Shown here piece after piece: positions 1 through 64,000 of a stretch of DNA of 64,000 bases. A program made the translations under genes and the position numbers. The DNA lies in NCBI RefSeq assembly GCF_900109735.1, contig NZ_FOAS01000013.1, forward strand, positions 1 through 64,000, given 5' to 3'. How positions within the stretch are numbered: the stretch's first letter is position 1; each line of letters starts with the position of its first letter. This stretch comes from Atopomonas hussainii. Its GTDB lineage: Bacteria > Pseudomonadota > Gammaproteobacteria > Pseudomonadales > Pseudomonadaceae. The notes beneath the pieces were generated by a model. The model saw only the letters and a program-made list of their open reading frames with translations. It searched no databases and was not told where the DNA came from.

Positions 1-7
1 AAGAGCA
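1..7 (-). promoter_or_regulatory. Partial boxA antitermination site of an rRNA leader
   Basis: On the minus strand the window ends in TTGCTCTT, the first part of the rRNA boxA consensus TGCTCTTTAACA. It lies about 34 bases after the -10 of the nearest of three tandem rRNA-like promoters, the right place in a leader transcript for NusB/S10-dependent antitermination. The rest of the motif is outside the window, so this rests mainly on context. Confidence 0.6.
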
Positions 8-40
8 ATTTGGCTAAGCAGCTCGCTTAACCGAGGGCGC

Positions 41-68
41 ATTCTACAGCACCTCATTTCGCTGTCAA
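41..68 (-). promoter_or_regulatory. rRNA-type promoter, proximal copy
   Basis: Minus strand: -35 TTGACA at 68-63, a 16-base spacer, -10 TAGAAT at 46-41, then the GC-rich discriminator GCGCC typical of stringently controlled stable-RNA promoters. Upstream (about 70-112) are A and T tracts that could act as an UP element. It points out of the window, where a 16S rRNA gene is expected. Two further copies share the same 16-base spacing. Confidence 0.8.
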
Positions 69-151
69 GCACTGTTTCGAAGAATTTTTTCTTTCGATTC
101 AGCCACTTAAAAAAGCCACTCGTTAAAGCCGGCTTCGTCAGCGGGAGGCGC

Positions 152-179
152 ATTCTACACTGAGCAAGCTCTGTGTCAA
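152..179 (-). promoter_or_regulatory. rRNA-type promoter, middle copy
   Basis: Minus strand: -35 TTGACA at 179-174, a 16-base spacer, -10 TAGAAT at 157-152, followed by GCGCC. Hexamers, spacer length and discriminator match the proximal copy, which argues for duplication of a promoter unit and not chance. Confidence 0.8.
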
Positions 180-312
180 CACCTCATTTTCGAGCCTTTT
201 CACACCTCGCCGAAGCGAGCCACAAAACCCTCAGGACAGCTCCTATTGCCGCCCCACCTCGCAAAAACCTTAACTAAGTCAATCAGTTACGACTCGCTGC
301 GAAGTGGGGCGC

Positions 313-340
313 ATTATAGGGACGGCATTTTTGCGGTCAA
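313..340 (-). promoter_or_regulatory. rRNA-type promoter, distal copy
   Basis: Minus strand: -35 TTGACC at 340-335, a 16-base spacer, -10 TATAAT at 318-313, then GCGCCCC. It starts about 13 bases after the tyrS stop codon, so little room is left for a tyrS terminator. An imperfect 12-base inverted repeat (251-262 with 299-310) lies just downstream of it. Confidence 0.75.
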
Positions 341-353
341 CTGTTTTTTGCAG

Positions 354-1547
354 TTATTTCAGCGTGATGCGCGCGAAGGCTTTTTTACCGGCCTGGCAAA
401 CGTGCGTCGCGCCTTGCTTGAAGAGGAAATCGCGATCAACCACTGCACCATCGATGCGCACGGAACCCGAAGCCAGCACATCACGTGCTGCCGCCGCATT
501 CTTAACCAGACCCGCCTTATTAAGGATGGCGGAGATCGGCATATCGCCCTCGCCCTCTAACGTCACCTCGGGCAGATCTTCTGGCAGCTCTCCGTCTTTT
601 AGGCGATTGCCCGCTGACTTATGGGCATTCTGCGCAGCCTCTTCACCATGGAAGCGCGCGACAAGCTCTTCCGCCAGCTTGATCTTGATATCGCGCGGAT
701 TAGCACCTGCCTCGACATCACGCTTGAACTGCTCGATTTCGTCCATGCTGCGGAAGCTCAGCAGCTCGAAGTAACGCCACATCAGCGTATCCGGCATGGA
801 GACCAGCTTGTTGTACATGACGCCTGGCGCTTCTTGGATGCCTACATAGTTGCCCAGTGACTTGGACATCTTCTTCACCCCATCCAAGCCTTCCAACAAC
901 GGCATGGTCAGGATGATCTGCGGTTCCTGCCCGTAGGCACGTTGCAGTTCACGGCCCATCAGCAGGTTGAATTTCTGATCAGTGCCACCCAGCTCGACAT
1001 CCGCCTTCAGTGCTACGGAGTCGTAGCCCTGCACTAGCGGGTAGAGAAACTCATGAATAGCAATCGACTGATTGGCCGCATAGCGCTTGGAAAAATCATC
1101 ACGCTCCAGCATGCGCGCTACGGTGTGCTTGGCGGCTAACTGAATCAGCTCAGCCGAACTCATAGCGTCCATCCACGTAGAGTTAAACGCCACCTCGGTC
1201 TTAGCCGGATCGAGAATCTTGAACACCTGCTCTTTATAGGTCTCGGCGTTCTGCAGCACCTGCTCACGCGTCAACGGCTGACGGGTGACGTTCTTGCCGG
1301 TCGGGTCACCGATCATGCCGGTGAAGTCGCCAATCAGGAAGATCACCTGATGGCCCAGCTCTTGGAACTGGCGCAGCTTATTAATAAGCACCGTGTGACC
1401 CAAGTGCAGGTCCGGTGCGGTCGGATCGAAGCCGGCCTTAATGCGCAGTGGGCGCCCCTGCTTAAGTTTTTCGATCAATTCGTCTTCGACCAGAATCTCT
1501 TCAGACCCACGACGAATCAGCGCCAACTGATCATCCAGCGACTTCAT
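354..1547 (-). CDS. tyrS: Tyrosine--tRNA ligase
   Basis: Class I aminoacyl-tRNA synthetase that charges tRNA-Tyr in the cytoplasm. The HIGH-type signature HLGHT is near residue 48 and the KMSKS loop (KKMSKSLGN) near 230. A C-terminal S4-like RNA-binding domain ends in GKKAFARI. The 397-residue length fits the long Pseudomonas-type enzyme. I chose the ATG at 1547 over one 30 bases upstream because an AGAGG ribosome site sits 6-7 bases before it and the protein then begins MKSLDDQ, like its homologues. Its 3' end abuts the tandem rRNA promoters, the arrangement I recall for tyrZ next to an rRNA operon in P. aeruginosa. It is divergent from the M23 peptidase gene. Confidence 0.95.
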
Positions 1548-1727
1548 TCTTATCCTCTTGAAAGAATCCACAGACACAAAGGGAACTCAGCTTACAATGC
1601 AGGGGACTAAAAACAAATCCGCCCGCCAAGCGGAAATGGGGGAACCATGACGTTTTGATGATTGATCAAACAAGCGTCTGGTTATATTTTATACAGTTAT
1701 TGCATAACACCGGCCCTTTAAAGACCG

Positions 1728-3272
1728 ATGAATTCTCGCCAGAAGAATAACAAGCCGTACTACCCGCGCAGTCATCTGCTCGCCGCCAGTGGCGTTGCCG
1801 CGCTTATGAGCCTGACGCTGTTGGTGTTTCCTTCGCGCGAAGTGGAAGCCAAACGTAGTTCGCCGCTTGAGTTAGACCTGCCCTTAGAAACGGCAGATAT
1901 CGCAGACTCCCCAGCCCTAGCGCCGCAAAAACCTGAGGTTTTAAGCGCCAAAGCGGGTAACACGCATGCCGCCGCGCTTGATGATTCGGTACGTGAGTCT
2001 GTTGCAGAAAACAGCAGCGACGACGATAGCGAAAGCCGCGGTGGCCTGTTTGGCTTTTTCAGCAGCGATGACGACGACAGCGAAGAAACTACCGAGCTGC
2101 TCGATACGCCCGTTGAAGAAGATGAACAAGCGCTGCTGGCAGAGACGCCAGAGCCCGTCGCGCCGGCTGAGCCTGAATGGCTGAGCCTCGCGGTTGCCTC
2201 CGGTGAAACCCTCTCGACACTGTTTAATCGTGCTGGCCTGAGCGCTACCCAGCTGCATGCAGCGCTGAATAGCAGCAAAGACGCCAAGCAATTCACACGT
2301 TTGAAAGTCGGCCAAGTGCTGGAATTCCGCATTGAAGACGGCGAACTGCAGGCCATGCGTTCGCAACTGAACAAGCTAGCCAGCATTGAGCTCGCGCGTG
2401 AAGAAAAAGGCTTTAAGTTTCAGCGCCATGAAGTGAAGCCCGAGGTGCACACCCGTTACACCCAAGGTTCGATTGAGTCATCGCTGTTCTTGGCCGGCAA
2501 GCGCGCCGGCATGAGCCACGGCTTGGTCATGGAGCTGGCGAACATCTTCGGCTACGACATCGACTTTGCCCGTGAAATCCGCAAAGGCGATCACTTCGAG
2601 TTGGTTTACGAAGAGAAGCAAGTGGACGGCGAAAAAGTCGGCACCGGCGAAATTCTTGCCGCACGCTTTACCAACCGCGGCAAGGAATACCAAGCGGTTC
2701 GCTACACCAACAAGCAAGGCATCACCAGTTACTACCTGCCCAACGGGCAGTCGATGCGTAAAGCGTTTATTCGCACACCTGTGGACTTCGCGCGCATCAG
2801 CTCGCGCTTCTCCATGGGCCGCAAGCATCCGATTTTGAACAAGATCCGCGCCCACAAAGGTGTGGACTATGCCGCTCCGCGCGGCACGCCGATTAAGGCA
2901 GCGGGCGCCGGCAAGGTGATTCTGGCTGGCCGCAAAGGCGGCTACGGCAACACGGTGATCATTCAACACGGCGGCACCTACCGCACCCTGTATGCGCATA
3001 TGAACGGCTTCGCCCGTGGCGTGCGCAATGGTGTGGCGGTCAAGCAAGGACAGGTGATCGGCTACATCGGCACCACCGGCTTGTCGACCGGCCCGCACTT
3101 GCATTACGAGTTCCTAGTTAACGGCGTGCACCGTGACCCGCTGTCGATCAAGCTGCCGATGGCTGACCCCATCGCCGCCAACGAAAAACAACGCTTCTTG
3201 CAGCAAACGCAACCACTGTTTGCTCAGCTGGAAAGCGGCAAGAAGACCTTGCTCGCCAAACGTTCGGAGTAA
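1728..3272 (+). CDS. M23-family murein endopeptidase (MepM-like)
   Basis: Predicted peptidoglycan DD-endopeptidase of 514 residues. One N-terminal membrane segment (about residues 18-36) suggests a signal anchor. An acidic Ser/Asp/Glu-rich linker (roughly 85-145) follows, then a LysM/OapA-like region and a second M23-associated domain (about 235-345). The catalytic M23 domain carries HKGVDY near residue 374, LYAHM near 425 and HLHYEF near 457, which supply the zinc ligands. This is the MepM/NlpD layout with an intact zinc site, so an active hydrolase is expected in the periplasm. anmK starts one base after its stop, so the two are probably co-transcribed: one cuts the wall, the other recycles its sugar. 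Confidence 0.9.
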
Positions 3273-3273
3273 C

Positions 3274-4368
3274 ATGGCGCTTTATTTGGGGGTGATGTCG
3301 GGCACTAGTCTGGACGGTATCGACATCGCCCTAACCGACCTCTTGGGCCAGCCTCAGTTGCTGGCCCATTATTTTTCGCCCCTGCCAGAGGCCCTGCGCA
3401 GCGAGTTGTTAGCACTGTGCCAGAGCGGCCCCGATGAACTAGCCCGACAAGCCGTGGCCGGCAATGCGTGGGCCGAGTGTGTTGCCACAGGCATTAAACA
3501 GCTGCTCGCCGAGCAGAACTTAACCGCCGCCGACATCTGCGCCATAGGCAGCCACGGACAAACCGTGCGTCACGAACCTGCACGCGGCTTCAGTGTGCAA
3601 ATTGGCGCGCCTGCTCTATTGGCCGAGTTGACCGGCATTAGCGTAGTCGCCGATTTTCGCAGTCGAGATATTGCCGCCGGCGGTCAAGGCGCACCATTGG
3701 TACCAGCGTTTCATCAGCAGTTATTTGCCGATGACATCGAAGTGCGCGCGCTGGTCAACATCGGCGGCTTTAGCAACCTGACCTTGCTCACCCCCGGCGC
3801 CGCCGTACAAGGCTTTGACTGCGGCCCGGGCAATGCGCTGATGGACGCGTGGATTCGCCTGCATCGCGGGCAAGATTACGACGCTGACGGTACTTGGGCG
3901 GCCAGCGGACACGTTAACCACACGCTACTGACCCAGCTACTGGAAGACCCCTTCTTCGCCCAGCGCGGCCCCAAAAGCACCGGGCGCGAATACTTTCACC
4001 CTGCATGGCTGCAAGCGCAGTTGAAGCGTTTTGGTGAGAAGCTGGAAGCGGTGGATATTCAGGCCACACTCTGTGCCCTCACGGCGCACTGCATTAGCCA
4101 AGCTTTGCTCGCGCAACAGCCGCAGTGTCAGCGTTTGCTGGTGTGCGGCGGCGGCGCGCACAACCGGCAGTTAATGGCACTACTGCAACAAGCTCTGCCA
4201 GCGCTCCATGTAGACACCACGCAAGCGCTCGGCGCTGATCCAGACTGGCTCGAGGCCATGGCTTTTGCTTGGCTGGCCAAATGCTGTGTCGATGGCACGC
4301 CGGGCAACCGCCCGGCGGTGACCGGCGCGCGCGGCTTGCGTGTTTTGGGGGCGATTTACCCTGCCTAA
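3274..4368 (+). CDS. anmK: Anhydro-N-acetylmuramic acid kinase
   Basis: Converts 1,6-anhydro-MurNAc from recycled peptidoglycan to MurNAc-6-phosphate with ATP. The N-terminal signature [10 protein letters not shown] opens the protein, GFDCGPGN and the phosphate-binding CGGGAHN lie further on, and 364 residues is the family size. The frame stays open upstream inside the peptidase gene, but the ATG at 3274 is preceded by GGAG at good spacing and gives the conserved start [10 protein letters not shown]. It shares an operon with the M23 peptidase and ends before a bidirectional terminator facing erpA. Confidence 0.95.
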
Positions 4369-4387
4369 GGGACTCATCGCAGGCATT

Positions 4388-4413
4388 AAAAAAGCGCCCT
4401 AGGGCGCTTTTTT
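4388..4413. terminator. Bidirectional intrinsic terminator between anmK and erpA
   Basis: Perfect 26-base palindrome: A-run, AGCGCCCT, AGGGCGCT, T-run. With A and T tracts on both sides it can end transcripts from either strand, fitting its place between convergent genes. Confidence 0.9.
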
Positions 4414-4425
4414 ACCTTCAGCCGA

Positions 4426-4776
4426 TCAAATCGAGAACGACTGACCGCAACCACAAGTGGTCGCTGCATTGGGGTTTTTAATCACAAAGCGCGAGCCTTC
4501 GAGGCCTTCCTGATAGTCGACCTCGGAGCCGGCCAAGTACTGGAAGCTCATCGGGTCGATCACCAAGCTGGCACCTTCGCGCTGGACGATGGTGTCATCA
4601 TCGGCGACGTCTTCATCGAAGGTGAAACCGTACTGGAAGCCCGAGCAGCCGCCGCCGGTGACAAACACACGCAGCTTTAAGCGTGGGTTGCCTTCTTCTT
4701 CGATCAAGGTCTTCACCTTATTGGCCGCACCATTGGTGAAGATCAGAGGGGTCGGCTCAAAGGTTTCAACAGACAT
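4426..4776 (-). CDS. erpA: Iron-sulfur cluster insertion protein ErpA
   Basis: A-type carrier that delivers Fe-S clusters to apo-enzymes such as those of isoprenoid synthesis. The three cluster ligands are visible as Cys44 (GGGCSG) and Cys108/Cys110 (CGCG) in 116 residues. The C-terminal CGCGQSFSI is characteristic. It is the last gene of a minus-strand run argC, DUF6776, bactofilin, erpA, with 67 bases after the bactofilin stop, so it may also have its own promoter. Confidence 0.95.
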
Positions 4777-4843
4777 GTACTACTCTCCACGGGCCTAAGC
4801 CCTATCACAACGCGCTTATTATCCTGTTACCCGAGCAAAATGG

Positions 4844-5254
4844 TCAACTATTGACCAGCGCTTCTTCACTGCCGCTCGGCTGCACGGCTTCATCCCCCAG
4901 ATAGCGCAGCTGACCTTCGACTTGCGCGCCCATGGCCATTTCCATCAGCCGATAGTGCAAGTTGCCGCGAATGCGTGCGGTGGCGCCCAGTTCGATGTGC
5001 TCTAGGGCAAATACATCGCCCTGCACTTCGCCGTTAATGATGATATGGGGCGCGCTCACTCGGCCTTCAACCCGGCCCTTGTCACTCACCCGCACTAAGC
5101 CTTGTTCGGCATTGATGGTGCCTTGCACGAAGCCATCCACCTGCAGCGCGCCGGCCAGTTCGATATCGCCTTTCAGCGCGGTGTTGTGGGCAATCACACT
5201 GGTTTGACCGGAAAACTGACTCATGTCGGCACGCGGATTTTTCTTGTTGAACAC
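4844..5254 (-). CDS. Bactofilin (polymer-forming cytoskeletal protein)
   Basis: 136 residues dominated by a right-handed beta-helix with repeated hydrophobic-Gly steps (DIELAGALQVDG, GRVEGRVSAPHI, EVQGDVFALEHI), the DUF583/CcmA pattern. Bactofilins self-assemble into filaments that scaffold wall enzymes or polar structures. The start is 3 bases after the DUF6776 stop, so the two are translationally linked. Length and core look complete. The cellular role in this organism cannot be read from sequence. Confidence 0.88.
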   Translation of the reverse strand: MFNKKNPRADMSQFSGQTSVIAHNTALKGDIELAGALQVDGFVQGTINAEQGLVRVSDKGRVEGRVSAPHIIINGEVQGDVFALEHIELGATARIRGNLHYRLMEMAMGAQVEGQLRYLGDEAVQPSGSEEALVNS

Positions 5255-5257
5255 GAC

Positions 5258-5998
5258 TTACTCCTGATTAATCCAGTCAAAGGTTCGCTCGATGGGCTGC
5301 TTCTGCCCGGCCACTACGGCCAAGATGCGAATACGCTGCGGCACAAAGCCCTCCGGCAAGCGTAGCTCGGCAAAACGCCCGGCTGCGGGGTACAGCTGAT
5401 AATGCTTAAAGCCAAACTGGATGCCGTCTTTGCTCACCTGTTCAGAGAGCTCATGCAGCGGCATACGTTTGGCTTTGTTGCCCTCTTGGCCGAGCACTTC
5501 AATCTTCAATTGGCCCTTGAGTGATTTTTCGTCATCGCCCAAGCGGCTGAGCATGAACTTATAGCGGAACAACTGCGCATCGTCCGTGGGCTGTAGCTCA
5601 AAGGCGTGAATGGTTAAACCATCGCGACGGCTACCCGGCGCCACGGCCTCTTTGTAGAAGGCCAAGTCTTGCTGCAGCTGAAACACTTCCGCTTCCAGCA
5701 TTTTGATGGTTTGCCGGCTTTGCTCGGTGGCTTGCTGCGCCAGGCGGCCACCACTTTCGAGCACAGCTTGGCGCTGCATTAGGGTTTGCTCGGCCTCTTC
5801 CGACTGGGCCAAGCGCTCGACCAGCGCGTCGTGACCATCCAATGCTGCGCCCACTTCGTAATCGCGCCACTGATAGCCGGCGTACACCGCCAACGGCAGC
5901 AGCACCGCCGCCAGCAGCAGGACGGCGTTTTTCCACCGCCCCTGTCCCGGCTGTACAACCCTGACTTGCCAATCGGCTTGCTGACGTTTCTTCGCCAT
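5258..5998 (-). CDS. DUF6776-type single-pass membrane protein
   Basis: 246 residues of unknown function. A basic N-terminus is followed by one membrane segment (about 24-43), a coiled-coil stretch (about 58-115) and a C-terminal beta-rich domain probably in the periplasm. I recall the Pseudomonas orthologue beside argC. It overlaps the argC stop by one base (TAATG) and precedes the bactofilin by 3 bases, which suggests the membrane protein could anchor or position bactofilin filaments. That partnership is inference. Confidence 0.75.
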   Translation of the reverse strand: MAKKRQQADWQVRVVQPGQGRWKNAVLLLAAVLLPLAVYAGYQWRDYEVGAALDGHDALVERLAQSEEAEQTLMQRQAVLESGGRLAQQATEQSRQTIKMLEAEVFQLQQDLAFYKEAVAPGSRRDGLTIHAFELQPTDDAQLFRYKFMLSRLGDDEKSLKGQLKIEVLGQEGNKAKRMPLHELSEQVSKDGIQFGFKHYQLYPAAGRFAELRLPEGFVPQRIRILAVVAGQKQPIERTFDWINQE

Positions 5999-7026
5999 TA
6001 GGGCAGCAACGCCACATGACCAAGACCAGCTTGCTCATCCAGACCAAACATCAGGTTCATGTTGTGCACCGCCTGCCCTGCGGCCCCTTTGACCAAGTTG
6101 TCGATGGCCGAGAGGATCACCACAGTGTCGCCGTCTTGCGGGCGATGAATAGCGATGCGGCAACGGTTGCTGCCCTTCACGCTGCGGGTTTCTGGATGGC
6201 TGCCAGCAGGCATCACATCGACGAATACCTCGTTGGCGTAACGCTGCTCGTACAAGGCTTGCAGATCGACACTGCGGTCCGGCACTTGCGCATACAAAGT
6301 AGCGTGAATGCCGCGAATCATCGGGGTGAGATGCGGCACAAAGGTCAGGCCGATCTCATGCCCAGCGGCGCGCGCCAAGCCTTGGCGAATTTCTGGCAGG
6401 TGACGATGGCCCGGCACGCCGTAGGCCTTAAAGTTTTCCGAGGCCTCACACAACAAGCTGCCCAAGTGAGTCTGCCGACCGGCGCCGCTGACACCGGATT
6501 TACAGTCAGCCACAAGATCGCCACGAATCAGGCCTTGCTCTACCAGCGGCAAGAAGCCCAACTGCACCGCCGTGGGGTAGCAGCCTGGGTTCGCCACCAA
6601 GCGCGCCTCGCGCACCTTAGCGCGGTTAATTTCCGGCAGGCCGTAGACCGCCTCGGCCAGAATGTTTTCGCAGGCGTGCGGCATGCCGTACCACTTCTCC
6701 CACACCGCAGGGTCACTCAGGCGGAAGTCAGCGGCCAAGTCGACCACTTTCACGCCTGCTTCGAGCAGCTCGGGCACTTGCTGCATAGCAATGCCGTTGG
6801 GCGTGGCGAAGAACACCAAGTCGCATTGTTTGAGGGTGTTGACGTCTGGCTGGCTGAAAGCCAAATCCAGATGACCGCGCAAATTGGGGTACATATCCGC
6901 CACAGGCAGCCCCGCCTCAGAGCGGGAAGTGATAACCTCAAGCTGCACATCCGGGTGCTGAACCAGCAGGCGCAACAGCTCTACGCCGGTATACCCTGTT
7001 CCGCCAACGATACCTACCTTGATCAT
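5998..7026 (-). CDS. argC: N-acetyl-gamma-glutamyl-phosphate reductase
   Basis: NADPH-dependent step in arginine biosynthesis, reducing N-acetylglutamyl-phosphate to the semialdehyde. The Rossmann signature GGTGYTG is at the N-terminus, the catalytic cysteine lies in NPGCYPTA (near residue 149), and 342 residues is typical. First gene of the run ending in erpA, and divergent from the chloride channel gene with a 78-base gap that must hold both promoters. Confidence 0.95.
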
Positions 7027-7104
7027 CTCTGCCTCCCGGATACGCTAAAAATAAGGCATGCATAATAAAGCGCCACGCGGCGCGCAGCAAAAGGCTGACT
7101 TTGC

Positions 7105-8832
7105 GTGAAGTTGCACGTTCGTCCCGTTTTAGACCGTTTTCGCGAACAACTGGCGTCGGTAGAGGCTGCGCCACAGTTGGCCTTGCTGGGTTTATTGGCC
7201 GGTTTAGTGACGGGCTTTGTGGTACTGCTGTTTCGCGCCTCGGTAGAAGGCATCTTGGAGGCCATCAACGGCAGCCAAGCCGAAGCCTTTGAAAACCTCG
7301 ACCCGCTGTGGCGCCTTGCTCTGCCGGTTATTGGTGCGGTGCTGATCGCCCTATACCTGTGGAAACAAAGCGACGCTGACCGCCGTATGGGCATCGCCCA
7401 TGTGCTGGAGCGCTTCTCGCACCACCAAGGCTATTTCAACCTGCGTAGCCTAATTAACCAGTTCAACCTTGGCGTGATGACCTTAGGCAGCGGCTTTTCC
7501 GTCGGCCGTGAAGGCCCCGCCGTGCACTTAGGCGCCGCTGCCAGCAGCTTGATCGGCCAGTGGATGCGTTTGCCGAATAACTCGATGCGCACCTTGGTTG
7601 GCTGTGGCGCTGCGGCGGCGATTGCCGCTTCGTTTAACACTCCGCTGGCCGGGGTGATCTTCGCTATCGAAATTATCTTGTTGGATTTCAGCCTCGCCAG
7701 CCTGTTGCCTCTCACCCTTGCCGCCGTCACCGGCGCTTTGATGTCGCAGTTGGTGTATGGCTCCGGCAGTGTGATCAACGTGCCGCCTTTGGCGCTCGGC
7801 AGTCTGTGGGAGGTGCCGTGGCTGGTGGTCTGTGGCATGGCTCTTGGCGGGCTCGGGGCGATGTTTTCTTGGTGCTTGCTGTTTTGCCAACGCTGGGCGC
7901 GCGGGCCGTTTTTTATCCGCCTGATTGGCATCGGCGTGCTCACCGGCGCCGTCGGCTGGTTTCTGCCGCAGGCCATGGGCATGGGTTACGACAGCCTTAA
8001 CGCCGCGCTGATCGGCCAGTTATCACTCGGCGTGCTGCTCGCCTTGGCACTGGTAAAAACCTTGCTCACCGCCACCAGCATTGGCTTGGGTTTACCGGCT
8101 GGGCTGATCTCGCCAATTCTGGTCTGTGGCGCCTGTTTAGGCGGCGCGCTGGGTTTAATTGGCCAAGAGCTGTTTGGCCTGCGCTCACCCAGCGGTTTGT
8201 ACGCCATGCTCGGCATGGCGGCCGCGATGGGCGCCATTCTGCAAGCGCCACTGGCGGCGCTGATTGCTCTGCTGGAGCTCACCCACAACCCCAATATCGT
8301 CTTCCCCGGCATGTTGGTGGTGGCCATCGCCAACCTGACCACCAGCCAAGTTCTTGGCCAAGGCTCAGTATTCTTACAGTCGCTGCGCCAGCAAGGCATC
8401 GGCATTCGCTTTAGCCCGCAAGTGCAAGCCATGCAGGCGGTGGGGGCCAGCACACTGATGGAGCGCGACTTTATCTGCCTGCCACGGCACGTTGAGCTGG
8501 CCCATGCCAAAGACCTGTTTGCCAAGCGCCTGCCGCGCTGGATTATCGTCGAGCGCGACGACAAGCCCGTCGCCCTGCTGCGCGCCGCCGACCTCGCCAG
8601 CCAGCTGGAGCTAGAGCACAACGCGCCGCTGGATTTGCTCAGCATGCCCGGCGAACGCCGCGACCTGTGTATGCTGCCGATGCAAGCCACCGTACAAGAA
8701 GCCCTCGATGCACTGAGCAATCAAGGCCATGAAGTGCTGTGTTTGATGGTCCGCCGTCGACGCAGCGCGCCGCGCCCCGCCGGCGTGGTGACCCGTGAAG
8801 CCCTCGACCACTATTACCAACTCAACCGCTAA
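7105..8832 (+). CDS. CLC-family chloride channel/antiporter with CBS-like C-terminus
   Basis: 575-residue integral membrane protein. The CLC selectivity motifs are present as GSGFS, GREGP (with the gating glutamate) and GLPAG-ISP, along with roughly ten or more membrane helices. A cytoplasmic tail after about residue 445 resembles CBS domains, which bind nucleotides and tune activity in this family. The start is a GTG at 7105; no better upstream start is visible. hemJ follows after 9 bases, so the two are probably co-transcribed. Whether it is a channel or a Cl-/H+ exchanger is not certain. Confidence 0.88.
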   Translation: MKLHVRPVLDRFREQLASVEAAPQLALLGLLAGLVTGFVVLLFRASVEGILEAINGSQAEAFENLDPLWRLALPVIGAVLIALYLWKQSDADRRMGIAHVLERFSHHQGYFNLRSLINQFNLGVMTLGSGFSVGREGPAVHLGAAASSLIGQWMRLPNNSMRTLVGCGAAAAIAASFNTPLAGVIFAIEIILLDFSLASLLPLTLAAVTGALMSQLVYGSGSVINVPPLALGSLWEVPWLVVCGMALGGLGAMFSWCLLFCQRWARGPFFIRLIGIGVLTGAVGWFLPQAMGMGYDSLNAALIGQLSLGVLLALALVKTLLTATSIGLGLPAGLISPILVCGACLGGALGLIGQELFGLRSPSGLYAMLGMAAAMGAILQAPLAALIALLELTHNPNIVFPGMLVVAIANLTTSQVLGQGSVFLQSLRQQGIGIRFSPQVQAMQAVGASTLMERDFICLPRHVELAHAKDLFAKRLPRWIIVERDDKPVALLRAADLASQLELEHNAPLDLLSMPGERRDLCMLPMQATVQEALDALSNQGHEVLCLMVRRRRSAPRPAGVVTREALDHYYQLNR

Positions 8833-8841
8833 GGAAGTTCC

Positions 8842-9270
8842 ATGCTGTATTTGTGGCTCAAAGCCCTGCACCTGATCGCCATGGTCTGCTGGTTCGCCGG
8901 CTTGTTCTACTTGCCGCGCCTGTTTGTCTATCACGCCATGAGCGACGACCAGCCCAGCCGCGAGCGCTTTAAGATCATGGAGCGCAAGCTGTATCGCGGC
9001 ATCATGCTGCCGTCGATGATTGTCACGGTGCTGGCCGGCGCGGCGCTGCTGTACCTCAACTACCCCTACTACTTAAGCCAAGGGTGGATGCACGCCAAGC
9101 TGACCTTAGTGTTCGTATTGATTGGTTATCACCATGTGTGCGGCGCACAGATGAAGCGCTTCGCCCGTGATGAAAACACCCGTGGTCACGTGTTCTACCG
9201 TTGGTTTAACGAAGTGCCGGTGCTGTTCCTGCTGGCGATTGTCATTTTGGTGGTGGTGCGTCCGTTCTAA
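8842..9270 (+). CDS. hemJ: Protoporphyrinogen oxidase HemJ
   Basis: 142-residue four-helix membrane protein that oxidises protoporphyrinogen IX late in heme synthesis. The N-terminal LKALHLIAMVCWFAGLFYL stretch, the LPRLFVYHA segment and the HAKLTLV motif match the UPF0093/HemJ family, including the conserved histidine and lysine. A ribosome site AAGGAAG precedes the ATG. It lies between the CLC gene and a nitronate monooxygenase in one strand run. Confidence 0.88.
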   Translation: MLYLWLKALHLIAMVCWFAGLFYLPRLFVYHAMSDDQPSRERFKIMERKLYRGIMLPSMIVTVLAGAALLYLNYPYYLSQGWMHAKLTLVFVLIGYHHVCGAQMKRFARDENTRGHVFYRWFNEVPVLFLLAIVILVVVRPF

Positions 9271-9293
9271 CCGCCCCGTTTAAGGAGAAACCC

Positions 9294-10238
9294 ATGGCCT
9301 TACCGCAAGCTCTACACAACCTGCGCCTGCCATTGATTGCAGCGCCGATGTTTCTGGTTTCCAACCCTAACCTGGTGCTTGGCTGCTGCCGCGCCGGCAT
9401 CGTCGGCAGCTTTCCGGCGCTTAACCAGCGCACTAGCGAAGGCTTTGAGCAGTGGCTGGAAGAAATCCAAGCCGGGCTTAACGCCAGCCAGTGCACCACG
9501 CCGTACGCCGTCAACCTGATCGTGCACCACAGCAATCCCCGCCTGCAGGCCGACTTAGAACTGTGCGTGAAGCACAAAGTACCGCTGATCATCACCAGCC
9601 TCGGCGCGGTGAAAGAAGTGGTCGACGCCGTGCACAGCTACGGCGGCTTAGTGTTCCACGATGTCACCAACAAGCGTCACGCCAAGAAAGCCGCTGAGGC
9701 TGGCGTAGACGGTTTGATTTGCGTGAGCGGCGGCGCTGGCGGGCATGCCGGCACTTTGAACCCCTTTGCGCTGATCAATGAAGTGCGCGAGTTCTTCGAC
9801 AAAACCGTGCTACTGGCCGGCTGCTTAAACCACGGCCACGACATTCTGGCCGCGCAAGCCATGGGCGCCGACTTGGCCTACGCCGGCACGCGCTTTATCG
9901 CCACCCAAGAGAACGGTGCCAGCGCCGAATACCAGCAAATGCTGTTGGACGCGCAGTCTGGCGACATCATTCACACCCCGGCGGTTTCCGGCGTACCAGC
10001 CAGCTTTATGCGCCAGAGCTTAGAAAAGGCCGGCTATGACCTCGCCAAGCTGAACGACAAAGGCGATGTTAACTACGGCGAAAAACTCAAACCCGTGGAT
10101 GACGAAGCCAAAGCGTGGAAGACCGTGTGGTCGGCCGGCCAAGGCGTGAGCGGCATTCACGACATTCCCAGCGTGGCCGACCTCGTGCAGCGCATGGAAG
10201 ACGAATACCGCGCCGCCCGCGCTCGTTTGGCCTTGTGA
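9294..10238 (+). CDS. Nitronate monooxygenase (FMN-dependent)
   Basis: 314 residues of the 2-nitropropane dioxygenase/nitronate monooxygenase TIM-barrel family. The start PLIAAPMFLVSNP, the FMN-phosphate region with VSGGAGGHAG, and the later GADLAYAGTRFIAT are family signatures. It probably detoxifies alkyl nitronates. Strong AAGGAG site 8 bases before the ATG. About 177 bases follow before the next gene, with no clear feature. Confidence 0.88.
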   Translation: MALPQALHNLRLPLIAAPMFLVSNPNLVLGCCRAGIVGSFPALNQRTSEGFEQWLEEIQAGLNASQCTTPYAVNLIVHHSNPRLQADLELCVKHKVPLIITSLGAVKEVVDAVHSYGGLVFHDVTNKRHAKKAAEAGVDGLICVSGGAGGHAGTLNPFALINEVREFFDKTVLLAGCLNHGHDILAAQAMGADLAYAGTRFIATQENGASAEYQQMLLDAQSGDIIHTPAVSGVPASFMRQSLEKAGYDLAKLNDKGDVNYGEKLKPVDDEAKAWKTVWSAGQGVSGIHDIPSVADLVQRMEDEYRAARARLAL

Positions 10239-10415
10239 GTGGGACTGGGGAGCGGCTAACCAGCCCTCCCCCATGCTGGCACTGTGCTTGCTTTTAACCT
10301 GCCGCGCAGCCCGCGCCAGCAGCCATCATCCCCCGCACGAGGGGCTGACAGTGCACCAGTACGGCGTTAACCTGTGCGCGGGAAATTACAAAAACCATCG
10401 CACAAGGGAATCAGG

Positions 10416-11492
10416 ATGAGCGACGTTCGCTACAAGATCATGTTTTCTGGGGAGCTGATGCCTGACTTCGATCTGGCTCAGGTAGAACAAAACTTAGCTC
10501 AGCTGTTCAAGTCAGATATCGACAAAATCCGTCAGCTGTTCTCCGGCAAACCGGTCGCGCTGAAGCGAGATTTAAGCGGCGCCCAAGCCGAAAAATACCT
10601 CACCGCCTTGCAACGTGCCGGCGCCAAAGTCAGCAAAGAAAATGACTTAGCCTCGGCCCTGAGTTTAGTCGCCACTGACGATCATCCTGAACCAGAACCA
10701 CAAACGGCCAGCGCATCGCCGGCCATGCAGGCGCAAGCCGATGACCGCATGAGCTGCCCTAAGTGCGGTTTCGAGCAACCCAAAGCCGCCGAGTGCTCCG
10801 GCTGCGGCATCATCATCGAAAAATTCCTCGCCCGTCAGACCGAGTTTGAAGCCAGCATTCAGCCGGCTACCAGCAGCGCAGCCTCGCCCTATGCCACCCC
10901 GCAAGCGGCGGTGTATGACAACACCGGCGAAGAAGGCGAGCTGAAATACCTAAACTTCGACGGCCGCATTGGGCGCCTGCGCCTGCTGGCGTGGAACCTA
11001 CTGTTAGTCCTCGTGGCCTATGCCATCATCGGCGTCGCCGCCGGCATGGTGATTGGCGACTTCCTCGCCCCGCTGGGCTGGTTGATCGGCATCGCGGCCT
11101 TTATCGCCTCTATGGTTTACTCGGTCAGCTTCAGCGTGCAGCGTCTGCACGACATCGGCTGGAGTGGGTGGTTGGTGCTGCTCAACTTCGTACCGTTTGT
11201 GAACATCGTCTTCCCCTTCCTGATGCTCTTCATGCCCGGCACTCAAGGCCCGAACCGCTTCGGCCCACCGCCGCCAGCCAATAGCACAGGGGTTAAAGTT
11301 GCCGCCGGCATCTTTATCGTGATTCTGGTGATTGTGCCGATCACAATGGCGATCAGCCTGCCTGCCTACATGGCCTACATGGAAAACGCCGGCATGATGG
11401 GCGGTGAAGGCATGGAGGGTATGGAGGGCATGGAAGGCTTCGACGAAGAGGCCTTCTTGGAATACCAACAGCAACTCGAACAGCAGCAATAA
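10416..11492 (+). CDS. DUF805 membrane protein with zinc ribbon
   Basis: 358 residues in three parts. A soluble N-terminal domain (1-75) of unknown role is followed by a zinc-ribbon-like segment with CPKCGF and CSGCG (about 110-130). The C-terminal part is a DUF805 membrane domain with roughly four helices and the conserved QRLHDIGWSGW motif. The tail contains tandem GME repeats before a Glu/Gln-rich end. The ATG at 10416 has AGGA just before it; the longer frame would add 14 unconserved residues. An SDR gene starts immediately after the stop. Function unknown. Confidence 0.75.
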   Translation: MSDVRYKIMFSGELMPDFDLAQVEQNLAQLFKSDIDKIRQLFSGKPVALKRDLSGAQAEKYLTALQRAGAKVSKENDLASALSLVATDDHPEPEPQTASASPAMQAQADDRMSCPKCGFEQPKAAECSGCGIIIEKFLARQTEFEASIQPATSSAASPYATPQAAVYDNTGEEGELKYLNFDGRIGRLRLLAWNLLLVLVAYAIIGVAAGMVIGDFLAPLGWLIGIAAFIASMVYSVSFSVQRLHDIGWSGWLVLLNFVPFVNIVFPFLMLFMPGTQGPNRFGPPPPANSTGVKVAAGIFIVILVIVPITMAISLPAYMAYMENAGMMGGEGMEGMEGMEGFDEEAFLEYQQQLEQQQ

Positions 11493-12278
11493 GTGACGGC
11501 CTTTGCCTTAGTCACAGGCGCCAGCTCCGGTCTTGGGCTGGCGTTGGCTGAAGCGCTCGCTCGCCAAGGGCGGGCGCTAATGCTGCTGGCCCGCAACAAA
11601 GAACAACTGCACCAGATTGCCAACGAACTGCAACGTCGCTTTGGCGTTGAGGTGTTGGTGCGCGCCTGCGACCTGAGCAAGCCACTGCAAGTCACCGGCT
11701 TGATTCAAGAAGTGGAAGAGTCTGGCTTAGCCATCGACCTGCTGGTGAATAACGCGGGCCTTGGCACCGCCGGCGCGTTTCTCGCTCAAGAGTGGGCCGA
11801 CGAAAAGCAAGAACTGGAAGTCAACATTCTCGCCCTCACCCAGCTGTGCCATGGCATTGGTGGGCTGATGGCGCGGCAAAGCGGCGGGCAGATTCTCAAT
11901 GTCGCCTCCGCTGCGGCCTTCCAGCCCGGCCCGTGGATGAGCAGCTACTACGCCAGCAAAGCCTATGTGCTGAATTTCTCCGAAGGGTTACGCGAAGAAC
12001 TCAAACCCTTAGGGATTGGCGTCAGCGTGTTGTGCCCCGGCCCCACGCGTACGCACTTCTTCGCTCAAGCCGGTATCGACGCCAGCAAACTGGACAACTC
12101 GCCGCTGATGATGAGCGCCGATCAGGTCGCACTGATTGCCGTGCGCGGGCTGGCAAAAAATCGCGCGATTATTATCCCCGGCCTGTTTAACAAGCTGCTG
12201 ACCCTAACCCCGCGTTTGGCGCCGCGCTGGGTGGTGCGCCGCTTGGCTGGGCGTATCAATCGGATGTTTGTGCACTGA
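11493..12278 (+). CDS. Short-chain dehydrogenase/reductase
   Basis: 261-residue classical SDR. TGASSGLG binds the nucleotide near the N-terminus, NNAG is near residue 87, and the catalytic Ser plus YxxxK are present in NVASAAAF and SYYASKAY. The C-terminal extension with a basic end recalls DltE/YqjQ-type SDRs acting on lipids; the substrate is unknown. It begins with GTG directly abutting the DUF805 stop, so translation is coupled. Confidence 0.85.
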   Translation: MTAFALVTGASSGLGLALAEALARQGRALMLLARNKEQLHQIANELQRRFGVEVLVRACDLSKPLQVTGLIQEVEESGLAIDLLVNNAGLGTAGAFLAQEWADEKQELEVNILALTQLCHGIGGLMARQSGGQILNVASAAAFQPGPWMSSYYASKAYVLNFSEGLREELKPLGIGVSVLCPGPTRTHFFAQAGIDASKLDNSPLMMSADQVALIAVRGLAKNRAIIIPGLFNKLLTLTPRLAPRWVVRRLAGRINRMFVH

Positions 12279-12330
12279 GCATGCACACTACTGAGCCACT
12301 GATTAAAACAACAGCTCCCTGACCCTCTAA

Positions 12331-12367
12331 ACAACCACGCCGAGCATTGCTCGGCGTGGTTGTTTTT
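12331..12367 (+). terminator. Intrinsic terminator after the SDR gene
   Basis: A 14-16 bp stem (ACAACCACGCCGAGCA with its complement) with a very short loop and a T-run at 12363-12367. It lies between the convergent SDR and parC genes. On the minus strand the following T-run is weaker, but the hairpin may serve parC too. Confidence 0.88.
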
Positions 12368-12378
12368 AGCACGGCGGC

Positions 12379-14640
12379 TTAAGCCTCCGGCGCATTCACC
12401 TCAAGGCGATCGACCTTCTGGAAGCCACGCGGCAGCTTATTACCCCGGCGGCCACGCTCACCTTGGTAATGCACCAAGTCGTCGGGCTTTAAGGTCAGAT
12501 TGCGCTTGCCGGCTTGCAACACTAAGCTTGCGCCCTCGGGCACCACGGCCAGATCCACCAGTAACTCTTCACGCTTACTGGCGCGATCGGTCGGAATGCC
12601 GATGATCTTATTGCCCCTACCCTTCGACAGCTGCGGCAAGTCGGCCACTTTAAACAGCAGCAGACGGCCTTCGCTGGTTACTGCGGCGAGCAAATCGTTT
12701 TCAAGCTTGTGCAGCGGTTTGGGCGGCATCACCCGAGCGTTATCGGGCAAGTTAAGCAGCGCCTTGCCGGCCTTGTTTTTCGCCAGTAAATCGGCGCCCT
12801 TCACCACAAAACCGTAACCGGCATCGCTGGCGACGATCAGCAGCGTTTCATCTTCAGGCAGCAAGACATGCTCGAAGCTCGCACCCGCCGGTGGCTGCAA
12901 GCGACCAGTCAGCGGCTCGCCCTGCCCACGTGCGGATGGCAAGCTGTGCGCGGCCAGCGAATAACTACGCCCCGTGGTATCGAGGAACACCGCTTGTTGA
13001 TTAGAGCGGCCGATAGCACTGCCCAGATAACTGTCGCCGGCTTTATACGACAGCGCAGCGGCGTCCACATCGTGGCCCTTAGCGCAGCGCACCCAGCCTT
13101 TTTCCGACAACACCACAGTGACCGGCTCGGTGGGCATTAGGTCGGCTTCGGACAGCGCTTTGGCTTCGGCACGCACCACCAGCGGGGAGCGGCGCTCGTC
13201 GCCATAGGTTTCGGCATCGGCAATCAGTTCTTCGCGTACTAAATTGCGCAGCTTGCCTTCGTTACCCAGCAGCGCCAGCAGTTCGGCGCGCTCTTTAGCG
13301 AGCGCATCTTGCTCGCCGCGAATCTTCATTTCTTCGAGGCGCGCTAACTGACGCAAGCGGGTATCGAGAATGTAATCGGCTTGCACTTCGGTGAGGCCAA
13401 AGCGCTCCATCAGCACCGGCTTGGGCTGATCCTCGGTGCGGATGATGTGGATCACTTCGTCGAGGTTTAAGAAGGCAATCAGCAAGCCTTCCAACAGGTG
13501 CAAACGCCGCTCGACCTTATCTAAGCGGAACTCCAAACGGCGGCGCACGGTGCCGATGCGGTACACCAGCCATTCGCTGAGCAGCTCTTTGAGGCCCTTC
13601 ACTTGCGGGCGACCGTCGAGGCCGATCACGTTGAGGTTAACCCGGTAGCTGGACTCTAAATCGGTGGTGGCAAACAGGTGACGCATCAGCTCTTGCAGGT
13701 CGATGCGGTTAGAGCGCGGCACAATCACGATGCGGGTGGGGTTCTCGTGATCGGATTCGTCACGCAAGTCGCTAACCATCGGCAGCTTTTTGGCCTGCAT
13801 TTGCCCAGCGATTTGCTCCAGCACCTTAGCGCCAGACACCTGATGCGGCAGCGCGGTGACTACCACTTCGCCATCTTCAATGCAGTACACGGCACGCATA
13901 CGCACCGAGCCACGGCCGGTGGTGTACATCTTCTGCAGGTCTTCCGCCGCGGTGATGATCTCCGCTTCGGTAGGGAAGTCCGGCCCCGGCACGTGTTCCA
14001 TCAGCTGTTCAAGGCTGGTCTCGGGCTGCTCCAGCAAGCGCACGCACGCGGCCGCCACTTCGCGCAGGTTATGCGGCGGCACGTCGGTGGCCATGCCCAC
14101 GGCGATGCCGGTGGTGCCGTTGAGCAGCAGGTTAGGTAAGCGCGCCGGCAACACTTGCGGCTCGTCCATGGTACCGTCGAAGTTGGGCTGCCAATCCACC
14201 GTGCCTTGGCCCAGCTCATTGAGCAGCACTTCGGAGTAACGCGACAAACGTGCTTCGGTATAACGCATGGCGGCGAAGGATTTCGGGTCGTCCGGCGCAC
14301 CCCAGTTACCTTGGCCGTCGACCAGCGGATAGCGGTACGAGAACGGCTGCGCCATCAGCACCATGGCCTCATAACAGGCGCTATCACCGTGCGGGTGGTA
14401 CTTACCCAGCACATCACCGACAGTACGCGCCGACTTCTTGTGCTTGGAGTCGGCACTCAAGCCCAGCTCGCTCATGGCATAGACAATGCGCCGCTGCACG
14501 GGCTTTAAGCCGTCGCCGATATGCGGCAAAGCGCGGTCCATGATCACGTACATCGAGTAGTTGAGGTACGCCTGCTCGGTAAAGTCGGCCAGCGAGCGGC
14601 GCTCAACGCCTTCGAGGCTCAGGTCTTGGGTATCACTCAT
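12379..14640 (-). CDS. parC: DNA topoisomerase IV subunit A
   Basis: 753-residue type IIA topoisomerase subunit that cuts and religates DNA to decatenate daughter chromosomes with ParE. The quinolone-determining region reads [11 protein letters not shown], so the Ser and Glu positions carry the usual wild-type residues. The catalytic tyrosine is in ARLSRYSE or MRYTEAR nearby, and a beta-pinwheel domain fills the C-terminus. It starts by a 4-base ATGA overlap with the retropepsin gene. It is last in an operon that also contains parE. Confidence 0.95.
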
Positions 14641-15185
14641 TGGTGGGCTTCCCGTGTTGTTGCCGCCAAACGCAGGCGTAGTTCGTCGCCGCGTTGGGTA
14701 AATTCCAATTGTTTTAACGCGCTCATGCCGAGCAACACTTCGTGGCCGGCCAAATTCGGCGCCACGGTGGCGCGCACATCAAATAAGCGCAGATCGCCTA
14801 AGGTGAGGCGCTTAAGCACCGTGCGATAACCACGGCTAATGCCGTTGGCGGTGGCCAGCTCGACGGGCAGACCTTCTTCCAACTGCAACTCGGCAGCGAG
14901 GCTTTCGGGGATTGCCACATCGGTGGCGCCGGTATCCAGCAGATACACCACAGCCACGCCGTTGATGGTGCCGGAAGCCACGTAATGGCCCTGTCGATTG
15001 CGCTTAAGCACCACCTCAACACTGCCGTCGCTGAGCTGCTCGCTGACCGGCACACTGTTGGGGTTGAGCTGTTTTTTCTCCCACTGGGCGAAAAACTGCA
15101 CGGCCAAGGCCATACCGATAATCCACGCGATGATCATCATCGCGCGGCCCTGTTTGCGTACGCCGTCTGGCGGGGCTTCGCTCAT
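14637..15185 (-). CDS. Membrane-anchored retropepsin-like aspartic protease (TIGR02281 type)
   Basis: 182 residues: one N-terminal membrane helix (about 17-33) and a single retropepsin-type domain with the catalytic motif LLDTGATDV and the later [12 protein letters not shown]. Single-domain aspartic proteases of this clan work as dimers; the active site here should face the periplasm. Overlaps parC and the phytase-like gene by 4 bases on each side. Substrate unknown. Confidence 0.85.
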
Positions 15186-16168
15186 CGGGCCATCCAGCCG
15201 CCTTGCGGCAGGTTAAAGCGGAACAAATACGGTCGCGTGTCGCCATCACTCAGGCGTGCTTTATCGCCGTTATCGATACCTACCCAAGCGCCTTCGGCGT
15301 CTAGGCTCATGGCCTCGGCCACGCCATAGGGGGTGTTGTAGCGGTATTGGTCATCTTGCAGGGTTTCGGCAAAACCCCAGCAGCGCTGCAGTTCGCCCTT
15401 GGCGGTATCGCGGCGACAAATGCGGTGCTCAGAGCGCTCTAGGGTAAACAAGCGCTGCTGATACAGGCTCAGCGCGGTGTAGTCCAAAGCAATCGGCGCA
15501 CTGACACCATCCCACGCTGCACGAGTGCCGGCATCGACACTCAGCACACAAGCGCTGCTGCACTGCCAGCCCTTGCTGGTGTTCTGCACGCTGAGCAAAC
15601 CGCGCGGTTCGCGCTCGGCAGCCAGCCACAACTGTTGTCCATCGGGGCTAACGGCCAAGCCTTCGGCGTAGGCGTTAAAGCGCTGAAACAAGCCGCGTGC
15701 ACGGGCTTGCGACCAAAGCTTTTTCGGCAACCGCAGCCATTCGGCTTTACCGTTGCGAGCAAGTTTGAGCACCGCGACACGGCTTTCGCTGACCAAATAC
15801 AGGTTGCCGTCTTGGTCGCAGTCCATGCCTTCAAAATCTAATTCGCCGCCGCGTAACTGCGCCGCCAACCAGTTGCGCGCCCGCATGCCGAACGGTAGCG
15901 GGCTCGGCGGGCTGGGCGGCAAGGCAAACATCAGCGCCTCGGCACGTAGCACCTCGCCGTCTTCACGCAGGCGAAACACCGCATCATCGACGCGATCCGA
16001 AATAGCCCACAGCTGGCCACGACACTCAGTCACGCCGGATAAATTGCCGCCAAACAGACCTTCCACTGGCCATGCCTTAGCCAGCTGCAATTGCGGCCAA
16101 GTGGCTTCTTCGGCATGGCTGTTAAGCGCCAGCGCAGTGAGCGCCAGCGCCAGCAAACCACGCCGCAT
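15182..16168 (-). CDS. Exported phytase-like esterase/beta-propeller protein
   Basis: 328 residues with a signal peptide (MRRGLLALALTALALNSHA). The mature part resembles the 'esterase-like activity of phytase' family: repeated blades such as ECRGQLWAISDR, FEGMDCDQDGNLYLVSE and AEGLAVSPDGQQLWLAAE. It is likely a periplasmic propeller; catalytic activity is not assured. It sits between parE and the retropepsin with overlapping start and stop codons on both sides, and the orthologue occupies this place in Pseudomonas as I recall. Confidence 0.75.
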   Translation of the reverse strand: MRRGLLALALTALALNSHAEEATWPQLQLAKAWPVEGLFGGNLSGVTECRGQLWAISDRVDDAVFRLREDGEVLRAEALMFALPPSPPSPLPFGMRARNWLAAQLRGGELDFEGMDCDQDGNLYLVSESRVAVLKLARNGKAEWLRLPKKLWSQARARGLFQRFNAYAEGLAVSPDGQQLWLAAEREPRGLLSVQNTSKGWQCSSACVLSVDAGTRAAWDGVSAPIALDYTALSLYQQRLFTLERSEHRICRRDTAKGELQRCWGFAETLQDDQYRYNTPYGVAEAMSLDAEGAWVGIDNGDKARLSDGDTRPYLFRFNLPQGGWMAR

Positions 16169-18057
16169 TAGCCCAGCACCTCGGCCAGATTGCCTTTGCT
16201 TTCGAGCCAGCTTTTGCGGTCGCCGGAGCGTTTTTTCGCCAGCAGCATGTCCATGATCTCCAGCGTGCCTTGTTCGTCATCCAAGGTTAGCTGCACCAAG
16301 CGGCGGGTGTTGGGGTCCATGGTGGTTTCGCGCAGCTGCAGCGGGTTCATCTCACCCAAGCCTTTAAAGCGGGTGACTTGCGGCTTGCCGCGTTTTTTCT
16401 CGGCAGTGATGCGCTCGAGAATGCCGTCCCGCTCGGGCTCATCCAGGGCGTAAAACACCTCTTTGCCGAGGTCGATACGGAACAGCGGTGGCATGGCAAC
16501 GAACACATGGCCGGCCTCGACCAGCGGGCGGAAATGCTGCACGAACAAAGCGCACAGCAAGGTGGCGATGTGCAGACCGTCGGAGTCGGCATCGGCGAGG
16601 ATGCAGATCTTGCCGTAGCGCAGCTGAGTTAAATCCGCCGCGCCGGGGTCAACGCCGATGGCCACGGCGATGTCGTGCACTTCTTGGCTGCCGAGCACTT
16701 CGCCGGCGTCAACTTCCCAGGTATTCAGAATCTTGCCGCGCAGCGGCATGATGGCTTGGAACTCTTTATCGCGCGCTTGTTTGGCACTGCCGCCGGCGGA
16801 GTCACCTTCCACCAAGAACAGCTCGCTGCGGCGCGGGTCTTGACCCACACAATCAGCCAATTTGCCGGGCAATGCTGGGCCTTGGGTGATCTTTTTCCGC
16901 TCGACTTTTTTGCCGGCTTTTAAGCGTCGGCTGGCGTTGCTGATCGCCAATTCGGCCAGCTGCTGACCTATGTCGGCGTGCTGGTTGAGCCACAGGCTGA
17001 AGGCGTCTTTGACGATGCCAGAAACAAACGCGGCGGCTTCGCGCGACGACAGTCGCTCTTTGGTTTGCCCGGAGAACTGCGGCTCCTGCATCTTCATCGA
17101 CAGCACGTAGCTGATGCGTTCCCAGACATCTTCCGGCGCTAGCTTGACGCCACGCGGCAGCAAGTTACGGAATTCGCAGAACTCGCGCAGCGCATCCAGC
17201 AGGCCTTGGCGCAGGCCATTGACATGGGTGCCGCCTTGCGCGGTGGGAATCAAGTTAACGTAGCTTTCCTGCAGGCTTTCACCGCCTTCTGGCAGCCACA
17301 GCACGGCCCAGTCGCAGGCTTCCTTATTACCTGCCATGGAGCCATGGAACGGCACTTCGGGCAGGCGCTCGGCTTCGCCGATGCTATCGAGCAAATAGGC
17401 GCGCAGGCCGTCTTGGTAGTGCCATTCGAGCACTTCACCGCTGTTACGGTCATCGAATACCACTTTCAGGCCCGGACACAGCACGGCCTTGGCCTTGAGC
17501 AGGTGCTTTAAGCGGCTGACGGAAAACTTCGGCGAATCGAAATACTGCGCATCCGGCCAGAAGTGCACAGTGGTGCCAGTGTTGCGCTTGCCGACGCTGC
17601 CGACCACGGCCAACTCGCTGGCTTTAAAGCCGTTCTCGAAGGCCATCTGGTATTCCTGACCATCGCGCTTAACCCGCACCTCAACGCGATTCGACAGGGC
17701 GTTGACCACCGAGATACCCACGCCGTGCAAACCGCCGGAGAACTGGTAGTTCTTATTGGAGAACTTACCGCCGGCGTGCAGCTTGGTGAGGATCAGCTCG
17801 ACGCCGCAAATGCCTTCTTCGGGGTGAATATCCACCGGCATGCCTCGACCATCGTCGCTGACTTCCAGCGAGTTATCGGCGTGCAGCACGACCGTCACGC
17901 AGCTGGCGTGACCGGCCAGCGCTTCGTCGACGCTGTTGTCGATGACTTCTTGCGCAAGATGGTTGGGGCGTGCGGTGTCGGTGTACATGCCCGGGCGCTT
18001 GCGCACCGGATCGAGGCCGGAGAGGACTTCAATAGCGTCGGCGTTATAACTGGTCAT
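16168..18057 (-). CDS. parE: DNA topoisomerase IV subunit B
   Basis: 629-residue ATPase subunit of topoisomerase IV. The GHKL ATP site is seen in EVIDNSVDEAL and DGRGMPVD, and the TOPRIM metal site in EGDSAGG and DADSDG. With ParC it decatenates replicated chromosomes. It lies downstream of yqiA by 23 bases and shares TAATG with the phytase-like gene, so both topoisomerase subunits can come from a single mRNA. Confidence 0.96.
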   Translation of the reverse strand: MTSYNADAIEVLSGLDPVRKRPGMYTDTARPNHLAQEVIDNSVDEALAGHASCVTVVLHADNSLEVSDDGRGMPVDIHPEEGICGVELILTKLHAGGKFSNKNYQFSGGLHGVGISVVNALSNRVEVRVKRDGQEYQMAFENGFKASELAVVGSVGKRNTGTTVHFWPDAQYFDSPKFSVSRLKHLLKAKAVLCPGLKVVFDDRNSGEVLEWHYQDGLRAYLLDSIGEAERLPEVPFHGSMAGNKEACDWAVLWLPEGGESLQESYVNLIPTAQGGTHVNGLRQGLLDALREFCEFRNLLPRGVKLAPEDVWERISYVLSMKMQEPQFSGQTKERLSSREAAAFVSGIVKDAFSLWLNQHADIGQQLAELAISNASRRLKAGKKVERKKITQGPALPGKLADCVGQDPRRSELFLVEGDSAGGSAKQARDKEFQAIMPLRGKILNTWEVDAGEVLGSQEVHDIAVAIGVDPGAADLTQLRYGKICILADADSDGLHIATLLCALFVQHFRPLVEAGHVFVAMPPLFRIDLGKEVFYALDEPERDGILERITAEKKRGKPQVTRFKGLGEMNPLQLRETTMDPNTRRLVQLTLDDEQGTLEIMDMLLAKKRSGDRKSWLESKGNLAEVLG

Positions 18058-18080
18058 AGGCCTTTCTTGTACGTGGTCGA

Positions 18081-18707
18081 TTAACGCAATTGGCTGGGGT
18101 TAGCGGGGTTTTGCCACACGCTTGGCGGCCAGCCAGCAAAGGCCAACAGCGCCGGAATGTGTGCGGCAAAGTGGCGAAATCCGTGCTCGCCGCCGGGCTC
18201 TACCCGCAGCGCGCAGCCTCGGTAATAGGCCACTGCATCGCGATAATCGAGGGTTTCATCCTGGGTTTGCAACCATACCTGATAGCGCTGCCCGGCGCAC
18301 GGCGGCGGGCACTGCAAGGCGTTGATTTCGTCGACAAAGTCTTGCGTCAGCTGCCACGTTTCGCCGCTGTGATAGTTGCGCTGCTCCCCCAAGTAATCAC
18401 TCACCCAGCGCGACGGCGCCACGGCAGGGTTAATCAGCAAGGCTTTCAGGCCATGCTTCTCGGCCAGTGCGGTGGCGTAGTAGCCGCCTAAGGAGCTGCC
18501 GATTAGCACCGGCGGCACGACCTCTTGCGCCATGCGCTGCTCAATCAGCGCCAGCGCTTGGGCGGGGCTGTGCGGTAATTGCGGGGCGTATAAGCGTTCG
18601 GCGTGGCCAAGCTTGCTCAGTGCGTCCTGTAAAAGACGCACTTTGAGTGACTGCGGCGAGCTGTTAAAGCCATGCAGGTAGATGAGTAACGGTAAATCGG
18701 CGCTCAC
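18081..18707 (-). CDS. yqiA: YqiA-family alpha/beta-hydrolase esterase
   Basis: 208 residues. The alpha/beta-hydrolase nucleophile elbow is GSSLGG, the N-terminus LLIYLHGFNSSP is the family hallmark, and the catalytic His lies near the end in GGEHGFRH. E. coli YqiA hydrolyses short acyl esters; its physiological substrate is unclear. Between cpdA and parE in one operon, as in enterobacteria and Pseudomonas. Confidence 0.9.
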   Translation of the reverse strand: MSADLPLLIYLHGFNSSPQSLKVRLLQDALSKLGHAERLYAPQLPHSPAQALALIEQRMAQEVVPPVLIGSSLGGYYATALAEKHGLKALLINPAVAPSRWVSDYLGEQRNYHSGETWQLTQDFVDEINALQCPPPCAGQRYQVWLQTQDETLDYRDAVAYYRGCALRVEPGGEHGFRHFAAHIPALLAFAGWPPSVWQNPANPSQLR

Positions 18708-18780
18708 GCGGTGGGCTCCAACGACTCTGACAGGCCGCCTACCTTAGCAGCTCGCCTTAGCGCTGGGGACTGTCACCGAG

Positions 18781-19596
18781 TCAGTAACCCTTGACGCTGT
18801 AATCGACCACAAAGTCGATGCCGGTCACGCGCGACACGCCGGTTTCCAGCCCGCCATCGGGCAGCAAACGCAGCCAGCGATAGCCCGGCGGCTGAGTGTC
18901 GACCTGAAAGTCTTCACTGCCGGGGGCGAACTGCACACAGGTAGACGGCGTGGCGAGCAAGCGGTAGTGCCCGCGCAGCTGGTCAAACTCTTGGTGGATG
19001 TGCCCCCACAGCAAGCATTTCACCTGCGGTGCGGCATCTAAGCGGCTGAGCAGCGCTTGGGCATTTTTGATCCCAATCGGCTCCAGCCACTGACAACCTA
19101 CCGACACCGGATGATGGTGGCAGACCACCAAGCAATGTCGCGCTCCCGCTGAAGCCAAGGCGTTATCCAACAGCTGTAATTGATCGTCACGCAGGTAGCC
19201 GGGCACGCTGCCTTCCACGCTGGTATCGAGCAAAATGACTCGCCAAGCGCCCAGATCAGTCACGGCCACCAAACGCTGATCGGCGGCGCAGAGCTGCTGC
19301 ATCGGTGCCACTTCGTCGTGATTGCCGGCCAGCCAGCGCTGTGGCGCTTTAAGCGGCGCGGTCAGCTCAGCAAAGCGCTGGTAGGCCGCCATGCTGGCGT
19401 CTTGTGCTAAGTCGCCGGTGCCGAGCAGCAAATCGATCTGCGCTTGCTCGGCCTGCACCTTATCGACCACTTTGGCCAAGCTGTGCGCGGTATCCATGCC
19501 CAGCAGGCAGCCGTCAGCCTCAGCAAACAAATGGCTGTCAGATAACTGCACAACCGTCAGCGGACGGTCACTGGGGCAATCGATCAGGCTGGGCAA
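18781..19596 (-). CDS. cpdA: 3',5'-cyclic-AMP phosphodiesterase
   Basis: 271-residue calcineurin-like metallophosphoesterase that degrades cAMP. The metal-binding blocks are in order: QLSDSHL, GTGDLAQD, GNHDE, VCHHHP, WGHIHQ. The start is a TTG at 19596 with a strong AAGGAG 9 bases upstream; no ATG fits. A rare start codon behind a strong ribosome site may keep the enzyme low. It follows DUF1249 after 118 bases, enough for a second promoter. Confidence 0.93.
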   Translation of the reverse strand: MPSLIDCPSDRPLTVVQLSDSHLFAEADGCLLGMDTAHSLAKVVDKVQAEQAQIDLLLGTGDLAQDASMAAYQRFAELTAPLKAPQRWLAGNHDEVAPMQQLCAADQRLVAVTDLGAWRVILLDTSVEGSVPGYLRDDQLQLLDNALASAGARHCLVVCHHHPVSVGCQWLEPIGIKNAQALLSRLDAAPQVKCLLWGHIHQEFDQLRGHYRLLATPSTCVQFAPGSEDFQVDTQPPGYRWLRLLPDGGLETGVSRVTGIDFVVDYSVKGY

Positions 19597-19714
19597 TGCC
19601 GCCTACTCCTTACAAGCCGTGGTTACGGCACAAACTGTTCACACAGCGTAAAAGCTGACTCTTGAGCGTGGCAGGAAAAACCGCGTTTTGCTGCCAGCCA
19701 CTTCACACTTCGCC

Positions 19715-20182
19715 TTATGACGAAAAATCCACATCCAGTGCTTCGCTACCCACGCCGCACTCACGCACTTGGCCTAACCACTCGGCCAGATAGCCATTGA
19801 GCTGGGCTTTTTCATCGGGCTGATGCATGGCCTGATTCGGGTAACCATACGCGCCATGTAAATAGCGTAGACCTTGCATGCCGCCGACTTCCGCCATGCG
19901 CGCATCGTGATACACACGCACCAACAAGCGCGGCGTAGGCAACCATGCCAAGGCGCTGTGCAAGCTAATTTGCAGCACGCTGGTGTAGGGGCATTCTTCC
20001 AGCACCTCTAGGCGCATGCGACCAAAATCTAGGCCATCGCGGGCCAGCTGCACTTCGCGCACAACGCCCGCGCAGCGCTCTGCCGGCAGCAAGCGCAGCA
20101 GGCGGTAATAGTTCGCCTCGCAGGTAGCCTGCAAACCGCACAGGTCGACCCGGTAGCGTGGTTTGGCTAACCCTACGCCCAC
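19715..20182 (-). CDS. DUF1249 (YqiB-family) protein
   Basis: 155 residues with the core YRVDLCGLQATCEANYYRLL followed by LLPAE and a C-terminal YP-NQ-M-PDEKAQLN stretch, the DUF1249 pattern. Function unknown, but it is regularly found between nudF and cpdA. The GTG start at 20182 overlaps the end of nudF by 10 bases, so its translation depends on nudF. Confidence 0.8.
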   Translation of the reverse strand: MGVGLAKPRYRVDLCGLQATCEANYYRLLRLLPAERCAGVVREVQLARDGLDFGRMRLEVLEECPYTSVLQISLHSALAWLPTPRLLVRVYHDARMAEVGGMQGLRYLHGAYGYPNQAMHQPDEKAQLNGYLAEWLGQVRECGVGSEALDVDFSS

Positions 20183-20790
20183 AGCCCACGCACCTCAGCG
20201 CGATTTAGCGCCAGCCATTGCAGGGCAATAATGCTCGCGGCGTTGTCGATGCGCCCGTCACGCACGGCGGCCAATGCATCTTCTAATTCCCACACTTGCA
20301 CGCGGATATCTTCGCCTTCGCATTCCAGCCCATGCACGCCGCCAGCGCCGCTGCTATCGCAACGGCCGACAAACAAATGCACGCGCTCATCCGAGCCGCC
20401 CGGCGACGGGTAATACGCCGTGACCGGCCATAAATGAGTGAGTTCAAGGCCTGCCTCTTCCACCGCTTCGCGGCGGGCGACCTCTTCGGGCTGTTCGTCT
20501 TTGTCGATCAGCCCCGCCACCAGCTCGACCAGCCAAGGGTGTTGGCTTTTATCCAGCGCGCCGATGCGAAATTGCTCGATCAGCACCACGCGGTCATGCA
20601 CCGGGTCATAGGGCAGCACGCACACGGCATCGTGACGCACGAACAGCTCACGGGTAATCGGCGCGCCCATGCCGCCTTCAAATAAGGCGTGGCGTAACTG
20701 CACGCGGTCCAGACGATAGAAGCCCTGAAAGCAGGTTTCCCGCTTCAGCACTTCAACATCGGCTTGCGTTAACGTCAGCGCTTCGACCAT
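20173..20790 (-). CDS. nudF: ADP-ribose pyrophosphatase (Nudix)
   Basis: 205-residue Nudix hydrolase that splits ADP-ribose to AMP and ribose-5-phosphate. The Nudix box is complete: G, then E, then REAVEEAGL (about residues 95-117). A GAGGAG site precedes the ATG. First gene of the eight-gene operon that ends in parC. Confidence 0.92.
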   Translation of the reverse strand: MVEALTLTQADVEVLKRETCFQGFYRLDRVQLRHALFEGGMGAPITRELFVRHDAVCVLPYDPVHDRVVLIEQFRIGALDKSQHPWLVELVAGLIDKDEQPEEVARREAVEEAGLELTHLWPVTAYYPSPGGSDERVHLFVGRCDSSGAGGVHGLECEGEDIRVQVWELEDALAAVRDGRIDNAASIIALQWLALNRAEVRGLWA

Positions 20791-20851
20791 GACGACTCCT
20801 CAGACTGTCTAACCCCAAGCCTAGCTGGCGATGCCCTGGCTTGAAAGCGGC

Positions 20852-20892
20852 AAAAACGACAAAGGCGCACGGTATTGTCGTGCGCCTTTGTC
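20852..20892 (-). terminator. Intrinsic terminator downstream of thiC
   Basis: A 14-bp perfect stem GACAAAGGCGCACG with a 7-base loop. On the minus strand it is followed by GTTTTTG, so it ends thiC transcripts. It stands 160 bases beyond the thiC stop, because a 140-base inverted-repeat element lies between them. Confidence 0.8.
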
Positions 20893-20898
20893 ACCGCA

Positions 20899-21038
20899 CA
20901 GACTGTGTGAAAACTACTGCTCTTGGCTATGCGGCGTTAAAAACAGGCTCAAAATGCTCATTTACCACACGTAAACTGCGCTTTTTCGCCTGTTTTTGCC
21001 TTGCCTAGCCTGCGCTCGCGACGTTTTCACACAATCTG
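20899..21038. repeat. Candidate 140-bp miniature inverted-repeat element
   Basis: Ends are 16-base terminal inverted repeats, CAGACTGTGTGAAAAC at 20899-20914 and its complement at 21023-21038, with one mismatch. An inner pair, AAAAACAGGC and GCCTGTTTTT, lets the whole unit fold into a long hairpin. There is no coding frame of note. Size, terminal repeats and intergenic place suggest a non-autonomous IS derivative. A flanking target duplication is not obvious and I see no second copy in the window. Confidence 0.6.
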
Positions 21039-21050
21039 CTCAGGCGGGTA

Positions 21051-22964
<1,914 letters not shown>

Positions 22965-23011
22965 TCAGTAAGCAGGAAACAGGCAAAACGCCGGCACGGC
23001 AGGCGGTGCTT

Positions 23012-23094
23012 GTTTCCTCCGCGGGGATTAACCCGATCAGGTTCAACGGGCTCCGGTATGCACCGATCTCAGCCTACAACTAGGCACCCCGACA
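23012..23094 (-). promoter_or_regulatory. TPP riboswitch (THI element) of thiC
   Basis: On the minus strand the leader shows the conserved blocks GGGGTGCC, GGCTGAGAT, ATACCG, TTGAACCTGATC and GGGTTAAT in the right order and spacing. It ends about 70 bases before the thiC ATG. Thiamine pyrophosphate binding is expected to lower thiC expression. As the sequence near the ATG lacks an obvious T-run, control may be at translation start. Confidence 0.95.
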
Positions 23095-23181
23095 AGACGC
23101 GCTCAGTCTAACCAAGGCGCAACAACCTAGCCAGTTTGAAGACGTTAAAGACACAGCCAGTCACGCTTTCAGCACCGCGCA

Positions 23182-23325
23182 AGGGAGCACTGATTTAATC
23201 GGCGAACGCTTCAAGCACAAGGCGTACGGAGCGCCGCAAGTGAGGCATACCGCCTGGGTAGGCGAACTGGCGAGCACCGCACAACGAAGTGATTGTGGTG
23301 TGCAGCCATTAAATTAGCGCTTCCT
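23182..23325. repeat. Candidate 144-bp miniature inverted-repeat element
   Basis: Imperfect 18-base terminal inverted repeats, AGGGAGCACTGATTTAAT at 23182-23199 and the complement of AGGAAGCGCTAATTTAAT at 23308-23325. The three mismatches are all transitions, compatible with G-U pairing in a transcript. The interior has no supported gene. It lies between the thiC riboswitch and the TolC-family gene. Its ends are unlike those of the element on the other side of thiC. Confidence 0.5.
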
Positions 23326-23474
23326 AAGCGACTCACAAGTCACACAAACCAAGGCTGATGGCCTATCCTTAGCCCACTTTGGCGGCCTCGCGGCCTTTTA
23401 TTTGTAATCGGCACTTGGACTTGCACCACACCGCCCCCATCATTAGCAGACTGACCATTACAGGAATTAACCCC

Positions 23475-24872
23475 ATGCTGCGTCGACTGTCTTTCGCCAT
23501 CGCCTTGGCCACAGCGTCTATGGCTGGCCACGCCGAAACCCCGGTAGCCGGCAAAACCGATCTGGTGTCTCTGTATGAAGACGCCGTTGCTAATAGCTCC
23601 GACTTAGCCGCCGCGCGCGCCAGCGCTGATGCGCGTAAAGAAGGCGTACCGCAGGCCCGTGCTGGTCTGCTGCCGCAGCTGGGTGCCGGTGCCAACTACA
23701 ACGACGTGCACACCGACTTCGACAAAAGCACCACCAGCAACACCGACCGCAGCTCGCTGGTGTATCAGGCCAACCTGACTCAGCCGCTATTCCGCGCTGA
23801 TCGCTGGTTCCAGCTGCAAGCCGCTGAGGCTGTGTCTGAGCAAGCGGGCCTGGAGTTCTCCGCCACCGCGCAAAACCTAATTCTGCAAACCGCCGAAGGC
23901 TACTTCGCCGTGCTGCAAGCCGAAGACAACTTGGCCGCCACCACTGCCGAAGAAGCCGCCTTCAAGCGCCAGCTCGATCAAGCGCGTGAGCGTTTTGAAG
24001 TGGGTCTGTCGGATAAAACCGACGTACTGGAAGCGCAAGCCGGTTACGACACCGCCCGCGCCAACCGCTTAAACGCCGCCAACGTGGTGGAAAACGCCCT
24101 GCAAGCGCTGACCCGCTTAACCGGCAAGTTCTACGACCAACTGGTTGGCATGGGCCACGAGCTCCCGGTTAAGCCGCCGGTACCTAACGATGCCAAACAA
24201 TGGGTCGACACCGCCTTGGCGCAAAACCTTAACCTGCGCGCGTCGAACTTTGGTGTGGATGCCGCCGGCGAAAACCTGCGCCAGCAGAAGTCCGGTCACC
24301 TGCCGACCTTAGATGCCGTGGCCAGCTACAGCCAAGGCGACAACGATGGCTTTGGCCTCAACAGCGGCATCGCCGGCAGCGCCACCGCGCAAACCAGCGT
24401 GGGCTTGCAGCTGTCGGTACCGCTGTACACCGGCGGCCTGACCAGCTCTAAGGTGCGCGAAGCCACTTATCAACTAGATCAAAGCGAGCAAAGCCGCGAA
24501 AGCCTGCGTCGCCAAGTGGTGCAAAACACCCGCGACCAACACCGCGCGGTGAATAACGACATCGAGCAGATCCAAGCGCGCCGCCAGACCATCATCTCCA
24601 ACCAGAGCGCGGTGGAAGCCAACGAGATTGGCTATCAGGTCGGCACCCGCAACATCGTCGACGTGCTCAACGCTCAGCGTGCGCTGTACAACTCAGTGCG
24701 TGACTACAACAACGCCCGCTACAACTACATCCTCAACAACCTGCGCTTGAAGCAAACCGCCGGCACCTTAAGCCCGGACGACCTGCAAGCCCTGCAGCAG
24801 TGGTTGAAGCGCGATTACGACGCCAAGAAAGACTTCCTGCCCGCCGACCTGGCAGAAGCCGGCAAACTGTAA
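23475..24872 (+). CDS. TolC-family outer-membrane efflux protein
   Basis: 465 residues. A signal peptide ends near GHA at residue 21. The body has two internally repeated long-helix/beta units of the TolC kind (LVSLYEDAVANSSDLAAARA, then RASNFGVDAAGENLRQQ), and the NIVDVLNAQRALYNS motif is typical of the second. It forms the trimeric exit duct for type I secretion or RND efflux. The ATG at 23475 was chosen because it begins the signal peptide and has AGGA upstream. It stands alone and ends at a strong terminator. Confidence 0.92.
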   Translation: MLRRLSFAIALATASMAGHAETPVAGKTDLVSLYEDAVANSSDLAAARASADARKEGVPQARAGLLPQLGAGANYNDVHTDFDKSTTSNTDRSSLVYQANLTQPLFRADRWFQLQAAEAVSEQAGLEFSATAQNLILQTAEGYFAVLQAEDNLAATTAEEAAFKRQLDQARERFEVGLSDKTDVLEAQAGYDTARANRLNAANVVENALQALTRLTGKFYDQLVGMGHELPVKPPVPNDAKQWVDTALAQNLNLRASNFGVDAAGENLRQQKSGHLPTLDAVASYSQGDNDGFGLNSGIAGSATAQTSVGLQLSVPLYTGGLTSSKVREATYQLDQSEQSRESLRRQVVQNTRDQHRAVNNDIEQIQARRQTIISNQSAVEANEIGYQVGTRNIVDVLNAQRALYNSVRDYNNARYNYILNNLRLKQTAGTLSPDDLQALQQWLKRDYDAKKDFLPADLAEAGKL

Positions 24873-24883
24873 GCCCGCCCACA

Positions 24884-24920
24884 AGCCCCCGTATGGCAGC
24901 CCCATGCGGGGGCTTTTTTT
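24884..24920 (+). terminator. Intrinsic terminator of the TolC-family gene
   Basis: Stem AGCCCCCGTATGG paired with CCATGCGGGGGCT (one G-T wobble), 4-base loop, then seven T. It begins 12 bases after the stop codon. Confidence 0.93.
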
Positions 24921-24997
24921 CGTCTTTTTTTCTTCGCCCAGCGGCCGCGAGCCGGCGCTTGAGGCATTTCCTTACAAATTCAGCGGTCACTAAAACC

Positions 24998-25024
24998 TTG
25001 CGCTGCCGCCAGAGCAACTATGCT
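24998..25024 (+). promoter_or_regulatory. Candidate sigma-S-type promoter of prkA
   Basis: CTATGCTTAG at 25018-25027 closely matches the sigma-S extended -10 (CTATACTTAA), with a poor -35 (TTGCGC) 15 bases upstream, as sigma-S promoters tolerate. In E. coli the homologous yeaGH genes are RpoS-dependent, which supports the reading. The position is about 150 bases before the prkA ATG. Confidence 0.5.
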
Positions 25025-25077
25025 TAGTTCAGGCCATCCAAATCAGTGGAACAGCCGGCGACTTGGCTGGCAGGTCT

Positions 25078-25111
25078 GACGGTCCCACCCGTCGGTGTTC
25101 GGGGGAGCACC
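25078..25111 (+). other. Two small hairpins in the prkA leader
   Basis: GACGG/CCGTC (25078-25093) and GGTG/CACC with a G-rich loop (25094-25111) stand side by side in the roughly 150-base leader. They could shape translation or bind a regulator. No known RNA family is recognised. Confidence 0.3.
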
Positions 25112-25176
25112 ACCGCTTCATTGCCCCTGGGCTATGCCTGCACTGCCATCGCCAAGCCGTGTGCGAGGTGCAAAGC

Positions 25177-27099
25177 ATGAGTATCTTTAGTCATTTTCAG
25201 TCGCGCTACGAAACCACTCGGCAGGAAGAACTCTCCCTGCAAGAGTACCTAGACCTGTGCAAACAAGACCCCGGCGCCTTCGCCACCGCCGCCGAGCGCA
25301 TTCTTAAAGCGATTGGCGAGCCGGAGCTGGTCGACACCTCGCGTGATCCACGCCTGTCGCGGATTTTCTCCAACAAGGTGATTCGCCGTTACCCGGTGTT
25401 TGGTGACTTCCACGGCATGGAAGACGCCATCGACCAAATCGTCTCGTTCTTCCGCCACGCCGCCCAAGGGCTGGAAGAGAAGAAACAAATCCTCTATCTG
25501 CTCGGCCCGGTGGGCGGCGGTAAATCGTCGCTGGCCGAGAAGCTCAAGCAACTGGTCGAGAAGCAGCCGTTTTACGCCATTAAAGGCTCGCCGGTGTTCG
25601 AATCGCCTTTGGGGCTGTTTAACCCCGAAGAAGACGGTGAAATTCTCGAGCAGGAATACGGCATTCCGCGCCGCTACTTAAGCAGCATCATGTCCCCGTG
25701 GGCGACCAAGCGACTGAATGAATTTGGTGGCGATATCAGCCAGTTCCGCGTGGTCAAGCTGTACCCCTCGGTGCTCAACCAAGTTGCCGTGGCGAAAACC
25801 GAACCCGGCGATGAGAACAACCAAGACATCTCCGCGCTGGTCGGCAAGGTGGATATCCGCAAGCTGGAAGACTTCCCACAGAACGACCCGGACGCCTACA
25901 GCTACTCGGGTGCCTTGTGCCGTGCCAACCAAGGCATGATGGAGTTCGTCGAGATGTTTAAAGCACCGATCAAGGTGCTGCACCCGCTGCTCACCGCCAC
26001 ACAAGAGGGCAACTACAACAGCACCGAAGGCTTGGGCGCGCTGCCCTTCCAAGGCGTGCTGCTGGCGCACTCCAACGAAGCCGAGTGGCACAGCTTCCGC
26101 AACAACAAAAACAACGAGGCGTTTATCGACCGTATCTACATCGTCAAGGTGCCGTATTGCCTGCGCATGAGCGATGAGATCCGCATCTACGAAAAACTCC
26201 TCACCCACAGCTCGCTGTCCGACGCGCACTGCGCGCCCGACACACTGAAAATGCTCGCCCAGTTCTCGGTGCTGTCACGCCTGAAAGAGCCGGAGAACTC
26301 CAACGTGTTCTCCAAGATGCGTGTCTACGACGGTGAGAACCTCAAAGACACCGACCCCAAAGCCAAGTCGATTCAGGAATACCGCGACACCGCCGGCGTC
26401 GATGAAGGCATGACCGGGCTTTCCACCCGCTTTGCCTTCAAGATTCTCTCCAAGGTGTTCAACTTCGACCCGCACGAAGTGGCCGCCAACCCGGTGCACT
26501 TGCTGTATGTGTTGGAGCAGCAAATCGAGCAGGAACAATTCCAAGCCGAAGTGCGCGAGCGCTACCTGCGCTTCCTGAAGGAATACCTCGCGCCACGCTA
26601 TGTCGAGTTTATCGGCAAGGAAATCCAGACCGCCTATCTGGAGTCTTACAGCGAGTACGGGCAGAACATCTTCGACCGCTACGTGCTGTACGCCGACTTC
26701 TGGATTCAGGATCAGGAATACCGCGATCCGGAAACCGGCGAGATTCTCAACCGCGCTTCGCTCAACGAAGAACTGGAGAAAATCGAAAAACCGGCGGGCA
26801 TCAGCAACCCGAAAGATTTCCGCCACGAGATCGTCAACTTCGTGCTGCGCGCACGCGCCAACAACAACGGCAAGAACCCGAGCTGGAACAGCTACGAAAA
26901 ACTGCGCGCGGTGATCGAGAAGAAGATGTTCGCCAATACCGAAGACCTGCTGCCAGTGATCAGCTTCAACGCCAAGGCCAGCAAGGAGGATCAGCAAAAG
27001 CACAACGACTTTGTCAAACGCATGGTCGAGCGCGGCTACACCGAGAAGCAGGTGCGCCTGCTGTCGGAGTGGTACCTGCGGGTACGCAAGTCGCAATAA
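25177..27099 (+). CDS. prkA: PrkA/YeaG-family serine protein kinase
   Basis: 640 residues with an AAA+-like N-terminal domain containing the Walker A motif GPVGGGKSS (near residue 110), and a C-terminal PrkA kinase-like domain. Family members are linked to stationary phase, nitrogen starvation and sporulation; some act as proteases as well as kinases. The open frame extends upstream, but the ATG at 25177 has GAGGTG before it and gives the conserved MSIFSHFQSRYE start. First gene of the prkA-yeaH-spoVR operon. Confidence 0.93.
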   Translation: MSIFSHFQSRYETTRQEELSLQEYLDLCKQDPGAFATAAERILKAIGEPELVDTSRDPRLSRIFSNKVIRRYPVFGDFHGMEDAIDQIVSFFRHAAQGLEEKKQILYLLGPVGGGKSSLAEKLKQLVEKQPFYAIKGSPVFESPLGLFNPEEDGEILEQEYGIPRRYLSSIMSPWATKRLNEFGGDISQFRVVKLYPSVLNQVAVAKTEPGDENNQDISALVGKVDIRKLEDFPQNDPDAYSYSGALCRANQGMMEFVEMFKAPIKVLHPLLTATQEGNYNSTEGLGALPFQGVLLAHSNEAEWHSFRNNKNNEAFIDRIYIVKVPYCLRMSDEIRIYEKLLTHSSLSDAHCAPDTLKMLAQFSVLSRLKEPENSNVFSKMRVYDGENLKDTDPKAKSIQEYRDTAGVDEGMTGLSTRFAFKILSKVFNFDPHEVAANPVHLLYVLEQQIEQEQFQAEVRERYLRFLKEYLAPRYVEFIGKEIQTAYLESYSEYGQNIFDRYVLYADFWIQDQEYRDPETGEILNRASLNEELEKIEKPAGISNPKDFRHEIVNFVLRARANNNGKNPSWNSYEKLRAVIEKKMFANTEDLLPVISFNAKASKEDQQKHNDFVKRMVERGYTEKQVRLLSEWYLRVRKSQ

Positions 27100-27165
27100 C
27101 GCACGCTTCAGATGGCAGCGCCCAAGCCGCCTAACGGCTGGCTTGCCGCTGCCTAGGAGGAGCCT

Positions 27166-28437
27166 ATGAGCTATGTGATCGACCGGCGCCTAAACGGCAA
27201 AAACAAAAGCACGGTCAACCGCCAGCGCTTTCTGCGCCGCTACCGCAGCCATATTAAAAAGGCCGTGGAAGAAGCGGTGACCCGCCGCTCCATCACCGAC
27301 ATGGAGCACGGCGAGCAAATCAGCATTCCCGGCCGCGATACCGACGAGCCGGTGTTTCATCACGGCCGTGGTGGGCGCCAGCACGGCGTGCATCCGGGCA
27401 ATAAAGAATTCACCAGCGGCGACCGCATTCAGCGCCCACCGTCTGGCGGCGCGGGGCGCGGCCAAGGCAGCGCCAGCAACCAAGGCGAAGGCATGGATGA
27501 CTTCGTGTTTCAGATCACCCAAGACGAGTTCCTCGACTTTATGTTCGAAGACCTCGCCCTGCCCAATCTGATCAAGCGCCACCTCACCGGCGCCGACAGC
27601 TTTAAAACCGTGCGCGCCGGTATCAGCAGCGAAGGCAATCCGTCGCGCATCAACATTGTGCGCACCCTGCGCTCGGCCAACGCGCGGCGCATCGCCCTCA
27701 CCCACGGCAAGCGCAAGCGCCTAAGCCAACTGGAAGAAGAACTGGCTCGCCTGCAACGCGAAGAACCGGACAACCTGCAAGCCATTCGCCTGCTGCAAGA
27801 CGACATCAGCCGCCTGCGCATGCGCATCGAAGCAGTGCCGTTTCTCGACACCTTCGACCTCAAATACAACCTGCTGATCAAGCACCCGGTGCCTACCTCG
27901 AAGGCAGTGATGTTCTGCCTGATGGACGTTTCCGGCTCCATGACGCAGGCCACCAAAGACATGGCCAAGCGTTTTTTTATCCTTCTGTACCTGTTTTTAA
28001 AGCGCAATTACGAACGCATCGATGTGGTGTTTATCCGCCACCACACCAGCGCTAAAGAAGTCGATGAAGAAGAGTTTTTCTACTCGCGCGAAACCGGCGG
28101 CACGATTGTCTCCAGCGCGCTCAAGCTGATGCACGAGGTAATCGTCGAACGCTATCCCGCCAACGAGTGGAACCTCTACGGCGCACAGGCCTCCGACGGC
28201 GACAACTGGAACGACGACTCGCCGATCTGCCGCGACCTGCTGGTCAATCAGATCATGCCGCACATGCAGTACTTCACCTATGTGGAGATCACCCCGCGCG
28301 AACACCAAGCGCTGTGGCATGCCTACGAAGAAGTGCAAGAGAGCTTCCCCGACTACTTTGCCCAGCAGCAAATCGAGTCAGCCGCCGACATTTACCCGGT
28401 GTTCCGCGAACTGTTTAAGCGGAGGGTTGAAGCATGA
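27166..28437 (+). CDS. yeaH: YeaH/YhbH family protein (DUF444)
   Basis: 423 residues. The N-terminus [13 protein letters not shown] is the family start. A glycine-rich linker (about 65-105) precedes a von Willebrand A-like domain with MDVSGSMT, a metal-adhesion-type DxSxS. It is nearly always encoded next to PrkA and probably works with it in the stress response. A very strong ribosome site (AGGAGG) stands before the ATG. spoVR begins in an ATGA overlap with its stop. Confidence 0.93.
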
Positions 28438-29990
28438 AAAAACGCAAACCCATTTCCACCAGCTCGGAATGGACCTTCGAGCTGATCGGCGACTACGACC
28501 GCGAACTGGCGCGCATCGCCGCCGGCTACGGGCTGGAAACCTACCCCAACCAAATCGAAATCATCAGCGCCGAGCAGATGATGGACGCCTACGCTGCCGT
28601 CGGCATGCCCATCGGTTATAGCCACTGGTCGTTCGGTAAGCATTTCTTGGCCACCGAGAAAGGCTACAAGCGCGGCCACATGGGGCTGGCCTACGAAATC
28701 GTGATTAACTCCGATCCGTGCATCGCCTACCTGATGGAAGAAAACACCTTGTGCATGCAGGCGCTGGTGATCGCCCATGCGTGCTACGGGCATAACAGCT
28801 TCTTTAAGGGCAATTACCTGTTCCGCACCTGGACCGATGCCAGCTCGATCATCGACTACCTAGTGTTTGCCAAGAATTACATCCGCCTGTGCGAAGAGCG
28901 CCACGGCATCGACGCGGTAGAGGAGCTGCTCGACTCCTGCCACGCACTGATGAACCACGGCGTCGACCGCTACAAGCGCCCTTATCCGATCTCCGCCGAA
29001 GAAGAACGCCTGCGTCAGCAAGAACGCGAAGAGGCCGTGCAACAACAAGTCAACGACTTGTGGCGCACCATCCCTCGCGCCAGCGACAAAAGCGGCAACA
29101 AAAAAGAGCCGCGCTTCCCCGCCGAACCACAGGAAAACTTGCTGTATTTCATCGAAAAACACGCGCCGCTGTTAGAGCCGTGGCAGCGCGAAGTGGTGCG
29201 CATCGTGCGCAAAATTTCCCAGTATTTTTACCCGCAGCGGCAAACCCAAGTGATGAACGAGGGCTGGGCGTGCTTCTGGCACTACACCCTGATCAACGAC
29301 TTGTACGATCAAGGCTTAGTGACCGACGGCTTTATGCTGGAGTTCTTGCAATACCACAGCGCGGTGATCGCCCAACCGGGCTTCGATAGCCCCTACTACA
29401 GCGGCATCAACCCCTACGCGCTGGGCTTTGCGATGTTCCGCGACATTCGCCGCATCTGCGAGGCGCCCACCGACGAAGACCGTTATTGGTTCCCGGATAT
29501 CGCCGGCAGCGACTGGCTGAGCACCCTCAAGTTCGCAATGAAAAGCTTTAAAGACGAGAGCTTTATCTTGCAGTACCTGTCGCCTAAGTTAATGCGCGAG
29601 TTCAAGCTGTTCGCCATTCTCGACGACGACCAACAGCGCGAACTGCATGTCACCGCCATCCACGACGACGACGGCTTCCGCGCCCTGCGACAAACCTTGG
29701 CCGGGCAATACAACCTCGGCAATCGCGAGCCGAATATTCAAGTGTGGAATGTCGACCGCCGTGGCGACCGTTCACTGACCCTGCGCCACACCCAGCACGA
29801 GCGTAAGCCCTTGGCCGATTCCGCCAGCGAAGTGCTCAAGCACATCCACCGCCTGTGGGGCTTCGATGTGCATTTGGAGATCATGCAGGGCGATCAGCGC
29901 GTGAGCAGCGTGCACATGCCGCCCAAACCACCCGCGCCCAGCGAGGAGGACGAACAAACCCGCATGGACTTGATCATTCCACCGATTTAG
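28434..29990 (+). CDS. spoVR: SpoVR family protein
   Basis: 518 residues of the SpoVR/YcgB family, recognised by [12 protein letters not shown] at the start, the histidine-rich core [16 protein letters not shown] and [11 protein letters not shown]. subtilis SpoVR affects the spore cortex; in Gram-negatives the family is part of the prkA-yeaH stress operon and its activity is unknown. The 3' end overlaps the convergent LysR gene by 17 bases, with no terminator between. Confidence 0.93.
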
Positions 29991-30831
29991 CCCGCACACT
30001 GCTTTCGGCCAACGCCAGCAAAGCCGATACCCCGGCGTGCTGGCGGGCGGCGTGCCAGACCAGATAAGTCGGCACCTGCGCTTGCTCGGCCGGCAGTGCC
30101 TGCTCATGCAGTGCCGCACGCCACGGATAACTGGCCAGCACGCTTTCCGGCACTATGCCCAAGCCCATCCCTGCGCTGGCACAGCTCAAAATCGCATGGT
30201 AGGAGTTCAGCTCGATCACTCGCGGACTCAGCGCTTGCTGCTGACACCAACGCTGCAACACGCCGCGATACGCGCAGCCTTGCCGAAACGCCAGCAAGGT
30301 ATTGGGCGCACTCGCGGTGCCGACTAACACTAGGCGCTCTTGCCACAGCGCTTGGCGCTGTAACTCCGGGTGCTCGGGCGGCTCGGCGACAAACGCGGCG
30401 TCTAAAGTCTGCGCCAGCACTTGCTCGCTGAGCGGATGACTCGGCCCGGTGGCCAAGTGAATCTCCAACGCAGGATGCGCCCGATGCAGCTGCGCCAGCA
30501 ACGGCGGCAAACGCACCGCCGCCGTGCTTTCCATACTGCCAACACGCAGCGGCCCGCACGGCTCATCACTGCGCGCCACCTGCACCGCCTGTGCGGCGCG
30601 ACTGAGCAAGTCTTCAGCATGCCCTAATAAGCGCTCACCGGCTGGGCTTAACTGCATGCCCTTGCCTTGGCGCACAAACAACTCCACCCCTAACTGCTCT
30701 TCCAGCACCTTTAGCCGGCTACTGACGCTGGACTGCACACGGTGCAAACGCTTAGCCGCCGCCGTCACGCTGCCGGTTTGCGCCACGGTGTGAAACACCT
30801 GCAAATCACTCAATTCGGGTAAGCGCAGCAT
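29974..30831 (-). CDS. LysR-family transcriptional regulator
   Basis: 285 residues. Winged HTH at the N-terminus (LQVFHTVAQTGSVTAAAKRLHRVQSSVSSRL) and a periplasmic-binding-like effector domain. Divergent from a DMT-family exporter gene with a 106-base gap, so that transporter, and the tautomerase after it, are the likely targets. The effector is unknown. Confidence 0.9.
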   Translation of the reverse strand: MLRLPELSDLQVFHTVAQTGSVTAAAKRLHRVQSSVSSRLKVLEEQLGVELFVRQGKGMQLSPAGERLLGHAEDLLSRAAQAVQVARSDEPCGPLRVGSMESTAAVRLPPLLAQLHRAHPALEIHLATGPSHPLSEQVLAQTLDAAFVAEPPEHPELQRQALWQERLVLVGTASAPNTLLAFRQGCAYRGVLQRWCQQQALSPRVIELNSYHAILSCASAGMGLGIVPESVLASYPWRAALHEQALPAEQAQVPTYLVWHAARQHAGVSALLALAESSVRAKSVE

Positions 30832-30937
30832 CGTCAGCTCTCTATCTATCTCAAAAACAGAACATAGCGTTCATTATTAATCGTTATTCGCGAACAAAAA
30901 AGCACCGTAGGCTTACCCCACATCAGGAGATGCCTCT
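30832..30937. promoter_or_regulatory. Divergent LysR/DMT promoter region
   Basis: The gap is A+T-rich with GTTC at 30868 and GAAC at 30891 bounding a near-symmetric stretch around ATTAATCGTTATTCG. This is a reasonable LysR-type binding site, but exact boxes cannot be fixed by eye. Confidence 0.35.
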
Positions 30938-31837
30938 ATGCACAGCTTTTTAATCGCCGCCGCGACGATTCTGATTTGGATCGGCTTCATGCTCGTCTCG
31001 CGCTATGGCGCACTCAGCGCGCTCAGCCCGTGGGACATGCTCGCCCTGCGCTTGTTTCCCGCCGCCCTGCTGCTCGCGCCCTTATGGTTATGGCGCGGCC
31101 GCACCACTCTGCTGCAGCCACGTTTACTGTGTTTATCGGCGGTTGGCGGGCTGGGCTATGCCGGTTTGGTATATCAGGGTTTTGCGCAAACCTCGCTCGC
31201 CCATGCTGCGGTGCTGTTACCCGGTCTGCTGCCGTTTGCCATCGCCTTGCTCGCGTGGCGGCTACTGGCTGAGCCCTTAGGCCGCGCGCGTCGGCAGGCT
31301 TTGCTGCTGATGCTGCTCGGGTTGCTCTGCTTGGGGCTAGAAACCTGGCAGAGCCCGCAGCTGGGTTTGGGCGATCTTTACATTGTCGCCGCCACCCTCT
31401 GCTGGGCCTTGATGACTGTGCTGGTGCGACGCTGGCAAGTTGACCTGCTCACCACCATGACAGCCCTTAGCCTGCCGCCTGCCCTGCTGTATGCACCGCT
31501 GTATTTCAGCGTGCTAGGTAGCGACTGGCACGACCTGCACCAGCAACAACTGCTGCTGCAAGCCGGCTACCAAGGCGTGCTGGCCATGCTGATTGCCATG
31601 CCGCTGTACTTAAGCGCCGTGGCGCGCTTAGGCGCCGCCGGCATGGGCATGCTGATGGGGCTGATACCGCCCGCCTCGGCAGTCGCCGGCATCTGGCTGT
31701 TTGCTGAGGCATGGCAGTGGTCCACCGTGGCCGCCCTGCTGCTGGTGCTGCTGGGCGTCGCCCGCGCCAATGCCCACCTGTTTACCCGTCAACCATCCAC
31801 CACACGAGAAACCACCCATGCCCTACATCAACATTAA
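30938..31837 (+). CDS. EamA/DMT-family transporter
   Basis: 299 residues with about ten hydrophobic segments in two EamA halves, typical of drug/metabolite transporters. It probably exports a small amino acid or metabolite across the inner membrane. AGGAG before the ATG. It overlaps the tautomerase gene by 20 bases in another frame and is divergent from the LysR gene. Substrate unknown. Confidence 0.88.
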   Translation: MHSFLIAAATILIWIGFMLVSRYGALSALSPWDMLALRLFPAALLLAPLWLWRGRTTLLQPRLLCLSAVGGLGYAGLVYQGFAQTSLAHAAVLLPGLLPFAIALLAWRLLAEPLGRARRQALLLMLLGLLCLGLETWQSPQLGLGDLYIVAATLCWALMTVLVRRWQVDLLTTMTALSLPPALLYAPLYFSVLGSDWHDLHQQQLLLQAGYQGVLAMLIAMPLYLSAVARLGAAGMGMLMGLIPPASAVAGIWLFAEAWQWSTVAALLLVLLGVARANAHLFTRQPSTTRETTHALHQH

Positions 31838-32021
31838 AGTGACCCGCGAAGGCGTCACCCGCGAACAGAAACAAGCGCTGATTGCCGGCGCCACCCAGCT
31901 GCTGGTCGATGTACTCGGCAAGAACCCCGCCACCACCGTAGTGGTGATCGATGAAGTCGAGCTGGATAACTGGGGTATCGCTGGCGAGCTGGTCAGCGAC
32001 CGCCGCGCGCAAGGGCGCTAG
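31818..32021 (+). CDS. 4-oxalocrotonate tautomerase-family protein
   Basis: 67 residues beginning [12 protein letters not shown]: the catalytic Pro is at position 2, exposed after loss of Met. The rest ([17 protein letters not shown]) matches the small tautomerase family (PptA/DmpI type). It overlaps the end of the transporter, so the two are co-translated and may act on the same compound. Confidence 0.85.
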
Positions 32022-32080
32022 CACTGGCCGTAACCAGCGCACCGCGCGACAATGCTGCTAACCCCGTACAGAGGCAGGTT

Positions 32081-33316
32081 ATGCAGATCTATAAAGTCGG
32101 CGGCGCGGTGCGCGATCGGTTACTCGGCAGAGCCGTCGAAGACATCGACTATGTCGTGGTCGGCGCCACGCCAGAGCAGATGCAAGCGCAGGGCTTTCGC
32201 CCCGTCGGCGCTGACTTCCCAGTGTTTTTGCACCCGAAAACCGGCGCCGAATACGCGCTGGCGCGCACCGAGCGCAAAAGCGGCGTGGGCTACGGCGGCT
32301 TTACCTTTCATACCGACCCGAGCGTGACGCTGGAAGAAGACCTGATCCGCCGCGACCTGACCATCAACGCCATGGCCGAAGATGCGCACGGCACGCTGGT
32401 CGACCCCTACGGTGGCCAGCGCGATTTGGCCGCGCGCGTGCTGCGCCATGTCTCCCCCGCCTTTGCCGAAGACCCGCTGCGTGTGCTGCGTGTGGCGCGT
32501 TTCGCCGCCCGCTTTGCCCCGCTGGGCTTTCGCATTGCCGAAGAAACCTTACAGCTGATGCGCGCGCTGGCCGAGAGCGGCGAACTGCAAGCCCTGACCG
32601 CCGAACGCGTGTGGAAAGAAACATCCCGCGCGCTGATGGAAGAACGCCCCGATGTGTACTTTCGCACCCTACACAGTTGCGGCGCACTGCGCGTGTTACT
32701 GCCCGAGGTTGAGCAGCTGTTTGGCGTGCCGCAGCCGGAAAAACACCACCCAGAGATCGACACCGGCGAGCATGTGATGCAAGTGGTCGAGCAAAGCGCC
32801 GTGCTCAATCTACCGCTAGCGGCACGCTGGGCCGCACTGCTGCATGACTTGGGCAAAGGCACCACACCGCCCAGCGAATGGCCACGGCATATCGCCCACG
32901 AAGTGCGCGGGCTAAAACTAGTCAAGCAGGTGAATGCGCGCTTTAAAGTGCCACGCGATTGCCAAGACTTGGCCTTGCTGGTGTGCGAACTGCACACCCA
33001 CTGCCATCGCGCCTTCGAACTGCGCGGCGAAACGCTGCTCAAGCTATTCCAGAAACTCGATTTAAGCCGCCGCGCCGATCGTCTAGAGAGCTTTGTCGGC
33101 GCCTGCGAGGCCGACTCACGCGGGCGTAACGAGTTGGGTAAGCGGCCTTATCCGCAAGCCGATTATTTACGCGGCGCGGCGCAAGCCTACTTAGCCGTCA
33201 GCGCGCAACCGTTGCTGGAGCAAGGGCTGGAAGGCGCCGAGCTGGGCAAAGCGCTGCAAGCCGAACGCTTGCAAGCACTCAACGCCTACAAAGCCGCGCA
33301 CTCAATCAGCGAGTAA
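32081..33316 (+). CDS. cca: Multifunctional CCA tRNA nucleotidyltransferase
   Basis: Adds or repairs the 3' CCA of tRNAs. The nucleotidyltransferase core has VGGAVRD and EDIDYVVVG (metal aspartates), then the [10 protein letters not shown] motif. A C-terminal HD domain (LLHDLGKG) gives the phosphatase/phosphodiesterase activity of the long E. coli-type enzyme. 411 residues. The last 15 bases overlap the end of folK on the other strand. Confidence 0.95.
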
Positions 33317-33823
33317 ATGCTGCGGGGTCAGCGCTTGCTCGCGCCAGCTAAACGCCACCGGCTGCAAGCGCTGGCTGTGCGGGTAAGCCTGCCACACAGC
33401 CGCCACCGACTCACCGCTATCGGGCAAGCATAGCGTTGGCGCAAGCTCCGCCAAGGGCCAGAGCACAAAAGCGTTTTTACGCAGCTCGGGGCGCGGCAAG
33501 GTTAGGCCGGCGTGACTGCCGTGCAAGTCGCCGTAAAGCAGGATGTCGATATCCAACGTCAGCCCTTGGCGGTCTGCGGCATAGCGACCGCTGGCTGACT
33601 CGATGGTTTTCAGCGCGGCGTCTAATTCCGCCAGCCCCAGCGAGGTCTGTGCGCCGACTACCAAGTTAAAGAACGGCCCGCTAGTGATGCCCACGGCATC
33701 GCTTTCAAACACCGGCGATAGCTGCAAGTCACCGAGCAACGCGTTCAACGCCTCCAGCCCACGGGTGAGGTTCGCCTCGCGCGCAACGTTGCTGCCCAGG
33801 CCCAAATAAACAGCGACGGTCAT
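33302..33823 (-). CDS. folK: 2-amino-4-hydroxy-6-hydroxymethyldihydropteridine pyrophosphokinase
   Basis: HPPK of the folate pathway, 173 residues. YLGLGSN at the start and the DIDILLYGD motif are diagnostic. It starts in an ATGA overlap with folB, so two successive folate enzymes are coupled. Confidence 0.95.
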
Positions 33824-34176
33824 GCCCGCTGCCCGCGCTCGATCTGCACGCCAACGCTGGCGGCATTAGCCACTGCACCGGGTTTGCGCAGGCGAATGCG
33901 CAGCCATGGGATGTGGAACTCGGCCATCAACAAAGCCGCCAAGTCTTCCACTAAGGTTTCCACCAGCTGGTAGCTGGAGGCCTCGATAAACGCCGTCACC
34001 CGCGCCGACACGGCGGCGTAGTCCAGCGCTTTGGCCAAGTCGTCGCTCTGCGCGGCCGGGCGGTTATCCCAGCCCAAGGTCAAATCCAGCGATAGGCGCT
34101 GGCGAATATTGCGTTCCCAGTCATACACACCGATGACCGCTTGCGCTTCGAGCGCCTCAATCAATACGTAATCCAC
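33820..34176 (-). CDS. folB: Dihydroneopterin aldolase
   Basis: 118 residues; [15 protein letters not shown] and the [13 protein letters not shown] region are the family core. I place the start at the GTG at 34176 because it has GAGAAG 5 bases upstream and gives MDYVLIE, matching relatives. An alternative GTG at 34182 adds two residues. Divergent from plsY. Confidence 0.92.
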
Positions 34177-34264
34177 GCACACTTCTCACCGCAGGCCCCG
34201 CACGCAGGGCGACAAGGCTAGGCCTTGCTGTTTATCATCCAAGCACCACGCACAAGGGGTGCTC

Positions 34265-34834
34265 ATGTTCTGGTTACTGGCGCTTAGCGCCTACCTGTTA
34301 GGGTCCGTCTCGTTTGCCATCTGGCTAAGCCGCTTAAGCGGTCGACCAGACCCGCGCACCTTGGGCTCGGGCAATCCCGGCGCCACCAACATGCTGCGTA
34401 CCTCAAGCCGCACCTTAGCGCTGGCAACCCTACTGGGTGATTTAAGCAAAGGGCTAGTGCCTGTGCTGATCGCCCGCGCGTTGGATCTAAGCGGCCAAGA
34501 ACAAGCTTGGATCGGCCTTGCCGCCGTGCTTGGTCACTTACATCCGGTGTTTTATCGCTTCCGTGGCGGCAAAGGTGTCGCCACCTCGGCCGGCATGCTG
34601 CTCGGCGTGTATCCGCCGGCGGCACTCTTAGCCCTGTCTAGCTGGGCTTTGGTGTTCTATCTGTGGCGTACCAGCTCGTTGGCTTCGATCATCGCCACGC
34701 CACTGGTGTTGCCCTTGCTCGCTTGGCAAAAGCCGAGCGCCTTACTGCCGTTTACCGTGCTGTGCGCCTTGGTACTGTGGCACCACAAGCACAACTTAAA
34801 AGATTTACTCGCCGGTAAAGAGCGGCACTTTTAA
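34265..34834 (+). CDS. plsY: Glycerol-3-phosphate acyltransferase PlsY
   Basis: 189-residue inner-membrane enzyme that moves the acyl group from acyl-phosphate to glycerol-3-phosphate. The three motifs are visible: GSGNPGATN, the [17 protein letters not shown] block, and a late [10 protein letters not shown]. About five membrane helices. The ATG at 34265 was preferred over a GTG 6 bases earlier because the AAGGGG site is better spaced. Convergent with tsaD. Confidence 0.94.
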
Positions 34835-34850
34835 TCACCCTGCTCGGCGT

Positions 34851-35876
34851 TTATACCGCCGGTAACTGCTCCATCGGCCAACGCGCATGCACCGCTACCT
34901 GCGGGCCATCTTGCTGCCCAGCGAGCAAACGCTGGCAGCCGGCGTAAGCGATCATCGCGCCGTTATCGGTGCAAAAGCGCGGACGGGCGTAAAACACTTG
35001 GCCGCCGAGTTTGCTCAACATAGCGCCGAGTTGCTCACGCAACTGCAGGTTGGCGCTGACGCCGCCGGCAATCACTAGCCGCTTAAGCTGAGTGTCTTTC
35101 AGCGCGCGGCGGCACTTAATCACTAAAGTTTCCACCACCGCCTGCTGGAAGGCATAGGCGATATCGGCACGCGTTTGCTCGCTGGCATCGCCAGCTGCTT
35201 GGCACTGCTGCCAGGTATTTAGGGTGAAGGTTTTTAAGCCACTAAAGCTGAAATCCAGCCCCGGGCGATCGGTCATCGGCCGTGGGAAAGTAAAACGCCC
35301 GGCTGTGCCTTGCTCGGCCAAGCGAGCGATCTCAGGCCCACCGGGATAATCCAGCCCCAGTAACTTGGCGGTTTTATCGAAGGCTTCGCCGGCGGCGTCA
35401 TCCAGCGACTCGCCGAGCAGCTGATAACGGCCAATGCCATCCACACGCACTAACTGGGTATGCCCACCGGACACCAACAAAGCGACGAACGGAAATGCTG
35501 GCGGATTTTCTTCCAGCATCGGCGCCAGCAAATGGCCTTCCATGTGATGCACACCGACCGCCGGAATCCCCAGCGCGGTAGACATAGCTTGTGCAGTACA
35601 GGCGCCGACTAACAGCGCACCGACCAAGCCCGGGCCTGCGGTATAGGCCAGCGCATCGACGTCTTGCAGGCTGCAACCGGCCTCTGCCAGCACCTGACGA
35701 ATCAACGGTACGGCGCGCCGTACATGGTCGCGCGAGGCCAGCTCAGGCACCACGCCGCCGTACATACGGTGCAAATCAATCTGGCTAAACAGCGCATCGG
35801 CCAATAGCCCGCGCTCGCTGTCGTACAGCGCTACGCCGGTTTCATCACAGGAGGTTTCAAGGCCTAAGACCCGCAT
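34851..35876 (-). CDS. tsaD: tRNA threonylcarbamoyladenosine transferase TsaD
   Basis: 341 residues. Transfers threonylcarbamoyl to A37 of ANN-decoding tRNAs with TsaB/TsaE. The metal site HHMEGH is near residue 111, the N-terminus is [11 protein letters not shown], and the later [10 protein letters not shown] is intact. Divergent from rpsU, the arrangement common in gammaproteobacteria. Confidence 0.96.
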
Positions 35877-35967
35877 TATCGGTTTTCCGCTGCGTTCTAA
35901 AGCGCGCCATGATAATCTCCCGCCCCGCGCAAGTCAGCCGCCGCTGGGCAAATGGCGCACGCACCCT

Positions 35968-35996
35968 TTGCATTGCTGCGCAACTGGCGGTAATAT
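35968..35996 (+). promoter_or_regulatory. Candidate rpsU promoter
   Basis: TTGCAT at 35968-35973, a 17-base spacer and TAATAT at 35991-35996, about 80 bases before the rpsU ATG, in the tsaD/rpsU divergent gap. Confidence 0.55.
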
Positions 35997-36077
35997 CCGC
36001 TCCCCTTGATTTCCGTTGCCGGGGAGACGCCTTGGTGACTCATAAATTGGCAACAAACTTTTAAAGGTACGATCTGG

Positions 36078-36293
36078 ATGCCATTCGTCAAACTGAAAGA
36101 GAACGAACCCTTCGACGTGGCTCTGCGTCGCTTCAAGCGCTCCTGCGAAAAGGCCGGTGTACTGGCTGAAGTTCGCCGTCGTGAGTTTTATGAAAAGCCC
36201 ACTACTGAGCGCAAGCGCAAAGCAGCTGCTGCTGTTAAGCGTCACGCCAAGAAGGTTTCCCGCGAGCTGCGTCGTCGCGAGCGTCTGTACTGA
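36078..36293 (+). CDS. rpsU: 30S ribosomal protein bS21
   Basis: 71 residues, rich in Arg and Lys, beginning [13 protein letters not shown] and ending RRRERLY as in other gammaproteobacterial S21 proteins. It takes part in translation initiation. First gene of the macromolecular synthesis operon rpsU-dnaG-rpoD. Confidence 0.97.
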
Positions 36294-36360
36294 GTTACTG
36301 GCTACCCAGCCAGTGCTCAGCACTGCTTGCGCGGCCGCGCCTCACGGCGCCCGCGATCCA

Positions 36361-36403
36361 CAAAACGCAACCCGCGACCACGTCGCATATGGGTTGCGTT
36401 TTG
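36361..36403 (+). terminator. Hairpin between rpsU and dnaG
   Basis: A perfect 13-bp stem CAAAACGCAACCC with an 18-base loop, ending in TTTTG. The trailing T-run is short and interrupted, so a partial terminator is likely. It would let rpsU be made in excess over dnaG, as known for this operon in E. coli. Confidence 0.65.
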
Positions 36404-36455
36404 TCGTTGTCCTGCCCGATAGTTTTTAGCCCCACGTGAACACAGCGAACCCTGC

Positions 36456-38366
36456 ATGGCCGGCTTGATCCCGCAACGCTTTGTGGATGATCTGCTCGAC
36501 CGCGTCGACATTGTCGAGGTGGTTGGTTCGCGTATCCAGCTGAAAAAAGCCGGCAAAAACTACAGTGCCCGCTGCCCGTTCCATAACGAGAAAACCCCCT
36601 CGTTCAGCGTCAGCCCCGACAAACAGTTCTACTACTGCTTTGGCTGCGGCGCCGGCGGCAATGCGCTGAGCTTCTTGATGGAGCACGACCACCTGCCCTT
36701 CCCCGAGGCAGTGGAAGACCTCGCGCGCCGCGCAGGTCTTGAAGTACCCCGCGAAGACAGCCGCCCCGGTAAACCGAACCAGCCGCGCCAACCGAAAGAC
36801 TCGCCGCTATACCCGCTACTGGAAGCCGCCACACAGTTTTTCAAACAAGCACTGCGCAATCATCCAGCCAAAACCAAGGCGGTGGAGTACCTGAAAAAAC
36901 GCGGCCTTTCCGGCGAAATTGCCCGCGACTTTGGCTTAGGTTTCGCCCCGCCCGGCTGGGACAACCTGATGCAGCACCTAGGCGGCGACAGCCTGCAACA
37001 AAAGGCGCTGATCGATGCCGGGCTAGTGGTGGATAACGCCGAAAGCGGGCGCCGCTATGACCGCTTCCGCGATCGCATCATGTTCCCGATCCGCGACAGC
37101 CGCGGCCGAGTGATCGCCTTTGGCGGCCGCGTGCTAGGCGATGACAAACCTAAGTACCTGAACTCGCCGGAAACTCCGGTCTTCCACAAAGGCCAAGAGC
37201 TCTACGGGCTATACGAAGCGTGCCAACACAACCGCCAGCTCAACGAGCTGATTGTGGTGGAAGGCTATATGGACGTCATCGCCCTCGCCCAGCAAGGCCT
37301 GCGCAATGCCGTAGCCACCCTCGGCACCTCGACCAGCGAAGAACACCTCAAGCGCATGTTCCGCCTCGTACCGCAAGTGCTGTTTTGCTTTGACGGCGAC
37401 AAAGCCGGCCGCGCCGCCGCTTGGCGCGCCCTCGAGGCCGCCCTGCCAACGCTCGAAGACGGCCGCAAAGTGCGTTTTTTGTTTTTGCCCGAAGGCGAAG
37501 ACCCCGACACCCTGATCCGCGCCGAAGGCCTTGACGCCTTTCAAGCACGCATCGTGCAGCACGGCATGCCGCTGGCCGATTACTTCTTCCAGCAATTAAG
37601 CCGCGAAGCCGACCCGCAGAGCCTTGAAGGCAAGGCCCACTTCGCTACCCTCGCCGCGCCAATGATCAACAAGGTACCCGGCGAAAAACTGCGCAGCCTG
37701 ATGCTTAAGCGCGTCAGTGAACTCACGGGCCTGGACAGCAGCGACTTGGAAATTCCCGCCAAACCCGCCGGCGAAAACGACTACCCCAGCGACTATTTCA
37801 ACAACACCGACAGCCACGACGCGCCGCCGGCCTACGCCGATGCCAGCGCCCACGTCGGCGACGGTGAACCGCGCCAATGGCGCAAAGAAGGCTTTAAAAA
37901 AGGTGATTTCAAAGCTGGCAACCGCTTTAACCGCGACCGTCGCCCGCCACCGCGTGAAGCCATTAGTGTCGAACCACCGCTGCTCGGCGCGCTGCGCTGC
38001 CTGCTCAAGCAGCCCGCGCTAGCCCAAGAAGCCGGCGACACGCAGATTTTGGCGGGCGGCGACGACCACTACAGCCACCTACTCGCCGCCTTGCTGGAGT
38101 CGCTACGCAAGCACCCCGAGCAAACCACAGTGCACCTACTGGCGCGCTGGCACGGCACCGAGCAAGGCAAATTACTCAGCGCCTTGGCGCAGCGCGAATG
38201 GCTGATCAGCGATGACAACCAACGGCAATTATTCCTCGACAGCTTGCAGCATTTAATTCGCCAACAGCGCGACAAACGCTTAAGCCAACTGATCCAGCAA
38301 TCGCGCGACAGCAGCCTAAGTGACGCGCAAAAAGACGAACTGCGTCTACTCTTGAGTCAACGCTGA
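36456..38366 (+). CDS. dnaG: DNA primase
   Basis: 636 residues. N-terminal CHC2 zinc domain (CPFHNEKTPSF then CFGCGAGG), TOPRIM catalytic core with VVEGYMDV and DGDKAG, and a C-terminal helicase-binding domain after a low-complexity linker (about 430-510). It makes RNA primers for replication. The linker is rich in Asp, Pro and Lys and variable, as usual. Confidence 0.96.
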   Translation: MAGLIPQRFVDDLLDRVDIVEVVGSRIQLKKAGKNYSARCPFHNEKTPSFSVSPDKQFYYCFGCGAGGNALSFLMEHDHLPFPEAVEDLARRAGLEVPREDSRPGKPNQPRQPKDSPLYPLLEAATQFFKQALRNHPAKTKAVEYLKKRGLSGEIARDFGLGFAPPGWDNLMQHLGGDSLQQKALIDAGLVVDNAESGRRYDRFRDRIMFPIRDSRGRVIAFGGRVLGDDKPKYLNSPETPVFHKGQELYGLYEACQHNRQLNELIVVEGYMDVIALAQQGLRNAVATLGTSTSEEHLKRMFRLVPQVLFCFDGDKAGRAAAWRALEAALPTLEDGRKVRFLFLPEGEDPDTLIRAEGLDAFQARIVQHGMPLADYFFQQLSREADPQSLEGKAHFATLAAPMINKVPGEKLRSLMLKRVSELTGLDSSDLEIPAKPAGENDYPSDYFNNTDSHDAPPAYADASAHVGDGEPRQWRKEGFKKGDFKAGNRFNRDRRPPPREAISVEPPLLGALRCLLKQPALAQEAGDTQILAGGDDHYSHLLAALLESLRKHPEQTTVHLLARWHGTEQGKLLSALAQREWLISDDNQRQLFLDSLQHLIRQQRDKRLSQLIQQSRDSSLSDAQKDELRLLLSQR

Positions 38367-38455
38367 ATGACTCAGCACGCCAGCCAACAGCCTGTTTTAG
38401 CGGCCTCAGCGCCCACTCTCCGTGGCTTGACTGGCAATTCACACACGCTTGGCGG

Positions 38456-38461
38456 TATAAT
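38456..38461 (+). promoter_or_regulatory. Candidate internal -10 element for rpoD
   Basis: A consensus TATAAT stands 47 bases before the rpoD ATG in the dnaG-rpoD gap. No good -35 lies at 16-18 bases; TTGACT upstream is too far (23 bases). It could be an activator-dependent promoter. Confidence 0.35.
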
Positions 38462-38507
38462 GGCCAGCTTGATTTTTCACCCTTGACTTGCCTCGCAAAG
38501 GGTCGAC

Positions 38508-40373
38508 ATGTCCGTAAAAGCTCAACAGCAATCCCGTCTTAAAGAACTTATCGCTCGTGGCCGTGAACAAGGCTACCTGACCTATGCCGAAGTGAACGAT
38601 CACCTGCCGGACGATATCTCCGATCCGGAACAGGTCGAAGACATCATTCGCATGATCAACGACATGGGGATCACTGTTTACGAAACAACTCCCGATGCCG
38701 ATACCCTGCTGATGGCCGAGTCCGATACGGACGAATCCGCCGCAGAAGAAGCTGCCGCCGCTCTAGCCGCCGTGGAGACCGAAGCCGGTCGCACCACCGA
38801 CCCCGTGCGCATGTACATGCGTGAGATGGGTACCGTCGAGCTGCTGACCCGCGAAGGCGAAATCGTCATCGCCAAGCGTATCGAAGAAGGTATCCGTGAG
38901 GTCATGTGCGCCATCGCCATGTTCCCCGGCACCATCGACGGCGTTTTGGCCGAATTCAATCGCCTGCTCGAAGAAGGCGGTCGCCTGACCGACCTGTTCA
39001 TTGGCTACATCGACCCCGATGACGGCCAGCCCGGCGAAGAAAGTGACGACATCGACGGCGCTAATCTGAAAGACGATAACAGCGACGACAGCAGCGATGA
39101 CGACGACGATGACGACGACAGCGATGGCGACGACAGCGACGACGACAACAGCGCCGACGGCCCAGACCCAGAAGAAGCCAAACTGCGCTTTGGCGCCGTG
39201 GCCGAACAGCTGGAAGCCCTCAACAAGCTGCTGAAGAAGCACAAGCAACGCGACCACGCCAAAGTGGTTGAAGCTCAAGAGCTGCTCGGCACCCTGTTCA
39301 TGCCGATCAAGCTGGCCCCCAAGCAGTACGAGGCGCTGATCGAAACCGTGCGCAGCGCACTCACTCGCGTACGTGAGCAAGAGCGCGCCATCATGCAGCT
39401 GTGTGTGCGTGACGCGCGCATGCCGCGTGGCGACTTCCTCGGCAGCTTCCCCAGCAATGAAGTGGAGCTGAAGTGGGTCGACGGCGTGCTGAAAGGCAAG
39501 CCGAAATACGCCGAAGCGCTGAGCGCGCACCGCGACGAAATCGTCCGCTGCCAGCAACGCCTGATCGAGCTGCAAGACGAAGTGCAGCTGAGCATCGCGC
39601 AGATCAAAGACATCAACCGCCGCATGTCGATTGGCGAAGCCAAAGCCCTGCGTGCGAAGAAAGAAATGGTTGAGGCCAACCTGCGCTTGGTGATCTCGAT
39701 CGCCAAGAAGTACACCAACCGTGGCCTGCAGTTCCTCGACCTGATTCAGGAAGGCAACATCGGTCTGATGAAGGCGGTGGACAAGTTCGAATACCGTCGT
39801 GGTTATAAGTTCTCGACTTACGCCACTTGGTGGATTCGTCAGGCCATCACCCGCTCGATTGCCGACCAAGCGCGCACCATCCGTATTCCGGTACACATGA
39901 TCGAAACGATCAACAAGCTCAACCGTATTTCCCGCCAGATGCTGCAGGAAATGGGCCGCGAGCCGACCCCGGAAGAACTGGGCGAGCGCATGGACATGCC
40001 TGAGGACAAGATCCGCAAGGTACTGAAGATCGCCAAAGAGCCGATCTCCATGGAAACCCCGATTGGCGATGACGAAGACTCGCATCTGGGCGACTTCATC
40101 GAAGACAGCACCATGCAGCTGCCCATCGATGTCGCCACCATCGAGAGCCTCAAAGAAGCCACCCGCGACGTACTCTCTGGCCTCACCGCGCGTGAAGCCA
40201 AAGTACTGCGCATGCGCTTCGGCATCGACATGAACACCGACCACACCCTTGAGGAAGTCGGCAAGCAATTCGACGTCACGCGTGAGCGTATCCGTCAGAT
40301 CGAGGCTAAGGCGCTGCGCAAGCTGCGTCACCCGTCGCGGTCCGATCACCTGCGCTCGTTCCTCGACGAGTAA
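38508..40373 (+). CDS. rpoD: RNA polymerase sigma-70 factor RpoD
   Basis: Housekeeping sigma factor, 621 residues. Region 1.1 is at the N-terminus. A long acidic insert (about 180-222), nearly all Asp and Ser with few other residues, is in the non-conserved region. Regions 2-4 follow, with [32 protein letters not shown] and the region 4 [21 protein letters not shown]. The Asp/Ser run is longer than I expect from most relatives. It ends before a strong terminator. Confidence 0.97.
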
Positions 40374-40390
40374 GCGCTAGTTGCTTGTTC

Positions 40391-40417
40391 AACGCCCGGC
40401 TCTGCCGGGCGTTTTTC
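40391..40417 (+). terminator. Intrinsic terminator of rpoD
   Basis: 10-bp stem AACGCCCGGC, 3-base loop, complement, then TTTTTCTTT. It closes the macromolecular synthesis operon. Confidence 0.92.
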
Positions 40418-40482
40418 TTTGCCCCACAGGCAGCGCCAAGTACCTGAGTGAGCTAGGCTTTACGGCGGACTAAGGAGTTGCC

Positions 40483-43400
40483 ATGCCCCGCCGCCCACTG
40501 CTGTCGATCGCGTTTGTGTTGTGCTTATTGAGCACTGCCATTGCACACGCCACCAACCGCGCCATTGCCCTCACCGCGCAGGAGCAACACTGGCTGGAGC
40601 AAAACCCGGTCTGGCAAGTGGCCAGCGACCCGGACTGGCCACCGTTCGAATACCTCGACCAGCAAAACCTGCATCAAGGCCTTGCCGCCGATTACTTGCG
40701 CTTTGCCGCTAACAGCCTTGGCGTCAGCTTGGCCATTCAGCCCACCCCGGATTGGAGCACCGCCCTAGAGCGAGCCCGCCAAGGCCAGTTGCACATTCTG
40801 GCCGCCATCGTGCCCAGCGCGGAACGCGAGCAATACCTGACCTTTACCCAGCCCTATCTGGATTACCCGGTGGTGATTCTGAGCCGCGCCAACGGCCCAC
40901 AACCAACCGACATTCAGGCGCTTAAACCGCTCAAAGTCGGCGTCATCCGCAATTACCGCACCCACGAGCAGCTGCGCGTTAACCACCCAGAGCTGCACTT
41001 AGTGGCCTTCGACAACGCCAGCATGCTGCTCACCGCCCTCGCGTTGGGCCAAGTGGATGCCGCCGTCAATGACCTCGCCTCCAGCAGCTGGACGCTGCAA
41101 CGCCTCGGCCTACACAACATTCAACGCAGCGGCGAACTGAAACTGCGCTACGCCCTGAGCATGGCCACGCCCAAAGGCAGCCCGCTACCAAGCATTCTCA
41201 ACAAGCTGTTCAACCACATGACAGAAGAACAGCACCGCACCCTGCAAGCCCCGTGGCTCGGCGCACAGCTACAGGCAGATAGCCGCTGGCAACAGCGTGC
41301 ACTGTGGATTGCCCTAAGCTCTTTCGCCCTGCTGGCGTTAACCCTCTATCTATTACGCATCAACCGGCGCCTGCGCCGCGAAGTGCAACAACGCCGCGCC
41401 ATGGCCCAGGTCATCAGCGGCAACATGCAGCAATACCAAGCCTTGGTCGAAGGCCTCTGCGCCGTATCGTGGGAGATGGAGCTACCGGCATGGAACTTCC
41501 GCTATGTCTCGCCGCAGGCCGAACAGTTACTCGGTTTCAGCAGCCAAGACTGGCTTAGCCCCGGCTTCTGGCGCAGCCGTCTGCACCCCGACGACGCCGA
41601 GCGCGTCGAGCAAGAAGTGCAGCAGCGGACCTCCGCCGGGCTCGACCACACACTGCAATACCGCCTGTTAGACCATCACCAACAGCCGGTATGGGTGCAC
41701 GAAATCACCACTGTGATCCGCAGCGAACACGACAATCTGCGCCGTGGCCTGCTGATTAACATCAGCGCCAGCCGCAGTGCTGATCTCGCCCGCCAAGCTT
41801 CACAAGCGCGCTTTGCCGCCATCTTCCAAAACTGCCCGGACATGCTGGCGGTTTGTCGCCGTCGCGACGGCCACATCCTGATGGTCAACCCCGCACTAGA
41901 GCAGCGCTTCGGCTGGAGCGAGCGCGAGATCATCGAAAAAACGCCCGGTCAGCTCAACCTATGGGCCAACCCCACCACCGGCACCGAACTGTTCCGCCAG
42001 CTAAAAGAACACGGCCATTTGCAGAACTTCGAAACCCGCATGCTGCAACGTGACGGCACGCCGCTCGAAGTGCTGATCTCCATCAGCCCGCTAGAGCTGC
42101 CCGGCAACGAGCAACAAATCGCCGTGGTGATTCGCGATATCAGCGAACTGCGCCGCACCGAGCGCGACATGCGCCTCTCCCAAGAAATGTTCGCCAAGGC
42201 CTTCCACAGCAGCCCCGACGGCCTGTTGCTTACCCGCCTCAAAGACGGGCAAATCTTGCAGGCCAACGAAGGCTTTGAGCGGATTACCGGGGTGAGTCGC
42301 GAACACGCCAAAGGCAGCAATACTTTTGTCTTGCGCCTGTGGGCCAACCCACGCGACCGGGAGAAAATGCTCGAACTGCTCCAGCAAGATGGCGAAGTGA
42401 CCGACTTTGAAGCGCCCATCCAACACATCGACGGCAGCCAACGCACCTGCCAAATGTCGGCCCGCCCCATCAGCATTGCCGGGCAACCCTGCATGCTCAC
42501 CATTGCTCGCGATATCAGCGCGCAACGCTTGTTAGAGCAAGAACTACGTCAAGCCGCCACCGTGTTTGCCAGCACCGCCGAAGGGGTAATGATCACCGAT
42601 GCCGAGCAGCGCATCACTCAAGTCAACCACGCCTTTACCCGCATCACCGGCTACAGCGCCGCGCAAGCCCTAGGTCAAACGCCGCAACTGCTGGCCTCTG
42701 GCAAGCACGACGCCAGCTTTTACCAGCACATGTGGCAAGCCATCCGCGATGAAGGCCACTGGCAAGGCGAGCTATGGAATCGCCGCCAAAGCGGCGAAAT
42801 CTACCCGCAGTGGCTCAACATCAGCGCGGTCTACGATCAGCAACAACAACTCAGCCATTACGTGGCCGTGTTCAGCGACATCACCGAGCTCAAACAAGCC
42901 GAGCAGCGCCTAGCCTTTCTCGCCCAGCACGACCCCCTCACCCAGCTGCCCAATCGCCTGCTACTCGAGCAGCGCATGCACGAAGCCATCGCCCTCAACC
43001 AACAAGGGCAACCCGGCGGCGCCGTGCTATTTCTTGATCTCGACCGCTTCAAACACATCAACGACAGCCTCGGCCACCCCGTGGGCGACCGCTTGCTGTG
43101 CGCCGTGGCCGAACGCCTGCAACAACAACTCGAACCCGACGACATGCTCGCTCGCTTAGGCGGCGACGAATTTATTCTGCTGCTACCGCGCCGACGCAGC
43201 GCGCAAGATGCCGAACGCATTGGCATGAAGCTACTCAACAGCTTCAACCACCCCATGCAAGTAGACGAGCACGAGTTCTTCCTTCAAGCCAGCATTGGCA
43301 TCAGCCTTTACCCGCACGACAGCAGCGACTGCGCTGAGCTGATCAGCCATGCCGATGCCGCCATGTACCGCGCCAAACGCCAAGGGCGCAACCGCCTAGC

Positions 43401-44238
43401 CTTCTACAGCAAAGACCTCACCGAGCGCGCCACCCGCCGCGTGCAGCTTGAACGCCAACTGCACCACGCGCTCCAAGAACAAGCCTTCGAGCTGTACTAC
43501 CAAGCCAAAATACGCCTGCACGATGGCAGCCTGTGTGGCGCCGAAGCGCTGATCCGCTGGCACCACCCCGAGCGCGGCTTAGTGATGCCCGGCGACTTTA
43601 TTCCGCTGGCCGAAGAGAACGGCCTGATCCTACCCATCAGCGATTGGGTACTCGAAAACGCCTGCCAGCAGCTCGCCCTCTGGCACCAACAATTCGGCCA
43701 CTTTGGCCCGCTGGCCATCAACCTTGCCGGCGCCCAGCTGGAACAACAGCACCTGCTCGCCCAGATCAGCAACCTGCTCGACAGCTACGCCCTGCCGGCT
43801 AATCAGCTGGAGCTGGAAATCTCCGAAGGCTTCATCATGCGTCAGCCCGAAGAACACCTGCGCCTGCTGCAACAACTGAAACAACTCGGCGTGCGCCTCG
43901 CCTTGGATGACTTCGGCACCGGGCACTCTTCACTCACCTACCTCAAACAGCTGCCGCTAGACACGCTAAAAATCGACCGCGCCTTTCTCAGCAACCTACC
44001 CAACGACAGCCATGACGTGGCCATTACCCGCGCCATTCTGGCGTTGGGCCACAACCTCGGCCTCGACGTCGTTGCCGAAGGGGTCGAAACCCAACAACAA
44101 GAAGACTTCCTACGCCAAGAAGGCTGCCAACTGAGCCAAGGCTATCTCATCAGCCGCCCCATCCCCGCCCAGCAATTTGCCGAACAGTTCCTGCGCCAAA
44201 ACAGCACCCTTGGCACTGGCGCCAAGCCATCCGTATAA
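40483..44238 (+). CDS. rmcA: SBP-PAS-GGDEF-EAL c-di-GMP regulator (RmcA-like)
   Basis: 1251 residues. After a signal peptide comes a periplasmic substrate-binding (SBP_bac_3) domain (about 30-262), a membrane helix (about 271-293) and four PAS-type domains (about 320-810). GGDEF (LGGDEF, near residue 891) and EAL (GAEALIRW, near 1019, and DDFGTGHSS) domains follow. Both catalytic motifs look intact, so synthesis and breakdown of c-di-GMP are possible. P. aeruginosa RmcA has the same layout and place next to rpoD and, as known, responds to redox and amino-acid signals. AAGGAG precedes the ATG. The gene's end contains the promoter of the next tRNA. Confidence 0.88.
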   Translation: MPRRPLLSIAFVLCLLSTAIAHATNRAIALTAQEQHWLEQNPVWQVASDPDWPPFEYLDQQNLHQGLAADYLRFAANSLGVSLAIQPTPDWSTALERARQGQLHILAAIVPSAEREQYLTFTQPYLDYPVVILSRANGPQPTDIQALKPLKVGVIRNYRTHEQLRVNHPELHLVAFDNASMLLTALALGQVDAAVNDLASSSWTLQRLGLHNIQRSGELKLRYALSMATPKGSPLPSILNKLFNHMTEEQHRTLQAPWLGAQLQADSRWQQRALWIALSSFALLALTLYLLRINRRLRREVQQRRAMAQVISGNMQQYQALVEGLCAVSWEMELPAWNFRYVSPQAEQLLGFSSQDWLSPGFWRSRLHPDDAERVEQEVQQRTSAGLDHTLQYRLLDHHQQPVWVHEITTVIRSEHDNLRRGLLINISASRSADLARQASQARFAAIFQNCPDMLAVCRRRDGHILMVNPALEQRFGWSEREIIEKTPGQLNLWANPTTGTELFRQLKEHGHLQNFETRMLQRDGTPLEVLISISPLELPGNEQQIAVVIRDISELRRTERDMRLSQEMFAKAFHSSPDGLLLTRLKDGQILQANEGFERITGVSREHAKGSNTFVLRLWANPRDREKMLELLQQDGEVTDFEAPIQHIDGSQRTCQMSARPISIAGQPCMLTIARDISAQRLLEQELRQAATVFASTAEGVMITDAEQRITQVNHAFTRITGYSAAQALGQTPQLLASGKHDASFYQHMWQAIRDEGHWQGELWNRRQSGEIYPQWLNISAVYDQQQQLSHYVAVFSDITELKQAEQRLAFLAQHDPLTQLPNRLLLEQRMHEAIALNQQGQPGGAVLFLDLDRFKHINDSLGHPVGDRLLCAVAERLQQQLEPDDMLARLGGDEFILLLPRRRSAQDAERIGMKLLNSFNHPMQVDEHEFFLQASIGISLYPHDSSDCAELISHADAAMYRAKRQGRNRLAFYSKDLTERATRRVQLERQLHHALQEQAFELYYQAKIRLHDGSLCGAEALIRWHHPERGLVMPGDFIPLAEENGLILPISDWVLENACQQLALWHQQFGHFGPLAINLAGAQLEQQHLLAQISNLLDSYALPANQLELEISEGFIMRQPEEHLRLLQQLKQLGVRLALDDFGTGHSSLTYLKQLPLDTLKIDRAFLSNLPNDSHDVAITRAILALGHNLGLDVVAEGVETQQQEDFLRQEGCQLSQGYLISRPIPAQQFAEQFLRQNSTLGTGAKPSV

Positions 44239-44239
44239 T
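44210..44239 (+). promoter_or_regulatory. tRNA promoter inside the end of rmcA
   Basis: TTGGCA at 44210-44215, an 18-base spacer and a consensus TATAAT at 44234-44239, followed by a GC-rich CCCGG discriminator. The -10 overlaps the rmcA stop codon. It is 16 bases before the mature tRNA. Confidence 0.7.
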
Positions 44240-44254
44240 CCCGGCTCCTTCTGG

Positions 44255-44331
44255 GGGCCTATAGCTCAGTTGGTTAGAGCAGAGGACTCATAATCCTTTG
44301 GTCCACGGTTCGAGTCCGTGTGGGCCCACCA
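44255..44331 (+). tRNA. tRNA with CAU anticodon, probably tRNA-Ile2
   Basis: Complete cloverleaf of 77 bases with encoded CCA: acceptor GGGCCTA/TGGGCCC (one G-T pair), D-arm GCTC/GAGC, anticodon stem AGGA/TCCT around CTCATAA, T-arm CACGG/CCGTG. The anticodon is CAT at 44289-44291. The GACTCATAATC anticodon arm and TTGGTC variable region resemble the AUA-reading tRNA-Ile2, whose C34 becomes lysidine, more than elongator tRNA-Met. A TilS-target check would settle it. Accessory genes begin directly downstream, so it may mark an integration hot spot. Confidence 0.9.
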
Positions 44332-44336
44332 CCTTT

Positions 44337-44359
44337 AAAGCCGCGCATTGCGCGGCTTT
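44337..44359 (+). terminator. Hairpin terminator after the tRNA
   Basis: 10-bp perfect stem AAAGCCGCGC with a 3-base loop, ending in TTT. It starts 5 bases after the tRNA CCA. Confidence 0.75.
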
Positions 44360-44487
44360 GTGCTTTCTGGCGCAGTACTTAGGCAACTTAAGGCCTCCGT
44401 ATAACTCCAGAAAAGGTGAACTTAGCCACAGCAGCAATACCGCGTGGCGGTCAGAATGCAGGCCTTCTCGGCACAAGGATGTTAGCC

Positions 44488-45015
44488 ATGGGCAAGCCCG
44501 CCTCACGTCTTAGCGATTTAAATGCATGCCCCATCCCTGGGCACGGCACTAATCCCACCACCACCGGCTCGCCGGATGTTTTGATCAACAACCTGCCAAC
44601 ACTGCGGGTCGGCGACAGCAGTGCCTGTGGTGATACGGTTGCGCAGGGGATCAGCAACATCTTGGTTAACGGCAAACCCATTGCCTTTCTCGGCAGCGCT
44701 ACCGCGCATGGCGGCATGATAGTTACCGGCTCTGGTAATGTGCTGGTTGGCACTCAAGTGGGCAGCGCGCCCTTTGTAGCGCCGGAGTTTATTCCCCAAC
44801 ACAGCGAGCAATATCAGCTGATTGACAGCAACAGCGGCGAGCCCATTGCTGATGCGCTCTACTGTGTGGAGTGCGCCGACGGCCAGCGTTTTGTGGGCTA
44901 CACCAACGCGCACGGCAATACCGAGCGAGTCTTTACCCAAGACGCCCAATCCGTGGTCGTGCGTTGGGGGCGAGATGCAGCAAACTACCTCAAGCAACGA
45001 GGCATCAGCTTCTAA
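44488..45015 (+). CDS. PAAR-domain spike protein with transthyretin-like tail
   Basis: 175 residues. The N-terminal PAAR domain (1-95) has CPIPGHGT, SPDVLINNLPTLRVGD and HGGMIVTGSGNVLVG, which form the cone that tips the VgrG needle of a type VI secretion system. The C-terminal part (about 105-165) reads like a transthyretin/carboxypeptidase-regulatory beta-sandwich (LIDSNSGEPIADALY then GYTNAHGNT), a known tail on PAAR proteins for docking cargo. The ATG at 44488 has AAGGA 8 bases before it; upstream ATGs lack one. No VgrG or secretion apparatus gene lies in the window, so this is an orphan cassette. Confidence 0.85.
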   Translation: MGKPASRLSDLNACPIPGHGTNPTTTGSPDVLINNLPTLRVGDSSACGDTVAQGISNILVNGKPIAFLGSATAHGGMIVTGSGNVLVGTQVGSAPFVAPEFIPQHSEQYQLIDSNSGEPIADALYCVECADGQRFVGYTNAHGNTERVFTQDAQSVVVRWGRDAANYLKQRGISF

Positions 45016-45026
45016 GGACAGACGCG

Positions 45027-46058
45027 ATGACAGCCGTTCACCAAGGCAAAACCAGCGCCCAACATCCCATCCAGCAAATCCCAGTATCGCTACAGCGCGA
45101 CTACATCACCATCGTTGGCGCATCGCACATGACACTGCTGGAAAGGCTGCGCGGGCAGAAAGGCAACAAAATGCGCTTTATCAATCAAGGCATCCGACAA
45201 GTGCGCCTCTACCCACCAGCCACCGCCAACCACGCCACCCAGCGCATCTTTCTGATTTTTACCGAAGACTATGAGCGCCCACTGCTCGATGCTGTGAAAG
45301 ACGTGGTCGAAAACCGCTACGGCGCCAAATACCGCGAGCTGGATTCCATTGCCCACCTACTGGACTTTATCAACCTGCGAATCAGCAAGAAGCGCGAGAT
45401 CAAGCAGCTCGACCTATTTGCTCACGGTCTGGTGGGCACCATCGAGTTTGGCTATGAGCTCGACAAGGCCGACAGCTATCGCCTGCGTAACGCACAAGCG
45501 CAAATGCTCAAGCCAGAAGCGTTCGATCTAAGCGGCAAGATCTACTCTTACGCTTGCCGCACAGGCTTGGGCATCCATGCCGATGTGCACGTTAATGAAG
45601 ATGAAGACCCGCTGTACGAAAAAAGCCTGGCACAGTTAATCGCCAACACCGCACAGACCACCGTGTGGGCATTTCCACGGCGCAGCAATTACGACCAAAC
45701 CTACGGCAACGCCAGCGACCGCGCCGGACTGCAAGGTGCGCAACAAAGAGTGCAGGCCGATGATCGCGCGATGGATCACTATGAACGCCAGCTCAGTCGC
45801 TATAGGCAACGCTTGGCTGCCCATCGAAAAGCCAGCAAAGACCCAAACGCCCAGCTGCCGAATGAAACTGCCCCCAAGCCGCCAATCAAGACAGCCAGCG
45901 CTGAAGATGTGACGTTAGACCGTCATGCGAAAAGCCGCGATAACTATGATCGCTCTATCGGCTACCCACTCGATGCAGAAGGCGCTGTGCACCCAGTACG
46001 CGCCGGCGACTCGCCGACCGGCGTGCCCGCATCCCTGCGGGAATACAAACCGCGATGA
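45027..46058 (+). CDS. Putative T6SS cargo effector with caspase/CHAT-like motifs
   Basis: 343 residues, not assigned to a named family. The core (about 70-185) alternates strands and helices. A hydrophobic strand ends in LDLFAHG (His133-Gly) and a second in IYSYACRTG (Cys177), the order and local motifs of clan CD cysteine peptidases and CHAT domains. The C-terminus (250-343) is charged and Pro-rich. It starts 12 bases after the PAAR gene with AAGGAC before the ATG and overlaps the next gene by ATGA. Position right after a PAAR gene is the main reason to call it an effector. A lipase-like or non-enzymatic role is possible. Confidence 0.5.
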   Translation: MTAVHQGKTSAQHPIQQIPVSLQRDYITIVGASHMTLLERLRGQKGNKMRFINQGIRQVRLYPPATANHATQRIFLIFTEDYERPLLDAVKDVVENRYGAKYRELDSIAHLLDFINLRISKKREIKQLDLFAHGLVGTIEFGYELDKADSYRLRNAQAQMLKPEAFDLSGKIYSYACRTGLGIHADVHVNEDEDPLYEKSLAQLIANTAQTTVWAFPRRSNYDQTYGNASDRAGLQGAQQRVQADDRAMDHYERQLSRYRQRLAAHRKASKDPNAQLPNETAPKPPIKTASAEDVTLDRHAKSRDNYDRSIGYPLDAEGAVHPVRAGDSPTGVPASLREYKPR

Positions 46059-46648
46059 CTCACTACCCAAAAGCCCTGCTAGGCAGCATTGCCCTAGCCG
46101 CAAGCCTCATGACGGGGCTTTACTTAAATGCACAGGAAGGCGAAATGGCCAAAAAAATCATGATGTATTACGGCGGCTTCGAGGTGGAGGAGATGTTCGA
46201 CGCCAGCCAATGGTTTACCCAAGGCATGTACCAACCGCGCAACATTGAGGCCGATGGCAGTGCCAGCAACGTCACCATGCTGCGCCGCCAACTTAAGCCC
46301 TTTACCGCCGAGCATTTGGCCGAACTCCCGTACATAGGCAGCAGCGAGCTTCGCAAAGAATTCCCAGAGCTAGACCGGACAACCCTGCTCGACACGCCTC
46401 CCGAACTCAGCCACCGCATCCGCTACACCTACAGCGCGTTTGCCGAGCCGAATAAGCCCGAAGACTATTACTACCTGTACCTTGAACTGGAAGGCCGCAA
46501 GTTCGCCGTGCTTTTCTCCCGCGATGCGCTTACCGGTGGCAACCTCACCGGCAAAAATGCCTCTGAAGTCCGTGGCGATTACGCCGCGCAAGCCGCGCAC
46601 CGCCAAGCCTTTAGCGAAATTGCCGAGCACGAGCGCAAGGCGCGTTAA
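46055..46648 (+). CDS. Exported protein of unknown function, candidate immunity protein
   Basis: 197 residues with a hydrophobic N-terminal segment (about 7-26) that could be a signal peptide or anchor. The rest is soluble, acidic and tyrosine-rich (DYYYLYLELEGRKFAVLFSRD). No family recognised. Its start overlaps the stop of the putative effector (ATGA), the usual link between toxin and immunity genes, and a periplasmic immunity protein would suit a toxin delivered there. This role is inferred only from place and topology. Confidence 0.55.
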   Translation: MTHYPKALLGSIALAASLMTGLYLNAQEGEMAKKIMMYYGGFEVEEMFDASQWFTQGMYQPRNIEADGSASNVTMLRRQLKPFTAEHLAELPYIGSSELRKEFPELDRTTLLDTPPELSHRIRYTYSAFAEPNKPEDYYYLYLELEGRKFAVLFSRDALTGGNLTGKNASEVRGDYAAQAAHRQAFSEIAEHERKAR

Positions 46649-46666
46649 GCGCAGGCGGCCTAACCC

Positions 46667-47296
46667 ATGACTAAACGCCGACTCGCCCTGCTCATTGCCG
46701 GCCTACTGCCAGTGCTCGCGCTGGCGAGCTATGCGGCGGTCACACGCATCAACCTCAACCCACACCATGCCGTCGGCGAACAGCTCGACGCCTTAAACGG
46801 CGTAGCGATTTACTACAACGGCGGGGTCAACACCGTGCAGGGCCGCCACCTGAGTAAAGACGGCTACAACCTAGGCCTGCGCTACCAGTGCGTAGAGTTC
46901 GTAAAGCGCTACTACTTCGAGCGCTACAACCACCGCATGCCCGACACCTACGGCCACGCCAAAGACTTCTTCGACCCGCGCCTTAACGAGGGCGAGCTAA
47001 ATACCCTGCGAGCCATGCTGCAGTTTCACAACGGCGGCAGCACAGCACCGCAAGCGGATGACCTACTGGTATTTGGCCCATCGCTGCTGAACCGCTATGG
47101 CCACGTCGCGGTGATCGCCAGTGTGGGCGCCGCAAGCCTAGAGATTGCCCAGCAAAACCCCGGCCCCTTCGGCAACGCCCGCGAAAACTTAGCGCTTACC
47201 CAACAAGCCGGCCGCTGGACGATTCAAGCGCCCGAAGTCTTAGGCTGGCTGCGCTTACCGCCCGCCGCAACAACCGCAGAGCCCAGCAACTTGTAG
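46667..47296 (+). CDS. CHAP-domain amidase with N-terminal membrane anchor
   Basis: 209 residues. A hydrophobic segment (about 5-25) is followed by a CHAP domain with catalytic Cys75 in RYQCVEFV, His146 in GHVAVI and a downstream QQNPG segment. CHAP enzymes cut peptidoglycan peptides or glutathionylspermidine. Its N-terminal export signal differs from spike-delivered T6SS amidases, so it may act on the cell's own wall or be a second partner of the cassette. It begins 18 bases after the previous gene, in the same operon. Confidence 0.75.
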   Translation: MTKRRLALLIAGLLPVLALASYAAVTRINLNPHHAVGEQLDALNGVAIYYNGGVNTVQGRHLSKDGYNLGLRYQCVEFVKRYYFERYNHRMPDTYGHAKDFFDPRLNEGELNTLRAMLQFHNGGSTAPQADDLLVFGPSLLNRYGHVAVIASVGAASLEIAQQNPGPFGNARENLALTQQAGRWTIQAPEVLGWLRLPPAATTAEPSNL

Positions 47297-47440
47297 CCAT
47301 AGCGCGTCGCCCTAGGCATGCCAAAAGGCACGGCAAAAGCGCCCAAAAGGCCCGTGCTAGAGCCAGATAACCGAGAAACCCTTCGCAAAACTGCGCAACT
47401 TTTCGCTACTATCCAAGCATCTCTGGATAGAGGCCAAGAA

Positions 47441-48211
47441 ATGGATTTCTCCCCCATCATCGCGCCGTTGTGGACTACCGTGAGCTGGCTGATCCCGCTG
47501 ATGCTGGTCATCGGCCTGCTGCAAACCCCGTGGGCCAAGGGTTATATCGGTGAGCTTGTGGTGCGGCTGATTGCCCGCATTAAGCTCGACCAACACACCT
47601 ACCGCCGCCTGCACAACGTCACCCTCAACACGCCAGACGGCACCACGCAGATCGACCACGTCTTTCTCTCGCCCTACGGCATCTTTGTGCTGGAAACCAA
47701 GAACATGCGCGGCTGGATCTTCGGCAGCGAGAAGCAAGCACAGTGGACGCAGAAGCTCTACCAGCGCAGCTTCAAATTCCAAAACCCGCTGCGACAGAAC
47801 TACAAACACCTCAAAGCCCTGGAAGCCACCCTTGGCGTAAACCCCGAGCACCTGCACTCGCTGATCAGCTTTGTTGGCGGCAGCACCTTTAAAACCGCCA
47901 TGCCCGCCAACGTGACCCAAGGCATTGGCTTTATTCGCTATATCCAGTCATTCCAGCAGCTGGTGTTTAGCGCCACAGAAGTGGACGCCCTGCTGCACAC
48001 CCTACAAACCGGCCGCCGCGCGCCGACCCTCGCCACCCACCGCGAGCATGTGCAAAACCTTAAGCGCCGGAGTGATCCGACAGCCGAACGGCTGTGCCCG
48101 AAATGCGGCAGCGCGCTGCTGATACGCACGGTTAAATCGGGGGCTAAGGCGGGGCAGCAGTTTTGGGGATGTTCGGGGTTCCCGAAGTGCAGAACGATGC
48201 AAAGTTTTTGA
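47441..48211 (+). CDS. NERD-domain protein with topoisomerase-type zinc ribbon
   Basis: 256 residues. An N-terminal membrane helix (about 8-25) leads to a NERD nuclease-related domain (about 35-155) with IDHVF (Asp72) and LETKN (Glu85, Lys87), the expected nuclease triad. A C-terminal C4 zinc ribbon (CPKCGS then CSGFPKC) of the topoisomerase I type probably binds nucleic acid. A longer frame starts at 47318, but the ATG at 47441 has GAGG upstream and begins the conserved part. Such proteins occur in variable regions; function unknown. It is the last GC-rich gene before the A+T-rich operon. Confidence 0.75.
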   Translation: MDFSPIIAPLWTTVSWLIPLMLVIGLLQTPWAKGYIGELVVRLIARIKLDQHTYRRLHNVTLNTPDGTTQIDHVFLSPYGIFVLETKNMRGWIFGSEKQAQWTQKLYQRSFKFQNPLRQNYKHLKALEATLGVNPEHLHSLISFVGGSTFKTAMPANVTQGIGFIRYIQSFQQLVFSATEVDALLHTLQTGRRAPTLATHREHVQNLKRRSDPTAERLCPKCGSALLIRTVKSGAKAGQQFWGCSGFPKCRTMQSF

Positions 48212-48397
48212 GAGATCGGGGCAGGACAAGATCGTGACGCATGCGCACACAAATAAATTCGCCCCTAGCTCTGCAAAGATCCGACCTATTCAGAGCTTAT
48301 AGGTACACGAGGCAAAAAACGTGACAGCCATGTTCCAGGATCTATTAGCTCTGATAACGAAAACACCCATCCACTCTAAAAATCAAAGGCTTATACA

Positions 48398-49414
48398 ATG
48401 ATAGATGTAAGCTCAGCACAGCTAACAAATATTGCCGTGCATCGCGTTGGAAATAAGACTCGAGAAGAAGGCATACGTCTTGCCGATAATGAGTCACAGA
48501 TCAGCGATTCACTACGGGACTCCCTCGCTCAGCATTACTTGCGCCCACTCGCGAAACAGGGAAATAACTATGAGTTCTTCCACGAGACCGACTTATCCCT
48601 AAACGTCACTTACAATCTCGCAAAAAGAATATTCGACGAAAAGAAAAGCTTCGTTAAGAACACCCAAGGAATTGCAAAGCATCTATATTCAACCTCAACC
48701 CATCCAAACATAGCCAGCGGTGAGCTAGTTTTTTTACTATTTACAGAAGTTCTCATTGGACAGGAGAGCCTGGACGCACTTGCAGTATTAAAAATAGAAA
48801 GCAAGGACGACTTTATTAACATCAAGGAATCATCCAACTCTTTTGAAATCATCGAACTATCAGGAATCTCATTAAGCCGAATACAAAAAGGCGCCTTAAT
48901 ACTCCAAAACTCAAAAGGAGTTTGCGTTATCGACAACTTAGGAAAAAAAACAAAGTACTGGACTGAGTCATTTTTAAAAGTTTCACCTAGCGCAACCTCA
49001 AAATCCTATGCCAAGATCAGCGGATCAATATTAAAAGGGGTAACCTCCAAGATCGAGGACGCCCAGGCAACAATTGACTTTTCCGAAAGAATAACAGAGA
49101 AAATAAACTCATCAGAAACCACAACAATTGAAGAAATAAAAAACATATCATCTCAATTCATCGATCACGACTCTCTGACCGAAATCATATCCGGCATAGC
49201 CACTAGCTCCGGGCACGAAATCTCCGAAAACTATGAATTTAAATCAAAAGATTTTTCAAAGATCGCCAACCCAAAAAATAGAAAGATAAAAATACACAGC
49301 GGCGTTGGGCTAATCGTTAGCAACCCTAGCTACACTATCTCCAAGCTACTTGTCATAGACAAAGGACATGGCTTTCAAACAATTATCGACATCAAAGAAA
49401 GGAAGGAACAGTAA
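48398..49414 (+). CDS. 37-kDa nucleoid-associated protein (NA37/YejK) family
   Basis: 338 residues, A+T-rich coding. The start NIAVHRVGNKTREEGI, the block HLYSTSTHPNIASGELVFLLF and the stretch LQNSKGVCVIDNLGKKTKYWTESFL fit the NA37 (NdpA/YejK) family, as does the beta-rich end. E. coli YejK is a DNA-associated protein of obscure function. It overlaps the next gene by one base. The 186 bases upstream are A+T-rich and hold the operon's promoter. Association with the nuclease-like gene suggests a DNA-sensing or DNA-guarding subunit, which is inference. Confidence 0.65.
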   Translation: MIDVSSAQLTNIAVHRVGNKTREEGIRLADNESQISDSLRDSLAQHYLRPLAKQGNNYEFFHETDLSLNVTYNLAKRIFDEKKSFVKNTQGIAKHLYSTSTHPNIASGELVFLLFTEVLIGQESLDALAVLKIESKDDFINIKESSNSFEIIELSGISLSRIQKGALILQNSKGVCVIDNLGKKTKYWTESFLKVSPSATSKSYAKISGSILKGVTSKIEDAQATIDFSERITEKINSSETTTIEEIKNISSQFIDHDSLTEIISGIATSSGHEISENYEFKSKDFSKIANPKNRKIKIHSGVGLIVSNPSYTISKLLVIDKGHGFQTIIDIKERKEQ

Positions 49415-50352
49415 TGGGGGAGAAATCTAAAAAGTCTGGAGAAATCGGGGAAAAAATATCTTCCGAACTACTTCGATTAATTGGCTGGAAAAACGCACTA
49501 CACAACATGAGCATCACCTGCAACTCTCCCAAGCATAGAAACGAATCAGGCAACCAGCGAGAAACGCATGGCGAGGATCAGCTTTTTATTTATCACAACC
49601 CCTTTCATGATGATAGAACGGAAATAGTTCATGTTTCTGTAAAGAACTCCCTAGGCGCACCTCCAGGCGAAGCAACACTGAGGACAAAATTTAAGTCCCA
49701 CTTTAAAGAGTGCCAAGAAATAATTGAATGCGCCAAGCACAGCCCTGAAGTCAACTCAATATCTAGAGCCCACACCACTAGAGGAAAAAAAAGTCACTCC
49801 GGCCTTTTAATATGGTTACACAATGATGAATCCGACATTGAGTGCGACATCAAACCTCACCTAGCTAGTAGCCGCTTAGAATCCGACGCAAAATTCCCAA
49901 TATACTTGATAGACAATGCACGAGCATCATTCTTAATAAAAATAATTGACGATATAAAAAGAAAGTCCGAGGATAAAAAAATAGAATTTTTTTATCCTCG
50001 GATAGGAACATCTGTCTATGTAAACGAAGCCAGATCCGGCAGCAGTTTGCCGCTAGAGCTTATCGCATCAGATGTAGTCCCATTCCTTGTTAAATCAGAC
50101 GACTCATGTGAAATGGTGATTTACGCAGATCAAAAATTCAGCGTCGACGCATATAAAAAGCTTTTATCTTATGCATTACAATTCTCTAGCGGCCTTGTTG
50201 CAAAAATCAAAATAGGCATGCCCGACTACAATCCATCACAAGATGAACATGAAGCACAACTCGCCAGGTTTCACTTCCCGGACCGGAACGAAGAAATAAT
50301 TCCATTTTCTTTCAACAGGTCGATTTTAAGTCTCATTCCAAAAGAGGATTAA
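49414..50352 (+). CDS. GAPS4a-like PD-(D/E)XK-type nuclease
   Basis: 312 residues. The start KKSGEIGEKISSELLRLIGWKN is a typical helix ahead of a restriction-endonuclease fold. THGEDQLF (Asp55) and VSVKNS (Ser75-Val-Lys77) follow on two strands, as in the PD-(D/E)XK layout. The acidic residue of the last half-motif is Ser here, so metal binding may use another residue. The overall pattern matches my recollection of GAPS4a, part of a two-gene anti-phage system first reported from Vibrio mobile elements. GGAAGGA precedes the ATG, which overlaps the NA37 stop. Family assignment needs an HMM search. Confidence 0.55.
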   Translation: MGEKSKKSGEIGEKISSELLRLIGWKNALHNMSITCNSPKHRNESGNQRETHGEDQLFIYHNPFHDDRTEIVHVSVKNSLGAPPGEATLRTKFKSHFKECQEIIECAKHSPEVNSISRAHTTRGKKSHSGLLIWLHNDESDIECDIKPHLASSRLESDAKFPIYLIDNARASFLIKIIDDIKRKSEDKKIEFFYPRIGTSVYVNEARSGSSLPLELIASDVVPFLVKSDDSCEMVIYADQKFSVDAYKKLLSYALQFSSGLVAKIKIGMPDYNPSQDEHEAQLARFHFPDRNEEIIPFSFNRSILSLIPKED

Positions 50353-50354
50353 AC

Positions 50355-51488
50355 ATGAAATCCCCACTTGACACCAACTCAACCATTCTCGCAGGCGCAG
50401 ATCTGAGAATCCTTCTTAACAGCGAGCACATTTCTTACGGAGAAATAAATTCAACCCTAAAAGAAAAAGGAATTTATATTGGAGAAAATGAAAAATCCAT
50501 CACCGTCCCCATACTGTCTGCAACCCTCTTGACCCCCGACAACTTCTCTCGGCTAATAGAGGCAAGTGTTGACCGCGAGTCACAACCAAAGGTAAAAGGC
50601 TCCAGTCTTAAACTAGTCTCGGAATCCACGGACTGGATAACCCCTCTAAAAGACAACTTATTCGAAAACTCAAGCTGGCTAACAAGTGAGTCAAGCAACA
50701 TCTCTTTCACGGAGGAGCCCGAAGTAATAATTGACGACTCAAACACAATAAGAATCCCCTATAAAGTAACCAAATCTGATTACAGCAAAGACTGGCTACA
50801 ACGAGAACTTCAGTTCGATGCCGAGATAACAATAAGAAAACAAAACGGCACCTTACTACTAGACTTCTCATCAAGCCATTCATCAAAAGAAACAGAAGTG
50901 ATCAACAAAAAAATAACAAGCAATATCTCGAAAATACTTAACAAGGCAAACATAGTCACCTCATCTGAGGTTGAGCAGATCAGATTCGACTCCTTTAACA
51001 ATGAAGAAAGAATACGCTTCTTCAAAAAACTCACAGCCGGTCTTGGCAAGGAGATATCTACCGGAGACGTTGATAACATCGAGATCAACATTGATCGCGA
51101 TGGCCCACCTCTACCGAGTGACCCGCAAATCTCATGGATGAAAAACTCCGTCAAGAGAATGAAAATTGATGGGGAAAGATTGAATGACGTTTTCCTAATC
51201 TCTGATGAAAAGTACTACCAGTATTATCACATCCAAAAAATGGATGTCGAATATACTTACTCTCAAGGGGTTAACACTGGGAAGTGCAAAATCTGCTTCC
51301 TATTCAGCAGCACTAATCGCTCTGAAGATGATTACAAAAAATCCGAACTGACATTTTCCTGCGTAAGATTAAGCCATGACAACAAAGTCAACACCAATTC
51401 AAAGCGATCAATATCAAAATTCATAAATGAAAGCCTAAAAAAACTGATAGATGCGAAATTTAATGAGTGTATTGGTACAACCCTGTAG
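50355..51488 (+). CDS. GAPS4b-like protein
   Basis: 377 residues, hydrophilic, no membrane segments. The N-terminus (DLRILLNSEHISYGEINSTL, KGIYIGENEKSITVPIL, ATLLTPDNFSRL) resembles a small winged-helix-like domain and matches what I remember of GAPS4b, the partner of the GAPS4a nuclease. The remainder is beta-rich and unassigned. It starts 2 bases after the previous stop, so the two products are made together. The known pair causes death or growth arrest of infected cells; which subunit senses the phage is not readable from sequence. Confidence 0.5.
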   Translation: MKSPLDTNSTILAGADLRILLNSEHISYGEINSTLKEKGIYIGENEKSITVPILSATLLTPDNFSRLIEASVDRESQPKVKGSSLKLVSESTDWITPLKDNLFENSSWLTSESSNISFTEEPEVIIDDSNTIRIPYKVTKSDYSKDWLQRELQFDAEITIRKQNGTLLLDFSSSHSSKETEVINKKITSNISKILNKANIVTSSEVEQIRFDSFNNEERIRFFKKLTAGLGKEISTGDVDNIEINIDRDGPPLPSDPQISWMKNSVKRMKIDGERLNDVFLISDEKYYQYYHIQKMDVEYTYSQGVNTGKCKICFLFSSTNRSEDDYKKSELTFSCVRLSHDNKVNTNSKRSISKFINESLKKLIDAKFNECIGTTL

Positions 51489-51497
51489 GTTCCGTCT

Positions 51498-51531
51498 TGA
51501 GCCTCACCTCGCAAGCGCGAGATTTGGCTCA
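51498..51531 (+). terminator. Nested hairpin closing the A+T-rich operon
   Basis: Outer stem GAGCC/GGCTC and inner stem CTCGC/GCGAG with a 4-base loop. No T-run follows, so termination, if any, would be weak or factor-dependent. It also lies between convergent genes and near the boundary of the accessory region. Confidence 0.4.
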
Positions 51532-51550
51532 TACGGCTTGCCCAAGCCCA

Positions 51551-52531
51551 TCACACCCTTAACGCTCTAAACCGTGCCCGATAGGTGCTGGGCGCATAGT
51601 GCGTGCGGCGTTTGAATAGGCGGATAAACGAGCTGATGTCTTCGTAGCCTACGGCATGGGTAATGTCTTCGATGCTGGCGTTGGTTTGCACTAACAGCCG
51701 GCCGGCGGCGTCGAGGCGGACTTCTTGCAGGTAATGCAGCGGCGTTACGCCAGTGGCTAGCTTGAAGCGCCGCGCGAGCGAGCGGTTAGACAGGCCAAAC
51801 TGCGCGCCGAGGGCGTCGATGCTGATGCGTTCGGCATGGTGCTGCTCTAGCCACGTTTGCACCTGCAAGATGGCGGCGTCGCTGTGGTGGCGCAGGCTCA
51901 CCAGCGGGGTAAAGCTGAGCTGTTTGGCGCGCTCCAGATCGACCATAAAGTATTTGGCGGTGTCCATCGCCGTGGCGTGGTCGCAGAACAGTTCGACCAG
52001 ATACAGGCCCAAGTCGAACCACGAAGTGCCGCCAGCATCGCAGAGGATATTGCCGTCGTGGATCAGCACCTGATCGGCGCGCAGGTCGATGCTGGGGTAG
52101 CGCTGGCGAAACAGCTCGACGTTATCCCAAAAGGTGGTGGCTTTTTTGCCCGCCAACAGGCCCGCCTCGGCGAGAAAGAACGAGCCATTGCTGTTGCTGC
52201 CCAGCAAGCTGCCTGCGGTGGCGGCCTGTTGCAGGTAATCAGTGAGCCAGGTGTTGTCGCGCAGGGTTTGTTCAATATCACCGGCAATGCTGGGCACCAG
52301 CACCACTTCGCTATGGCCTGCCTCGGCAAGGCTGCAATGCGGCGTGAGAGTGATGCGGTTCATGGCTTTCACCGGCTGGCCGTGGGCGCTCACCAAGCGA
52401 ATGGCAAAGCGCGGCTGGCTGTGGCCGTGCCGTTGGGCGTAGGCGCGCCCGGCGAAGTAGAGCAAGTCGTTAATGCCCATCACCGCCGCGCCGAGCACGT
52501 AATCAAACAGCATCACGCTGACCGTCACCAT
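51551..52531 (-). CDS. GlxA-type AraC-family regulator (DJ-1/PfpI + AraC HTH)
   Basis: 326 residues. N-terminal DJ-1/PfpI-like domain (1-200; VSVMLFDYVLGAAVMGIND, DGNILCDAGGTSW), lacking an obvious catalytic cysteine nucleophile elbow, then an AraC double HTH (about 225-320; ISIDALGAQFGLSNRSLARRF and the VGYEDISSFIRLFKR signature). Likely a transcription regulator, divergent from a molybdopterin oxidoreductase gene with a 114-base gap, which makes that gene its probable target. Confidence 0.88.
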   Translation of the reverse strand: MVTVSVMLFDYVLGAAVMGINDLLYFAGRAYAQRHGHSQPRFAIRLVSAHGQPVKAMNRITLTPHCSLAEAGHSEVVLVPSIAGDIEQTLRDNTWLTDYLQQAATAGSLLGSNSNGSFFLAEAGLLAGKKATTFWDNVELFRQRYPSIDLRADQVLIHDGNILCDAGGTSWFDLGLYLVELFCDHATAMDTAKYFMVDLERAKQLSFTPLVSLRHHSDAAILQVQTWLEQHHAERISIDALGAQFGLSNRSLARRFKLATGVTPLHYLQEVRLDAAGRLLVQTNASIEDITHAVGYEDISSFIRLFKRRTHYAPSTYRARFRALRV

Positions 52532-52645
52532 CGAGCCGCCCCTACGCTTGTGGCAGAAATCACCAGTTATATGTCGTTTTCTACAATTACACAGGCGTTA
52601 GCCGGTTGCCAGAATGATGACTTTCCCCTCAGCCAAGGTGCCGCC

Positions 52646-54751
52646 ATGAGTGACGTGCAAACGCATTTTCGAACCTGCAACATTTGCGAAGCCATGTGCG
52701 GGCTAGAGATTAAGCACCGTGGCGAAGAGATTGTGTCGATCAAGCCCGACCCGCTCGACCCCTTCAGCCGTGGCCATATTTGCCCGAAAGCGGTGGCGCT
52801 GCAGGACTTCTATCACGACCCCGAGCGGCTCAAAACGCCGCTGCGCAAAACCGCCGAGGGCTGGCAGGCGATCAGCTGGGAAGACGCCTTTAGCGAAATC
52901 GGCAGCCGTGTGCGCGCCCTGCAAGCCGAGCACGGCCAAGACTGCGTGGCCGCTTATATGGGTAACCCCAATGCGCACAACTTGGGCAATGCGCTGTTTT
53001 TGCCGCAGTTTATGAAGGCGCTGGGCAGCAAGAACCGCTACAGCTCGGCCTCGGCCGATCAACTGCCGCACCATGTGGCGGCGAACTTTTTATTTGGCGC
53101 GGGCATGGCCATTTCGGTGCCGGATATCAATCGCACCGATTACCTGCTGATCATCGGCGGCAATCCGGTGGTGTCTAACGGCAGCATGATGAGCGGCGCC
53201 GGCATGCCGGGGCGCATCAAAGATATTCAGCAACGCGGCGGCAAGGTGGTGGTGATCGACCCACGCCGCACCGAAACCGCGAAAATCGCCAGCGAGCATG
53301 TGTTTATCCGCCCAGAGAAAGACGCCCTGCTGCTGATGGCGATGATTCACACCTTATTCGCCGAACAGCGTATCAACCTGCGCCACTTGGCCCCGCTGTG
53401 CGATGGCTTGGCGGATATCGAACAGGCCGCCGCGCCCTTTAGCCCCGAACAAGTAGCCGAGACCGTGGGCATTAGCGCTGTGGATATTCGCCGCCTTACC
53501 GACGAGTTTGCCAGCGCGCCCTCGGCGGTGTGCTACAGCCGCATGGGCGCCTCGACGCAATCCTTCGGCGGCCTGTGCCAGTGGCTGACCTTGGTGCTGA
53601 ACATACTCACCGGCAATCTGGATCGCCAAGGCGGGGCGATGTTCCCGCAGCCAGCGTTCGACCTGCTTGGCAGCGTAAAGCCGGGCAAGCCCAGCTCGTA
53701 TGGCCGCCATCAGTCGCGGGTGCGTCAGCTACCGTTTTTTAACGGCGAGTTCCCGATTGCTACTTTGGCCGACGAGATTGAAACCGCAGGCGATGGGCAG
53801 ATCAAAGCGCTGATCACCATTGCCGGCAATCCGGTGCTCTCGGCGCCCAATGGCGACCGCCTAGACCGAGCCTTTGCGGGGCTGGATTTTATGGTCAGCG
53901 TGGATATCTACCTGAACGAAACCACCAAGCACGCCGACATTATTCTGCCTGCTACCACAGGGCTGGAGATTGCCCACTTCGACGTGTTCTTCAATAGCTT
54001 TGCGGTGAGCAACACAGCGAAATACTCGCCGCCGATGTTCGCCAAAAAACCGGGACAAAAGCACGATTGGGAGATTCTAAAAGGCCTGATCGCATGCCTG
54101 ACCGGCGCGCCGGATAACGGCGCCACGCCCGAGCTGCTGCTGGACATGGGCCTCAAAGCTGGGCGTTATAAAGAGCAAGGCATGAGCCTGCAAAGGCTCT
54201 TGGATAACCCCCACGGCATCGACCTCGGCCCCCTGCAACCGTGCATCAGCGAGCGCCTGCGCACTGCCGACGGGCGCATTGCGCTGGCACCGGCGTTCTA
54301 CCTCAACGACCTGCCGCGTTTACAGGCTGCATTAGAGGAAGACGCCACCCAGCGCGCCGACTACCCGTTCCAAATGATCAGCCGCCGCTTAGTGCGCAAC
54401 CACAATACTTGGACGCACAACGCGCACCGCCTGATCAAAGGTAAGAATCCGGTCACCCTGCAAATGCACTCCGCCGATGCCGCACGCCTGCAATTAAGCG
54501 CCGGCCAAGCTGTGACGGTACGCTCGGCCACCGGCCAAGTGACGCTGGATGTGGAGATTAACGACGACATTCTGCAAGGCGTGGTGAGCGTCCCCCAAGG
54601 CTGGGGCCATAACCACCGCAACACCGCGATGAGCGTGGCGGCCAAGCAGCCGGGCATCAGCATCAACAGCCTGACCTGCGACCAGCGCGTCGACCCACTC
54701 ACCGGCAACGCCGCGCTCAACGGCGTGGCGGTGGCGATTCACGCGGCGTAA
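52646..54751 (+). CDS. Molybdopterin-dependent oxidoreductase
   Basis: 701 residues of the DMSO-reductase superfamily. An N-terminal 4Fe-4S site (CNICEAMC ... GHICPKA) is followed by molybdopterin-binding core domains (AYMGNPNAHNLGN, GGNPVVSNGSM, VVIDPRRTETA) and a C-terminal dinucleotide-binding domain (LQMHSADAARL, VSVPQGWGH). No Tat signal is visible, so it is probably cytoplasmic, like formate- or nitrate-type relatives. The ATG at 52646 has AAGGTG upstream; the frame stays open far before it without homology. Substrate unknown. Confidence 0.88.
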   Translation: MSDVQTHFRTCNICEAMCGLEIKHRGEEIVSIKPDPLDPFSRGHICPKAVALQDFYHDPERLKTPLRKTAEGWQAISWEDAFSEIGSRVRALQAEHGQDCVAAYMGNPNAHNLGNALFLPQFMKALGSKNRYSSASADQLPHHVAANFLFGAGMAISVPDINRTDYLLIIGGNPVVSNGSMMSGAGMPGRIKDIQQRGGKVVVIDPRRTETAKIASEHVFIRPEKDALLLMAMIHTLFAEQRINLRHLAPLCDGLADIEQAAAPFSPEQVAETVGISAVDIRRLTDEFASAPSAVCYSRMGASTQSFGGLCQWLTLVLNILTGNLDRQGGAMFPQPAFDLLGSVKPGKPSSYGRHQSRVRQLPFFNGEFPIATLADEIETAGDGQIKALITIAGNPVLSAPNGDRLDRAFAGLDFMVSVDIYLNETTKHADIILPATTGLEIAHFDVFFNSFAVSNTAKYSPPMFAKKPGQKHDWEILKGLIACLTGAPDNGATPELLLDMGLKAGRYKEQGMSLQRLLDNPHGIDLGPLQPCISERLRTADGRIALAPAFYLNDLPRLQAALEEDATQRADYPFQMISRRLVRNHNTWTHNAHRLIKGKNPVTLQMHSADAARLQLSAGQAVTVRSATGQVTLDVEINDDILQGVVSVPQGWGHNHRNTAMSVAAKQPGISINSLTCDQRVDPLTGNAALNGVAVAIHAA

Positions 54752-54759
54752 CAGCCCAG

Positions 54760-54783
54760 CGGCCCCGCCGTTATGCGGGGCCG
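54760..54783 (+). terminator. GC-rich hairpin after the molybdoenzyme gene
   Basis: Perfect 9-bp stem CGGCCCCGC with a 6-base loop, 8 bases after the stop. No T-run follows, so it may be weak; it separates convergent genes. Confidence 0.5.
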
Positions 54784-54801
54784 ATGGGGGATTTGTGGGC
54801 T

Positions 54802-55434
54802 TTAGTAAGCCACGCTCACGCGGGTTTGCGCTGGAGCATCTTGCTCGGCCAAGTCCAGCAGGGCCACCGCGTAGTCGGCAGCGCTAATGCGGCTGCGGCC
54901 TTCGCTATCGACCAACAACTGGTCGCCGCCTAAGCGATAAGCGCCGCTGCGCTCGCCGGGGTAGATTTCTGCAGCGGGGCTTACAAACGTCCACGCCAGC
55001 GGGCTTTGGCTATCGCGGAACACCGCCAGCGCTTCACCTTGGGCGATGGCTTCGGCTTTGTATTCCGCCGGAAAGCTCGGCTGAGCGACTAAGACTTCGC
55101 CCGGCGCCACCTCTAAACTGCCGGCACCGCCCACCCACAACAGGCGCTTAACGCCCGTTTTAGGCAGCTCGGCCAACAAGCGCGCGGCGGTGGCCGGCAC
55201 GATCTCGTGATTACCGGCGGCACGCCCGCCGACACTGGCGATCAGCAAGTCAGCGCCAGCCAACGCCTCGGCCAGTGACTGCTCGGTATTTAAGTCGAAC
55301 GCACGCGCGGTAACGCCTTCTGGCAAGCCTTGCGGGTTACGCGCCAAGCCAATCACGCGATGGCCGCGTGCTAAGGCCTCTGCACTGATGGTGGAGCCCA
55401 GCCAGCCGCTAGCGCCCAAAACTGCAATGTTCAT
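54802..55434 (-). CDS. NAD(P)-binding (NmrA/YwnB-like) oxidoreductase
   Basis: 210 residues. Rossmann motif GASGWLG at the start, then a small SDR-like core with TFVSPAAEIYPGER and no YxxxK. Proteins of this atypical-SDR type act as reductases or redox sensors. Divergent from a LysR gene with a 104-base gap, so probably under its control. Confidence 0.85.
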   Translation of the reverse strand: MNIAVLGASGWLGSTISAEALARGHRVIGLARNPQGLPEGVTARAFDLNTEQSLAEALAGADLLIASVGGRAAGNHEIVPATAARLLAELPKTGVKRLLWVGGAGSLEVAPGEVLVAQPSFPAEYKAEAIAQGEALAVFRDSQSPLAWTFVSPAAEIYPGERSGAYRLGGDQLLVDSEGRSRISAADYAVALLDLAEQDAPAQTRVSVAY

Positions 55435-55538
55435 GGTGTGTCTCCTGTGGGTGATTGCACGGGAGCACAGCTTATTGAGCAGATAAAACGCGATAAATAC
55501 GCTTTAATGAAGCAGTTTATTACCGATATAGAAACAAA

Positions 55539-56429
55539 ATGGACAAACTCGACGCCCTGCGCAGCTTTGTAGAAGTGGCTAATCGCGGCAGCTTTACCGC
55601 CGCCGCCGAGCATTTGCAGCTCAGCCGCGTGCAAGTGAGCCGCCATGTGCAAGAGGTAGAGCAGTGGCTGAATTTGCGCTTGCTGCACCGCACTACGCGC
55701 CGCGTTAGCCTCACCAGCGCCGGCAGCGACGCGCTGTTGCACTGCGAACGCCTGCTCAACGAAGCCGCCGCGCTTGAGGCCAGCGCCCGCAGCCAACAAG
55801 CCCTGCAAGGCGATATCCGCATTGCCGCCCCAGCGGGCGTTGGGCAAAACAGCCTGCTCGATCAACTCAGCGCCTTTATGCAACTGCACCCGGCGGTGCG
55901 CGTGCATTTGCAGCTGTCGGATCACAACGCGCAGCTGGTGGATGAGCGCGTCGACATCGCCCTGCGCTTTGCCGTGCAGCCTGACGAGCAACTTATCGCC
56001 CGCCGCTTGTTGGCGATTGATTCTGTGGTATGCGCCAGCCCCAGCTACTTAGCGCAACACCCCACGCCAACCAGCCCCAGCGAGCTAAGCCAGCACCGCT
56101 GCCTCGTGCACCTCGCCCATCAACACTGGCACTTTTTGCATAACGCCAGCGTGCTCGCGCAGCCGATAAACGGCCAACTGTTTGCCAACGACATGGGCAC
56201 CCTGCTCAACGCTTGCCTGCGCGGCATGGGTATCGCCCTACTGCCCTGCGATCTGGCCAAGCCGCTGCTTAATCAGGGCAAGCTGGTCGCCCTGATGCTA
56301 GACACCCCACCGCCACGCCACTCCTTATGGGCGGTGTACCTATCGCGCAGCTATCAACAGCCGCTGGTGCGCGCGCTGATCGACTATCTGGCCGAACACT
56401 GGCAGGTGGATGGGTTGTATTGGGAATAA
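55539..56429 (+). CDS. LysR-family transcriptional regulator
   Basis: 296 residues. HTH at the N-terminus (LRSFVEVANRGSFTAAAEHL) and a substrate-binding domain of the PBP2_CrgA-like kind (HYN-free but with IALRFAVQPDEQL). Paired back-to-back with the NAD(P)-binding protein gene, a common LysR-SDR couple. Effector unknown. Confidence 0.9.
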   Translation: MDKLDALRSFVEVANRGSFTAAAEHLQLSRVQVSRHVQEVEQWLNLRLLHRTTRRVSLTSAGSDALLHCERLLNEAAALEASARSQQALQGDIRIAAPAGVGQNSLLDQLSAFMQLHPAVRVHLQLSDHNAQLVDERVDIALRFAVQPDEQLIARRLLAIDSVVCASPSYLAQHPTPTSPSELSQHRCLVHLAHQHWHFLHNASVLAQPINGQLFANDMGTLLNACLRGMGIALLPCDLAKPLLNQGKLVALMLDTPPPRHSLWAVYLSRSYQQPLVRALIDYLAEHWQVDGLYWE

Positions 56430-56462
56430 CCCCCGCAGCGCTAAGGCCTAGCCGCCGAACAA

Positions 56463-57287
56463 CTAAGCCGCACTTAACGGCGGTGTTGCCGCTTTTTGAG
56501 CCTGAGACTTGCTGTAAATCCGCTGCGCCAACGCCACTTTGCGTTGCCAGTTCATGACCCAGCAGAACAAGACCCCAAGTATGGCTTCGAAAAAAACGGC
56601 CACGTACTTTTGCGAAGTAACGGCCTGCTGCAAGTACTCTTTGGCCTCGGGCTTGATCAAATCACACACTACTTTGCGAACGTGTGTATCAGGCAAAAAT
56701 GTTATGTCTTTAGCGCAGTCGTCTAGGGTCATTGACCATTGCAACCTATTCCAAGCAAATAAACTTTCGCCGTCGGTCCAAACTCGGGTAGAGGATTGTT
56801 TAACCTTAATTAAGGTGTGATCCGTCACCAGCAAAAAGCCGCCAAAAACAGCAGCGAGTAGCAGCCCCGCGCAATAAACCCGTCCTTCCCAACGCTTTAG
56901 CTTTTGCTGTGGATTAGCAAAGGTTTGCTCTGCGGGGTTGTAGTACTTGGCGGACTTCATCAGGTCATCCGCCGAAACACCAAGCTCATCGGCCCACTTA
57001 AACATCTGCATGGCGTCATCGAGGTTGGCAAAGCGGATGCCGGTTTTGTAGCGCAAAGACTCTAAGTCTTTAATCTCGCGCCAGCGCTCGGCTAGAAACG
57101 TGTTGTCGATCTCTTCGCTGCCACCCAATAAGCGCCAAATGCGCTCGCGCACAAAGTGCGCAGTGCCGGAGCGGTTGAGGGTAAAGAACAGCAAACAGCC
57201 AGTGCCCAGCAGCGCCAGCATAGGGGCTGCGGAGTGCAGCAGCTCGAGAGTTTGCTCGGCAACAGAGAGTGCTTCTTGCGGTGCCAT
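56463..57287 (-). CDS. Unrecognised membrane protein
   Basis: 274 residues with about three membrane segments: near 20-37, near 145-163 and near 228-248. A soluble acidic-basic region with IDNTFLAERWREIKDLESLRYKTGIRF lies between the first two, and a probably periplasmic loop with two cysteines (DDCAKD, VVCDLI) between the last two. It may be DUF6216-like, but I cannot assign it. It has normal base composition and stands alone. Confidence 0.6.
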   Translation of the reverse strand: MAPQEALSVAEQTLELLHSAAPMLALLGTGCLLFFTLNRSGTAHFVRERIWRLLGGSEEIDNTFLAERWREIKDLESLRYKTGIRFANLDDAMQMFKWADELGVSADDLMKSAKYYNPAEQTFANPQQKLKRWEGRVYCAGLLLAAVFGGFLLVTDHTLIKVKQSSTRVWTDGESLFAWNRLQWSMTLDDCAKDITFLPDTHVRKVVCDLIKPEAKEYLQQAVTSQKYVAVFFEAILGVLFCWVMNWQRKVALAQRIYSKSQAQKAATPPLSAA

Positions 57288-57357
57288 GGGGATTCCTTTC
57301 TGTGCTGAGTGGGCGCTGGGCGCCGGCGGGGTTGCCGTTTAGCTTAGTGGCAAAGGC

Positions 57358-57708
57358 TTAATCGTCGCGCGTCAGCACTTCGAGCAATTCGATCTCAAAC
57401 CATAAGTCCGAGTTTGGCGGGATGCTGCCGACGCTGCGCTCGCCGTAGCCCAAATGCGCGGGGACAAACAGCTTGCGCTTGCCGCCAACCTGCATGCCCA
57501 TCAGGCCTTGGTCCCAGCCGGCTATCACCCGGCGACTGCCGATCACGCACTGAAAAGGTTTGCCGCGTGCGTAGGAAGAGTCGAACTCGCTGCCATCGGC
57601 CAGCCAGCCACGGTATTGGGTAGTGATCAGCGCGCCTTTGACGCAGGCTTTGCCCGTGCCAATCACTAGGTCTTCGATGCTCAGTTGTGTGTTTGCTTGT
57701 TCGCTCAT
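57358..57708 (-). CDS. FKBP-type peptidyl-prolyl isomerase
   Basis: 116 residues, a single FKBP domain. IGSRRVIAGWDQGL, MQVGGKRKLFVPAHLGYGER and SDLWFEIELLEV carry the binding-pocket residues. No signal peptide, so cytoplasmic. The ATG at 57708 is 2 bases after the nitroreductase stop; longer frames are not supported. Confidence 0.92.
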   Translation of the reverse strand: MSEQANTQLSIEDLVIGTGKACVKGALITTQYRGWLADGSEFDSSYARGKPFQCVIGSRRVIAGWDQGLMGMQVGGKRKLFVPAHLGYGERSVGSIPPNSDLWFEIELLEVLTRDD

Positions 57709-57710
57709 GC

Positions 57711-58472
57711 TTAATGCCAGCTGACGTGTTGCTCTAAGGGAAACCGCAGGCGCGGATTGTAAACCGCTTTGTCGCCGGGTTTGCCCACTGCCAGCAGCAT
57801 AATGGGGATGGCTTGTTTGGGGATGTGCAGCACACGACGCAGGCGTACCTCGTCGAAGCCTTCCATCGGGCAGGTGCAGTAGCCGTGGCTTTGCAAGGCG
57901 AGCATGAGGTTTTCTGCCGCTAGCGCGGTGGACTTCACCGCCCACACCCGCATATCGGCGTGGCTGTTGGGCGTGCGCATCAGGGCTTTTTTCAGCCCTA
58001 CGATGCGTAGCAACTGGCGCTTAAAAAAGCCGCGCCAACCGAGTAGCCCTTGGTTGTACTGAAACGGCGCGGTTTTGCGGTAGAAGTGTTCAATCAGCTT
58101 AGGCGCCGGGCCTTCGGGCCAGTGTTCGATCACCCCGCTACAGGCCTGCTGCCAAGTGTCCGGGCGCGCCAGCACGGCGATGATCAGCGGCGCTTTGGCG
58201 GCATTCTGGCTCATGCATACCGGGTGCAAGGCCGCCAGCAGTGCGGGTTTTTGGATCACCTGAAAACTCCACGGCTGCAAATTGCAGGAGTTCGGCGCCA
58301 GCACCGCCAGCTCTAGGCAATCACGAATCACCGCCTCGGGCACCGGTTCGGCGGTAAAGCGGCGCACCGCACGGCGGCTTTCAATCAGCGCGCGCAAAGC
58401 CGCAGGCGTGGCGGCATCGGCACGCGTAAGCGCGACCTGCGGCTCGGCAATAGTGGTTGAAGATAAGGACAT
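57711..58472 (-). CDS. Nitroreductase-family FMN oxidoreductase
   Basis: 253 residues with ESRRAVRRFTAEPVPEA, LAPNSCNLQPWSFQVI and a C-terminal LAVGKPGDKAVYNPR, the nitroreductase pattern of FMN and NAD(P)H binding. The ATG at 58472 has GGAG 7 bases upstream. It follows pxpC after 80 bases on the same strand. Natural substrate unknown. Confidence 0.88.
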   Translation of the reverse strand: MSLSSTTIAEPQVALTRADAATPAALRALIESRRAVRRFTAEPVPEAVIRDCLELAVLAPNSCNLQPWSFQVIQKPALLAALHPVCMSQNAAKAPLIIAVLARPDTWQQACSGVIEHWPEGPAPKLIEHFYRKTAPFQYNQGLLGWRGFFKRQLLRIVGLKKALMRTPNSHADMRVWAVKSTALAAENLMLALQSHGYCTCPMEGFDEVRLRRVLHIPKQAIPIMLLAVGKPGDKAVYNPRLRFPLEQHVSWH

Positions 58473-58552
58473 GGCAGCACTCCATCGGGCAAACCCAGCG
58501 TGCCTCAGGCTGGCAGATTGGCGTGGTGCAAGCAAAGGGCATTCACGCCAGA

Positions 58553-59476
58553 TCAGCGCGCAAAAAAGGCCGTGTGGGCGCGGTATTCAGCCTGCATATC
58601 ATCCAAGCTGATGCTGGTAAAACGAACTTGGCCGCCGGGTGGCAGCTGCGCCAGCAAAGGCAAATCCAGCGGGTGCACCCAGCCGAGCACCGGGTAGCCG
58701 CCCATGGTTTGCTGGTCGGCCATCAGCACCACCGGCTGGCCGGAGGGCGGCACTTGCACGGCGCCGAGGCTCATGCCGCGCGAATAACGCAGCACTGGCG
58801 GCTCAGCCAGCGCTTCGCCAGTCAAGCGCATGCCCATGCGGTTGCTGTCTGCGCTGAGTGACCACGCCTGATTAAAGAAGGCTTGCTGGGCAGCCTCAGT
58901 AAAACGCGACAGATCACCACCGGGCAGCAAGCGCAGGCGGATCTGCCCGGCGCAGCGCGGCTGAAAACGCCACGGCACGCCGACTTGCCGGGTCAGCAGG
59001 CGGCTACCGCCATGCAGCGCATCGCCTGCCTGTAGCGCGCGGCCATCGCCATGTAGGCCGCCTAAGCCTTCGCGGGTTTGCGTGGCCACACTGCCGAGCA
59101 CCGGCTTGGCGCTAAAGCCGTCTGCGACGGCCAAGTAGGCGCGCTGGCCTCGTGCGCCAAACCCCACGCTGAGGGTTTGCCCGGCACGCAGAATAAAACT
59201 GCTTTGCGTAGCCAGCGGCTGGCCGTCGATGTGCGCCGGTAGCGGCGCGCCGACCAAGGCTAACTGGCCGTCTTGCCGAGCCTCGGCGCTAAAGCCGCCT
59301 AAGGTAATTTCCAGCAAAGGCGCATCCACGGGGTTGCCGAGCAGGCGATTGGCCCACGCGGCGCTTAAACAATCCAGTGGGCCGCTGGCTGACACGCCTA
59401 GGTGTTGCCAGGCGGCGCGCCCGCCGTCCATCAACAGGCTTAACGGGCCGGCTTTAAGCACCGTGAGCGCACTCAC
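58553..59476 (-). CDS. pxpC: 5-oxoprolinase subunit C
   Basis: 307 residues of the KipA/biotin-dependent carboxyltransferase-like family. MDGGRAAWQHLGVSASGPLD at the start and the late MADQQTMGGYPVLG are characteristic. With PxpA and PxpB it hydrolyses 5-oxoproline to glutamate using ATP. Starts with GTG in a GTGA overlap with the pxpB stop; the long open frame upstream is not used. Confidence 0.93.
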   Translation of the reverse strand: MSALTVLKAGPLSLLMDGGRAAWQHLGVSASGPLDCLSAAWANRLLGNPVDAPLLEITLGGFSAEARQDGQLALVGAPLPAHIDGQPLATQSSFILRAGQTLSVGFGARGQRAYLAVADGFSAKPVLGSVATQTREGLGGLHGDGRALQAGDALHGGSRLLTRQVGVPWRFQPRCAGQIRLRLLPGGDLSRFTEAAQQAFFNQAWSLSADSNRMGMRLTGEALAEPPVLRYSRGMSLGAVQVPPSGQPVVLMADQQTMGGYPVLGWVHPLDLPLLAQLPPGGQVRFTSISLDDMQAEYRAHTAFFAR

Positions 59477-60162
59477 GGCGCACCGCCTTGGGCGAGGTAG
59501 GTGGCGTAGTCGATGGCGACAAAGCGCACCCGGTCGCCCACCTGCCAAGGGCTGGGAGGCTGCGCGGACGGGTCGAACAGTGGCTGAGCGGTGCGGCCAA
59601 TCAAGTGCCAGCCGCCGGGCGAGGCTTGTGGGTAGATGGCGCACTGTTGCTCGGCCACCGCCACGCTACCGGCCGGCACTTGAGTGCGCGGCGTGGCGCG
59701 GCGCGGTTGGGCCAATTGCGGGTCGAGCCCGGCTAAATAGGCAAAACCGGGGGCAAAACCAATGGCGCCCACTCGGTAGCGAGCGCTGTGATGCTTGGCG
59801 ATTAGCTCGGCCTCGCTGAGCCCGCAGGAGTCAGCTAACCAAGGCAAATCCGGCGCTAAACGGTGGTCGTAACACACGGCAATGCAATGTTCGCGGGCCG
59901 TGTCGTGCTCTGCCGCGCCCTGCGGCTCGAGCGCGGCAAGTTGGCTAAGCAGCGGGCACAGGCGCTCCACCAGCTGGTGGTAATCCGCCTGCATTACGTC
60001 GTAATGCAGCAACAGGCTATCCCACGCGGGCACCACGGCGACGATACCCGGCCACTGACGCAGCTGCTGCGCCAAGGCCGCGAGGCGCGCGCTGAGCGCT
60101 GCACTGGGCGGCTCGTCCAGCAGCACTTGCAGGGCGCAGGCACCGGCTGGCTCGATGTGCAT
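59473..60162 (-). CDS. pxpB: 5-oxoprolinase subunit B
   Basis: 229 residues of the KipI/allophanate hydrolase subunit 1 family. The IGFAPGFAYLAGLD motif and AEQQCAIYPQASPGGWHLIGRT are clear. Overlaps pxpA by 1 base and pxpC by 3. Member of the 5-oxoprolinase complex. Confidence 0.93.
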   Translation of the reverse strand: MHIEPAGACALQVLLDEPPSAALSARLAALAQQLRQWPGIVAVVPAWDSLLLHYDVMQADYHQLVERLCPLLSQLAALEPQGAAEHDTAREHCIAVCYDHRLAPDLPWLADSCGLSEAELIAKHHSARYRVGAIGFAPGFAYLAGLDPQLAQPRRATPRTQVPAGSVAVAEQQCAIYPQASPGGWHLIGRTAQPLFDPSAQPPSPWQVGDRVRFVAIDYATYLAQGGAP

Positions 60163-60896
60163 CAGAGCGCGTCCAAGCCCGCCCGCAAGCGGCGCAACAC
60201 GCTACGCGCGTGGGCGTTGTCGCCATGCACACAAAGGCTATCGGGCGTGAGGCAGAGGCTACCGCCATCGGCGAGCGCCACCGGCGCGCCACGGGCAAAC
60301 GCTAGCGCTTGGTTGAGAATGCTGTCGTCATCGCCATGCACCGCGCCGGGCGTGCCGCGCGGCAGCAGGCTGCCATCGGCGGCGTAGCCTCGGTCGGCGA
60401 AGGCCTCAAACAACAAAGGCACACCAAGCTGCTCAGCCAAACGCTGGCTGCCGCTGTTATCGGCGCGAGCCAGCACCATCAGTGGCAGGCCGTCGCGGTA
60501 ACGTGCACACGCAGTTAGCGCGGCGCGCAGCAAGCTGGCGTCGGCGGCAATCGCGTTGTACAGCGCGCCGTGCGGTTTGACGTAATCCACTTGGCTACCT
60601 TCGGCGCGGCACAGGCCATCCAGCGCGCCGATTTGGTACAGCAACAGGGCTTCGACTTCTTCCGGCGACACCGCCATGGCGCGGCGACCAAAGCCGACCA
60701 AGTCCGGGTACGCCGGATGCGCACCAATGCTGACGCTGTTCTCCAACGCCAGCTTGACGGTGTTGCGCATGGTCTGCGGGTCGGAGGCATGAAAGCCGCA
60801 GGCGATGTTGGCTTGGTCGACCAGCGGCATGACCAGCTCATCCTCGCCCATGCGCCACGCGCCGAAGCTTTCGCCCATGTCGCAGTTGAGTTTCAT
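60162..60896 (-). CDS. pxpA: 5-oxoprolinase subunit A
   Basis: 244 residues of the LamB/YcsF family: LNCDMGESFG, ANIACGFHASDP and IGAHPAYPDLVGFGRR, with the conserved Asp and His likely to be catalytic. Removes 5-oxoproline, which arises from glutamine and glutathione breakdown. The ATG overlaps the pyruvate kinase stop (TGATG), so it is coupled to that gene. Confidence 0.94.
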   Translation of the reverse strand: MKLNCDMGESFGAWRMGEDELVMPLVDQANIACGFHASDPQTMRNTVKLALENSVSIGAHPAYPDLVGFGRRAMAVSPEEVEALLLYQIGALDGLCRAEGSQVDYVKPHGALYNAIAADASLLRAALTACARYRDGLPLMVLARADNSGSQRLAEQLGVPLLFEAFADRGYAADGSLLPRGTPGAVHGDDDSILNQALAFARGAPVALADGGSLCLTPDSLCVHGDNAHARSVLRRLRAGLDAL

Positions 60897-62344
60897 CAGA
60901 ACACCTTGTCGCCGGCGCAGATGATTTTCAGCGTATTGGTGCCGCCTTCGGTGTTGTTGTAGTCACCTTTGGTGAGCACCAGCCAGTCGCCGGGTTGTAC
61001 TAAGCCGCGCTTGAGCAGCTCGTCCACCGCCGCTTGGTTGGCTTGCTCGCGACCGTGCGCGGCAATATCAAACGGAATCGGGTACACGCCGCGATACAGC
61101 GCCACACGGTGCTGGGTGCTGGCGTGCGGCGAGAGGGCAAAGATCGGCACTTGGCTGCGCATGCGCGACATGGTCAGCGGCGTGGCACCGCTTTCGGTGA
61201 GGCTAACAATCGCCTTCACGCCGGGAAAGTGGTTGGCCGCGTACATGGCCGTGAGGGCGATGGTTTGATCGCAGCGGGCGAAGGTTTCGACCTGCGCCTC
61301 AGCGGTGGGGATCTGCTCGGCGTGCTTTTCGGCGCCGATACAAATACGCGCCATGGCGGCCACGGCCTCGACCGGGTAATCGCCAGCGGCGGTTTCGCCG
61401 GAGAGCATCACCGCGTCGGTATGGTCGATCACCGCGTTGGCCACGTCGGAGACTTCCGCGCGCGTCGGCATCGGGCTCTTGGTCATCGACTCCATCATTT
61501 GCGTGGCGGTGATCACGCCTTTATTCAGCGCGCGGGCCCGGCTGATGATGAGTTTTTGAATGCCGATCAGCTCGGCGTCGCCGATCTCCACGCCCAAGTC
61601 GCCGCGCGCGACCATCACCGCATCACTGGCGCGGATCAGGTCTTCCAGCACGCGCAGTTCAGCCACCGCTTCGGCGCGTTCGATTTTCGCTACTAACCCG
61701 GCGTGGCCGCCCGCGGCTTCTAGCAAGCTACGCGCTTGCTGCATGTCCGCCGCTTCACGCGGGAAGGACACGGCCAAATAATCCACCGCTAGCTCGGCAG
61801 CAAGCTGGATATCGGCGCGGTCTTTAGCGGTCAGCGCTTCGGCCGAGATACCGCCGCCGCGCTTGTTGATGCCCTTGTTGTTGGACAGCGGCCCGGCCAC
61901 TTCGACGCGGGTGTCCACGCCGTCGGCATCCACCGCCAGCACGCGCAGCACTATGCGCCCATCGTCGAGCAGCAGCTCGTCGCCGGGGGCGCAGTCTTTG
62001 ACTAAATCGGGGTAATCCAGCCCGACCACCTGCGCGTTGCCCGCAGCGCGGTCGTGGCTCATCGACAGGCGAAACGCCACGCCATGGGCCAGCTCAATCT
62101 TGTTCTCGGCAAAGCGCGCGATACGAATCTTCGGCCCTTGCAGGTCGCCCAACAGGGCCACGAAACGGCCTTGCTTGGCGGCTTCTTCGCGCACCACTCG
62201 GGCACGTTCGCGGTGATCGTCGGCGCTACCGTGAGAGAAGTTCAACCGCGCCACATCCATACCGGCGGCAATCAGCGCGGCGATTTGCTCACGCGAGCTG
62301 GATGACGGGCCTAAGGTGGCGACAATTTTGCTGCGACGAAACAT
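60896..62344 (-). CDS. pyk: Pyruvate kinase
   Basis: 482 residues. Converts PEP and ADP to pyruvate and ATP. Signature blocks: RRSKIVATLGPSS, RLNFSHG, LLGDLQGPKIR, VAKIERAEAV, VMVARGDLGVEI. The ATG at 62344 begins the conserved N-terminus; an open frame upstream adds 21 unrelated residues. It lies upstream of pxpABC in a minus-strand run with overlapping codons, so glycolytic output and 5-oxoproline salvage share an mRNA. Confidence 0.96.
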   Translation of the reverse strand: MFRRSKIVATLGPSSSSREQIAALIAAGMDVARLNFSHGSADDHRERARVVREEAAKQGRFVALLGDLQGPKIRIARFAENKIELAHGVAFRLSMSHDRAAGNAQVVGLDYPDLVKDCAPGDELLLDDGRIVLRVLAVDADGVDTRVEVAGPLSNNKGINKRGGGISAEALTAKDRADIQLAAELAVDYLAVSFPREAADMQQARSLLEAAGGHAGLVAKIERAEAVAELRVLEDLIRASDAVMVARGDLGVEIGDAELIGIQKLIISRARALNKGVITATQMMESMTKSPMPTRAEVSDVANAVIDHTDAVMLSGETAAGDYPVEAVAAMARICIGAEKHAEQIPTAEAQVETFARCDQTIALTAMYAANHFPGVKAIVSLTESGATPLTMSRMRSQVPIFALSPHASTQHRVALYRGVYPIPFDIAAHGREQANQAAVDELLKRGLVQPGDWLVLTKGDYNNTEGGTNTLKIICAGDKVF

Positions 62345-62412
62345 GCATACTCCAACACTGTTCAGGTCTGTGCACAGTATGACAGCCCCATGACCGTTTG
62401 AAGGCACGAATA

Positions 62413-62442
62413 AAAAAGCCCGCTCTACAGAGCGGGCTTTTT
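62413..62442. terminator. Intrinsic terminator between speC and pyk
   Basis: Perfect 14-bp stem AAAAAGCCCGCTCT with a 2-base gap and complement ending in TTTTT. It lies 15 bases past the speC stop. A-run and T-run make it active on both strands. Confidence 0.92.
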
Positions 62443-62457
62443 AACAACGCGAAACGC

Positions 62458-63630
62458 TTACAGGTAGTAAGACTTCAGCGGCGGGAAACCGTTGAACTCT
62501 ACCGCGCTGTAGCTGGTGGTGTACGCGCCGGTGGACAGCCAGTACATGCGGTCGCCGCTCGACAGGTTCAGCGGCAGGCCGTACTTGTAGTGCTCGTACA
62601 TGATGTCGGCGCTGTCGCAGGTCGGGCCAGCGATAACCACTTCTTCCATCTCACCTTGCTTGTCGGTGTGGATGGGGAACTTGATGGACTCGTCCATGGT
62701 TTCGATCAGGCCGGAGAACTTGCCCACATCGGTGAACACCCAGCGCTCGACGGCGGTGCGCGATTTGCGCGACACCAGCACCACTTCGCTGACCAAGATA
62801 CCGGCGTTGGCGATCAGCGAACGACCGGGCTCGAGGATGATTTCCGGCAGCTCGTCACCGAAGTCTTCCTTCAAGAAGCGGGTGATCTCGCGCGAATAGG
62901 TTTCCAAGTCATTGGTCTTGGCGATGTAGTTGGCCGGGAAGCCGCCACCCATGTTGATCATCTTCAGGGTGATGCCGTCTTCTTCTTTCAGACGCTCGAA
63001 GATCACCTTGACCTTGGCAATCGCCGCATCCCACGCGCCGATATCGCGCTGCTGGCTGCCGACGTGGAAGGAAATGCCGTACGGCACCAAACCCAAATCA
63101 CGGGCCAGAATCAACAGATCCATGGCCATGTCGGTTTGGCAGCCGAACTTGCGTGACAGCGGCCAATCGGCAGTGGTGGCGCCTTCAGTGAGGATGCGCA
63201 CATAAATACGCGAGCCCGGCGCGGCCTTGGCGATGTTGCGCAGGTCGGACTCCGAGTCGGTGGCAAACAGGCGCACGCCTTTGTCGTAGAAGTAGCGGAT
63301 GTCCTTGGACTTCTTGATGGTGTTGCCGTAGCTGATGCGCTCCGGGCCCACGCCACGGCTCATCACCTTGTCCAGCTCATAGATGGAGGCGATGTCGAAG
63401 TTCGAGCCTTTGTCGCGCAGCAGGTCGATCAGCTCGACCGCTGGGTTGGCCTTCACCGCGTAAAACACGTTGGCGAACGGGAAGCCAGCGATCAAGTCAT
63501 CGTAGGCGCGGGAAATGGTGTTCAGATCAATCATCACGAAGGGCGTTTCTTGCTGATCAGCAAACGCCTTCATGCGCTGAAAAGTTTCGGGAGTGAAGTA
63601 ATCTTCGACCTTAATAGGCTGCAACGACAT
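62458..63630 (-). CDS. speC: Ornithine decarboxylase
   Basis: 390-residue group IV PLP-dependent decarboxylase giving putrescine. FYAVKANPA holds the PLP lysine (near residue 60), ISFHVGSQQ and INMGGGFPANY follow, EPGRSLIANAG binds phosphate, and the catalytic cysteine lies in GPTCDSAD. The sequence agrees with the P. aeruginosa SpeC I recall from start to end. It has its own promoter and a leader of about 170 bases with two short ORFs. Confidence 0.94.
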   Translation of the reverse strand: MSLQPIKVEDYFTPETFQRMKAFADQQETPFVMIDLNTISRAYDDLIAGFPFANVFYAVKANPAVELIDLLRDKGSNFDIASIYELDKVMSRGVGPERISYGNTIKKSKDIRYFYDKGVRLFATDSESDLRNIAKAAPGSRIYVRILTEGATTADWPLSRKFGCQTDMAMDLLILARDLGLVPYGISFHVGSQQRDIGAWDAAIAKVKVIFERLKEEDGITLKMINMGGGFPANYIAKTNDLETYSREITRFLKEDFGDELPEIILEPGRSLIANAGILVSEVVLVSRKSRTAVERWVFTDVGKFSGLIETMDESIKFPIHTDKQGEMEEVVIAGPTCDSADIMYEHYKYGLPLNLSSGDRMYWLSTGAYTTSYSAVEFNGFPPLKSYYL

Positions 63631-63655
63631 GCCAGAGTCCTCGCTTGCGTGAATG

Positions 63656-63739
63656 TCAGGGGGCTTGAACGCCGCTCAGTATCCCCACTTTGGTTCGCCT
63701 ACTTCCCAAGGCTTGTCGCCGAGGATTAGCCAAGGGCAT
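63656..63739 (-). CDS. Putative 27-codon upstream ORF in the speC leader
   Basis: ATG to TGA encoding 27 residues (MPLANPRRQALG then SRRTKVGILSG), ending 25 bases before the speC ATG. It is basic, with Arg-Arg pairs. AGAGG lies 2 bases before the ATG, closer than ideal. In enterobacteria a leader peptide controls speF through ornithine, so a regulatory uORF is a reasonable idea, but this peptide does not carry the SpeFL motif I know. Could be chance. Confidence 0.3.
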   Translation of the reverse strand: MPLANPRRQALGSRRTKVGILSGVQAP

Positions 63740-63751
63740 AACCTCTCGTCG

Positions 63752-63784
63752 TCAGTACTTGAGCCGGATGGATCGTTCCAGCAT
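63752..63784 (-). CDS. Putative 10-codon upstream ORF in the speC leader
   Basis: Encodes MLERSIRLKY and ends 12 bases before the next small ORF. It begins about 19 bases after the predicted -10, so close to the 5' end of the mRNA. No strong ribosome site. Very short; supported only by position. Confidence 0.2.
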   Translation of the reverse strand: MLERSIRLKY

Positions 63785-63802
63785 GGACGTTCTTGGGGGC
63801 GC

Positions 63803-63831
63803 ACTTTAGGCCGCAAAGCCCCACGATTCAA
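63803..63831 (-). promoter_or_regulatory. Candidate speC promoter
   Basis: Minus strand: TTGAAT at 63831-63826, a 17-base spacer and TAAAGT at 63808-63803. This gives an mRNA leader of about 165 bases. Confidence 0.55.
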
Positions 63832-64000
63832 CCGTCAAACCCGCGAAAAGCCTAGCTCGGCGCGGTTTTTTTAGCCGCGTGCAAAATAGCCGACAGGCAT
63901 AGGCGAAAATGTCAAAAAAGCTGCACAGGTTAGGCACCGCTCAGCGGCTTTGTCCTACACAACGCCGGCAATAACCCTAACACACCACAGCCGAGTGACC
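63832..64000. other. Intergenic right edge, no gene seen
   Basis: The last 169 bases hold a T-run after a GC-rich stretch (about 63855-63872) that might be a poor terminator, and small repeats. No supported ORF or RNA gene is visible. Confidence 0.5.

What the first reader, a model, noticed from the sequence alone, without database searches (positions are those of the whole stretch)
48398..51488. Candidate three-gene anti-phage operon: NA37-family protein + GAPS4a-like nuclease + GAPS4b-like protein
Three genes with 1-base overlap and 2-base gap form one compact, A+T-rich unit amid GC-rich chromosome. Genes 2 and 3 resemble, from memory, the GAPS4a/GAPS4b pair; gene 1 resembles the NA37/YejK nucleoid-associated family. 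I know of no description of GAPS4 with an NA37 partner. A DNA-associated protein could help distinguish host from phage DNA, restrain the nuclease, or extend its target range.
Basis: partly seen in the sequence, partly recalled or inferred. Interest (0 to 1): 0.82.

Follow-up and report, generated by a model that had tools for sequence, protein, structure and literature searches.

The report
Three-gene GAPS4 operon with NA37
A bacterial gene pair of a known anti-virus defence type has, in one branch of its family tree, a steady third partner that resembles a chromosome-organising protein; what the partner does is untested, but it is inherited together with the pair.

Summary
Genes 2 and 3 pass NCBI's curated cut-offs for GapS4a (338.7 bits, cut-off 270) and GapS4b (384, cut-off 300); gene 1 passes Pfam NA37 (80 bits, cut-off 24.6). 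The triad is not unique to this genome: in a contig scan seeded with the window's GapS4a first, 19 of 25 loci carry NA37 directly upstream, in Gamma-, Alpha- and Betaproteobacteria and Clostridia. Profile sampling shows it is the minority form: 2 of 11 over-cut-off loci (own genome and chosen centres left out) are triads. Fifteen proteobacterial triads and one viral contig form one GapS4a branch (100/100); NA37 and GapS4a distances agree (r 0.94, n 19, 0 of 5000 permutations). This NA37 groups with viral-contig and Bacillota NA37s, not with the host's own copy. Its predicted fold matches E. coli YejK (Z 15.0); GapS4b's best structural match is RdgC (Z 10.4, not in Foldseek's shown list). Best reading: a three-subunit GAPS4 subtype, a nuclease plus two DNA-binding-type proteins. 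Anti-phage activity and NA37's role are untested. My searches of the held library found no description of it, but that library lacks the original GAPS4 paper.

The parts
48398..49414 (+). Gene 1: NA37-family protein, 338 aa, YejK-like predicted fold
   Evidence: Pfam PF04245 80 bits vs cut-off 24.6; AlphaFold2 model pLDDT 85.8; E. coli YejK 9be2 is the only Foldseek match with E<=0.001 (3.2e-8, TM 0.43) and the only VIA match with Z>=8 (Z 15.0, rmsd 9.7, 275 aligned)
49414..50352 (+). Gene 2: GapS4a, putative PD-(D/E)XK-type nuclease, 312 aa
   Evidence: NF047933 338.7 bits vs cut-off 270; E13, D55, S75 and K77 invariant in 31 of 31 aligned GapS4a rows. Nuclease reading: recalled literature plus motif, no Pfam nuclease match
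49450..49644 (+). Stretch holding the codons of the candidate catalytic set E13...D55...S75-x-K77 of GapS4a
   Evidence: conservation; reading as a PD-(D/E)XK variant is inference
50355..51488 (+). Gene 3: GapS4b, 377 aa
   Evidence: NF047934 384 bits vs cut-off 300
50586..51476 (+). Part of GapS4b (residues 78-374) whose model resembles RdgC
   Evidence: model pLDDT 81.9; RdgC 2owl Z 10.4, rmsd 4.9, 227 aligned; yeast Iml3 4je3 Z 9.2. Not among the 50 rows shown by Foldseek itself
48212..48397 (+). Intergenic stretch upstream of the operon, probable promoter region
   Evidence: lies between the end of the NERD-domain gene (48211) and gene 1; DNA similarity to Luteibacter anthropi starts at 48369, 29 bases before gene 1; no sigma-70-like site reported there
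51481..51542 (+). End of gene 3 and the following GC-rich stretch, possible transcription end (inference)
   Evidence: 62-base 87% match elsewhere in the same genome, G000:C22:233106-233167; not reported as a terminator by the scan

Best explanation
The three genes are one functional unit: a three-subunit subtype of the GAPS4 anti-phage system that is passed between bacteria as a block. GapS4a is the nuclease effector. GapS4b, with an RdgC/RexA-like fold, holds DNA. The NA37 protein is a dedicated third subunit that binds DNA (or a ligand on it) and sets when or where the nuclease acts, most likely by recognising a structure or topology of replicating foreign DNA; activation leads to DNA cleavage and loss of the phage or the cell. 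Shown here: membership of the three families, operon linkage, recurrence, co-inheritance, predicted folds. Inferred: a physical complex, DNA binding, nuclease activity of this copy, the anti-phage effect, and the direction of NA37's control.
For: Curated family cut-offs passed by all three proteins. NA37 directly upstream in 19 of 25 seeded loci; spacing of genes 1-2 is -8 to +18 nt in the 12 triads measured. Fifteen proteobacterial triads plus viral contig L079 are one GapS4a branch, 100/100, with no two-gene locus inside. NA37 and GapS4a distance matrices agree, r 0.94, n 19, 0 of 5000 permutations as high. No constant fourth gene in 17 triads; in 16 two-gene loci no same-strand ORF of 60 aa or more ends within 49 bases upstream. 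Operon GC is below flank GC in 25 of 25 loci (by 0.007 to 0.295) and in the window, and GapS4a is 85% identical to the copy in Luteibacter (Rhodanobacteraceae), so it moves horizontally. Defence or mobile neighbours: tyrosine integrase upstream in L013, L014, L017; DISARM/Dpd-like helicase and methyltransferase next to L018, with homologues at L021 and L034; type I restriction and PrrC near L016, ZorA near L036. YejK fold for NA37; RdgC-like fold for GapS4b. RdgC and lambda RexA share a fold and bind DNA (PMC11077077, abstract and passages). YejK is reported to contact topoisomerase IV and alter DNA relaxation (as told in PMC10561277, passages). An E. coli transcription unit with a YejK domain protects against phage (PMC13092281, section 5).
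Against: No experiment on any triad. Two-gene GapS4 loci are commoner in profile sampling (9 of 11), so NA37 is not needed for GAPS4 in general. In the NA37 tree the triad label needs 3 changes, not 1: Clostridia and two viral-contig triad NA37s fall among solo NA37s, so NA37 may have joined GapS4 more than once, or solo copies may have split off. In the GapS4a tree the all-triads-one-side split drops to 46/40 with more rows. The nuclease reading of GapS4a has no Pfam support (0 of 24 members with a nuclease match) and the classical D/E before x-K is a serine. RdgC is tied in Z with unrelated 90-residue matches (PMM/PGM, Z 10.3) and is not among Foldseek's 50 shown rows. The NA37-YejK superposition has rmsd 9.7 and TM 0.43. 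No complex was modelled. The window's own near neighbours show no integrase or clear defence gene among the 5 scanned.
Confidence: 0.55

Rival explanations
1. NA37 is the restraining (antitoxin-like) subunit: it holds the GapS4ab nuclease inactive, and phage interference with NA37 or with DNA topology releases it.
For: First gene of the operon, coupled to the nuclease gene by a TAATG overlap. In loci with NA37, GapS4a is broken while NA37 stays open in 3 of 19 (L033 split, L034 interrupted by about 1.6 kb, L036 remnant). Among the triads with open GapS4a examined, one NA37 is frameshifted (viral contig L079), which may be a sequencing error.
Against: Two-gene GapS4 loci lack NA37 and so must be tolerated without it. 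Counts are small. L079 shows GapS4a open with NA37 frameshifted. A two-gene locus also has a broken GapS4a (L035).
Confidence: 0.2
2. NA37 here is an enzyme or ligand-binding sensor rather than a passive DNA binder: this lineage keeps a set of polar residues that other NA37s lack.
For: H15, N19, E24, H62, N69, H102, E134, K164, D179 and W188 are invariant or nearly so in 22 triad, 23 viral solo and 2 Bacillota NA37 rows. In 14 other NA37 rows H15 is kept in 13, but H62 in 3, N69, E134 and D179 in 2, E24 and K164 in 1, and N19, H102 and W188 in none.
Against: The 14 other rows are very distant and may be misaligned; the set is shared with solo NA37s, so it is not specific to GapS4; no coordinates were available to test whether the residues cluster; no active-site match was searched for.
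Confidence: 0.15
3. The NA37 gene is a hitch-hiker: an unrelated mobile gene that happens to ride with some GapS4 lineages.
For: NA37 also occurs alone: 24 of 26 NA37 loci in viral contigs show no GapS4a in the stretch held. The triad label needs 3 changes in the NA37 tree.
Against: All 16 rows of the main triad branch of GapS4a have it in the same position, tightly spaced where measured, with matching distances (r 0.94).
Confidence: 0.1

Closest known systems
GAPS4 (GapS4a/GapS4b; NCBIfam NF047933, NF047934; described, from recall, by Mahata et al. 2024, Nat Microbiol, which is not held in the library)
   Same: Both proteins pass the curated cut-offs and are adjacent in the order a, b
   Different: From recall a two-gene system; here a third gene, NA37, comes first. 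The window's GapS4a is 31-33% identical to the four Pseudomonas/Halopseudomonas two-gene copies L026-L029
E. coli YejK / NdpA (PF04245; PDB 9be2)
   Same: Pfam family and whole-chain fold match
   Different: Separate lineage: the window genome has another NA37 elsewhere (G000:C24, 325 bits vs 80), and the two fall on opposite sides of a 100/98 branch. Four of 19 triad NA37s do not reach PF04245 at all
DefensePredictor transcription unit with a YejK domain (PMC13092281)
   Same: YejK-type domain in a unit that protects E. coli against phage
   Different: I saw only the sentence naming the domain, not the unit's genes, so whether it holds GapS4 is unknown. Three triads used as DNA queries found no copy covering 80% in 5,426 E. 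coli genomes
RdgC / lambda RexA fold
   Same: GapS4b residues 78-374 match RdgC over 227 residues; RexA is a DNA-binding phage exclusion protein of the same fold (PMC11077077)
   Different: No sequence match to any solved structure; extra N-terminal helical part; the partner is a GapS4a protein, not the RexB of lambda

Membership tests
GAPS4 | GapS4a profile over curated cut-off | tested here: met
   338.7 bits vs 270
GAPS4 | GapS4b profile over curated cut-off | tested here: met
   384 bits vs 300
GAPS4 | the two genes adjacent, same strand, a then b | tested here: met
GAPS4 | PD-(D/E)XK nuclease domain in GapS4a (recalled from the literature) | tested here: inconclusive
   E13, D55, S75-x-K77 invariant in 31 of 31 rows, but no Pfam nuclease match in 24 members, no match to solved structures by sequence, and no model of GapS4a made
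GAPS4 | protection against phage | not testable with these tools
   needs an infection assay
NA37 / YejK (PF04245) | Pfam gathering score | tested here: met
   80 bits vs 24.6 for the window; E<=0.01 in 15 of 19 aligned triad NA37s, not in L013-L016
NA37 / YejK (PF04245) | YejK fold | tested here: met
   9be2, Foldseek 3.2e-8 with TM 0.43, VIA Z 15.0, rmsd 9.7 over 275
NA37 / YejK (PF04245) | orthology with gammaproteobacterial YejK/NdpA | tested here: not met
   opposite side of a 100/98 branch in a 61-row tree; another NA37 elsewhere in the genome
NA37 / YejK (PF04245) | DNA binding and topoisomerase IV contact | not testable with these tools
   needs biochemistry
RdgC/RexA fold (GapS4b) | two-domain RdgC-like architecture | tested here: inconclusive
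   best VIA Z 10.4 over 227 residues, with Iml3 and chain L of the human CCAN also listed; not among Foldseek's 50 shown rows; no protein named RexA among the 50 viral rows shown
toxin-antitoxin pair | nuclease toxic without the partner | not testable with these tools
   only a pattern of broken genes

The most novel reading that the evidence does not exclude
An undescribed three-subunit GAPS4 subtype in which an NA37 protein of the viral-contig/Bacillota lineage, with a conserved ligand or metal site absent from YejK, senses the topology of replicating foreign DNA and licenses a nuclease carried on an RdgC/RexA-like DNA clamp. Phages that carry the same kind of NA37 may use it to mimic or block that sensor.
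Probability: 0.15. Interest if true: 0.8.

Novelty: new variant of a known kind. Interest (0 to 1): 0.58.

Why it matters
The function of NA37/YejK proteins is poorly understood (my own knowledge). A lineage fixed next to a GapS4 pair in compact mobile operons gives a direct assay for what an NA37 protein does: compare a protective triad with and without it. The RdgC/RexA-like model of GapS4b suggests how the GAPS4 nuclease reaches DNA and links GAPS4 to lambda Rex exclusion. The solo NA37 genes of viral contigs become candidates for counter-defence or for the trigger.

Tried and rejected
Chance neighbourhood or a one-genome accident: rejected. Relocated host yejK: rejected. A larger constant operon: no constant fourth gene in 17 triads. 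GapS4a in phages or plasmids: no match in 50,697 phage records; 2 of 72,556 plasmid records, both two-gene. E. coli copies: none covering 80% by DNA with three triad queries (and 74 no match; only a 33-base match in 5 genomes); divergent copies would be missed. Solved relatives by sequence: none convincing for any of the three. Promoter and terminator scans gave no more sites than shuffles. A conserved hairpin in GapS4a: seen in the window only, among 13 loci whose homologous stretch was folded. Kiwa KwaB as a relative of NA37 was considered from memory; the 10 papers shown of that search were off topic and no comparison was made. RexA was not named among the 50 viral structure rows shown. The original GAPS4 paper and the YejK paper of Lee and Marians are not held; supplements could not be opened, so the genes of DefensePredictor's YejK unit were not seen. 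PMC7648647 was searched for the word nucleoid-associated and gave only references; PMC12039261, which mentions GMT islands, was seen in a listing only.

Rows dropped before counts: the GapS4a trees leave out L033-L036 (broken GapS4a) and L082 (copy of L080), and keep L081 as two-gene although its contig starts at GapS4a, so its upstream side cannot be judged. The NA37 tree leaves out L033 (extended start), L106 (split), L112 (close kin of L111) and L054-L060 (repeat fetches of triads already in); its label 'hk' for 14 other NA37 rows is mine, and 3 of these (L052, L053, L068) branch at the base of the window's side. The distance test leaves out L079 (frameshifted). L003-L005, L007, L008, L010 and L011 are the same loci as L026, L032, L029, L018, L035, L020 and L035. 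Places below the GapS4a cut-off (G074 and G095, G521, four, G1348) are not in the tally of 11. With 5 further two-gene loci the all-triads-one-side split keeps one change but its support falls from 91/87 to 46/40. L119-L124 were classified from 1.5-kb flanks.
Full report
WHAT IS THERE. The window holds three same-strand ORFs, 48398-49414, 49414-50352 and 50355-51488. Genes 1 and 2 share one base in a TAATG overlap; genes 2 and 3 are two bases apart. The unit has GC 0.404 against 0.605 in 20 kb of flank. Upstream lies a NERD-domain gene with a topoisomerase-type zinc ribbon (47318-48211); downstream, on the other strand, an AraC-type regulator. Three further upstream ORFs gave a CHAP domain, a sub-cut-off DUF4347 and nothing. 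No integrase or clear defence gene was seen among these five neighbours.

FAMILIES. Gene 1 matches Pfam NA37 (2.7e-22). Genes 2 and 3 have no Pfam match but pass NCBIfam's curated cut-offs for GapS4a (338.7 bits vs 270) and GapS4b (384 vs 300). PADLOC of 2023 gave no match for genes 1 and 2 and one weak one for gene 3 (E 0.00044).

RECURRENCE. A scan of the collection of 84,980 species genomes with a GapS4a alignment gave 25 loci. NA37 lies directly upstream on the same strand in 19 of 25: 16 have all three genes open, L033 and L034 have a broken GapS4a, L036 keeps only a GapS4a remnant. The other 6, all Pseudomonas or Halopseudomonas, have GapS4a and GapS4b only, one of them (L035) with GapS4a in two pieces. 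The triads span Gammaproteobacteria, Betaproteobacteria, an alphaproteobacterium (Komagataeibacter) and Clostridia. This scan had the window's protein first and only two peptide seeds, so it favours triads. Profile searches over whole genomes are less biased. Over the GapS4a cut-off were 5 of 144 relatives, 2 of 369 in the class, 1 of 398 in the phylum, 1 of 299 in the phylum of a Clostridia triad, 1 of 13 in the family of G194 and 6 of 295 in the order of Yersinia; the own genome or the chosen centre is counted each time. Leaving these out (G000, G509, G513; G194 counted once), 11 distinct loci remain: 2 triads (in G042 and G006) and 9 pairs. G042 holds one of each. In viral contigs, 5 GapS4a loci include one triad, three pairs and one that cannot be judged, and 26 NA37 loci include two triads. 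Of 72,556 plasmid records 2 carry GapS4a, without NA37; of 50,697 phage records none matched.

HISTORY. In a 31-row GapS4a tree the 20 triads and 11 pairs are separated by one branch (91/87; shuffled labels need 9.4 changes on average). Adding 5 pairs found later keeps one change but lowers support to 46/40, so the place of the Clostridia-type triads is open. The main triad branch, 15 proteobacterial rows with the window plus viral contig L079, stands at 100/100 in both trees. NA37 and GapS4a distances over 19 triads agree with r 0.94, and none of 5000 permutations reaches it. The nearest relative found is in Luteibacter anthropi (GapS4a 85%, NA37 70%), and DNA similarity to it covers 48369-51459, the three genes and little more. 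Operon GC is below flank GC in all 25 scanned loci.

WHICH NA37. The genome has a second NA37 at G000:C24 (325 bits against 80). In a 61-row tree the window's NA37 groups with 16 other proteobacterial triad NA37s and L079 (99/96), inside a wider set of 47 rows (100/97) with viral-contig and Bacillota NA37s, apart from the 14 other rows that I labelled housekeeping. The triad label needs 3 changes on this tree: the Clostridia triads and the viral-contig triads L089 and L095 sit among solo NA37s, in a part with weak support. So one joining of NA37 and GapS4 is shown for the main branch only. PF04245 itself reaches 15 of 19 aligned triad NA37s; L013-L016 fall below E 0.01 although they are 39-47% identical to the window's. 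For the same reason a genome search with PF04245 found nothing in the Komagataeibacter genome and only the other NA37 in Yersinia. In Luteibacter, Acinetobacter sp. NIPH 2100, Xanthomonas sp. XNM01 and a Thiotrichales MAG it found one NA37 each, the triad's. I conclude that the gene came with the operon and was not recruited from the host's own NA37. This lineage, solo members included, keeps many polar residues that the other rows lack.

STRUCTURE. The NA37 model (pLDDT 85.8) matches E. coli YejK (9be2) alone at Foldseek E<=0.001 and VIA Z>=8, but with TM 0.43 and rmsd 9.7, so domain placement differs. The GapS4b model (pLDDT 81.9) has as best VIA match E. coli RdgC (2owl, Z 10.4, rmsd 4.9, 227 residues; also 2owy, Z 9.6), with yeast Iml3 (4je3, Z 9.2) and chain L of the human CCAN (7qoo, Z 8.3) also listed. 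RdgC, RexA and Iml3 are reported to share this fold, and RexA and RdgC bind DNA non-specifically (PMC11077077; abstract and passages read). Caution: small unrelated domains reach Z 10.3 over 90 residues, and the 50 rows that Foldseek shows lack RdgC.

CONTEXT. A tyrosine integrase lies just upstream in L013, L014 and L017. L018 has DISARM/Dpd-like helicase and methyltransferase genes directly upstream and an HNH gene 3.5 kb downstream; L021 and L034 carry homologues of these. Type I restriction and PrrC lie near L016, ZorA near L036. I scanned 18 of 135 selected neighbour ORFs against PADLOC, chosen by eye, and 10 of 18 matched at E 1e-5, so this is illustration, not a rate.

HOW IT PROBABLY WORKS. 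GapS4a carries an invariant E13, D55 and S75-x-K77 (31 of 31 rows), which I read as a PD-(D/E)XK variant. GapS4b would hold DNA, and NA37 would add recognition of DNA form; YejK's reported contact with topoisomerase IV (told in PMC10561277, passages) suggests topology. Whether NA37 activates, aims or restrains the nuclease is open. Three loci have NA37 open and GapS4a broken, one has NA37 frameshifted and GapS4a open; this leans slightly to restraint but is small.

LITERATURE. Searches for GAPS4, GAPS4a/b, Gamma-Mobile-Trio and NA37/YejK/NdpA/PF04245 with defence words listed no paper that describes this triad; long hit lists were seen only in part. The library lacks the original GAPS4 paper and preprints, so this is weak evidence of absence. 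DefensePredictor (PMC13092281; section 5 and passages read) names a YejK domain among those newly validated in defence; the genes of that unit were not seen. NdpA/YejK genes on mobile elements and in Pseudomonas protegens phages are reported (PMC10561277 and PMC10305613, passages). PMC12774648 (passages) mentions only GAPS1.

VERDICT. Real, recurrent and coherent: a new variant (three-gene subtype) of a known defence system, with an untested mechanism. It moved one value: the hitch-hiker rival from 0.08 to 0.10.

Noticed in passing
window 49966-50002: A perfect 17-bp stem with a 3-base loop inside the GapS4a coding region; none of 300 synonymous shuffles of the gene exceeded 13 pairs, and the homologous stretch in Luteibacter and 11 other loci has no such hairpin. 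Origin unexplained.
   Followed up: partly
window 48398-49414 and L084-L109: NA37s of triads, viral contigs and Bacillota share a set of nearly invariant polar residues (H15, N19, E24, H62, N69, H102, E134, K164, D179, W188), most of them absent from 14 other NA37 rows.
   Followed up: partly
L084-L109 (viral contigs): 24 of 26 NA37 loci in viral contigs show no GapS4a in the stretch held; similar genes also sit in Polaribacter and Tenacibaculum phages.
   Followed up: partly
window 51481-51542: A 62-base stretch at the end of gene 3 recurs elsewhere in the genome at G000:C22:233106-233167 with 87% identity.
   Followed up: no
window 47318-48211: NERD-domain gene with zinc ribbon directly upstream; 77-85% DNA matches to most of it in 6 of the 37 genomes searched.
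   Followed up: no
L071:5724-7798: A distant NA37 gene (G324) that overlaps a following 326-aa gene by a few bases; possibly another NA37 operon with an unknown partner.
   Followed up: no
window 44255-44331 (+): tRNA-Met about 4 kb upstream of the operon; a report places an ndpA-bearing mobile element at a tRNA-Met in another genus (PMC10561277, passages). No link shown.
   Followed up: no
window 22997-23101 (-) and 44508-44579 (+): TPP riboswitch and Pseudomonas sRNA P10.
   Followed up: no
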